From Candidatus Woesearchaeota archaeon (GTDB lineage Archaea > Nanobdellota > Nanobdellia > Woesearchaeales > ARS49), in the NCBI GenBank assembly GCA_016929895.1, contig JAFGHW010000002.1, positions 1-43,389 on the forward strand: 43,389 bases of DNA, in the 5' to 3' direction. Under the pieces are notes generated by a model, which worked only from the letters and a program-made list of their open reading frames with translations, did no database searches and was not told where the DNA came from. Position numbers and translations under genes: made by a program. Shown piece after piece: positions 1-43,389 of the stretch. Numbering within the stretch: the stretch's first letter is position 1; every line of letters starts with the position of its first letter.

Positions 1-87
1 AATAAAAGTCATAACCACTAAAACTAATAAAGCAAGAACAGAAATAACAATAACATTAATACTTAAATCAATAGCTTTTTTATTCAT
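1..87 (-). CDS. Pilin-like membrane protein, N-terminal fragment (continues off window)
   Basis: Manual reverse-strand translation from ATG at 87: MNKKAIDLSINVIVISVLALLVLVVMTFI...; same N-terminal type as neighbouring genes. Confidence 0.6.
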   Translation of the reverse strand, partial: MNKKAIDLSINVIVISVLALLVLVVMTFI

Positions 88-127
88 AAAACATATTCAG
101 GAATACGGGTATATAAAAGTTTCTTAA

Positions 128-754
128 TTACCTAAGATATTCAACAGGACAGTCGCCTTCCAAATCCTGGGTAATAAACAAATTATCGCCTGCAGTAAGT
201 TCACCCATAGGAGAAGCAAGATCTCCAAATGGGTCTTTTCTATTAGCACACATATAAAATTTATTAGTTGGAACAGAAATCAAACCGCCAGCAATATTCC
301 ATTTATAATGATAATTATATCCTGGCCATATCTTCTGGATTAATTGGATATCATATACTTCTGGCCCTCTTGCTTTGAGAGCGTTTTCAAAGTCATCTTC
401 ATTTATTATTATAGAAAAATTGAATATGTCAATATCAAAACGAAAACAACGCATATGTGATTGATATTTTCTATAATCTTTCCAACATTCAATTGTTTTA
501 TCAACCAACAAGTCTAATGCCTTTTCTTTATCACCAGGCAAAACAAAATTAGTCATAGAATAAGTATAAGGTATAAATTCCTCCTCTTTAGAAGGCCTGA
601 CAACAGAAAAAATACCCTGCTCACCAAATAATTTTTCCTTGGCAAATTCGTAAGCAGTTTTAATCGGACCTCCAATAATCAATGCAAGAACAATCAAACC
701 TAAAACAATAATAACAATAGTACCTAAAGTTCCGTAGCCTCCTTTTTTATTCAT
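128..754 (-). CDS. Pilin-like single-TM surface protein
   Basis: ORF track; MNKKGGYGTLGTIVIIVLGLIVLALIIGG N-terminus followed by soluble domain. Confidence 0.75.
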   Translation of the reverse strand: MNKKGGYGTLGTIVIIVLGLIVLALIIGGPIKTAYEFAKEKLFGEQGIFSVVRPSKEEEFIPYTYSMTNFVLPGDKEKALDLLVDKTIECWKDYRKYQSHMRCFRFDIDIFNFSIIINEDDFENALKARGPEVYDIQLIQKIWPGYNYHYKWNIAGGLISVPTNKFYMCANRKDPFGDLASPMGELTAGDNLFITQDLEGDCPVEYLR

Positions 755-891
755 CCCATTATTCCTCTTAAAGTCTCAACCATGCCCTGACCAGACTTAG
801 TTGAAAGCCAAATAACAAACAACAAAACAATAAAACCAATAATCAAGGCAATAACATAAGCCCAACCAGGAACATCTGCATTTTTATTCAT
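751..891 (-). CDS. 46-aa single-TM small protein
   Basis: Manual translation MNKNADVPGWAYVIALIIGFIVLLFVIWLSTKSGQGMVETLRGIMG*; stop overlaps next ATG as ATGA; below track length cutoff. Confidence 0.65.
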   Translation of the reverse strand: MNKNADVPGWAYVIALIIGFIVLLFVIWLSTKSGQGMVETLRGIMG

Positions 892-894
892 TTT

Positions 895-1857
895 TCAATC
901 AAGTACAAAAGTACAACCCTCCCCTTTATCTGGATTAATTATCATTTCCTGAGTATAAGGAACAACCTTAACATAATTAAGAGTGTAAAACTTTTCGTCA
1001 CTATTCAATTCATCTTTTCCAAAACCAACAACATCTTTAAGCCAACGCCACCTAAAAAGCTCATTCTTTGCATAAACCTTTTCATACAAAATCCCCAAAG
1101 GAGTATCAACAGAATATGCACCATATCTAGGAACAAAAACATCTTTAACAGGAGACTGACCCTCTGCAATCAATTCATAATAACTCTTGCTGCCTGTAAC
1201 AGGATAATTATACATAAGCCAGGCATTCAAAGAATCAACATTATTTCTTCCGTTCTTAATAAAATCCTTTGTTAACAATTCATCAAACTTTATACGAGAA
1301 CAAACAATACAATTAACAGGCGCCTGATAAAATTTACCAATGAAAGACCTTAAGGCAAGATGCCCTTGACTTTCATCAGGCTCGGACTTTTCCCAAGGAA
1401 AATCATACAAATTCCACCACTTATCAAACAAAGGAAGTTTTCCCTGAAAAACCTTTGACCAGCAATCCTTCATTTCAACGGCAATAATCTTATTCAAAGC
1501 CCATTCTCTTAGCTGCGCAGGATCATCTTTTTTATTAAAATACTTTAATATTGGCCCGTACTTATCTGGGTCATCTGTATAGGTCTTAATGCGCTTTTCA
1601 GCTTCTTTTTTATACTTCTCCAAATCCTCTAAATTAACCTCAATCCTATGAGCACGGCACTCAGCTGGAATCAAACTCCAATCACCCAATTTTGCAATAG
1701 AATGAAAAACCAAAGACCATTCACATGCAATTTTTTCACCTTCTTTTTCAAACAAATCCTTAATAACCGGAAAAACAATAAGAAAAATAACAACTATAAC
1801 AATAGCCAGCATTGCCAAGCCGACAAGAGTACTGACCGCAATTTGTGATTTTTTCAT
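895..1857 (-). CDS. Pilin-like single-TM surface protein
   Basis: ORF track (895..1860 with TTG); ATG at 1857 gives MKKSQIAVSTLVGLAMLAIVIVVIFLIVFP; Cys-containing extracellular domain. Confidence 0.75.
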   Translation of the reverse strand: MKKSQIAVSTLVGLAMLAIVIVVIFLIVFPVIKDLFEKEGEKIACEWSLVFHSIAKLGDWSLIPAECRAHRIEVNLEDLEKYKKEAEKRIKTYTDDPDKYGPILKYFNKKDDPAQLREWALNKIIAVEMKDCWSKVFQGKLPLFDKWWNLYDFPWEKSEPDESQGHLALRSFIGKFYQAPVNCIVCSRIKFDELLTKDFIKNGRNNVDSLNAWLMYNYPVTGSKSYYELIAEGQSPVKDVFVPRYGAYSVDTPLGILYEKVYAKNELFRWRWLKDVVGFGKDELNSDEKFYTLNYVKVVPYTQEMIINPDKGEGCTFVLD

Positions 1858-1976
1858 CAAGGACCACCAATAAAAACCTTTTGCTTAAACACAACAAGAA
1901 TAATCAAAGCCAATAAAACAAACAAAGCAAGATATAATAAAATCCTAAATAAATTAGACATGCCTCTTTTTTCCAT
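1857..1976 (-). CDS. 39-aa single-TM small protein
   Basis: Manual translation MEKRGMSNLFRILLYLALFVLLALIILVVFKQKVFIGGP*; ATGA overlap with the following gene. Confidence 0.55.
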   Translation of the reverse strand: MEKRGMSNLFRILLYLALFVLLALIILVVFKQKVFIGGP

Positions 1977-2056
1977 AACCTGAGAACAGATTTAACTATA
2001 TATAAGGTTTTCGGAAGAACATAGAAAAGCCTTTGCTTTTTGCAAAAGAAAAAAAA

Positions 2057-2341
2057 TTATTGCTTCATAACAGAGCAGCAAATAAAATTCGGATCAATAT
2101 CAGAACATTTTTTTGGAGGCTCTATATTTCTCTGAACATAATTTTCTCCAGGAAGCCTAACTCCCCCATATACTTCATTACATTCTGTTTCAGTCATACA
2201 ATCACCAGGACAAGTAATTAATTGCTTAGACAAGCCCCCTGTTTTAGTAGTAAAAATGTAAAACAAAACAACTAAAACCAAAATAGCAAGAATAGCTACA
2301 ACAACAGTAGTAATAGTAAGACCCTGAGCTTTTTTATTCAT
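2057..2341 (-). CDS. Small pilin-like Cys-containing surface protein
   Basis: MNKKAQGLTITTVVVAILAILVLVVLFYIF N-terminus, then Cys-rich tail (CPGDCMTETEC...CC). Confidence 0.7.
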   Translation of the reverse strand: MNKKAQGLTITTVVVAILAILVLVVLFYIFTTKTGGLSKQLITCPGDCMTETECNEVYGGVRLPGENYVQRNIEPPKKCSDIDPNFICCSVMKQ

Positions 2342-2388
2342 GAATATCACCTTTTTATTCCTGAATTAGCACTATTGGTATATAAATT

Positions 2389-2877
2389 TTACTGTGATTC
2401 AGAAGGAAACAAAGCAGGAACAAGCCGCGAATCAGATAAAAAAGCCTCTCTCTTCATATCCTCAATTATGTAATGCACATTCTTAGACTTAATACTAAAT
2501 TTGGTATCAATCTGCTCCAAATACATCTCCATATCACTAACAGTCTTAAAAACAAATTCAACAATAAAATCATAGCCATTATTAATTTTATACATGTTAT
2601 TAACATGCAAAGACTTTAAAAGGAATTTTCGCACATTTTCCTTATCAGACTTATTAATCTTAAACATTACATGAGCCTTAACACTAAAGCCTAAAGCATC
2701 AAAATTCAACAAGCAACTATTGCGAAGAATCGCATCGCCTGCCTTAGCCTTGATTTGGTCATGCAAAGTAGAGACCGGAATCTTAGTTTTACGCGCAATA
2801 TCCTTTAAATGCGCCCTTGAATTTTCCCTTAAATGAGCCAAAAGCATTAAATCCTTTTTTTTAATCATAAAAATCAC
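2389..2877 (-). CDS. Lrp/AsnC-like winged-HTH transcriptional regulator
   Basis: N-terminal HTH (LMLLAHLRENSRAHLKDIARKTKIPVSTLHDQIK) plus alpha/beta C-terminal domain; start may be ATG at 2868. Confidence 0.7.
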   Translation of the reverse strand: MIFMIKKKDLMLLAHLRENSRAHLKDIARKTKIPVSTLHDQIKAKAGDAILRNSCLLNFDALGFSVKAHVMFKINKSDKENVRKFLLKSLHVNNMYKINNGYDFIVEFVFKTVSDMEMYLEQIDTKFSIKSKNVHYIIEDMKREAFLSDSRLVPALFPSESQ

Positions 2878-3006
2878 CTCATCGATTTTTATATCGATTA
2901 TAATAGGAAGGATTAGATATATACTTTTTTCTTATACCTTATATATTGGTATATAATTATATAATTTAGAAAAACTTATATAGTTGAAATGATCTTTAAT
3001 TAACAT

Positions 3007-3906
3007 ATGAAAAGAAAAGTAATACAACTAGCAGGCAAAACACTTGTTGTCAGCCTGCCAAGCAAATGGGCAAAACAACATGGAGTAAAGAAAGGGGATG
3101 AGATAGAAGTACAAGAAAAGGAAAACAATCTATTTCTTAAAACAAATTCTATAGAAGAAAAAAATAAAATAGAAATGAATTATGACAAACTAGAAATACT
3201 TACAAAAAGAAGTCTATTCAGACAATATCATGAAGGAGTTGATGAGATACAAATCAATTTTTCAAATCCGCAGCGAATACAAGACATACAAGAATATCTC
3301 AATGAACTAATAGGATATGAAATAGTAAAACAAGGAAGCAATTATGCACTAATAAATGACGTTTCCGGCCAAAAACAACAAGAATTTGACCAAATAATGA
3401 GAAGACTATTTTTATTACTAAAAGGCATGCTGGAAGACAGCATAATTGCATTTAAAGATAAAGATAAAGAAATGTTACAAAATATAATACTAAGAGATAC
3501 AGAAATAAATAAATTTACCCATTTTTGTTTAAGATTGCTAACCAAAACAAATATAGAACCAGACAAGAAAAAAATATATTTCACAATGCTGTACACCTTA
3601 GAAAGAATAAGTGATGATTACAAAAACATGATACAGTACATGCTGGAAACAAAAAAATTGCCGGATAACGATGCTATAAGAATATGCGAAGCTCTCCATA
3701 AATTTTACACCCGAATATACGAATTTACATTTACAAAAAAACTCGTAATAGCCAAAGACATAGCAATAATAAATGCGCAAACAAAAGTAAAAACAAAAAA
3801 ATATATGGAAACAAAAAACATACAAACTGGATTTTTCTTGAATTCCATAATAAATTCATTAATAACTTTGCAAGAATTGCAATTGCCTTATATTAACTAT
3901 GACTGA
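3007..3906 (+). CDS. AbrB/SpoVT domain plus PhoU-like helical regulator
   Basis: N-terminal MKRKVIQLAGKTLVVSLPSKWAKQHGVKKGDEIEV swapped-hairpin motif; helical remainder. Confidence 0.75.
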   Translation: MKRKVIQLAGKTLVVSLPSKWAKQHGVKKGDEIEVQEKENNLFLKTNSIEEKNKIEMNYDKLEILTKRSLFRQYHEGVDEIQINFSNPQRIQDIQEYLNELIGYEIVKQGSNYALINDVSGQKQQEFDQIMRRLFLLLKGMLEDSIIAFKDKDKEMLQNIILRDTEINKFTHFCLRLLTKTNIEPDKKKIYFTMLYTLERISDDYKNMIQYMLETKKLPDNDAIRICEALHKFYTRIYEFTFTKKLVIAKDIAIINAQTKVKTKKYMETKNIQTGFFLNSIINSLITLQELQLPYINYD

Positions 3907-5827
3907 TTTAAAGGTTGGTGGAGAATTTGCAGGAAAGTATAAACTAGAAGAAAGAATAGGCGAAGGAAAATTCAAAGAAACATGGAAAGCAGAAGACGCT
4001 ATAATGAAGAGGACCGTTGCTTTAAAAACATTCCAAGAACAAAATGATAACATAGACGAATTAATAAGAGAAGCATCAAATCAAACAAAATTAGGAAAAC
4101 ATCCTAACATTGTTCAAATATATGATGCATCAAAAGATCCAATAACAGGATATTCTTTTATAAGCGAAGAATTTAAAGAAGGAGAAACACTCGAAGAAAT
4201 TTCAAAAAAAGGATTAACTGAAAAAGAAATTATGGATATTCTTATTCAATTATCAGACGGGCTTGCCTATGCCCATAAAAAAGGAATAATTCATAGAGAC
4301 TTAAAACCTTCTAATATACTAATGAAAGGAAAAACTCCAATAATAACCGACTGGGGAGGCAGTTCAGAATCTGGAATAAAACATATTCCGGTAGATGGTG
4401 TTCATGGTTCAATATTATTTAGATCACCCGAAGCTCTTGATGGATCTACTGATCCAAAAGTAGATACATACGCATTAGGAGTTCTTTCTTATTGGCTTTT
4501 TACAAAAGAATTCCCATTCACAGGAAACAGCTATGAAGAAATAAAAGACAAAATAATAAATTTAGAGCCTAAAAAACTATCAGAATATATGTTTAGTACA
4601 AAAATAAGCAGAAAATTTGAAAAAATAATAATGCGCCAATTAAGCAAAAATCCAAAGAAAAGATATTCTGCTAAAAAATTAAGAAGAAAACTATGGTTAC
4701 ATCGCAATCGAAAGAAAATTGCAGCTATGGCCGCGGCCATGACCGGAATAGCAATAACTGTAACGCCCATTTTATCTATGATTGGATTATTAGGAACATT
4801 AAATACTATTGGCATGTTCAAATCAATAACTCTGCCGAAAACAGATTTAAAAATAATATACCTAAACTCAAAAAAATTAAAATACACTGAATCTATTCAT
4901 CCATGCCGGAAAGATTCAGACAGCAATGTTAGAATAACTATGCGAAATTTATTCCCTGATTCAATGGAAACCTATATTCGACGTGGAAACAAAATATTTG
5001 CAGTAACCAAAAAAGATATTTATATGTACTCTATTGAAAACATAGAGCCAAAAGGAATCCGTTATGGGGAAACACGGATCACAGAAACGCCAGATCAAGA
5101 AGAAACAAACATACAGTTGTCGCCGAATGGAAATTTTTTAGCATATATGACAGGAAGAAATCTTCATGTGATCCGGACAGATAGTAAATTTGAACGAACT
5201 GTATTGGAGAATATAGATGAATATATGTGGAATACATTACAAGAGAAAATAACCTACAGAAAAGGGAATACTATTTATATAACCGATTTGCAAGAAGCAC
5301 CATTTGCTGAACAAAAAGCCAGAAAAATAGTAGAAGGGATTTATCCAAAATGGACAGATGACTCATCATATTTATTCTACTTTATAAAAAATGAAAATGA
5401 AACAAGCATCTGCGTTAAGGAATGCGGTAGTCCAGATTTCATTACTGGTACAAAAAAATTATCAGGATGGAAATTTTCTGTAGACAAAAGTGTTCAAGAG
5501 TTCTTTCTATCGCATAATCGCCAAGTGGTTGCTGATAAATTTAGCTTGGCATACTTTGTTCCTAAAAAACAGCAACTAATAGTTATAAAAGGAAAATTAG
5601 ATAAGACTATACACCCCGCTGTATATCCTGTGAGAAACTTCCAAGATATACGACAAATAGTATTCAATCCTGATTTGGATGGAATTCTTTTTAGCGGAAA
5701 ACTTTTACAAGAACAAGATTATGAGATATTCTATTATCACTTAAATCCCTTGCGAAAAATAAGATTGACAAATAATCAAGAAGACGATACTAATCCTATG
5801 TTCTTCAGCTACAAATCTCCAAACTAG
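3899..5827 (+). CDS. Hanks-type Ser/Thr protein kinase with TM segment and C-terminal TolB/WD40-like beta-propeller
   Basis: IGEGKFKETW, VALK, IIHRDLKPSNILM, DWG (DFG position), SPEAL; TM near MAAAMTGIAITVTPILSMIGLL; propeller-like repeats (LSPNGNFLAYM...). Confidence 0.88.
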   Translation: MTDLKVGGEFAGKYKLEERIGEGKFKETWKAEDAIMKRTVALKTFQEQNDNIDELIREASNQTKLGKHPNIVQIYDASKDPITGYSFISEEFKEGETLEEISKKGLTEKEIMDILIQLSDGLAYAHKKGIIHRDLKPSNILMKGKTPIITDWGGSSESGIKHIPVDGVHGSILFRSPEALDGSTDPKVDTYALGVLSYWLFTKEFPFTGNSYEEIKDKIINLEPKKLSEYMFSTKISRKFEKIIMRQLSKNPKKRYSAKKLRRKLWLHRNRKKIAAMAAAMTGIAITVTPILSMIGLLGTLNTIGMFKSITLPKTDLKIIYLNSKKLKYTESIHPCRKDSDSNVRITMRNLFPDSMETYIRRGNKIFAVTKKDIYMYSIENIEPKGIRYGETRITETPDQEETNIQLSPNGNFLAYMTGRNLHVIRTDSKFERTVLENIDEYMWNTLQEKITYRKGNTIYITDLQEAPFAEQKARKIVEGIYPKWTDDSSYLFYFIKNENETSICVKECGSPDFITGTKKLSGWKFSVDKSVQEFFLSHNRQVVADKFSLAYFVPKKQQLIVIKGKLDKTIHPAVYPVRNFQDIRQIVFNPDLDGILFSGKLLQEQDYEIFYYHLNPLRKIRLTNNQEDDTNPMFFSYKSPN

Positions 5828-6374
5828 GAAGAATGTCAAAACCAGGCCTTACAACAACAGGATGTTCTTCATACTCTTTTTCACCAGGACAAGGACTGCC
5901 TATTAAAAAATCACTAGCAAGACCATCTACCTTGAAAAAATAATCCTTTTTCCACAAACCCAAAGAAGAATCAAGCATTTTCTCTATCTCCTGCCTTGAA
6001 TACAAACAAGAATTAATACTGCCTGGACAAGACAAAGACCCGCCAAGAGCACAATCCTGCAATAACTCCTTAATACTGCGGCCAAAACAAGAAGTAGAAG
6101 TACCTAAACAAGAATTCAAAAAATTCGCAGCCAAAAAACTCTCTTTAACAATCTTAGAAGGCTCGGAAACAGGCTTAAGCAAAAAAAACTGAACCGCAAA
6201 TAACAGAGCCAAAGCAATAAGGATAACAACAATAGCAAGACCTAAAATCTCCATCTGAGCCTTGCAGGCCCAGATGCAACGCCTCTCCTTCCTCTCCACC
6301 TCGCTATGCTCGGGTCGCCTCGTGCGATTCAACTGCTTTACCGGCAAGGAATGCATCTGCGCCTTACTCGCCAT
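5805..6374 (-). CDS. Pilin-like single-TM protein with apparent N-terminal in-frame insertion
   Basis: MASKAQM[...]KAQMEILGLAIVVILIALALLFAVQFFLL; KAQM occurs twice. Confidence 0.7.
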   Translation of the reverse strand: MASKAQMHSLPVKQLNRTRRPEHSEVERKERRCIWACKAQMEILGLAIVVILIALALLFAVQFFLLKPVSEPSKIVKESFLAANFLNSCLGTSTSCFGRSIKELLQDCALGGSLSCPGSINSCLYSRQEIEKMLDSSLGLWKKDYFFKVDGLASDFLIGSPCPGEKEYEEHPVVVRPGFDILPSLEICS

Positions 6375-6849
6375 AAAAACTCACCTCAACAACACCAAAA
6401 TCATAAAGATTAGAAGAAGCATTATACAACAAAACAGTACTCTGGCTAACCAATTTAGAAGAAATCTTATCAGGAACATTAGAATACAAAACAAACCAAT
6501 CAGACTCAACAGGATACACTTTTTTAACCCTAATCTTAGAAAAACCAAACACATCAAAATAGTCAATCCTCAACTGCTCTGTCTCCAAAAGACTGCTAAA
6601 ATAACCCAGCTTAAGCAAATCAAAACAATTACCCTTTTGAATACCAACAAAAGAGCAATCAAGCTCTGGCAAAAACAAAGCCTTTTGAAATAACTGCAAA
6701 GAACGCAAACTCTCAGCCCTGAAAGCCTCTCGTTCAATAGACGAATGCTGCAATCTAAAATAAAAAATAGAACCAATAGACAACAAAAGCAAAAAAACTA
6801 TCAAAACCGCCAACATTTCAAACATCCTAATCTGAGCTTTTTTTGACAT
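6364..6849 (-). CDS. Pilin-like single-TM surface protein
   Basis: ATG at 6849: MSKKAQIRMFEMLAVLIVFLLLLSIGSIFYF; TAATG coupling with upstream gene. Confidence 0.75.
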   Translation of the reverse strand: MSKKAQIRMFEMLAVLIVFLLLLSIGSIFYFRLQHSSIEREAFRAESLRSLQLFQKALFLPELDCSFVGIQKGNCFDLLKLGYFSSLLETEQLRIDYFDVFGFSKIRVKKVYPVESDWFVLYSNVPDKISSKLVSQSTVLLYNASSNLYDFGVVEVSFYGE

Positions 6850-7910
6850 TAATAAATCCCAGGACAAGACTGCTGGATAAGATTATTATTCAAACTATCA
6901 ACACCATCAACAGCAATGCTTAAACCAACAAAAGCATCAGCATCCTCAACAAAAGAAGAGGACAAAGACAAAACACGGGCATTATTAACAATATCCTGCA
7001 AATAATTAATATTAGGAGCAGAATAAACACAATCCGAACGGCCAATTGAAAACATTTCATCCTCTAAAGCCTGAGAACGAGAACGCAAAATCTCAGAAAC
7101 AACACTCAATCTATAAAAAGCCTTTTTCATACCACACTCAAATATATCCTTATCAGCAGCAAAAACCGCGGCAAAAATCGCAGAATTGCCTGCGTACAAA
7201 GAAGTGTCCGCACTAAAACTCAATCCTCTATTGCTCTTTTCAAAAAAAGTAACAGACTTATCAGCAGAATTAACATAAACAACAGAAACATCAATTTTTT
7301 TGAACTCATCAGACAAGTCAAAAGGAGGATTTGCTTCTGTATTTAAAAAAACAAAACGATACTTACTATTACCCACTGGCAAAATACCAGGAATTTCTGA
7401 CGGAGAAATAACAGACAATGCAACCTCGCTGGGCAGAGACTTATTAAGCTCTCTGAATAAATTCCTGCTCTTTGCATCAGAACTATCCATAACCAAAAAA
7501 TATTTATCCAAAGGATTTCTCAAAAATAAAAAATTAGCAGAACGAAAAGGCAAATTCCAATCAGAAGACCAGGCAACAGCATTGCCCTGCTCTAAAAAAT
7601 CAGGGGCAAAGATAATCTTATCCTTAAACTGATTGGTTTTCTTTCCAACCCAAAAATTGCAGTCACAAACACTAGAACAAGAAAAGGCAATGCCTGCTTT
7701 AGGAACAACCAAAGACTGCGCAGTATCCTTGCTTTCAATAGCACTGCTAAAAACAGCATCAATATCAGTGGACAAAGTGATGGACAATCGTTCACCTGAC
7801 AAAGACCTCTGTTTCTGAACAACAGAAAGGAAAAAAAACAAAATAATCGCACCAGCTATCAAAACAAGAATCCAATGAAACTGCAATTCGAAACCTTTCT
7901 TATTCACCAT
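6849..7910 (-). CDS. Pilin-like single-TM surface protein
   Basis: MVNKKGFELQFHWILVLIAGAIILFFFLSVVQKQ, large soluble domain. Confidence 0.75.
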   Translation of the reverse strand: MVNKKGFELQFHWILVLIAGAIILFFFLSVVQKQRSLSGERLSITLSTDIDAVFSSAIESKDTAQSLVVPKAGIAFSCSSVCDCNFWVGKKTNQFKDKIIFAPDFLEQGNAVAWSSDWNLPFRSANFLFLRNPLDKYFLVMDSSDAKSRNLFRELNKSLPSEVALSVISPSEIPGILPVGNSKYRFVFLNTEANPPFDLSDEFKKIDVSVVYVNSADKSVTFFEKSNRGLSFSADTSLYAGNSAIFAAVFAADKDIFECGMKKAFYRLSVVSEILRSRSQALEDEMFSIGRSDCVYSAPNINYLQDIVNNARVLSLSSSFVEDADAFVGLSIAVDGVDSLNNNLIQQSCPGIY

Positions 7911-8377
7911 ACTGAAACCTCAGTCTTATCACCCAAGCCCTTAACCTTTAAATCAATAACACCAGAAACACCAATACAAAAATAACCATTAGCAACAACA
8001 ACGTCTGAAATAAAAACAGGAGATTCCTGCTTGGGTATTAAAAAAACATTCTCAGAACCAGTCTGCCAAATCTCAAACAAAACAGGAAATCCCGCCTGAA
8101 AATCGCCGGTATCTTCACGAGTATCAGAAGAAACAATACAAAGTGTCTGATATTTTTTTGGAATCCTCAAAGAAAGCTTGCGGATACTGCCGTAATCTGA
8201 TTTAATCTGCTCAACACCTGAAGACAAAGAAGTCTTAAACTCAATCAAAGCAACCTGCTCAGAACTCCTTATAAAATTGGAAACAGCAGAATAACCATAA
8301 CCCAAAATCAAAATAAAAACAATGGCCGCAATAACCAGAATAAAAATCTGGCCAACCATCTGCGCTTTGCAATTCAT
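7904..8377 (-). CDS. Pilin-like single-TM surface protein
   Basis: MNCKAQMVGQIFILVIAAIVFILILGYGYSAV N-terminus. Confidence 0.75.
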   Translation of the reverse strand: MNCKAQMVGQIFILVIAAIVFILILGYGYSAVSNFIRSSEQVALIEFKTSLSSGVEQIKSDYGSIRKLSLRIPKKYQTLCIVSSDTREDTGDFQAGFPVLFEIWQTGSENVFLIPKQESPVFISDVVVANGYFCIGVSGVIDLKVKGLGDKTEVSVW

Positions 8378-11300
8378 TTTTTTCTTGCCTCGGCAATCTT
8401 TTTCAAAGCAGCAAAAGTATCTTTTCTTTTAGGCCCGGGCTTTTTAGGAGCCTGTTCCCTTTTAGGCATAAAACTAATTTTTCTCATCTTTTCCCAAACA
8501 TCAGGAGGACCTTTTTTAACAATTCTTGACTTTAAATCCTCAAAAGAAATCCAACCAGGCTCTTTTTTTGGCATTGGAGGACCAATCTTAACCATTTTAC
8601 GCAAACCAACAAGCCTATCTGCAGGCTTAGGAACAGGCTTAACAGGAGGCAATTCAGGCTTTTTTCGCGGCATTTCCTTAAGATTAGGAATAATTCTTTG
8701 GGCAACAAAATAACCGCCAACAACCAGACCCAAAATCAAAGCAATAATCAAAACAATCTTGAAAACCACAGGCAAAATAGATTCAGGATGAGATTCAGAA
8801 TCCAAAGGATCAAAGCCCTTGTCAATTTCTTTTTTATCAGACCAATTATCACCATCACTATCCTTATCCAGCGGATTGGTTCCATAATTAAACTCCTCAA
8901 GATTAGACAAGCCATCTTTATCCTTGTCCAAACCAGCATCAGAATCATCGCCAGGATCAAAACCATATCTTAACTCCCAAGAATCATCCATGCCATCGCC
9001 GTCAGCATCACGCTGAGACTTGGAACAACCCCTTGCATCTGCAATCTCAGTAACAGGAGTTTCAGGACATTCATCCTCTTCGTCAGGAACACCATCACTG
9101 TCAGAGTCCTCTTCAGAACAAACGCTTTTAACACAAAACAAACCCTCTATACAATCAGAATCAACAACACAATTAAGACCCTTAAAACAACCAGGACAAG
9201 CACCGCCACAATCAATATCGGTCTCAGCACCATTTAATATATTATCCTCACAATGAGTTATTTCTGCAGGAGTCACATTAACAGGACCAGTACCAAAACC
9301 AATAGCAACAGGCAAAACGTCAGTAGTAATACCGCCCGCGCCATTATTGCATTTAACAAAAAAAGTATAATCTCCTGTATCTGATTTAGATATTTGAGCA
9401 ACATGAGCAAAACCAAACTCGCAATTACCAAAACAAGCAGAAATATCATTTTCAGATTCGCCGTAATAACAAAACGCATGCTTATTAGTTTCAACACGCA
9501 AAAACAAAGGGCTAGTTTCCTGATAGCGCTCAGAAACACTCTCTACACTAAAAGGAACTGAAGTATCAACACTAAACTTGATATCTTTTACACCTGTTTT
9601 CAAATCAGCAATATCCTTGCACTCAACATAATACGTATAATCCCCTTCTTCTTCAACAGTAATATTAATAACATGAGATTCTTTTAAAACTTCATCATAA
9701 CCAGGAAATTTATTCTCCATTTCATCAAAAACATTAGTGGAATAACTATACTTACAAAAAGCAGGCTCAGAAGTTTGAACCTTTAACTCAACCATAAACC
9801 TCAAATCCTCGGGACCAATATAATCTGAAACAATTTCAGGAAAAACAAAAGCAGTAATGATAGCCGGCTCTTCAGTATCAATACTCAGCTCAAAAGTCTT
9901 TCTGACAGGAGCAAAACCCTCTGCCTTACAATAAACATACAGCAAAGATTTAGAAACATTATCCTCAGGAATACTCAAGCCATACAAGGTATGCTCAGTA
10001 TTTCCTGTAATACTAAATTTAGACAAATAAGCAAATTCTGAAGCAGGAGGAGGCGAAGGAATATTATACAAATAACGGCACTCTGCCCGCGTATTAGTTT
10101 CTACAACAGCATCAAATTCATAAGCGGAACTAACACCAAAACTAGGACTCTTAAGCCTGAAATCAGGAGAACCAGTACCAATAAAAAAGAAAGAATCAGC
10201 AATAACAGTATTGCCTGCAAAATCAGAAGCAACAATGCTCAAAGCCTTTTTACCAGAAGAAAGACCACTAACCTCTCCCTTAAACAATCTATTATTCTCT
10301 GTAGTTAAAAGAGAATCAATACTATTAGGAATTCTCTGAGCAACATAATTATTCACAAAAACAACATCATCAACAGAAGCATTAAGCAAAATAGGCTCAT
10401 TAGCAGCAATACTAACATCAATCTTTCCCTGGTCAAAAAACGAATTATCCTCAGGACTTAATGAAACAGAAGGAAAAACAGTATCAATAGTAAGATTAAA
10501 ATTCAAAGGACTATCCATAAACATATTATTCTCGTCTTTTGCATTAAGCGAAAACAAATACTTTCCATCAGCCAAATCATTTACAGGAGTTAAAACATAC
10601 TCGTAATTAAAACCAGAAGAAGGATTAACAGAAAAACCAAACTCCTGCTCCCCAAAAAGCAAGCCAGCATTAGTTATTTCAGCAGGCTCATTAAAAATAA
10701 TACGAAAAACAGGCTTTTTAGAAGAAGCATAATAATTGCCTGCGATAAGATTAGATTTGCTAATGACCAATTTCAAAGCCTTAGGACCTGCACAATTATC
10801 ACAAGCAAAAAAAGTGATTGATTTAACAACCTCAACATTACGATTAGGGTCAACACTAAAAAACTTCAAAGTATTAGCGCCGACATTAAGATTAGCAATA
10901 GTCTTAGTATCATCCTTTAACTCCAAATCATTAATATTCAACCTTGTTGAGTTAACCAAAGCAAAAGAATTAACATCATCACAAGAACCAATACAAACAA
11001 AAGTCAAATAACCATTATTGTCAGAAACATCTGAACCAGCATCAGCAAAATATTTCTTATCCTTAACCTTAATATTCAAGTAATCGTCCCTGCCAGACTG
11101 GCCAGAAACAAAAATACTAGTTTCAGGAGGCAAGAAATCCTTTTCACAGTTCCTATCAGAACAATCAGCAATTTTATTAGCATCAGCATCCTTAAAACAC
11201 CTATTCTCAGAATCAGAATAATAACAAACACCAATATTACAAGGGTCAGAACTAGAAACACTAACTGAATTATCGCTGGCTAATTTAATACCATCAGCAG

Positions 11301-12588
11301 GACTGCCGCACTGAGACCTCGAAAAATCATCACAAACAGCATCAGAACAAGAAACAGCCTGCAAATTATTCTTATTAAAAAAACACTTGTAATCATCAGT
11401 ACTCAAAGCAACAGCTTTTTCAACAGTACAAGCATCAAAAACACTATTGTAAGACTCACGATTGGCAATAGAGGTAAGAGGCGTCTGCGAGCACCGAGGG
11501 CAGTTATCAAAGCGCTTATCAATGCAGACACCCCCCCCTATTGACGAAAAAATATCACGCCATTCACAATCACCCACACGGCAAACATTATCAGTGCAAG
11601 CAGACTGCGAATGATAATCAGAACAAGTCATTCTAGGCGAACAAGCAAAACAAAAATCAACATTGGTCTTAGACCTGTCAAAGAAACAATACTCCTGCGA
11701 TTCACAAGACTGCTTAGAAGAAAACAAACCAAAAATACCTCCCTGCTCGCATGGACTTGGAGTAACACATTTCGCCCTTGGAACACCAGAAACACAAATC
11801 TGGCCAGAAGAACAAGAAACACTGCCGAGCTTTTGAAACAAAACATTATTATCATTACAAGACCAAGCTTTATTCAGCTTAGAGCCAAAAACAGATCTTA
11901 CAGAAGAAACAAAATTATTGCCAAACTCAGAACCTGACCTTCCCTTATAACCAAACAATTCCAAATAATCCCTAAAAGACTCATAATAAAACTCATGAAT
12001 ACAAAACTCATCATTTTTTTGACGCCAACAATCCAAATCACCCAAATTACCAGTAGCAAAAGCAGGCTCTGAATCAGAACCCTGAGAATAATGCGCAACA
12101 ATCTTATACCTATAATCAGAATCAAACTCCAAACCAAAACCATCAACAAAAGGAGAAGTTCCAGCAGTATTCACAAGAGCAAAACCAGAACAATCTGTGC
12201 CTTTGCAACGATAAATCTGAACATAATCAACAGGACAAGACAAATCAAAAGAAAGCCTTAACTGCTTTTCTCCTTTAACAGGATAAACAACAAAATTAGA
12301 CGGCGCTTTTGTAAAACCAGGAGTGCCGCAGCCAACAGAAGGAACAGTAATATTAACAGAAGGAGCAGGAATACCCTGCGTTGCATTACAATACTCAGAA
12401 CATGTCTGGCCAGGAGAAGGAACACCAATAAAATTAAAATTTTTAGAATCACAAGTAGCATCACTTTCAAAAGTGCCTGCAAGACTAACAGGGTCGCAAC
12501 AACAACCAATCAAAGCATTAACTGAATACGATACAAGTATAAGTACCAAAAACAAAATACAAATTCCAAATAATTTATTCAATTGCAT
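8374..12588 (-). CDS. Giant Cys-rich surface protein/adhesin with thrombospondin type-3-like Ca-binding repeats, C-terminal TM and basic cytoplasmic tail
   Basis: Signal-like N-terminus; many Cys pairs; DSDSDGVPDEEDECP...DADGDGMDD...DKDKDGLSN...DKDSDGDNWSD (about 8779-9118); TM VVFKIVLIIALILGLVVGGYFV; Lys/Pro-rich tail. Confidence 0.8.
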   Translation of the reverse strand: MQLNKLFGICILFLVLILVSYSVNALIGCCCDPVSLAGTFESDATCDSKNFNFIGVPSPGQTCSEYCNATQGIPAPSVNITVPSVGCGTPGFTKAPSNFVVYPVKGEKQLRLSFDLSCPVDYVQIYRCKGTDCSGFALVNTAGTSPFVDGFGLEFDSDYRYKIVAHYSQGSDSEPAFATGNLGDLDCWRQKNDEFCIHEFYYESFRDYLELFGYKGRSGSEFGNNFVSSVRSVFGSKLNKAWSCNDNNVLFQKLGSVSCSSGQICVSGVPRAKCVTPSPCEQGGIFGLFSSKQSCESQEYCFFDRSKTNVDFCFACSPRMTCSDYHSQSACTDNVCRVGDCEWRDIFSSIGGGVCIDKRFDNCPRCSQTPLTSIANRESYNSVFDACTVEKAVALSTDDYKCFFNKNNLQAVSCSDAVCDDFSRSQCGSPADGIKLASDNSVSVSSSDPCNIGVCYYSDSENRCFKDADANKIADCSDRNCEKDFLPPETSIFVSGQSGRDDYLNIKVKDKKYFADAGSDVSDNNGYLTFVCIGSCDDVNSFALVNSTRLNINDLELKDDTKTIANLNVGANTLKFFSVDPNRNVEVVKSITFFACDNCAGPKALKLVISKSNLIAGNYYASSKKPVFRIIFNEPAEITNAGLLFGEQEFGFSVNPSSGFNYEYVLTPVNDLADGKYLFSLNAKDENNMFMDSPLNFNLTIDTVFPSVSLSPEDNSFFDQGKIDVSIAANEPILLNASVDDVVFVNNYVAQRIPNSIDSLLTTENNRLFKGEVSGLSSGKKALSIVASDFAGNTVIADSFFFIGTGSPDFRLKSPSFGVSSAYEFDAVVETNTRAECRYLYNIPSPPPASEFAYLSKFSITGNTEHTLYGLSIPEDNVSKSLLYVYCKAEGFAPVRKTFELSIDTEEPAIITAFVFPEIVSDYIGPEDLRFMVELKVQTSEPAFCKYSYSTNVFDEMENKFPGYDEVLKESHVINITVEEEGDYTYYVECKDIADLKTGVKDIKFSVDTSVPFSVESVSERYQETSPLFLRVETNKHAFCYYGESENDISACFGNCEFGFAHVAQISKSDTGDYTFFVKCNNGAGGITTDVLPVAIGFGTGPVNVTPAEITHCEDNILNGAETDIDCGGACPGCFKGLNCVVDSDCIEGLFCVKSVCSEEDSDSDGVPDEEDECPETPVTEIADARGCSKSQRDADGDGMDDSWELRYGFDPGDDSDAGLDKDKDGLSNLEEFNYGTNPLDKDSDGDNWSDKKEIDKGFDPLDSESHPESILPVVFKIVLIIALILGLVVGGYFVAQRIIPNLKEMPRKKPELPPVKPVPKPADRLVGLRKMVKIGPPMPKKEPGWISFEDLKSRIVKKGPPDVWEKMRKISFMPKREQAPKKPGPKRKDTFAALKKIAEARKK

Positions 12589-13769
12589 GTTTCACCATAA
12601 ACAGTAATATCTTGATAGTCTTCCAAACCACCATTATCTCTAGCAATAATACGAATAATCATGCTATTTGCATATAACTCAGGCGCTGCAGGGGAAAGAT
12701 GAAATAAAACCACATCCTCATCAGGGTCTAATGCAGACAATGGATAATCCAATTGGTTAGCAGAAGCCTGCAAACGATTATTTTTAATAAAAAATTTAGT
12801 GCCAATACAAAAAACCCTGCCAGAAACAGAATCATTAATCATTAACAAAGCAGGAGGCCTATTTTTTCTTGCGATATAAAATGAAAAAGGCTTGCCAATA
12901 AGCTTTGAACGCCTATCTGTAAAAATAATTACATCATCGTTATTCTTAACATCGTTTACAACAGAAACATCGTAACCCTGATAATCTCTTGGATTAAAAT
13001 TCACATCAGAAACATCAGAATCAATCAAAGTCTTAGCATGATAATACGCCCTTCCAAAACTAACAGGATAATTAACAACAAAATCCTTTAAATCTGTTCG
13101 CGAATCACCACTAATAACAGTAATAGGCCATTCAACACCAAAAGAAACAAATTCCTCTGTAGACAACTGAGAAATATTCCTTGCAATAATCATTTTGGCA
13201 TCTGGAGCGGCTATTTGAAAAGATACTCCGGGAAACCTCGACTCATCAAAACAACCAGGCAAATTATTCTCAATATATGTTTCCAACATTTCCTGCACTG
13301 AATTACGGCTAAAATCATACAAAGGAGGAAAATCAGGCAAACCAAAAAAACCATAAAACCAATCCTTCTCAACACCCTCCTGAACAATCCAAGGAAAACC
13401 TTCCCAAGGATAATCAGGAACAATCGAAGTATAAGGGCCAACCTGGCCAACAGGAGGCGCAATAGAATAACTAACATTAAATCCATTATACAAAATAAAA
13501 TCTGTTGGGTTTTTTACAATACTTCCTTGAGATTGATATAATCTTCCTCCTTGCTTACCTAAAAGCTCTAAAGCTGCAGCAGAAGTAGAAGCAACACAAT
13601 CAGTAACATAACTCTGAACAGAATCAACAACATTCCTCTTAAAAACCTGCTCAGGAAACTGCTCAGAAGATTCTTTAATCTGCTTAAAAGAAAAAATATA
13701 CACAGCCAATGCAAAAGTGACCAAAATAATCAAACCAATCACCATAAACATAGTAACTTGAGCTTTCAT
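12579..13769 (-). CDS. Pilin-like surface protein
   Basis: MKAQVTMFMVIGLIILVTFALAVYIFSF; YVTDCVASTSAAALELLGKQGGRLY region. Confidence 0.75.
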   Translation of the reverse strand: MKAQVTMFMVIGLIILVTFALAVYIFSFKQIKESSEQFPEQVFKRNVVDSVQSYVTDCVASTSAAALELLGKQGGRLYQSQGSIVKNPTDFILYNGFNVSYSIAPPVGQVGPYTSIVPDYPWEGFPWIVQEGVEKDWFYGFFGLPDFPPLYDFSRNSVQEMLETYIENNLPGCFDESRFPGVSFQIAAPDAKMIIARNISQLSTEEFVSFGVEWPITVISGDSRTDLKDFVVNYPVSFGRAYYHAKTLIDSDVSDVNFNPRDYQGYDVSVVNDVKNNDDVIIFTDRRSKLIGKPFSFYIARKNRPPALLMINDSVSGRVFCIGTKFFIKNNRLQASANQLDYPLSALDPDEDVVLFHLSPAAPELYANSMIIRIIARDNGGLEDYQDITVYGETCN

Positions 13770-14833
13770 GACAACCTCAACTTAGCAGTAAGATCCGCCC
13801 ACGTATTAACCAATGAATTTTCAATTTCAGGAGTTTTTTTAGCAATAACAAGAAAATCATTAGAATCGTCACAAACAACAGTAGAATCAAAATTGTAAAT
13901 AACATCCTCACAAAAATTATTAATACCAATATTATTCATGTATAACCCAATATAATCATAACCAAACTCGGTTTTATCTTTTTCTAAAAAACCAAAAACT
14001 TGCTTATTGCCCTTTCTGGCAAAATAAAGATTATTAAAGATACTTGAATCCTCAAAAAAAGAAAGATTAGAAGCCAGACCAGCAAGAATATCAAAAGATG
14101 ATTTCAAAAATGTACTTTCAATATTTATATTTGAAGAAGGCAGGCTGGTTGCTGAAAAACCTTTTGGCAAAATTATTAGAGACTGTGTATTATGATTATA
14201 CCAAATGTTTTCACTGCACAAATCAAAATGGTTATTAAAATTCTTCGCAGAATCGCAAATATTAGCAGACTTATCCAATGCCCTAAGAAATGATTTAGAA
14301 TCATCAACAGGAATATTCAAAGAAGTGCCAAAAGCAACATTATTGCCATACTTTAAAACACAAATAGAATTAACACAGTCATAACTATCCTTGCTATCAT
14401 AAGGATGACAGTCATTAAAATACTCTGTTACCAACAAATTATCGGCTTGATAATTTAAATTATTCAAAGCCAACTTCTTAGGAGCGCAAAACAAAGAAAA
14501 ATCATCAGGAGAACGAACATTTGCCAAATTTAATAATTCCAAAGCCAAAAGCTTGGTTCTAGAAGACCACTTGCCGTTATCACAATAAAAATCAAGAATA
14601 AACTGAGAATCATCAATACAATAAGGCTTTGCACCCAAAAAAAACTTTTCAGGCATTCCATCAAAATCCCTATTACCAGAAGGAGAAACCAAACACTGAC
14701 TATCCACTGTACAAAAATCAGAAGACCTCTGACTCCAGCCCTTTTTAAACACAGCAGGATACCAGTCAACAGCTGAAACAATAAAAACTAGCAAAAACAA
14801 GACAAATGCTGTTAACAACAGCTTCTTATTCAT
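13766..14833 (-). CDS. Secreted/anchored surface protein, unknown function
   Basis: Signal-like MNKKLLLTAFVLFLLVFIVSAVDW; overlaps next gene by 4 nt. Confidence 0.7.
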   Translation of the reverse strand: MNKKLLLTAFVLFLLVFIVSAVDWYPAVFKKGWSQRSSDFCTVDSQCLVSPSGNRDFDGMPEKFFLGAKPYCIDDSQFILDFYCDNGKWSSRTKLLALELLNLANVRSPDDFSLFCAPKKLALNNLNYQADNLLVTEYFNDCHPYDSKDSYDCVNSICVLKYGNNVAFGTSLNIPVDDSKSFLRALDKSANICDSAKNFNNHFDLCSENIWYNHNTQSLIILPKGFSATSLPSSNINIESTFLKSSFDILAGLASNLSFFEDSSIFNNLYFARKGNKQVFGFLEKDKTEFGYDYIGLYMNNIGINNFCEDVIYNFDSTVVCDDSNDFLVIAKKTPEIENSLVNTWADLTAKLRLS

Positions 14834-14894
14834 TATTCACCCCTTTTTTTAATGCTAAAGCGTGGCTTCATCGGCAACTTGCGTATCAGCACCC

Positions 14895-17684
14895 TTACTT
14901 ACAAACAAAACCCTGACCATTAATTGAATAAAACGTATTAACAGGCTGGCAACCAGTACCATTCCAACACTTATCAACAGGACAACAACCCAACTTGAAA
15001 GCATTAGGAACATTTAGGGCTATTGGGTCCCACAAGGTATCATCAACAACAGTAATTAAAGGACTATCTGTAAAATGCCAATTACCTTCAGGCAAACAAA
15101 CAGCATGAATATCCCTGGTAATATTAATCAAAGGAATACCGCAATGGGAATCTTTAACATCAATAAAATCATATGATTGATATTCCTGAGGAATGTTCTT
15201 ACAAGCGGTAAATTCTCCCTGATAATTAATAATATTCTTATGCAACAAAGCGCCTGTTGGATAAAAAACCTTATCAAAACAACCACCAGAAGCAAGAACA
15301 GGCAAAGAAACAACTCTTGTCTTGCCAATAGTACATCCATAAGGCGCATCAGGATAAAACTGATTTTCAATTCTTTTAACTTGGTCTTTTGTTAAATCAA
15401 AAGAAGTTATAACATCTTCTATTTCTAGACAAGACTCCATCTTACCTTCTCCTCTAGCGCGATGATGACTCCTGACAACCATAATCCTCGAAAGACCTGT
15501 AACAGTAACAAAAGAATCCTCTCCTTCTAATAACACCTCATAATCAGAAACTGGTTTAGCATTATTTTGTTCAGAAATCAAAGAATCAATAGGAACAGCA
15601 GGAGTAGAATAATCAGAATAACTTTCACCAGGGTCATCAAACTCACTACAACACCTATGACCAGTCCAGTCAAAACCAGCAGAATGACAAGAAAGACTAT
15701 CCTTAATATCCAAATCTTTTGTCCAATCACCATCAGAAGCACAATAAAAAACCTCATCAAAAGCCGAAATCTCACAATAAGAACTTAAATGAGAAACGTA
15801 TTTCTTAATTTCAGAAACATCCAAAGCCCTAGAATAAACAACAACCTCATCAATCAAACCCTCAAAAGGCTCATTAGGCTCAAAAGACCTAGCACCAATA
15901 ATAAAAGGCTTAGTTCCCTGACTAATCTTGCCTGAAACATCAGCATAAGAAATTTGAGCTCCGTTAACAAACAATTTAAGTTTATCGCCATCATAAGTTA
16001 ACACAACAAAAGACCACTGATTAGCAGGAATAACATGAGTCGGAGACAAGAAAATACCATCAGGACTATTCTCTGTGTACAATGAAGCTTTAAGCTTGCC
16101 CTCCTCCAAATACAATTCAACAGACAATTCGCTATTAAAAACAACATGTTTGCCTTCGATATTAGAAGGATTAATCCAAGCAGAAAAACTAAATTCATCC
16201 AAATTAAGATTAATTTGATCAGGAGCGATTACAATATCTGAATACGGTGATGCGAATAAAGCAGCATTGCCTATTTTGCCGGTTGCAAAAGAAATAATAT
16301 TAGGAGCACCATTAACAAACTGATTAACAAAATTATCAGCACTATCTTCTAAAGGATAATAAAAAATAATACCCTCGGGACACACCAAACCAGACAAATC
16401 CCTTGTATTAGAACCCAAAGAAGCATTATTTTTCGTTGAAAAAGGAAAATCAGCAGCGCATTCAAACAAATCACCTGCAGAAGAAATATACTCATGATTC
16501 CCATATCTGGTTTTGACACTAACAGAATCGCCATCCAAAAAATTTATTCTCTCACAAATCCTAATTCTTTCACCAGCTATGGTCTCTAAAGAAATCTCTT
16601 CTGGAAATAAATAAACCTCCTTAAAACCATTAGGACAAAGAGCAGGTTCTTCAAAACCCTTTGCAGAAAAAACTTTGTATTCAAAAGACTTAGAAGCCGA
16701 AAAAAACTTTTCACCATCTGAAACAAGACTCTTTGCAGAAAAAACTTTGTATTCAAAAGACTTAGAAGCCGAAAAAAACTTTTCACCATCTGAAACAAGA
16801 CTCTTTGCAGGACAATAACTTGAATCCAAAGAAAAAATCTCGCCAAAATTTTCCTTAGCAATCCAAGCCCATTTGCCATTAGCTAACTGAGTGCAAAAAG
16901 CATCAATAAGATTTTCATTAAAAAAACCAACATAACCACAGTCAGTAATATCGGTTCCACAACAAATTCCTTTGTACATATCGCCATAATTTGCCAAGCA
17001 ATCAGTATCTTCATTAAAATCACATTTTTTATTCAAATCACCATCATAACAAGCCCAAATATTTTTTGAAGTATCATCAGTTGTGGTTGTTAAAGGAGTT
17101 TCAGGGTCTCTGGCACCAACCCAAACCATAACCCTTGGATTATCAGACTTAACGACAAAAGTATTGCCTTCTGTTTCTGTAAAAACAAAACCAGACAAAA
17201 CATCGTTCATCATACCCAAATTAACAATACCTGATTTAGAAGTAATTGCAGAATTAATTCCTTTTCCTTCAATAAATGAAAGATCGCCTGCAATAGATGG
17301 ATGACAATGCCCCCTGCTACAAGAAGTTCTAACATTTTCTGACCTAACAACAGCCTTATCAGCAAGCACCAAAGACATATCAGCAGAACTAAAACAACCG
17401 CCCTTGCAAATATCCTGATTATCACTTCTTTTAACAAGAATACCTGAATCAAATGCCTCAACAAACCAGTAACCACCACATCGATTATATTCTTTAAAAG
17501 CATTCATATAAGCAAAATCAACAAATACCTTATTAGGAAAATAAAACTCAGAATTAAAAGGATTATCATGAGAATCAACAGTGCGCAAACCTTCTTTACC
17601 AACAATTAACTTAAAAGGAACAGCAGAAACAGTAGCAGAATAGAGTACTATAATAAGTGCTATAACGATAAGCGCCCTTTTCAT
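14895..17684 (-). CDS. Secreted LamG/concanavalin-A-like domain protein
   Basis: ATG at 17684; YYPLEDSADNFVNQF...FSFSAWINPSNIEGKHVVF...WSFVVLTYDGDKLKLFVNG...GLIDEVVVYSRALDVSEI is a LamG-type signature. Confidence 0.8.
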   Translation of the reverse strand: MKRALIVIALIIVLYSATVSAVPFKLIVGKEGLRTVDSHDNPFNSEFYFPNKVFVDFAYMNAFKEYNRCGGYWFVEAFDSGILVKRSDNQDICKGGCFSSADMSLVLADKAVVRSENVRTSCSRGHCHPSIAGDLSFIEGKGINSAITSKSGIVNLGMMNDVLSGFVFTETEGNTFVVKSDNPRVMVWVGARDPETPLTTTTDDTSKNIWACYDGDLNKKCDFNEDTDCLANYGDMYKGICCGTDITDCGYVGFFNENLIDAFCTQLANGKWAWIAKENFGEIFSLDSSYCPAKSLVSDGEKFFSASKSFEYKVFSAKSLVSDGEKFFSASKSFEYKVFSAKGFEEPALCPNGFKEVYLFPEEISLETIAGERIRICERINFLDGDSVSVKTRYGNHEYISSAGDLFECAADFPFSTKNNASLGSNTRDLSGLVCPEGIIFYYPLEDSADNFVNQFVNGAPNIISFATGKIGNAALFASPYSDIVIAPDQINLNLDEFSFSAWINPSNIEGKHVVFNSELSVELYLEEGKLKASLYTENSPDGIFLSPTHVIPANQWSFVVLTYDGDKLKLFVNGAQISYADVSGKISQGTKPFIIGARSFEPNEPFEGLIDEVVVYSRALDVSEIKKYVSHLSSYCEISAFDEVFYCASDGDWTKDLDIKDSLSCHSAGFDWTGHRCCSEFDDPGESYSDYSTPAVPIDSLISEQNNAKPVSDYEVLLEGEDSFVTVTGLSRIMVVRSHHRARGEGKMESCLEIEDVITSFDLTKDQVKRIENQFYPDAPYGCTIGKTRVVSLPVLASGGCFDKVFYPTGALLHKNIINYQGEFTACKNIPQEYQSYDFIDVKDSHCGIPLINITRDIHAVCLPEGNWHFTDSPLITVVDDTLWDPIALNVPNAFKLGCCPVDKCWNGTGCQPVNTFYSINGQGFVCK
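16660..16803. repeat. Exact 72-bp tandem duplication (2 copies) within the LamG-protein CDS
   Basis: tttgcagaaaaaactttgtattcaaaagac...aaacaagactc occurs twice, period 72, in frame (24 aa). Confidence 0.95.
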
Positions 17685-17969
17685 AACCAAACCCTCTTTT
17701 TGAGAATAAACGGTATATATAGTATATAAATGTTTTCCTAACTAACTTTTAAAAAGTTCTCAAAAAACTTTGTTTTTGGAACCTCAAAAATGCAAAACAT
17801 TTTTGAAGGTTAGGATCAAAAGCGCTCTTTGTTCAAGCTCGAGAAGCAAACTATCAGCTGTTTTTCCAAGAAAAACAGAGGGAAAACTCTTCTCTCGCTT
17901 TCACAATGCCGCGCCCATTATTTCATCTACAAACATTTAAATAGGAGAAGATACGAAAAATAAATTATA

Positions 17970-18401
17970 ATGAACAAAAAAATAGTACTAATAATCATTA
18001 TAATTATCTTAATCGGTTTAGTTAGCGGACTAATTGCTTACTTTGCAGCACCAAAGGCAGGTATGAAAAGCTGCGAAGAAATAAACGAAGAGCTCTACAA
18101 TTATGTTCTTGCAATAAAAAACCAAGACATAACCTATTGCGGCAACACAGGAAACCCAAAATTCTGCAAAGCACATGTAATGAAAGACACTGCGTTCTGC
18201 GACACACAAGAAGACAAAGAATACTGCCTTGCAATAATAACCTCAAATGAAAAATTCTGCGCTGAAAATGACTGGTGGTGCAAAGCAGATGCAAGCAAAA
18301 ATATTGAATACTGCAATAAACTGCCGCCGAAAGAACAAGAAGAATGCAAAGCAGAAATCAGCTTAAATGAACAATACTACAAACAAGAAGGCCTATGCTA
18401 A
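17970..18401 (+). CDS. Membrane-anchored Cys-repeat extracellular protein
   Basis: N-terminal TM IVLIIIIIILIGLVSGLIAYFA; degenerate (F/Y)C-x(n)-C-x-A repeats. Confidence 0.7.
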   Translation: MNKKIVLIIIIIILIGLVSGLIAYFAAPKAGMKSCEEINEELYNYVLAIKNQDITYCGNTGNPKFCKAHVMKDTAFCDTQEDKEYCLAIITSNEKFCAENDWWCKADASKNIEYCNKLPPKEQEECKAEISLNEQYYKQEGLC

Positions 18402-18995
18402 TTCTACAATAGATTTTTTCTTAAAAGAACAGTTTAAAGAATCCTTTGCCTCTTTAGGATGCATACCTAAAACAGTGAAAAAAGAAATTAAATCATTAAA
18501 AGAACGCATATCAAAAGGATTCACAGCAAAAGAAGCGATAACAGTTTTGACTTTATATTTCCTGCAAAGTTTGATATTTTGCTTAATCCTGCCAATTATT
18601 CTAGACCGCTGTATTGGAGAAGCATTCAGAATAGAACTAAATGAAAACCCTATGTTGATACTATTTTGATTTGCCAGTTTAGCCATTATATGATTCAAAC
18701 CAGAACCCCTCTGATGAATAAAATCCTTTTTTTGCAATTCTAAATCAAAAACACAATTCGGCTTTGACTTTTCAAAGGCAAACCTCGCATCATCAGGATT
18801 TTTAACAAAAGTTAAAAAATCCTTTTGAACTCTTTTTTCGTTGGTTATTAACGCATTACTGATTTTAATATCAGACTTTCCCCTATAAAACTGATTTTTA
18901 GAATTGTAAAGAAAAACCAATTCATTAAAACCTAATTTTTTGGCCATGACAATAAAGTCCCTTTCATTATTATCAGGCATAACAATGTCTTTCAT
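18393..18995 (-). CDS. rnp3: Ribonuclease P protein component 3 (Rpp30/p30)
   Basis: RGSGLNHIMAKLANQNSINIGFSFSSIL...IKLCRKYKVKTVIASFA...MRSFNDLISFFTVLGM. Confidence 0.85.
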   Translation of the reverse strand: MKDIVMPDNNERDFIVMAKKLGFNELVFLYNSKNQFYRGKSDIKISNALITNEKRVQKDFLTFVKNPDDARFAFEKSKPNCVFDLELQKKDFIHQRGSGLNHIMAKLANQNSINIGFSFSSILNASPIQRSRIIGRIKQNIKLCRKYKVKTVIASFAVNPFDMRSFNDLISFFTVLGMHPKEAKDSLNCSFKKKSIVELA

Positions 18996-19048
18996 GACAG
19001 ATAAAATACAAAGATAATTATATAAAGCTTATCTTTATAATTGATAGA

Positions 19049-19732
19049 ATGATAATGAGAATTCAGAAAAAAATGGCAGAAGCAGGAATAGCGTCAAGAA
19101 GAAAATGCGAAGAAATTATAAAACAAGGCAGAGTCATGGTTAATGGAAAAGTCGCTAAAGTTGGAGATATTGCCTATGAAAAAGACAGAATAATAGTTGA
19201 TGGAAAACCAATCGAGAAAAAAAAGAAAACATACACCATGATGAACAAACCAATAGGATTTGTGACAACAGTTTCAGAAGGACATGGCATGAGAACAGTA
19301 ATGCAGCTAATAAAATTAAAAGAAAGACTATTCCCGGTAGGAAGACTGGATAAGAATACAGAAGGTCTTCTCTTGATTACCAATGATGGAGAACTGGCTA
19401 ACAAATTAACACATCCTTCTCATAAAATTTGGAAAAAATACGAAGCATGGCTAAGCAGACCATTTAAAGATGCTGAGAAATTAAAAAAAGGAATTATAGT
19501 GGGCGGAATAAAAGCAAATATTAAATTAAAAACTGTTCAGGGAAGAACAGTCATCCTAGAAATACACGAAGGAAGAAAACACATAGTAAGAAAAATATTC
19601 GGCAAACTAGGATACAATGTAACTAAATTGCGAAGAACACAAATAGGGCCATTAAAACTAGGAAAACTAGCAAAAGGAACATGGAGATATTTGAAAGAGT
19701 ATGAGTTAAGAGGGCTTTTTCACAAAATTTAA
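19049..19732 (+). CDS. S4-domain RluB/RsuA-family pseudouridine synthase
   Basis: S4 motif IASRRKCEEIIKQGRVMVNG; catalytic GRLDKNTEGLLLITNDGELANKLTHP. Confidence 0.92.
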   Translation: MIMRIQKKMAEAGIASRRKCEEIIKQGRVMVNGKVAKVGDIAYEKDRIIVDGKPIEKKKKTYTMMNKPIGFVTTVSEGHGMRTVMQLIKLKERLFPVGRLDKNTEGLLLITNDGELANKLTHPSHKIWKKYEAWLSRPFKDAEKLKKGIIVGGIKANIKLKTVQGRTVILEIHEGRKHIVRKIFGKLGYNVTKLRRTQIGPLKLGKLAKGTWRYLKEYELRGLFHKI

Positions 19733-20572
19733 CAACTGGCAAGTTCGGCAGATTTCAGAACGAGACGGTTCTTTGCATTTCTTGCAAGCTAAAAGCTTTT
19801 CTGTCAATTTAATCTCTTTTTTCCATTTAGAAAGATTTTTTAAAAGATATTTTACAATATTTTGCTTGATATCTGGATAATCCTTTTCTAACTCATTAAG
19901 CATATTACGAATATAATTCCTATACGCATCAACAGCACAAGGACAACGGCCATACTTAACAGGAAAATCCATAATCCTAGAATACTTTTCAACGTCTTTC
20001 TCGCTTGTAAAATACAAAGGCTTAACCCTAGGAACAAACTTAGGGTCGCGAATAATGCCAGGATAAGGACCTAAACGAGCATTCATCTCTTTCTTGTTCT
20101 TTAACAAATTCATCATAAAAGCCTGAGCCTCATCATCCAAATTATGGCCAGTAACAACCTTGTCTGCCTTAAGTTTTCTAGAATAAAGATTAATCAAATA
20201 TCTTCTGAGAATACCGCAAACAGTACAAGGTAATAAATTCCAGCCTTTAGACTTGATTAATGAAACAATTTCATTAAGAGAATACCCATAAGCTTTTTTA
20301 AAAGAAACTATATGGATTTTAACGTTATTTTGTTTGCAGAAATTTTTTATATTTTTTAAATTCTCTTTAGTATACGTTCCAATAACAGCATCAACAGTAA
20401 TTGCTTCAACATTATAACCCAATTTCTTTAGAACATACAAAATCGTTGTTGAATCTTTACCGCCTGAAACAGCAACAAGAACCTTGTCCTTCGGACTAAT
20501 CAGCTTAAATTTTTTAATTGTGTCCTTAACCTTGTTTTCTAATTTCCTAACAAACTCTTTTTCTGAACTCAT
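19706..20572 (-). CDS. CTU1/TtuA/TtcA-family tRNA 2-thiolation enzyme
   Basis: VLVAVSGGKDSTTILYVLKKLG PP-loop; LPCTVCGILRR; VTGHNLDDEAQ; C-terminal CKKC...CRTC; likely start ATG at 20572 (MSSEKEF). Confidence 0.88.
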   Translation of the reverse strand: MSSEKEFVRKLENKVKDTIKKFKLISPKDKVLVAVSGGKDSTTILYVLKKLGYNVEAITVDAVIGTYTKENLKNIKNFCKQNNVKIHIVSFKKAYGYSLNEIVSLIKSKGWNLLPCTVCGILRRYLINLYSRKLKADKVVTGHNLDDEAQAFMMNLLKNKKEMNARLGPYPGIIRDPKFVPRVKPLYFTSEKDVEKYSRIMDFPVKYGRCPCAVDAYRNYIRNMLNELEKDYPDIKQNIVKYLLKNLSKWKKEIKLTEKLLACKKCKEPSRSEICRTCQLLNFVKKPS

Positions 20573-21404
20573 CAAGCTTTTCCTCAATTTGCTCTTTACT
20601 AAACGCAGATAATGGGCGGTAAACAGGAATATTAAAATCATATTCTTCGATTGATTCAAAGGTATCAGCAACAACAATCGCCTTTGCATTGACCTTTTCA
20701 GCAAATTCATTAATTTCGTTATCTGTCTTTAAAATTTTTAGCTCGACTCTAGAACCATATACATATCTTTTTAATAAACTTATGTCAAATTCTTTTTTAG
20801 CGACACAGAAAACACTACAACCGCGCCTCATCATCAGCAAAGCAGCAAGCAAAGAAGATTCATCCTCAACTAAAGCCACTATATTTCCTTCGATTCCCAA
20901 AGGCAAGCCGCCGCAACCTTTTTTTTTCTCAGTAAAAAGATAAACAAAACCATCAATTATCTCGGCGTACAAAGTTATGCCGGGCTTTTTAAAACTAACT
21001 TTTGCTTTAGTTTTTTCATAAATATATTCTCCTAATTCTTTTGCGAAATCAACAGATTTAACAGGAAACCTCTTATCCAATCGCTGGCATGAAACATAAA
21101 AAGATTTGCCATCAAGCCCATCCTTAATCAAACTTAAAGCAGTTTGTTTAACTTTATCAATATCAAATCCTGCATTAATCGCTTCTGAAAAAGAACTAAT
21201 ACCAAAAACACAGTTTAATGGCTTAACAGAATCAATTTCTGGAATTAATATTCGCCCCATAGGCTTTTTAATAACAGAAAAATTTATTTTGTTACGATTT
21301 AAACAAGAACGAATATTATTCATTAACTTTTTCTCAAAAACAATTCGGTTTTTACCTTTTAAGCCAATTTCAGAATAACGCACAATAACACTATTCATTA
21401 TCAT
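20547..21404 (-). CDS. ThiI-like protein: THUMP region with degenerate PP-loop domain
   Basis: VRYSEIGLKGKNRIVFEKKLMNNI; GLPLGIEGNIVALVEDESSLLAALLMMRRGC where ThiI has SGGxDSP; PVYRPLSAFSKEQIEE. Confidence 0.82.
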   Translation of the reverse strand: MIMNSVIVRYSEIGLKGKNRIVFEKKLMNNIRSCLNRNKINFSVIKKPMGRILIPEIDSVKPLNCVFGISSFSEAINAGFDIDKVKQTALSLIKDGLDGKSFYVSCQRLDKRFPVKSVDFAKELGEYIYEKTKAKVSFKKPGITLYAEIIDGFVYLFTEKKKGCGGLPLGIEGNIVALVEDESSLLAALLMMRRGCSVFCVAKKEFDISLLKRYVYGSRVELKILKTDNEINEFAEKVNAKAIVVADTFESIEEYDFNIPVYRPLSAFSKEQIEEKLDEFRKRVC

Positions 21405-21435
21405 AGACTATAAAGGAGGAACTAAGTTTATAAAG

Positions 21436-22266
21436 TTACTCGAAAATCTTCAATTCTGATGATAGAAGAGGTATATATCTTCCTGTATCTTTTTTAATAA
21501 AATGCTCCCAAAATCTTAATACTATCCATCCCTTTTCTTTTAAAATTTTATTTTGCATTTTGTCATTTTTTCTTCTTTTCTTTTGCATTTTATTCAATTT
21601 TGGGTAAAATTTAATATTTCCGTGCCAGAAATCTCCATCACAATTAAGTATCTTTTTTTGCACAGGAAAAATGAAATCAGGAATACAAATTCCCGCTATT
21701 GGTTCCTGGCAAACAAAATCTAAAAAATCTTTACATTCGGTTATATTTGACTTCTCTTTGCATCCTAGATCTAATAAAATTTGCTTTGTTATTTTTTCAA
21801 TGTAACTTATCTTAGTAACTGGTTGTTTTAAACGGGCAGTTCTTATTTTTTCTATTCTTTGTTTAGCATGCTCTTTTCCATATTTTTTCTCCCAATTGCC
21901 AGTAATAGATTCTGCTTGCCTACGAATTTTTAAATTGGTTTCTTTACTTAATCCTTTATTCCAAGCCACTTGTAATCCTTTTTTCCCTTTATTCCAAGGT
22001 ACTTGCAGACCTTTTTTACCCTTGTTCCAAGGTACTAATTCTCCACACGCGTATTTATTTTTTTTGGTTAAAGAGCTAGTAATACCTTGTTTTATTAGTC
22101 GCTTATCTATCTTTTTATTCTTACCTTTATTCCATATTACTATTTTACCTCGGGAATATAATAATTTCTTTACTTTACTTATTTTTTGGCCAATTTCGGC
22201 CACCCTAGGATCTTTATCTTTAGATAGACCTTTATTCCAAGGAACATGTCCTTTTTTAAATTTCAT
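21436..22266 (-). CDS. NUMOD3-repeat plus Vsr/DUF559-like endonuclease, possible free-standing homing endonuclease
   Basis: Five (V/I)xWNKG motifs; C-terminal PDFIFPVQKKILNCDGDFWHG...RRKNDKMQNKILKEKGWIVLRFWEHFI; likely start MKFKKGHVPWNKG (ATG at 22266). Confidence 0.75.
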   Translation of the reverse strand: MKFKKGHVPWNKGLSKDKDPRVAEIGQKISKVKKLLYSRGKIVIWNKGKNKKIDKRLIKQGITSSLTKKNKYACGELVPWNKGKKGLQVPWNKGKKGLQVAWNKGLSKETNLKIRRQAESITGNWEKKYGKEHAKQRIEKIRTARLKQPVTKISYIEKITKQILLDLGCKEKSNITECKDFLDFVCQEPIAGICIPDFIFPVQKKILNCDGDFWHGNIKFYPKLNKMQKKRRKNDKMQNKILKEKGWIVLRFWEHFIKKDTGRYIPLLSSELKIFE

Positions 22267-22307
22267 AAAACACCTCAAAATCATAATCTATTGTTGAGAT
22301 TTCCTCA

Positions 22308-22331
22308 ATTTTTGGTCTTATGACCAAAAAT
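22308..22331. repeat. Perfect 10-bp stem hairpin, 4-nt loop, between IscU and endonuclease genes
   Basis: atttttggtc-ttat-gaccaaaaat. Confidence 0.9.
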
Positions 22332-22425
22332 CATTATTTAGCGGTTCTGCGTATTCTCTTTTTAGATAAATAAACTTTTCTTCTTTAAATATCTCGCGCG
22401 CAGATGTCCAGTGACTCTAGAAATC

Positions 22426-22809
22426 TTATTTTAATTGATTTTTGATAGTATAATCTTCAATAGCTTTATGTAATGCGTCGATGGCTAGAAGTGAACAATG
22501 AAGTTTAGGTGCAGGCAAACCACCTAATAGTTCTACAAGATCCTGCTTAGTAATTTTCATTGCTTTGTCAATAGTTTTTCCTTTGGCTAATTCACATAAT
22601 AAATCTGACGCGCTTATAGCAGCCGCACATCCCAATGTTTTAAATTTAATATCCACAATAATATTATTTTTAACTGTGATGTATAAATGCATAACATCGC
22701 CGCAAGAACGATTACCAACAATACCAATACCATCAGCGTTATCTATCTTGCCAGCATTCTTAGGATTATGAAAATGCCTCATTAACTTATCAGAATACTT
22801 AAAACTCAT
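22426..22809 (-). CDS. iscU: IscU/NifU-like Fe-S cluster scaffold
   Basis: HFHNPKNAG, GNRSCGD, LGCAAAIS, HCSLLAIDAL: three conserved Cys present. Confidence 0.92.
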   Translation of the reverse strand: MSFKYSDKLMRHFHNPKNAGKIDNADGIGIVGNRSCGDVMHLYITVKNNIIVDIKFKTLGCAAAISASDLLCELAKGKTIDKAMKITKQDLVELLGGLPAPKLHCSLLAIDALHKAIEDYTIKNQLK

Positions 22810-23945
22810 TCTGGAGAAATACCTCTCAATTTCTTAATAACATACTTTAGAGAATTTAAAGTATAATCCACATCATCTTTAGAAGTATATTTACTCAAAG
22901 TAAAACGAATAGTTCCATGAGAATCCTCTGGCTTTAAACCAATAGCCTTTAAAACATGACTTGGCTCAAGCTTAGCAGAAGTGCAAGCAGAAGAGGTACT
23001 GACAGCAATTCCCTTATCGTCCAAAGCCAATAAAACAGATTCTCCCTCAACATTTTTAAAAGAAACACTGATATTATTACACAAACGATTTTCTTTAGAA
23101 CCATTCAAAGATGTTCCATCAAATTTCAACAATTCTTCAATAAAATAATCCCTTAATGTATTCATCTTTTCAATATCCTTTTCCTTCATCAATTCAACTG
23201 CCTTGGCAAAACCAACAATCCCTGAAACATTTTCAGTTCCAGCCCGTTGATTAAATTCCTGAGAACCGCCATGAATTTGCTTTTTAATTGTTATACCTTT
23301 TTTTACATATAAAGCACCAATTCCCTTAGGACCATGCAATTTATGAGCAGAAAAACTAGCCAAAGAAAGATTTGCCTTTTTAACATCAATACCAACTTTT
23401 GCAAAAGACTGAACAGCATCTGTATGAAACAAAACATTCTGCTCTTTACAAATTCTCCCTATTTTTTCAATATCCTGAACAGTGCCAATTTCATTATTCG
23501 CGTGCATAAGCGACACTAAAATTGTTTGTTTTGTTATGGATTGTTTCAACTGCTCTAAATCGATAAAACCATCCCTGCTAACATTTAGATAAGATATTTT
23601 AAAACCCTGTTTTTCCAACTCCTTGGACACATTTAACACAGCAGGATGCTCGAACTTAGAAGTAATAATATGATTTCCCCTGCCCTTTAATTCATAAGCA
23701 ATTCCTTTAATAGCAAGATTATTTGATTCAGAACCGCCGCTAGTAAAAATAATCTCCTCTGGCTCTGCATTAATCTTATCAGCAATTATTTTCCTTGCAT
23801 TTTCAACAGCATCCCTTGCCTCCTGGCCAAAAGAATGCAAACAAGAAGCATTACCAAACTTATCTGAAAAATACGGATTCATAGCTTTGACTACTTCATC
23901 TGCCATTTTTGTAGTTGCTGCATTGTCTAAATAGACTTTTTTCAT
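22806..23945 (-). CDS. iscS: Cysteine desulfurase (IscS/NifS family)
   Basis: YLDNAATTKM, FTSGGSESNNLAI, SFSAHKLHGPKGIGALYV, VSTSSACTS. Confidence 0.95.
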   Translation of the reverse strand: MKKVYLDNAATTKMADEVVKAMNPYFSDKFGNASCLHSFGQEARDAVENARKIIADKINAEPEEIIFTSGGSESNNLAIKGIAYELKGRGNHIITSKFEHPAVLNVSKELEKQGFKISYLNVSRDGFIDLEQLKQSITKQTILVSLMHANNEIGTVQDIEKIGRICKEQNVLFHTDAVQSFAKVGIDVKKANLSLASFSAHKLHGPKGIGALYVKKGITIKKQIHGGSQEFNQRAGTENVSGIVGFAKAVELMKEKDIEKMNTLRDYFIEELLKFDGTSLNGSKENRLCNNISVSFKNVEGESVLLALDDKGIAVSTSSACTSAKLEPSHVLKAIGLKPEDSHGTIRFTLSKYTSKDDVDYTLNSLKYVIKKLRGISPE

Positions 23946-24047
23946 TGAATATTTTATCAGTCGAAGCTTTAAAAAGCTTTTGTATTACTGCTGTGGTGTA
24001 TTACAACAACAATAAGCTTTATAAATACTCTATAGTTCTCTAATCCC

Positions 24048-24326
24048 ATGGTAGAAGGCAGAAAAAAATCAAGAACATTCAGAAGAGTATTCAAAAAAAC
24101 ACCCGGCGGAAAAACCAAAAAGTTTTACCTAAAAAGAAAACCAGGAAAAGCACAGTGCGCAGACTGCGGAGAATACCTAAAAGGAGTTCCACGAGAAAGA
24201 CCGCATAAAATGCAAAACATGCCAAAAACCAAAAAAAGACCAGAACGCCCATACGGCGGAATGCTATGTTCTAAATGCATGCGCAAGAAAATCATAGAAC
24301 AAGCAAGAAAACCTTCCAAGCAGTAA
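24048..24326 (+). CDS. rpl34e: Ribosomal protein eL34 (L34e)
   Basis: KSRTFRRVFKKTPGGKTKKFYLKRKPGKAQCADCGEYLKGVPRERP; CxxC pairs. Confidence 0.92.
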   Translation: MVEGRKKSRTFRRVFKKTPGGKTKKFYLKRKPGKAQCADCGEYLKGVPRERPHKMQNMPKTKKRPERPYGGMLCSKCMRKKIIEQARKPSKQ

Positions 24327-24367
24327 GGCAACTCTGCTATATAACCGGAAGAAGGAGGAAAACAAAA

Positions 24368-24751
24368 ATGATTGAAATCGGAAGATTATGCGTGAAAATC
24401 GCAGGAAGAGATGCTGGAAAGAAATGCATTATAATTGATATTCTAGAAGGACCATATGTAATGATTGACGGAGAAACAAGAAGAAGAAAATGCAACATAG
24501 CACACCTAGAACCACTTGAAGAAAAAATTGATATTAAAAAAGGAGCAAGCCATGATGAATCTAAAAAAGCTCTAGAAAAAATCAGCATTCCAACAAGAGA
24601 AACAAAAGCTAAAAAGAAAACAATAAGACCAAGAAAACTGAGAAGGAGCAAATTGGCAAAGAAAGAAGCAGCAAAAGAAGAAAGGGAAACAAAACCTGCA
24701 GAGAAAAAAATTAAAAAACAAGCAGAAAAACCAAAGAAAGAAGAAAAATAA
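24368..24751 (+). CDS. rpl14e: Ribosomal protein eL14 (L14e) with basic C-terminal extension
   Basis: MIEIGRLCVKIAGRDAGKKCIIIDILEGPYVMIDGETRRRKCNIAHLEPL; ATG at 24368. Confidence 0.88.
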   Translation: MIEIGRLCVKIAGRDAGKKCIIIDILEGPYVMIDGETRRRKCNIAHLEPLEEKIDIKKGASHDESKKALEKISIPTRETKAKKKTIRPRKLRRSKLAKKEAAKEERETKPAEKKIKKQAEKPKKEEK

Positions 24752-24765
24752 TCTTTTTTCTTTGA

Positions 24766-26415
24766 TTATTTAATTATTTTAAATAATTCTGACAGATTCA
24801 GCTCAAAACCAGCCACAGGCATATCCAAGCCCCAGGCATTCAAGACAAAAGGATGAATTTCACCAACAAAACCAACCTCTTTATTCTTAACAAGAACCTT
24901 TGCAACACGCCCAGAAATGAAAGAGCTGTGATCAAAATCTTCGTATAATGCTTCAACACCGCAAATCCTTAAAATAGCGTCAACAGCCTGCCTTGCTTCA
25001 GTAAAAGAAGCATTGATGTGCGTTGAAATGCCTGCTGTATTCTCGTTATCATTGACAACATCATTATTATGAACATTAACCAAACCCTGCTCAAATACTT
25101 TCTGAGGAAAGTCAACATGCTTATTGCGCATCAAAACATCCATTAAACCAGGAATAATCCAAGACCGCACGACTGAAAAACCTGCGGACATAGGATTATT
25201 AATTTCAATAACATCCAATGCCCTCTTAATATTCATTCTATCAATCAAAGTCTCCTTAGAAGTAAGAATGGGACTTAAAATCTCCTGATAACCCATTCCT
25301 GCGATAATATCCCTTATTTTATCAATATTTTCTTGCAAGCTAAAAGTATTCCCGACAGTATAATTAGCAAGAGGAGCAGCCGCGATATTGTCAAAACCAT
25401 ACATTATACCGATATCTTCGATAATATCAACAGAATGCATAATATCATTTCTAAAACAAGGAATTTCAACAATAGCATTATTAAAATTAAAACGCGCCAT
25501 TTCTAAAAATTTTTTAATTTCAGAATCCTTAAGGTTTAAACCAAGCAATTTAGAAATATCTTCCTTATTTAATTTATGCTTTTCAATAGATGAATCTGGA
25601 GAAATCATGCTCTTGCCAGTATAAGAGATTTTAACTGAATAAATCTTAAAACCTCGAATAAAGAGTGCATGCGCAAAAATATTTGCCGCCAAATTAACTG
25701 ATTTAAGATCAGTTCCTGTTGCCTCAAAAAATAATTCGTTGTCGCTAATCTCCAGTTTGCCCATATCATTAGAATTAATAATTGGAGGAAAAGATAAAAT
25801 ATCATTATTGGAATCAGACAGCAAAGGATATTTTTTTGTATCTTTCAAAATCCAAGAAAACTCCTTTCCCTTGGGATGCTCCTCAAGAATTTCTGCAAGA
25901 TTCATATCCTTAGAAAAATCCAAAGGAATAAAACGAACAGATTTGGGAGGAACTGCCTTATAATAAACAGGAAAACTGATTTTTTTGCAAGGATAAACTC
26001 CAATAGCCACTTTTTCCCGTCTTCTGCCAAAATTGTCGCAGAATTTTTCCTGCAGCTGAATCAATTGTTTTAAGAAAAAATCATCAATCTTGCCCTCTTT
26101 AGCAACAAAAGCACAAATAAAAGGACGAACAGACTTAACAGACCTATCTACAATGACCTTGTAATCTGACTTTTCGATTTTAACATCAGGAATGCCTCTT
26201 TCCTTGCCTAGAATACCTCTAAACAAAACAGCCAGACCTTCTGTGCACCATAAATAAGGCTGATTAGTGTCATTAAACTGCACAGAAACCTCATCACCGT
26301 CAATATTCGAAAGTTCTGCTTTAGCATACTCTAATAAATTTTTCAACTCCTTCTCATTAATCTTTTTGCCAATTAAATTACTCAAATCCTTTAATGAAAA
26401 ATTTATTGTAGGCAT
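24766..26415 (-). CDS. pheT: Phenylalanyl-tRNA synthetase beta subunit
   Basis: MPTINFSLKDLSNLIGKKI; VEIPCFRNDIMHSVDIIEDIGIMYGFDNI; adjacent to pheS. Confidence 0.95.
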   Translation of the reverse strand: MPTINFSLKDLSNLIGKKINEKELKNLLEYAKAELSNIDGDEVSVQFNDTNQPYLWCTEGLAVLFRGILGKERGIPDVKIEKSDYKVIVDRSVKSVRPFICAFVAKEGKIDDFFLKQLIQLQEKFCDNFGRRREKVAIGVYPCKKISFPVYYKAVPPKSVRFIPLDFSKDMNLAEILEEHPKGKEFSWILKDTKKYPLLSDSNNDILSFPPIINSNDMGKLEISDNELFFEATGTDLKSVNLAANIFAHALFIRGFKIYSVKISYTGKSMISPDSSIEKHKLNKEDISKLLGLNLKDSEIKKFLEMARFNFNNAIVEIPCFRNDIMHSVDIIEDIGIMYGFDNIAAAPLANYTVGNTFSLQENIDKIRDIIAGMGYQEILSPILTSKETLIDRMNIKRALDVIEINNPMSAGFSVVRSWIIPGLMDVLMRNKHVDFPQKVFEQGLVNVHNNDVVNDNENTAGISTHINASFTEARQAVDAILRICGVEALYEDFDHSSFISGRVAKVLVKNKEVGFVGEIHPFVLNAWGLDMPVAGFELNLSELFKIIK

Positions 26416-27941
26416 CCAATCACCTTTTGATTGCGCAAAAACTCCAGATCATGCGAAAATAAACAGCGAATATCCTTAATACCCAGCTTAAACATAGCAA
26501 TGCGATCAATGCCAATTCCCCATGCAATAACACTAATATCTTTACCAGTCAAAGGCTTGACCAGCTCAGGGCGAAAAATTCCTGCGCCGCCAAGCTCAAT
26601 CCAGCCCATCTCTGGATGCCTAGCAAACAATTCCACACTTGGCTCTGTAAACGGGAAATAACCAGGAACAATCTTTACTTCATCAGCGCCTGCAAATTCC
26701 CTGGCAAACATCCTTAATAAACCAAACAAATGACTCAATGTCAATCCTTTCTCAATAACAATGCCTTCAATCTGATAAAAATCAGCATTGTGGGTTGCAT
26801 CAACTACATCTTTTCTAAAACAACGTGTAATACCAAAATACTTTCCAGGAATCTTTAAATCGTCAGAAGCAAGCATACGCGCAGAACATGCAGTTCCCTG
26901 AGACCTTAAAACAAGACGATGTGTTCTTGCAGTATCAAATTCATAATCCCACCCCTTGCTGCCAGTTCCAAAACCATTCTCGTGAGCTGCTTTAACACGC
27001 TTAACCAAAGCCTCGTCCAGCTTTGCTCGCTTAGGCTCTTTAACATACAATGCATCATGAATATCCCTCGCAGAATGAAACTGAGGCATAAACAAAGAAT
27101 CCATATTCCAAAACTCAGACTCAACCAAAGGCCCTGTCATCTCTGAAAACCCTAAAGACAAAAATTTTTTTCTAACATCATCAAGAAAAATCCTATAAGT
27201 CTGTTTTTTCCCAGGCCAAATTTTAGGAACATTAATACTAACATCATAACGCCTAAAAGACTTATTTCTCCATTCGCCTGACCTTAAAAGCTCGGGCCTA
27301 AGAACATCAATCACCTTGTCATCGCCCAACCCCTGGGAAAGAATATCATTGCCCTTGGCCAACAACTTAACATGCTTAAGCTTCTGCATCTCTACCCTGA
27401 TAATATTCTTCCGCTTCTTAAGATTTTGAAGCGCAAACTGTTCTTCAGGCTGTAATGACTTGATATCCAAAGGAAAAACATTTTTTAAAAATTTCTCTTC
27501 TAAAAATTCCTTTTTCAACCACTTTAATCCTTCATCAGTAAGCTTAACCCTCAATTCTTTATTTTTTATTATAACAACCATTGCTTTTTTTCTTAAAATA
27601 CCAAGACAGCTGTTTAATTCATCTTTAGAAAGCTTGGTTATTTTTTCCAAACGCGAAATAGACAACTCCCTTGCCTTCAAGGCATTAACAAATAATCGTT
27701 CAGGCAAACCAGACTTGACATACCTTAAACCATTCTTATCCAGACTGGCAACCTCTTTAAGCTCAGTAGAAATCCTAACAATTTTTTTGTTTTCCAGCCA
27801 CTGCAAGGCGCGCATAACCTCTACTTCTTTCAAACCAGTAGCAGAGACAATCTCCGGCAAAGTCTTGTAAGAACCTAAAACAGGCAAAACCTTACGCTCA
27901 AGCAGATGCAAAGTATCAATAAGTTTTTTTATGTCTGCCAT
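26403..27941 (-). CDS. pheS: Phenylalanyl-tRNA synthetase alpha subunit
   Basis: FLSLGFSEMTGPLVESEFWNMDSLFMPQFHSARDIHDALYV; GWIELGGAGIFRPE. Confidence 0.96.
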   Translation of the reverse strand: MADIKKLIDTLHLLERKVLPVLGSYKTLPEIVSATGLKEVEVMRALQWLENKKIVRISTELKEVASLDKNGLRYVKSGLPERLFVNALKARELSISRLEKITKLSKDELNSCLGILRKKAMVVIIKNKELRVKLTDEGLKWLKKEFLEEKFLKNVFPLDIKSLQPEEQFALQNLKKRKNIIRVEMQKLKHVKLLAKGNDILSQGLGDDKVIDVLRPELLRSGEWRNKSFRRYDVSINVPKIWPGKKQTYRIFLDDVRKKFLSLGFSEMTGPLVESEFWNMDSLFMPQFHSARDIHDALYVKEPKRAKLDEALVKRVKAAHENGFGTGSKGWDYEFDTARTHRLVLRSQGTACSARMLASDDLKIPGKYFGITRCFRKDVVDATHNADFYQIEGIVIEKGLTLSHLFGLLRMFAREFAGADEVKIVPGYFPFTEPSVELFARHPEMGWIELGGAGIFRPELVKPLTGKDISVIAWGIGIDRIAMFKLGIKDIRCLFSHDLEFLRNQKVIGCLQ

Positions 27942-27973
27942 GGTCTAAGCAACTCTTAAAAAAGAAAACAAAA

Positions 27974-28774
27974 TCAAGGCTTTTTCATGGTTTTCCATGC
28001 AGTTTCAAATAAGCTGTCTAAAGCCTTGGCAAAAAAAGGAGTATTCACCCAGATACCAACATCATAAGTTGGATGCACTTCTTTGTCATCTAAAATCATA
28101 AAAACAATCTCTTTGCCGTCAATAACACAAAACCTTGCCTTACCTTCGGCATTACGAACCTCTGCGACAGAAGATATTTCTTTCAAAGCCCGCTTTGTCT
28201 CCTTTGTAAGAGGCGCGGCAATTTTAATTTTAACACCTTTTTTCTTTAGTTTTTCAAACACAGGCTTAAGACCCTCTACTTTTCTCAGAAAACCCTGAGA
28301 AGTTGTCATAATAGTAACAGACTTTGAAGCATTACGTATAGTTCTTTCGAGGTGATTATACAAATTATGACGTCCTTTTAAACTTCCGCTTAAATCAGAC
28401 GGCTCAACAAGATCAATTCCTTGGGTATGCAAAGCATTAAGTTCTCCAAGAACATCATTAGACTTAAGTTCTTCTAAACGCTTGATTTTTTCCTGTGCAT
28501 TTGCGAACATATTTTTCTTAACACGCTCTAGAACTTCCGCAGGAGGAACTGCAATGTACTTAATAGGCTTTCCAAGCTTCATAATAACAAAACCCTTGCG
28601 CTCTAAACTCTCAAGAACATCGTAAGACCTTGAACGAGGAACATTAGCAATATCAGACAATTCACCAGCAGTAGCAACGCCCCTGGACAACAAACCAGTC
28701 CAAATTTTTACTTCATACAAATTCAATGAGAAAAAACGTCTTAGCTTACTCAAAAACTCTTCTTTAACAATCAT
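27974..28774 (-). CDS. TrmB-family transcriptional regulator
   Basis: N-terminal wHTH (LYEVKIWTGLLSRGVATAGELSDIANVPRSRSYDVLESLERKGFV) plus C-terminal effector-like domain. Confidence 0.85.
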   Translation of the reverse strand: MIVKEEFLSKLRRFFSLNLYEVKIWTGLLSRGVATAGELSDIANVPRSRSYDVLESLERKGFVIMKLGKPIKYIAVPPAEVLERVKKNMFANAQEKIKRLEELKSNDVLGELNALHTQGIDLVEPSDLSGSLKGRHNLYNHLERTIRNASKSVTIMTTSQGFLRKVEGLKPVFEKLKKKGVKIKIAAPLTKETKRALKEISSVAEVRNAEGKARFCVIDGKEIVFMILDDKEVHPTYDVGIWVNTPFFAKALDSLFETAWKTMKKP

Positions 28775-28925
28775 ATATACCTCCCCCCTTTTTTTATTAT
28801 TAGGTTGAGGTAAACCAACATTACTATTAAAATGTTACGTTTTTTCGGCACTACCTAAGGGGGACTGTTACCGAGGAGTGGAAATACCTCAAAAAAGCGT
28901 TGTTATTATATAATGCTAAAAGGGT
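28775..28925 (-). promoter_or_regulatory. Promoter and structured 5' leader of the TrmB gene with possible SD-sequestering pairing
   Basis: TATA-like ttatataa (minus strand, about 28905-28915); aaggggga (28857-28864) complementary to the Shine-Dalgarno tract tcccccctt (28782-28790). Confidence 0.4.
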
Positions 28926-28989
28926 TTGATATATAAACATTTATGCAATAAAGAATATATTTCACAAAATATAGAGAAAACACCGACGA

Positions 28990-30045
28990 TTAATAAGAGA
29001 GCTGGAATCTTAACAATCCTGCAATACCCCCGAGGCCTTTTAGTTTCCTGCCGCCTTCATGGTCGCTCATTATTATCACGATTTTGCCTCTGGCGTTATC
29101 AACAGACTTCATTATTTTGTCCAAAATTTCAAATTTATTTTCCTGCCTGTATTTCATTATCAAAGCATCAGTTATCAACAAGGTTTCAACAGCACCTAAT
29201 TCTGCTGCTTTTTGCGTTTCTTTTAAACCATACACTGCTTTTGCATTTTTAGATATTTCTTTAAGCAAGGATTCTACTAAATTTATTTCCTTAGAAACCC
29301 GTTCTAATTTTAATGCTTCTTTTGTTTCATCGCGTTTTAAAACTTCATTAATCGCCGACTCATCAGCTGAAGAACAAGATGCCTGGATAATTTTTTTCTT
29401 CAAATCCTGATTTTTCAAAACTTTAAGCAATTCTTCTTTCCAAAAAGCCGGACTTGCGATAATAATCCTGTCTAAATTATGCCGCCTATCATATTCCTGC
29501 AACTTCTTTATTACAGCCTCATAGAAACTCCCTTTAGGTTTTTCTTCAACAGCTTTTTTAGCAACATCGCCCTTTATTTTTGATAATAACTTATAGCCCA
29601 TTCTAGTCATCAAAGCAAAAAACGCCTCTTCCCTGTCAAAAACACAAATCAAAATTTTAGGAATTTTGGATTGCGAAGCTTCTTTTAAGCGATTAATCTG
29701 GTAAGAAAGCCATTTTGGTTTAATAATAGCCAATCTGGTCCCGATTTCAATATTAAACGAATGATGAGAACCTTTTGAAATATCTTCAGGACCTTCAACA
29801 ATAACACCCAAAACCCTCAAAGAATTAGTTGTCTTTGAAAACTCTATCTTTTCTGCCTTTAATTTCATAAAAACAGGCTTTCGTACAGATTCTTTTTCAG
29901 CAGAACCAACCTTAATCTTTCTAAGAGTCTTTCCACTAACAATATCATCTGGTTCAATCAAAGTACTAAGATACCATAAATCATCATTTGATTCCACAGT
30001 AACTTTAACTTCTCCCTTCTTAATATTAGCAGTAAAAACCTTCAT
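28990..30045 (-). CDS. pelA: Protein pelota homolog (mRNA surveillance/ribosome rescue)
   Basis: NDDLWYLSTLIEPDDIVSGKTLRKIKVG; RLKEAS...; GLGGIAGLLRFQLSY. Confidence 0.95.
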   Translation of the reverse strand: MKVFTANIKKGEVKVTVESNDDLWYLSTLIEPDDIVSGKTLRKIKVGSAEKESVRKPVFMKLKAEKIEFSKTTNSLRVLGVIVEGPEDISKGSHHSFNIEIGTRLAIIKPKWLSYQINRLKEASQSKIPKILICVFDREEAFFALMTRMGYKLLSKIKGDVAKKAVEEKPKGSFYEAVIKKLQEYDRRHNLDRIIIASPAFWKEELLKVLKNQDLKKKIIQASCSSADESAINEVLKRDETKEALKLERVSKEINLVESLLKEISKNAKAVYGLKETQKAAELGAVETLLITDALIMKYRQENKFEILDKIMKSVDNARGKIVIIMSDHEGGRKLKGLGGIAGLLRFQLSY

Positions 30046-30092
30046 ATTATACTTATAAATAGCTGAATATTTTAAAACTTATGATAAAAACA

Positions 30093-30304
30093 GGCTGTGT
30101 TGAAAATCTCGCTATGCTCGGGTTAGCAGCTTCAAATCTTGTCTGTTTTGCAATTAATAGCTGACGTTCTCCGGATGAGCTCTTGCCAACTTCGTTGTCA
30201 AGCCTTCTCGGAGCAAGCTCCTTCAAAGCAACCCTATTGCCAGCCCGCCTCTAGCCTAAACAGGATTTGACTTAATGCTGCTAACCTACATTTTCAACAC
30301 AGCC
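30093..30304. repeat. 212-bp inverted-repeat/hairpin element (MITE-like or structured RNA)
   Basis: Perfect 15-bp terminal IR ggctgtgttgaaaat / attttcaacacagcc, plus internal ggttagcagc / gctgctaacc. Confidence 0.85.
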
Positions 30305-30383
30305 AATAAAAATAACAAAATTTAAATATAGTATATTCTAAAAACACTATATATAGATAATGCTCTAAAAAAGGTGAAAAACA

Positions 30384-31532
30384 ATGAAAAAAAGAGGCCA
30401 AAAAGCAGTTCCGGGCAGTGCAGCAGGCGCACTAGTAGGAATAATAACCCTTCTGATAATATTCTACATAATACTAATCCCCCCTTCTGAAAGACAGAAA
30501 TTATTAGCAGATGAAACATATATTTCTGGAGAACCAGAAAATATAATCCTACAAGAATACATAGGACGGATTTCATCAATAGAAGAAGATTCGCAAAAGC
30601 ATCTTGTGCCAAATATTTATTTAAAAGAAATAACAGAATCAACAATACTTGCACAAGAAAATTCATTCATGATAAAAAAAGGGATAACAACACAATACAA
30701 AACAATAAACTTTGTTCTAGAAGACCCAGAATATGTTGATAATGTTCTAATAAGCTTTAACACACCACAACACACAGGAACACTAAAAGTATTTTTTAAC
30801 AGCTATGCAGTATTTGAAGGACAAATAGACACAGAAAGTCCGCAGCCAATCCACATCAACAAAAACTACTTAGAAAAAAACAATAAAGTAGAACTTCAAG
30901 TACACGGCTTGGGAGTCCCTGCAAAGATTTATGCCTTTGAAAACTTCAGAATAATAGGAGACTTAACAAATGTAAAAAAACAAGAAGCAAGCCATTTAAT
31001 AACAATAACATCCTCGGAATACAACAATCTGGAAAGCGCTTACCTAGATTACATGCCAATATGCAACCAAAAAGATATCGGCGTACTTGAAGTAAGCCTA
31101 AACAACAGGGAATTGGTTTCAGGAATGCCCAACTGCAACAGCCTGGCAAGAACAGATCTATACTCTGATGATTTACAAGAAGGAAGAAATGAAATTTCCT
31201 TCAGGCTTTTGTCTGGAACAATAAACATAGAACAAATACGCTTGAAAACGTTTTTGAAAACAGAACAAGGATGGTCAAGATATTTCTATATAACAGAACA
31301 ACAATATTCAGGCATACAAGACGGCTCTGCAATGCTGGAAATAGAATTTGCAGACGACGGGTATGCAAAAGAAATGCAAATAAGTTTAAACGGAGAAATA
31401 CAAAATATTGACCAAAAAGAACCCTATTTTGTAAGAGACGTGAGTTCAGTTATCAAACAAGGCAATAATTATATCTCTATAAAGCCAGAAAGTGATTTGA
31501 ACATTCTTGAACTAGAAGTGAGAGTAGAATGA
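30384..31532 (+). CDS. Membrane-anchored beta-rich surface protein, unknown
   Basis: N-terminal TM GALVGIITLLIIFYIILIPP; repeated beta-sandwich-like segments; SD aggtga and TATA actatatata upstream. Confidence 0.75.
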   Translation: MKKRGQKAVPGSAAGALVGIITLLIIFYIILIPPSERQKLLADETYISGEPENIILQEYIGRISSIEEDSQKHLVPNIYLKEITESTILAQENSFMIKKGITTQYKTINFVLEDPEYVDNVLISFNTPQHTGTLKVFFNSYAVFEGQIDTESPQPIHINKNYLEKNNKVELQVHGLGVPAKIYAFENFRIIGDLTNVKKQEASHLITITSSEYNNLESAYLDYMPICNQKDIGVLEVSLNNRELVSGMPNCNSLARTDLYSDDLQEGRNEISFRLLSGTINIEQIRLKTFLKTEQGWSRYFYITEQQYSGIQDGSAMLEIEFADDGYAKEMQISLNGEIQNIDQKEPYFVRDVSSVIKQGNNYISIKPESDLNILELEVRVE

Positions 31533-33106
31533 GCCTAAATCTTGGAAGAGAGGATTGGGGATTTCCAGCATTTATGCTTCTTTGCCTTGCGATTCTGATT
31601 CATGTAGTAGATATTGCAGTTAGGTTGAAAGGCGAATCATTTGGTGTTTTACACCCCATAATTTTCTTATATATCCTTATTGCATTATTTGCATCAATAA
31701 TATTCAAAGGTGAAACACTAACAATACTTGATAAACGAATAGGAAGTAATACAGCGGCACACAGATTTGTAAAATACTTAATAGTCTCTTTAATAGCATA
31801 TTGCATACCTTTTGTAAATTATTTATTTGAATATTTTCCTGCAATGACTTCTGCACCGTTCTTAGGAGCATCTATTAAAATATTTGCAAGCGCAATAATA
31901 CTATTTGCACCAGTATGGGTAATATACATAATGTATTTAGAGCCAACAAAAATAACAGCAATAGTCGGGGCTCTTTATCTCGTATTTTGGGTAGTAGTAA
32001 TTTTATTAACACATTGGCAGCCAATAAGCGCACAAGTACAACAAGCAGAAATACCAGGAGTAATGCCCGGAATGACAGTAGGATTCATGCTCGGCAAAAT
32101 GTACACAGGAATAGAATATGTCATGGCAGGAATACCAAGAACAAAAGAATATGTTAGTGAACAAATATCCATACAAATGGAAATTTCAAAAACAGGAATA
32201 GACCCAAGACAAGAAATAAGAACAAAAGCAGGACCAGATGCGCCGCAAATGACTGTGCAAAAAGTTTCAGATAAATATTATACAAACAGCCCAATCGCAT
32301 TATACGCAACATTAAAAGCAACACCATTTGAAGAAACGCTGCCACTGCAAATGACGGTGGGCTGTAAAGCAACAAGCGACATAGAATATGGAACAATATT
32401 CCCTCAAAACACATTTACCATAGAAACAGAAAACATACTAGACGTAGACTGTTTATTCCAGCCAGAACAGCTAGACAAAGGAGTGCATACTATAACATTT
32501 ACAAGCAATTTTAATTACGGCGCCCTGGCATATATTGAAACAGTTTTCATGACAGAAGAAAAACTAACAGAAACGAAAAAAAAGAAACAAGACCCATTAG
32601 CCACTTACCCCGCATTGGCAGGCGAAAACTCCAAAGGTCCTGTAAGCCTAAATATCAACCTGCCAACAGCACCAATAGCTACTAAAGAAAATAAAGAATT
32701 TTCAATAGGAATCACACTTTTTAAAATGGGCAAAGGAAAAATAAAACAAATAAATGACTTATACATATACCTGCCTAAAGGACTAAAAACTGTAAAAGAT
32801 CGCGGACTTTCAGACATCTATGAAGAAACAACATGTTCTGAACTTCCAGAAGAAGAGGCAAGAGTATGCAATCCTGAAGCAGTAGAAGTCTATAAAGTAA
32901 AAAAATCAGAATTATCAAAACAATTATATCAAAATATACTAACAGTAAGAGAATTCAGAATGTACCTAGAAATAGAAGATTATGACTTACTAATGAGTCA
33001 ATCAACAGAAAAACCAGGAAGCTTCCATGCATCACTAAAATACGATTATGAACTAGAACAATCATTAGACATACGCGTAGTTGAGCCACTTGAGGCAAGC
33101 ACATGA
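31529..33106 (+). CDS. Polytopic membrane protein with extracellular beta domains, unknown
   Basis: About five N-terminal hydrophobic segments, then soluble region; ATGA coupling on both sides. Confidence 0.75.
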   Translation: MSLNLGREDWGFPAFMLLCLAILIHVVDIAVRLKGESFGVLHPIIFLYILIALFASIIFKGETLTILDKRIGSNTAAHRFVKYLIVSLIAYCIPFVNYLFEYFPAMTSAPFLGASIKIFASAIILFAPVWVIYIMYLEPTKITAIVGALYLVFWVVVILLTHWQPISAQVQQAEIPGVMPGMTVGFMLGKMYTGIEYVMAGIPRTKEYVSEQISIQMEISKTGIDPRQEIRTKAGPDAPQMTVQKVSDKYYTNSPIALYATLKATPFEETLPLQMTVGCKATSDIEYGTIFPQNTFTIETENILDVDCLFQPEQLDKGVHTITFTSNFNYGALAYIETVFMTEEKLTETKKKKQDPLATYPALAGENSKGPVSLNINLPTAPIATKENKEFSIGITLFKMGKGKIKQINDLYIYLPKGLKTVKDRGLSDIYEETTCSELPEEEARVCNPEAVEVYKVKKSELSKQLYQNILTVREFRMYLEIEDYDLLMSQSTEKPGSFHASLKYDYELEQSLDIRVVEPLEAST

Positions 33107-34014
33107 AAAAAACAATCAGCCTAATATTATTTCTAATCCTAGTAGGATGCACAGGAATAATACCCGGGCAAAGCAAAGAAACAATAAACTTGCCAGATGT
33201 ACATGAAGGAACAACAGCTATTGAAATGGAATACATAAATGGAATGCCTCCTAGCGAGGTGTTTGAAAACCAATTATTTGAAATCGGACTTGAATTGCAC
33301 AATTCTGGAGCAACAGACATACTAAATGGCATATACAATATAGCATTAAATGAACAATATATAACAATGCAAGACGAAAAAATGAATAGATTTAATATCA
33401 AAGGAAAATCAATGTATGAACCATTAGGAGGAAAACAGATAATACAATTAAAAGCAAGAACAGGCCAGCTAGGAGAATTAATAAAAAAACAAAGCACAAC
33501 AATAATCGCAAATGCATGCTATGAATACGCCACATATGCGACAATAATCACCTGCATGGACACAAACCAATTAAAAAAAGAAACAAAAGTATGCACAATC
33601 CAAATGCAAACACCATCAGGCGGGCAAGGAGGGCCTGTAGGAGTAACATCAGTAGAAACAAAAATCCTGCCGCATGAAAATGAGAATCTTGTAAAACCAA
33701 CATACATAATAGAAATACAAAATCTTGGCAAAGGACAAATAATAGACCCGGGTCTTGTCTATGATGCATGCACAGGAAGAAGCATAGGAAAAGAAAACTA
33801 TGACATTGTGCAAGTAAATGCAATGCTATCAAATGATGTATTAAACTGCGAACCAGCAAAACTAAAGCAAAAAGAAAATAAAATCGTATGCGAACTAACA
33901 CAAGGACTTAGTAAAAGCGCAGGCAACTACCAAACACCGCTAATACTAGAGCTTAATTACGGCTACATCCAGACACTGCCCAAAACAATACAAATAAATA
34001 AAAAAGCGTATTAA
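33103..34014 (+). CDS. Surface lipoprotein, paralog 1
   Basis: Lipobox MKKTISLILFLILVGC; GGQGGPVGVTSVE and CYEYATYATIITCMD shared with paralogs. Confidence 0.78.
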   Translation: MKKTISLILFLILVGCTGIIPGQSKETINLPDVHEGTTAIEMEYINGMPPSEVFENQLFEIGLELHNSGATDILNGIYNIALNEQYITMQDEKMNRFNIKGKSMYEPLGGKQIIQLKARTGQLGELIKKQSTTIIANACYEYATYATIITCMDTNQLKKETKVCTIQMQTPSGGQGGPVGVTSVETKILPHENENLVKPTYIIEIQNLGKGQIIDPGLVYDACTGRSIGKENYDIVQVNAMLSNDVLNCEPAKLKQKENKIVCELTQGLSKSAGNYQTPLILELNYGYIQTLPKTIQINKKAY

Positions 34015-34055
34015 AATCCAAAAAGTTTATAATACCACAAAAAAAAGGTTTGAAT

Positions 34056-34988
34056 ATGAAAAAAGAGCTGGCAATACTAATCATGCTTATTCTACTTGTC
34101 TCGTGCACATCAAGCAGGCAGCCAACAAAAGAAACACAACCAGAAAATTATAGATACGGCAACCAAGGACTAAGAATAAGCTTTGTTCAAAACATGCCGC
34201 CGTATCGAGTATTTGACACAGACGAACTAAATACAGTAATAGAAATAGAAAATCTTGGCGCATATACAACAACAGGAATCGCAGACCGCATTTATTTATC
34301 AGGATTTGACCCAGCAATACTAACAGGAATAAAAACAAGCGGAGAACCAATACCTGTATTAGAAGGAAAAGGGCCATACATTAGCAGGGGAGTAACAGAC
34401 CGAATACAAATAAAAGGAACACCTGCAATGCTAAGCGCACAAAACATAGACAAATACCCATTAAAATTATTAGCAACAGCGTGTTATGAATATGAAACAA
34501 TAGCATCAGCCAACATATGCATAGATGCGGACCCATACAAAATAACAACAACAGAAAAAGCATGCACACCACAAACTGTATCAATGTCAGGAGGACAAGG
34601 AGCACCAATAGCAGTAACAAATGTAGGAGTAGAAGCAAGCCCCGGAATAACGCGATTACAAATCGATATAAGCAACACAGGAGGAGGAGAAGTATTCAAG
34701 CCAGGAATAGACACAATGCAAAGATGCAGTCCATACACATCAGGCCTTGGATTTGAAGAAATAGACTATGTCCAAGTATACGACGTGAGTATGCCAGGAT
34801 ATTCAATAATCAACTCCTGCAAACCACTAGACCAAGGGTATCTAAGATTAATAAACGGCAGAGCAACAATGTACTGCAACATAAACACAGCAGGGCAGTC
34901 AGTATATACAACACCAGTAACAATCAAATTAGCATACGGATATAAAAACGTCATATTCAAAGATATTGAAATATTATCAATACAATGA
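34056..34988 (+). CDS. Surface lipoprotein, paralog 2
   Basis: Lipobox MKKELAILIMLILLVSC; GGQGAPIAVTNVGVE and CYEYETIASANICID. Confidence 0.78.
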   Translation: MKKELAILIMLILLVSCTSSRQPTKETQPENYRYGNQGLRISFVQNMPPYRVFDTDELNTVIEIENLGAYTTTGIADRIYLSGFDPAILTGIKTSGEPIPVLEGKGPYISRGVTDRIQIKGTPAMLSAQNIDKYPLKLLATACYEYETIASANICIDADPYKITTTEKACTPQTVSMSGGQGAPIAVTNVGVEASPGITRLQIDISNTGGGEVFKPGIDTMQRCSPYTSGLGFEEIDYVQVYDVSMPGYSIINSCKPLDQGYLRLINGRATMYCNINTAGQSVYTTPVTIKLAYGYKNVIFKDIEILSIQ

Positions 34989-35051
34989 AAATGACAAATT
35001 TTTATATTGTACTTGTCATTTTCAAGCATAGCAACTGTTCACAGTTGCTAT
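34986..35051. repeat. Two tandem perfect intercistronic hairpins
   Basis: tgaaaatgacaa/ttgtcattttca (34986-34997/35013-35024) and atagcaactg-ttca-cagttgctat (35028-35051). Confidence 0.93.
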
Positions 35052-35066
35052 ACAATAGGTGATATC

Positions 35067-35993
35067 ATGAAAAAAATAATTATTTTGGCGATAATATTAA
35101 TCGCACTAGTTGGGTGCCAACAAGACGGACAAACAGTTTCAATAGAAGCACCTTTTATCGGAGGAACACAAGGAATCACATTTGATTTCTCACAATTACG
35201 CACAGAAGTATATGATTCTGGAACAGACCCATTTGATGTCACAATAAAAATAGAAAATAAAGGAGAATCAGACATATTAAAAGACAACATAAAAGTAACT
35301 CTTTCAGGAATAAATCCAGTTGAATTCAGCACAACAGAAAACGACCTTTCAAAAACATCAAAAGAAGACATAATTTCCGCAAAAAAAGACACAATGGGAA
35401 ACATACAAACAGGACCTCCTGTGTTTGTAGACTTTCCTAACCTAGAATACACAGGAAAAATTACAGGAACAACAATAGAATTCCCACTGCGAGCAAACAT
35501 CTGTTACTTATACAATACAAAAGCAATCAGCAAGCTATGCATCAGAAAAAACATATTAACAGCAGGCGAAGGAATATGCAATATAAATGAAGACAAACCA
35601 GTTTATAACTCGGGAGCACCAATACAAATCACAAGAATAACAGAAAGTGCAAGAGCAAAAGACAAAATAGGATTCAGCTTTGAAATACATAATATGGGAA
35701 CAGGAGATGTCTATCAAAGAGGGACAGTATGCGACAAAACAACACGCAAAAACAAAGATAAAATATTTGTGCGCGTAGAAACAAACATGCCAGGAATAAC
35801 ATGCACAGGACTAGAAAACCAAGGAACAAAAGCAGAAGGGTACACAACACTATTTGACGGAGTAAAAACAATCACATGCACACAACCAGCGCCAGGACAA
35901 ATAGACTTTGAACAAGTACTCGGAATAGAAGCGTTTTATGATTATGAAGAATACAAGCAAACAAAGATTTCAGTGAAGACTTCGGGAGAGTAA
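35067..35993 (+). CDS. Surface lipoprotein, paralog 3
   Basis: ATG at 35067 (track ORF begins 35007); lipobox MKKIIILAIILIALVGC; SGAPIQITRI and CYLYNTKAISKLCI. Confidence 0.78.
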   Translation: MKKIIILAIILIALVGCQQDGQTVSIEAPFIGGTQGITFDFSQLRTEVYDSGTDPFDVTIKIENKGESDILKDNIKVTLSGINPVEFSTTENDLSKTSKEDIISAKKDTMGNIQTGPPVFVDFPNLEYTGKITGTTIEFPLRANICYLYNTKAISKLCIRKNILTAGEGICNINEDKPVYNSGAPIQITRITESARAKDKIGFSFEIHNMGTGDVYQRGTVCDKTTRKNKDKIFVRVETNMPGITCTGLENQGTKAEGYTTLFDGVKTITCTQPAPGQIDFEQVLGIEAFYDYEEYKQTKISVKTSGE

Positions 35994-35997
35994 ATTT

Positions 35998-36954
35998 TTA
36001 TTCTTCCGCAGAACTAAAACAAGCCAGCAAAGCCTCTAACTGGACAAATTCATCAGCGCCTTCAACCATTCTAAACTCTATTTCGCCGCATTTGTCAACC
36101 AAAGAAACCTTTTTCCTGTTATCAATGCTTAAATTCCAAACTTCTTTTTGAATCTGCTTAATCAAATCCAAACCTGAAAGACCGTATCTAAGCATAACAT
36201 CTAATAATCCTTTTCTTGCATTAATAAAATCGCCGTTAATAGCAGTCTCAAGAATGCCCTTAATCTCCTTGGGCTGAGCAAACGAAGCCAAAGAAAAAAC
36301 CAATTCTTCTGTAATATTTTTATCAACAGCAGAACAAGACTGCAAAATATTTTCAACTCTCCTACAATCGCCCTCTGAAACTATGTATAATGCTTCCTTG
36401 GCATTATCATCAATCACTAATGATTCGTTTTTCTCAACCTTATTAATAATATTTATAACATCTTCTTTTGGCAAAGGCTTAAACCTAAAAACAGCACAAC
36501 GAGACTGAATAGGGTCTAAAATCTTAGAAGAATAATTAGCAGCCAAAATAAACCTGCAAGTATTAGTATAATTCTCCATGGTTCTTCTCAAAGCCTGCTG
36601 AGCCTCTTTAGTCAAAGCATCACACTCATCCAAGAAAATAATCTTAAAAGGAACATCACCAATAGATTTAGTTCTTGCAAAATCCTTAACCTTAACCCTA
36701 ACAACATCAATGCCCCTTTCATCAGAAGCATTTAACTCTAAAAAATTCTCTCTCCAAGAATCTTTAAACAATTGCTTTGCAACAACCAAAGCCAAAGAAG
36801 ACTTACCAACACCAGCAGGACCTGCAAAAAGCAAATGCGGCAAATTCTTTTGCTCAACAAAAGCCTTAACCTTAGAAACTATAGCATCCTGGCCCCTAAC
36901 ATCAGAAAAATCCTTAGGCCTATACTTCTCAGTCCAAATAATAGTATCAGACAT
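35998..36954 (-). CDS. rfcS: Replication factor C small subunit
   Basis: WTEKYRPKDFSDVRGQD; GPAGVGKSSLA; FLDECDALTKEAQQALRRTME; SRCAVFRFKPL. Confidence 0.96.
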   Translation of the reverse strand: MSDTIIWTEKYRPKDFSDVRGQDAIVSKVKAFVEQKNLPHLLFAGPAGVGKSSLALVVAKQLFKDSWRENFLELNASDERGIDVVRVKVKDFARTKSIGDVPFKIIFLDECDALTKEAQQALRRTMENYTNTCRFILAANYSSKILDPIQSRCAVFRFKPLPKEDVINIINKVEKNESLVIDDNAKEALYIVSEGDCRRVENILQSCSAVDKNITEELVFSLASFAQPKEIKGILETAINGDFINARKGLLDVMLRYGLSGLDLIKQIQKEVWNLSIDNRKKVSLVDKCGEIEFRMVEGADEFVQLEALLACFSSAEE

Positions 36955-37027
36955 AATTCCCCCTAAGAAAGCTAATGATTCGTCATTTATATAGTTTTAG
37001 GTAGTATAAAAGGACAATAGAAAAAAA

Positions 37028-37321
37028 CTAAATAATATCTTCCTCAGAAATAACCATAAAATCGCCAATAGCAATTACAGCTGAAAAAGGAATCAAAAAC
37101 CTGCCCTGCTGGTCTTTTTCCAGCTCCAGCTTGTCAGTATACGAAGTGGGGCTTTTTAAAACCAAATGAATTAATTCACCTGATTTAGCTTCAAAAATTA
37201 TATCTCCTACCTCGCCGAATCGTTTACCAGCCTTGCTAACAACAGTTCTGCCAACCAATTGTTTAGAGAATTTTTTATCATCTGCCATTCTGAAAATCAC
37301 CCATCCACTTTTATTATTCAA
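37028..37321 (-). CDS. PRC-barrel domain protein
   Basis: KQLVGRTVVSKAGKRFGEVGDIIFEAKSGELIHLVLK. Confidence 0.8.
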   Translation of the reverse strand: MNNKSGWVIFRMADDKKFSKQLVGRTVVSKAGKRFGEVGDIIFEAKSGELIHLVLKSPTSYTDKLELEKDQQGRFLIPFSAVIAIGDFMVISEEDII

Positions 37322-37357
37322 TAACAGTATCCCATAATATATTTAAATGTTTTGTTT

Positions 37358-38176
37358 TTATTCAGTCACCAAACTGTGACATCTTTCTCTTAACCCGCAT
37401 ACAGCACACTTATTCTTGTTCTGCGCAATATCAGGAATATCTTTAGACTCAAGCAATACTTTAACCTTTTTTATTAAGTCCTTAACTTGCTCCTTTAAAA
37501 AAGGATTGATAGCGATACTTACTTTTTGGCCAGAATCAACATAATTAATAATTCCCTCTTTAATCCTGACACCAAACTTATCCTCTAATAACAAAGCATA
37601 AGCAGCCAATTGAACCTTGTGATTTTCCCAAGCACCTTCTTTAGGAGGCCTGCCAGACTTAATCTCTATAGGAATCAGCTGATTCTTATAAATTTCTATG
37701 CGGTCTATTTTACCAGACAAATCCAATAAAACAGAAGAAACCTTATATTCTGATTTTATTTTAGGAATCAAACTATCCCAAAGCTCTGAACCATACACAT
37801 TATTCTTCTGAATAAAATCAAAAACATATTTTGCCCTTGTTTCAGCTTCCTTATTAAAAAAAGGCGAAAACTCATTAAAAACAGACATAGGATTTAGATT
37901 AGCCATCTTAATCTGTCTTGCAGACTTTAAAACAGAACGCCTAAGTATCCTGGAAAAATGACTTGAATAATGATGCAATATCTTATCCCAATCAAAGCCA
38001 CTAGAAATAGCAGAAACAATAGAATCCTCAACATTTGTTAGCTCATCAAAAACCCTGTGTTTTACAGCACCCTTAACCAGGATATCCTTAGGAATCTCTA
38101 CATAACCCTTGATTTTCTCTAAATATAATTTTCTCGGGCAATATAAATAAGATATCAGAGTAGTAACTGAAATCAT
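37358..38176 (-). CDS. Cas4/DUF83-like PD-(D/E)XK Fe-S exonuclease, stand-alone
   Basis: YLYCPRKLYLEKIKG; KIDRIEI...LIPIEIKSGRP; HKVQLAAYALLLED; CAVCGLRERC; likely start ATG 38176. Confidence 0.85.
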   Translation of the reverse strand: MISVTTLISYLYCPRKLYLEKIKGYVEIPKDILVKGAVKHRVFDELTNVEDSIVSAISSGFDWDKILHHYSSHFSRILRRSVLKSARQIKMANLNPMSVFNEFSPFFNKEAETRAKYVFDFIQKNNVYGSELWDSLIPKIKSEYKVSSVLLDLSGKIDRIEIYKNQLIPIEIKSGRPPKEGAWENHKVQLAAYALLLEDKFGVRIKEGIINYVDSGQKVSIAINPFLKEQVKDLIKKVKVLLESKDIPDIAQNKNKCAVCGLRERCHSLVTE

Positions 38177-38273
38177 AACATGAACTAATGCTTTAATCTT
38201 TATATACTTTTTGCAGATATGGCCAGTGAAAAATAGGAAAAGATTTTTAAAGACAAGATAGAAAATAAACAGT

Positions 38274-39293
38274 ATGACTCCTGAAGAAAAATTCCAATTA
38301 ATAAAACGAAACACAGAAGAGATTGTAACAGAAAAAGAACTAAAAGAAGTAATAGAAAAAAAGAAAAAACCAGTGGTCTACTTAGGAACCGCAATAACAG
38401 GAAAACCGCATGTAGCGTATTTTTTTCCTGCAATCAAAATGGCAGACTTTCTAAAAGCGGGATTCAAAGTCAAATTACTATTAGCAGACTTACACGGAGC
38501 ACTGGATGGAACCCCATGGGATTTGCTGGAAAAAAGATACCAATATTACGCAAAAATAATGCCCATAATGCTTAGAGCAATTGGCGCAGATGCAAAAGAC
38601 TTTGAAGTAATAAAAGGATCTGACTTTCAAAAAAAAGAAAACTATCAATTTGACATATTAAAAATGTCAACAGAAGTGAACATAAATGACTGCAAAAGAG
38701 CAGCAGCAGAGGTAGTAAAATTTGGAGCAAATCCAAAATTAAGCGGACTACTTTATCCGATAATGCAGTCATTAGACGAAATCTATCTTAAAGTAGACAT
38801 ACAATACGGCGGAACAGACCAAAGAAAAATATTCATGTTTGCCAGGGAAAACCTTCCAAAAATAGGTTATACAAGACAAATAGAAATAATGACGCCAATG
38901 ATACCCGGCTTGATGGGCAAAAAAATGAGCGCTTCAGACTCAAAAAGCAAAATAGACTTAGCAGACGACGAAAAAACAGTGCAAGAAAAAATAAACAGCG
39001 CATACTGCGAACCAGGCATTATTAAAGACAATGGGATACTAGCATTTACAAAATACGTATTAATGACACTCAAGGCAGACAAAGGAGAAAAATTAATCAT
39101 AGAAAGACCTGGAAAATTCGGAGGAAATCTAGAATTCGAAACATATGACGAACTAGAAAATGCATATACAACCAAAAAACTTCATCCACTAGACCTAAAA
39201 AATACAGTGACAAAAGAAATCAACAAACTACTAGAACCATTAAGAAACCAAAAAACAGAAATACAAAAACTAGCAAAACAAGCATATCCCTAA
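38274..39293 (+). CDS. tyrS: Tyrosyl-tRNA synthetase
   Basis: GTAITGKPHVAYFFPAIKMADFLKAG; VDIQYGGTDQRKIFMFARE; GLMGKKMSASD. Confidence 0.95.
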   Translation: MTPEEKFQLIKRNTEEIVTEKELKEVIEKKKKPVVYLGTAITGKPHVAYFFPAIKMADFLKAGFKVKLLLADLHGALDGTPWDLLEKRYQYYAKIMPIMLRAIGADAKDFEVIKGSDFQKKENYQFDILKMSTEVNINDCKRAAAEVVKFGANPKLSGLLYPIMQSLDEIYLKVDIQYGGTDQRKIFMFARENLPKIGYTRQIEIMTPMIPGLMGKKMSASDSKSKIDLADDEKTVQEKINSAYCEPGIIKDNGILAFTKYVLMTLKADKGEKLIIERPGKFGGNLEFETYDELENAYTTKKLHPLDLKNTVTKEINKLLEPLRNQKTEIQKLAKQAYP

Positions 39294-40360
39294 ATCAAAA
39301 ACTTACCGTTTTTCTGAAACAACTTTCCATCCAAGTATATCGCAGAACCTTTGTTTCTTAAATCCTTAATCAAATCCCAATGCAAAGCAGACTTATTCTT
39401 GCCATTACACTCCAAATATGCATTGCCCAAAGCAAGATGAATGGTTCCGCCAATCTTCTCATCAAACAAAGTATTATTAGTCTGCCGGGTTATATTATAA
39501 TTACAACCAATACCTAATTCACCAACATAACAAGAGCCAGAATCCATAGCAATCATTTCCCTCAACAAATCCTGGCCAGAATTAGCGGTAGCTTTCACAA
39601 CCTTGCCATCTCTAAATTCCAATTTAATTCCTCTAACAACTGTGCCATAACGCACAGAAGGAAAATCAAACATAATTTTGCCTTTAACAGAAAATTTATC
39701 AGGAGCAGTAAAAAATTCACCGCCAGGCATATTATACTTACCATCGCCAGCAACACAATGGCCATTTTTAATAGTCATCTCCACATCGGTCTGCTTGCCA
39801 ACAATACGGACGTGCTTTGCCTTATTAACAGCAGAAGCCAATTCATGAATATTCTTACTAAATTTCTTCCAATCGTGGTCAATAGCCTTAAAAACAAAAT
39901 CCTCATACTCCCAGATAGACATTCCTGCTTCCTGAGCAAAAGCCCTTGTAGGATAATCAAACAAAACCCACCTAGTTTTATCACCACGCCAACGAGAAAT
40001 AGGATTCAAAACCTTGGCTCTTAAGGATAAGCGCCTCGGGTCAATGCTTGCCAATTCCCTTGTATTAAAACTCGCAAACAAATGAATCACTACATCTGTA
40101 TTTTTTATTTCATACATAGCAACCTTTGGAAAACGCTTTAATTGATGCTCTTTTGCGTGCTTAAAGAAAATATAATTCGCACCAGGGACAGCACAACGAA
40201 TAACTGGATAAGCATCTTTTTCCAAACACATCTTGTAAACAGCTAAAGCCAAAGGAGAAGCGCCAATCTGAGTGCTAATAATAACTCTGTCACCTTTTTT
40301 TACACGAGTCGAATAATCAACTAAGACCTTAGCGATTTTCTGTAAACGATTATCCTGCAT
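39290..40360 (-). CDS. M29-family aminopeptidase
   Basis: KGDRVIIST; GGEFFTAPDKFSVKGKIMFD; ELGIGCN; GTIHLALGNAY; SALHWDLI. Confidence 0.9.
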   Translation of the reverse strand: MQDNRLQKIAKVLVDYSTRVKKGDRVIISTQIGASPLALAVYKMCLEKDAYPVIRCAVPGANYIFFKHAKEHQLKRFPKVAMYEIKNTDVVIHLFASFNTRELASIDPRRLSLRAKVLNPISRWRGDKTRWVLFDYPTRAFAQEAGMSIWEYEDFVFKAIDHDWKKFSKNIHELASAVNKAKHVRIVGKQTDVEMTIKNGHCVAGDGKYNMPGGEFFTAPDKFSVKGKIMFDFPSVRYGTVVRGIKLEFRDGKVVKATANSGQDLLREMIAMDSGSCYVGELGIGCNYNITRQTNNTLFDEKIGGTIHLALGNAYLECNGKNKSALHWDLIKDLRNKGSAIYLDGKLFQKNGKFLI

Positions 40361-40390
40361 TAATATAATAAATAAATAAACTATATTTAA

Positions 40391-41611
40391 ATGTTACGAG
40401 AAGAAATCCGCGAAAAAACCCTATTTAAAGCTGATGCACCTCTAATCAGAACATTTATAAATAACCAAATCCTGGAACAAAACAATATGAGCCAAGATGA
40501 TGTAAATAAAGTATTTTACAACTATACAAACAATGAATCCCTAATTGAAGAGAATAGATTTCTAAGAGAAACCATAGAAAATATGCAAAAAGAACTGCAA
40601 AAATACAAAACAACACCATTAATTGCATGCGAAATCAAAGAATTACACGGAGAACAAGTTCTTATCCGCCTGCCTAACGGAAATGAATTCTTAGTAGAAA
40701 AGTCACTAACCTGCAAGGATTTAAAACCAGGAGAATATGTATTGGCAGAACAAAAGAATTTAACAATCATAAAAAAAATTGCCAGCAATAAACGATTTGA
40801 CGTTGAGAAATTTGTTATAATAGAAAAACCTAATATTAGCTGGGACAAAATCGGAGGACTAAAACAACAAGAACAAGAAATCAAAGAAATAATCGAACTG
40901 CCTTTGAAAAACCCCAAACTCTTTGAAAAAATAGGCATAGAACCACCAAAGGGGATACTATTACACGGTCCTCCGGGAACAGGAAAAACGATATTGGCCA
41001 AAGCAGTTGCAGCATCAACAAACTCCACATTCATAGAAGTAGTGGGCTCTGAATTAGTTCAAAAATTCATAGGAGAAGGGGCAAAACTAGTCAAAGAAAT
41101 ATTCCAATTGGCAAGAGAAAAAGCACCTTCAATAATATTTATCGATGAATTAGATGCTATTGCTGCAACAAGAGTTGATATCGGAACATCAGGAGAACGA
41201 GAAGTCCAAAGAACATTCATGCAGTTACTATCTGAAATAGACGGATTTGCGCCTCTAGGAAATGTAAAAATAATAGGATGCACAAACAGAAAAGATATAC
41301 TTGACAGTGCAATAACAAGACCAGGAAGACTAGACCGGCTAATTGAAGTCCCATTACCTAATGAAGAAGGAATAAAAGAAATATTCAACATACACACTTC
41401 CAGAATGAACATAAATGCAATAAACCGCGATAACGTACTAGACAAAATGAAAGAGTTATCAGGAGCAGAAATAAAATCAATAGCCACAGAAGCAGGATAT
41501 TTTGCAATACGCGACAAACGAAATAAAATAAAAGAAAAAGATTTCTTGCAAGCAATTGAAAAAGTAAGAACAGAAGAAGAAGATAAAAGCTATCAAGAAA
41601 TATTCGGTTAA
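40391..41611 (+). CDS. pan: Proteasome-activating nucleotidase (PAN), AAA+ ATPase
   Basis: Coiled coil, OB-like region, GPPGTGKTILAKAVA, IIFIDELDAIAATR; start uncertain (ATG at 40487 also possible). Confidence 0.93.
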   Translation: MLREEIREKTLFKADAPLIRTFINNQILEQNNMSQDDVNKVFYNYTNNESLIEENRFLRETIENMQKELQKYKTTPLIACEIKELHGEQVLIRLPNGNEFLVEKSLTCKDLKPGEYVLAEQKNLTIIKKIASNKRFDVEKFVIIEKPNISWDKIGGLKQQEQEIKEIIELPLKNPKLFEKIGIEPPKGILLHGPPGTGKTILAKAVAASTNSTFIEVVGSELVQKFIGEGAKLVKEIFQLAREKAPSIIFIDELDAIAATRVDIGTSGEREVQRTFMQLLSEIDGFAPLGNVKIIGCTNRKDILDSAITRPGRLDRLIEVPLPNEEGIKEIFNIHTSRMNINAINRDNVLDKMKELSGAEIKSIATEAGYFAIRDKRNKIKEKDFLQAIEKVRTEEEDKSYQEIFG

Positions 41612-41613
41612 AC

Positions 41614-42438
41614 TCACAGAATACGAAAATCAATACAAACCCTGAAAACACCAGGAGAATAATTACCACATTTAACTGTTCTTAAAATTCTGCACTTCTT
41701 TTTTTCTTTTTTGCAAGCATTGTTTACTTTTTCTCTTAAAATCTTAAACTCTTCTTCTTTACCAAAATCATAATAATGAATAATAGTTCCTTTTTTAGCT
41801 GCTTTGAAAGCTATAGGAAGAAATTCTTCAGCTGTTTTTGGCATAGGCATTAAAATCCTATCAAATTTTTTATTCATTACAGGTATTATTTTTCTAACAT
41901 CGCCTCTAATTAACCTGATTCTTTCCCAGAATTTATTTAACAAAACATTCTTTTCAGCAAATTCATGGGCTATATGATTTTTTTCAATACCATAAATAAC
42001 TTTTGCCTTGCTATTTCTAGCAAAAACCAAAGGATAAGGAGCAACACCACTAAACATAACCAAAATTTCTTCCTTAGGCGCTATCTGCTTAGAAATCCTC
42101 AAACGCTCTGTGCTCAATCTAGAAGAGAAGAAACATTTTTCGACATCAATAAGCATTCTTATGCCTGATTCTTTATGCTCGGCAGTTTTTGTTTTTATTC
42201 CTGCTAAAAAAATCATCTTTTGCCGGCGGTAAACACCATAATGAATGCCTGACTTTTTTAAAACAGTCTTAATATGCGGATTTAGTTTTAATAAAGTTTC
42301 GGCAATAATCTTTTCCTTTTTCTTTAATTTATCATCAACTTCAATAATTCCAATGCTCCCAACAATGTCAAAACTAGACCTGACTAATTCTAATTCCTTT
42401 TTTGATAGCTTTTTCTTCAAAGCTTGTTTTAATTTCAT
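41614..42438 (-). CDS. trm5: tRNA (guanine-37-N1)-methyltransferase Trm5-like
   Basis: EILVMFSGVAPYPLVFAR; IYGIEKNHIAHEFAEKNVLLN; RILMPMPKTAEEFL; likely start ATG 42438. Confidence 0.88.
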   Translation of the reverse strand: MKLKQALKKKLSKKELELVRSSFDIVGSIGIIEVDDKLKKKEKIIAETLLKLNPHIKTVLKKSGIHYGVYRRQKMIFLAGIKTKTAEHKESGIRMLIDVEKCFFSSRLSTERLRISKQIAPKEEILVMFSGVAPYPLVFARNSKAKVIYGIEKNHIAHEFAEKNVLLNKFWERIRLIRGDVRKIIPVMNKKFDRILMPMPKTAEEFLPIAFKAAKKGTIIHYYDFGKEEEFKILREKVNNACKKEKKKCRILRTVKCGNYSPGVFRVCIDFRIL

Positions 42439-43304
42439 AAAGCAATAACAAAAACCCCTGCAAGCATAATAAGACAAGCAATAGTCTTGTGAAAGATGCG
42501 TCCTTCTTTTAAAAACTTGCCGCCCAAGAAAATCGCAAACAAAGAAGACAAACGTTTCACAGGAACAGCCAAACTAACAAAAGTTACAGAAATCGCAAAA
42601 AAATAAGCCAAATTAGACAGATTAGCAAAAAAAGCATTGCCTAACAAAGGCTTCCAAGAAGTCTTATACGCATGAATAATATCCCTCCATCCACCATACA
42701 TAAATGTTGAGAGAACTATAAAATTAAAAGATTGAAATGAATAATTATAAAACAATAAAGTGAAAGGAGATACAGAACTGATAATTACTTTCTCACTAAC
42801 AGCAATAATTGCTGACAGCAAAAAACCAAACAATAAAAATAAAACGTACTTTGATTTAAGCTGCTTTAAAGGCGAAAGCCAATGCCCTGCGCAATGCTCG
42901 GACTCTAAATAATAAGTCCCTGCCAGCAACAAACCAATACCTGCAAAGTGCTTATATGTAACAGACTCGCCTAACAAACCCGCAGCAATAATAATAACAA
43001 ACAAAGGCATCAGATTAGTCAAAGGAGCAACTGTAGATAATTCCATATGCCTATACGATTTTGCAATATATAATAATGCCACAGAACTCAGCAAAGAAAC
43101 CAAAAAAATAAACAAAACAATAGTAACCGGAATCTTAAAAGCAATAAAAGGCAAGAAAAAAAGCAACAAACCAAGCTCTAAAGGCTTAAAAGCCAATAAA
43201 TACTGAGCAGAATGCTCTTTAATCAAAGCCTTTTTCTTAAACAACATAGCAATAGAACCAAGCAAGGAAGAAGCAATAATAAGCAGTATCCATGATTGCA
43301 TCAA
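42435..43304 (-). CDS. EamA/DMT-family transporter
   Basis: About ten hydrophobic segments with duplicated halves; VAPLTNLMPLFVIIIAAGLLGESVTYKHFAGIGLLLAGTY. Confidence 0.85.
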   Translation of the reverse strand: MMQSWILLIIASSLLGSIAMLFKKKALIKEHSAQYLLAFKPLELGLLLFFLPFIAFKIPVTIVLFIFLVSLLSSVALLYIAKSYRHMELSTVAPLTNLMPLFVIIIAAGLLGESVTYKHFAGIGLLLAGTYYLESEHCAGHWLSPLKQLKSKYVLFLLFGFLLSAIIAVSEKVIISSVSPFTLLFYNYSFQSFNFIVLSTFMYGGWRDIIHAYKTSWKPLLGNAFFANLSNLAYFFAISVTFVSLAVPVKRLSSLFAIFLGGKFLKEGRIFHKTIACLIMLAGVFVIAL

Positions 43305-43389
43305 AAATCACCTAAGTTTTTACATACATTTATAAGAAATAGTTTAAATAAGTTTCTAAGAATTAATCTAATTTATCAAGAACCGACTC

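Follow-up and report, generated by a model that had tools for sequence, protein, structure and literature searches.

The window analysed here, the whole 43,389 nt stretch of contig JAFGHW010000002.1 (GCA_016929895.1, Candidatus Woesearchaeota archaeon; all coordinates are forward-strand positions), carries on its reverse strand a ThiI-like protein with a degenerate PP-loop, P0001 (20547..21404; 285 aa), and a TtuA/NcsA-like 2-thiolation enzyme with an intact one, P0002 (19706..20572; 288 aa). The two genes overlap by 26 nt (20547..20572, with the P0002 start at 20572), as the initial annotation had it. This arrangement raises the question of which catalytic protein, if any, works with the ThiI-like protein, and whether it is the one encoded by the overlapping gene.

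A ThiI-like protein with a degenerate PP-loop

On the basis of Pfam, profile and phmmer searches and of AlphaFold2 modelling, we read P0001 as the THUMP half of a split ThiI, made up of NFLD, THUMP and a truncated, degenerate PP-loop domain. The ThiI framework noted in the initial annotation is well supported: Pfam matches to ThiI_fer (PF22025, 3e-15) and THUMP (PF02926, 2.7e-10) span residues 6-73 and 81-158, so that the NFLD and THUMP domains, which putatively bind the tRNA acceptor stem and CCA end, occupy residues 6-158 (20931..21389, reverse strand). The protein carries GLPLGIEG, LLMMRRGC and PVYRPLSAFSKEQI, and in the alignment its Lys16 corresponds to Lys17 of Thermotoga maritima ThiI. 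The PP-loop is indeed dead. When 78 THUMP halves were aligned with 32 full-length ThiI proteins, residues 179-187 of P0001 (20844..20870, reverse strand) read VEDESSLLA at the position of SGGxDSP; SGGxDS is found in none of the 78 relatives and S[GT]GxDSP in all 32 full-length ThiI proteins examined, and hence the degenerate loop cannot be put down to chance. The ThiI PP-loop domain is matched by Pfam only as a 32-residue fragment below the cut-off, and P0001 stops short of the loop that carries the catalytic cysteine, Cys344. Against the ThiI model TIGR00342 it scores 145.2 bits, under the curated cut-off of 264.5, and covers model positions 1-203 only.

The AlphaFold2 model of P0001 (pLDDT 95.2) finds its best PDB match in 1VBK, the structure of PH1313 from Pyrococcus horikoshii (TM 0.88/0.82, Foldseek), followed by the ThiI proteins of Thermotoga and Bacillus anthracis, and these matches span the full length of P0001. 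By sequence, PH1313 matches residues 3-275 at 33% identity (phmmer 1.2e-39). The two proteins share their architecture (NFLD, THUMP and a short dead PP-loop domain), a similar length and a degenerate PP-loop; the P0001 family differs in being tied to a stand-alone catalytic partner, described below, and in belonging to another archaeal group. The crystal structure of PH1313 dates from 2005. A search of named genomes with PH1313, aimed at a stand-alone partner in the Thermococcales, returned a single match, in one member of the Clostridia. Of that order, Thermococcus kodakarensis carries s4U in its tRNA (PMC11323500). A 2023 review lists PH1313 as a ThiI-like protein that lacks the conserved residues and whose activity is unconfirmed (PMC9957541).

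A stand-alone catalytic half encoded elsewhere in the genome

The genome of the window (G000; 873 kb, 92% complete) was searched for ThiI catalytic domains. No full-length ThiI was found in it, and its sole ThiI catalytic domain belongs to P0003, a stand-alone PP-loop protein of 210 aa encoded outside the window (contig C5:1842-2471, reverse strand). P0003 begins at the PP-loop strand, and its reading frame is closed by a stop 8 codons before the start; it is therefore neither a contig-edge fragment nor a truncated full-length ThiI. It carries an intact PP-loop (SGGIDSP) and, at the position of Cys344, SDCC, and has neither NFLD nor THUMP. Its score against TIGR00342 (229.5 bits, model positions 174-371 only) also falls below the cut-off of 264.5, and its model superimposes on the ThiI PPase domain with a TM of 0.93 and 2.0 Å. 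P0003 has the same stand-alone PF02568 domain as the family NF006222 (PRK08349, 'hypothetical protein'), but at 180 bits it lies below that family's cut-off of 251. P0001 and P0003 together therefore place all three ThiI domains in one genome without a full-length ThiI.

The two halves co-occur and share out the ThiI residues

We classed matches in 281 genomes of the phylum according to whether the THUMP side and the catalytic side share one open reading frame. THUMP halves were present in 79 genomes, catalytic halves in 81 and fused, full-length ThiI in 58. Both halves occurred together in 74 genomes, the THUMP half by itself in 5, the catalytic half by itself in 7 and neither in 195 (odds ratio 412, Fisher p = 5e-53). 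That p-value overstates independence, the genomes being related; free of this reservation is the count of families spanned by the genomes with both halves, which is 26. The genomes with one half are mostly draft assemblies, and one of them, G011, is reported to be 100% complete. Split and fused ThiI are mutually exclusive across the 281 genomes, with G225 as the sole exception.

ThiI is a homodimer with contacts mainly through its PPase domains; NFLD and THUMP of one subunit grip the acceptor stem and CCA end of the tRNA and bring U8 to the active site in the PPase domain of its partner, and in the ThiI-tRNA structure the side chain of Lys17 is directed into the active site of the partner subunit (PMC4041423). 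When residues were mapped onto T. maritima ThiI for 78 THUMP halves, 67 catalytic halves and the full-length proteins, the THUMP halves were found to keep Lys17 (77/78), Asn20 (70/78), Arg21 (65/78), Arg46 (73/78) and Gly126 (76/78). The Cys344 region is missing from every one of them, and from their PPase-like domain the C-terminal third and the residues of the DI-loop are gone. Among the catalytic halves, conservation covers Ser182, Gly184, Asp186 and Ser187 (66/67 each; all full-length proteins have them too), Met267 (66/67) and Gln291 and Gln295 (67/67 for both). A cysteine aligns at Cys344 in 56 of the 67, and in several others it is displaced by a few alignment columns. Judged from the sequences, this partition matches what a heterodimer with a single copy of each function would need. 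Relative to ThiI itself (TIGR00342; 4KR6/4KR7, 2C5S), the same NFLD, THUMP and PP-loop domains and functional residues are recovered when summed over P0001 and P0003; the difference is that ThiI is one polypeptide and the split system two, a THUMP half with a dead, truncated PPase-like domain and a catalytic half without NFLD and THUMP.

The full-length proteins also include a variant active site: in G106 and G272 (L022, L031), ThiI has STGIDSP and an altered catalytic-cysteine loop, TSGKCG in the alignment.

In the tree of catalytic halves, 61 form one large group, and a second set, whose 6 members come without exception from the family of the window's own genome (P0003 itself, L074, L075, L082, L092 and L096), groups with full-length ThiI (96*). 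This hints that the catalytic half of that family may have had a second origin or have been replaced, and yet a single clade is not rejected either for the catalytic halves (AU p = 0.14) or for the THUMP halves (AU p = 0.39). Mirror-tree correlations over 47 genomes were identical for the THUMP-catalytic and THUMP-TtuA pairs (0.64 each) and hence do not discriminate between partners.

The overlapping TtuA-like gene and its neighbourhood

The features that the initial annotation gave for P0002 are all there: VSGGKDS, CTVCG and the absence of the N-terminal Zn-ribbon that was sought in it. With the known TtuA/NcsA enzymes (PH0300, 3VRH/5MKO; NF049949, NF047749) it shares the PP-loop (SGGKDS), the Fe-S cysteine triad, of which CTVCG supplies two, and a C-terminal Zn-ribbon with a double CxxC. 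It differs in the missing N-terminal ribbon and in scoring below both curated equivalog cut-offs (204.9 of 450 and 158.3 of 500 bits), and lies above that of TIGR00269 (67.8 bits, cut-off 62.75). A longer mechanical reading frame, starting at 20710, brings no extra CxxC. At its 3' end, P0002 overlaps tail to tail by 27 nt with an S4-domain pseudouridine synthase (19049-19732, forward strand; PF01479 and PF00849), which we take to be RsuA/RluB-like, a type typical of bacteria.

Upstream of P0001, on the same strand, lie an IscU/NifU scaffold protein (22426..22809; PF01592 3.5e-42, TIGR03419 172 bits) and a cysteine desulfurase of the IscS/NifS type (22806..23945; NifS TIGR03402 515 bits), the probable sulfur source. 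Between IscU and P0001 there is an open reading frame (21436-22284, reverse strand) with repeated 'WNKGL/PWNKGKKGLQ' motifs and, by Pfam, a DUF559/Vsr-like nuclease end; in the sister genome G279 nothing separates IscU from the THUMP half, which makes this frame look like the insertion of a free-standing endonuclease of the homing type. IscS, with or without IscU, is found upstream of the THUMP half even at loci that have no TtuA-like gene close by (G040, G161, G251), and the nifZ-thiI pair of Bacillus subtilis is a known parallel for an IscS beside ThiI (PMC5372739). More widely, the conserved cluster includes SpoIIM-like, RPA-like, MCM and TBP genes on one side and E1-like, TtuA-like and RNase P p30 genes on the other, several of these names resting on a reading of the protein sequences by eye. 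Elsewhere in the window, a 931-aa LamG-domain protein (14895-17690, reverse strand) has a tandem repeat, near-exact and some 24 residues long (SAKSLVSDGEKFFSASKSFEYKVF), which is either a true repeat or an assembly artefact.

In 38 of 57 genomes, no more than 3 kb separates the THUMP half from a TtuA-like gene, and in 24 of these, from 13 families, the two share a strand; such proximity is seen for the catalytic half in 3/57 and for full-length ThiI in 4/26. The P0001/P0002 type of overlap recurs in the sister genomes G279 and G195. The two ThiI halves, for their part, are never immediate neighbours and are mostly on different contigs, which counts against their pairing. Taken together with the strong co-occurrence of the halves, this linkage could be accommodated if P0001 were a shared tRNA-presenting adaptor, serving P0003 for s4U8 and also docking a TtuA/NcsA-like enzyme for 2-thiouridine. 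Such an adaptor, if real, would make one pseudoenzyme the link between two thiolations, but we consider it improbable: TtuA-like enzymes are frequent in genomes without a THUMP half, and the THUMP domain of ThiI acts as a ruler from the CCA end to U8 (PMC4041423) and is unsuited to position 34 or 54.

The proposal that goes back to the initial annotation is that P0001 binds tRNA for P0002, here extended to a replacement of the N-terminal Zn-ribbon that P0002 lacks. Its strongest support is the proximity just described, next to the 26-nt overlap, and it seems to us slightly less probable still. Counting strong matches only (21 weak ones were set aside by hand), THUMP half and TtuA-like gene are both present in 72 genomes and both absent from 48, with 154 genomes having a TtuA-like match without a THUMP half and 7 the reverse (odds ratio 3.2, p = 0.004); G040, G136, G196, G224 and G233 possess the two ThiI halves but lack a strong TtuA-like match, and 98 genomes have a TtuA-like enzyme without any ThiI. 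Nor is any relative seen to fuse the two genes, no THUMP-half reading frame being long enough (maximum 356 aa). The idea that the THUMP protein stands in for the ribbon was rejected, because among 77 TtuA-like proteins compared the ribbon is absent from 32 without regard to the state of ThiI (15 from genomes with split ThiI, 7 with full-length ThiI and 10 with none) and is present in 38 genomes with split ThiI. The cluster, moreover, contains TBP, MCM, RPA, RNase P p30 and an E1-like gene as well, and the THUMP-TtuA linkage is accounted for, with no complex needed, by a neighbourhood of thiolation and translation genes to which both belong. What stands of the original proposal is a split thiolation enzyme with a pseudoenzyme that would bind tRNA in trans; its catalytic partner is to be sought in the stand-alone P0003, given odds ratios of 412 and 3.2, and P0002 most likely performs 2-thiolation as an enzyme in its own right.

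That P0001 is instead a decaying or repurposed paralogue without a role in thiolation, as the loss of its catalytic motif and C-terminal third might suggest, is hardly credible for a protein type that is intact in dozens of genomes from 26 families, keeps its tRNA-binding residues near-invariant and is matched across genomes by the catalytic half.

Discussion

We suggest that P0001 and P0003 very probably constitute a two-polypeptide ThiI, a tRNA U8 4-sulfurtransferase in which P0001 is the tRNA-binding, non-catalytic subunit and P0003 the catalytic one; that they form a heterodimer, that its product is s4U8 and where its sulfur comes from is what we infer. The split enzyme would retain one copy of each job of the homodimer. 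NFLD and THUMP of P0001 would hold the tRNA, and its catalytically dead PPase-like domain would probably serve as the dimer face, although this last role is a guess, since that domain is without its C-terminal third and its DI-loop residues. P0003 would supply the PP-loop that binds ATP as well as the catalytic cysteine, adenylating U8 ahead of its thiolation; the sulfur would probably come from the IscS whose gene lies upstream of P0001. P0002, whose gene overlaps that of P0001, would act as a separate enzyme, co-located by way of the conserved gene cluster.

Our searches of open-access papers turned up no description of a split ThiI. Two-protein tRNA thiolation is also known from the eukaryotic Ctu1-Ctu2 (Ncs6-Ncs2) complex, in which Ctu2 is a PP-loop relative without the active motif. 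The analogy is one of principle only: that complex carries out wobble s2U34 chemistry and has no NFLD or THUMP.

The hypothesis of a split ThiI offers a function for the PH1313 family, as the tRNA-binding, pseudo-catalytic subunit of a two-protein s4U8 synthetase. It also has a bearing on annotation: with P0001 and P0003 both below the curated ThiI cut-off, and with the halves present in 79-81 of the 281 sampled genomes, more than a quarter, automated pipelines will probably get the capacity for thiolation wrong. If the proposal is true, the symmetric, trans-acting homodimer of ThiI would have become a natural division of labour between tRNA binding and catalysis.
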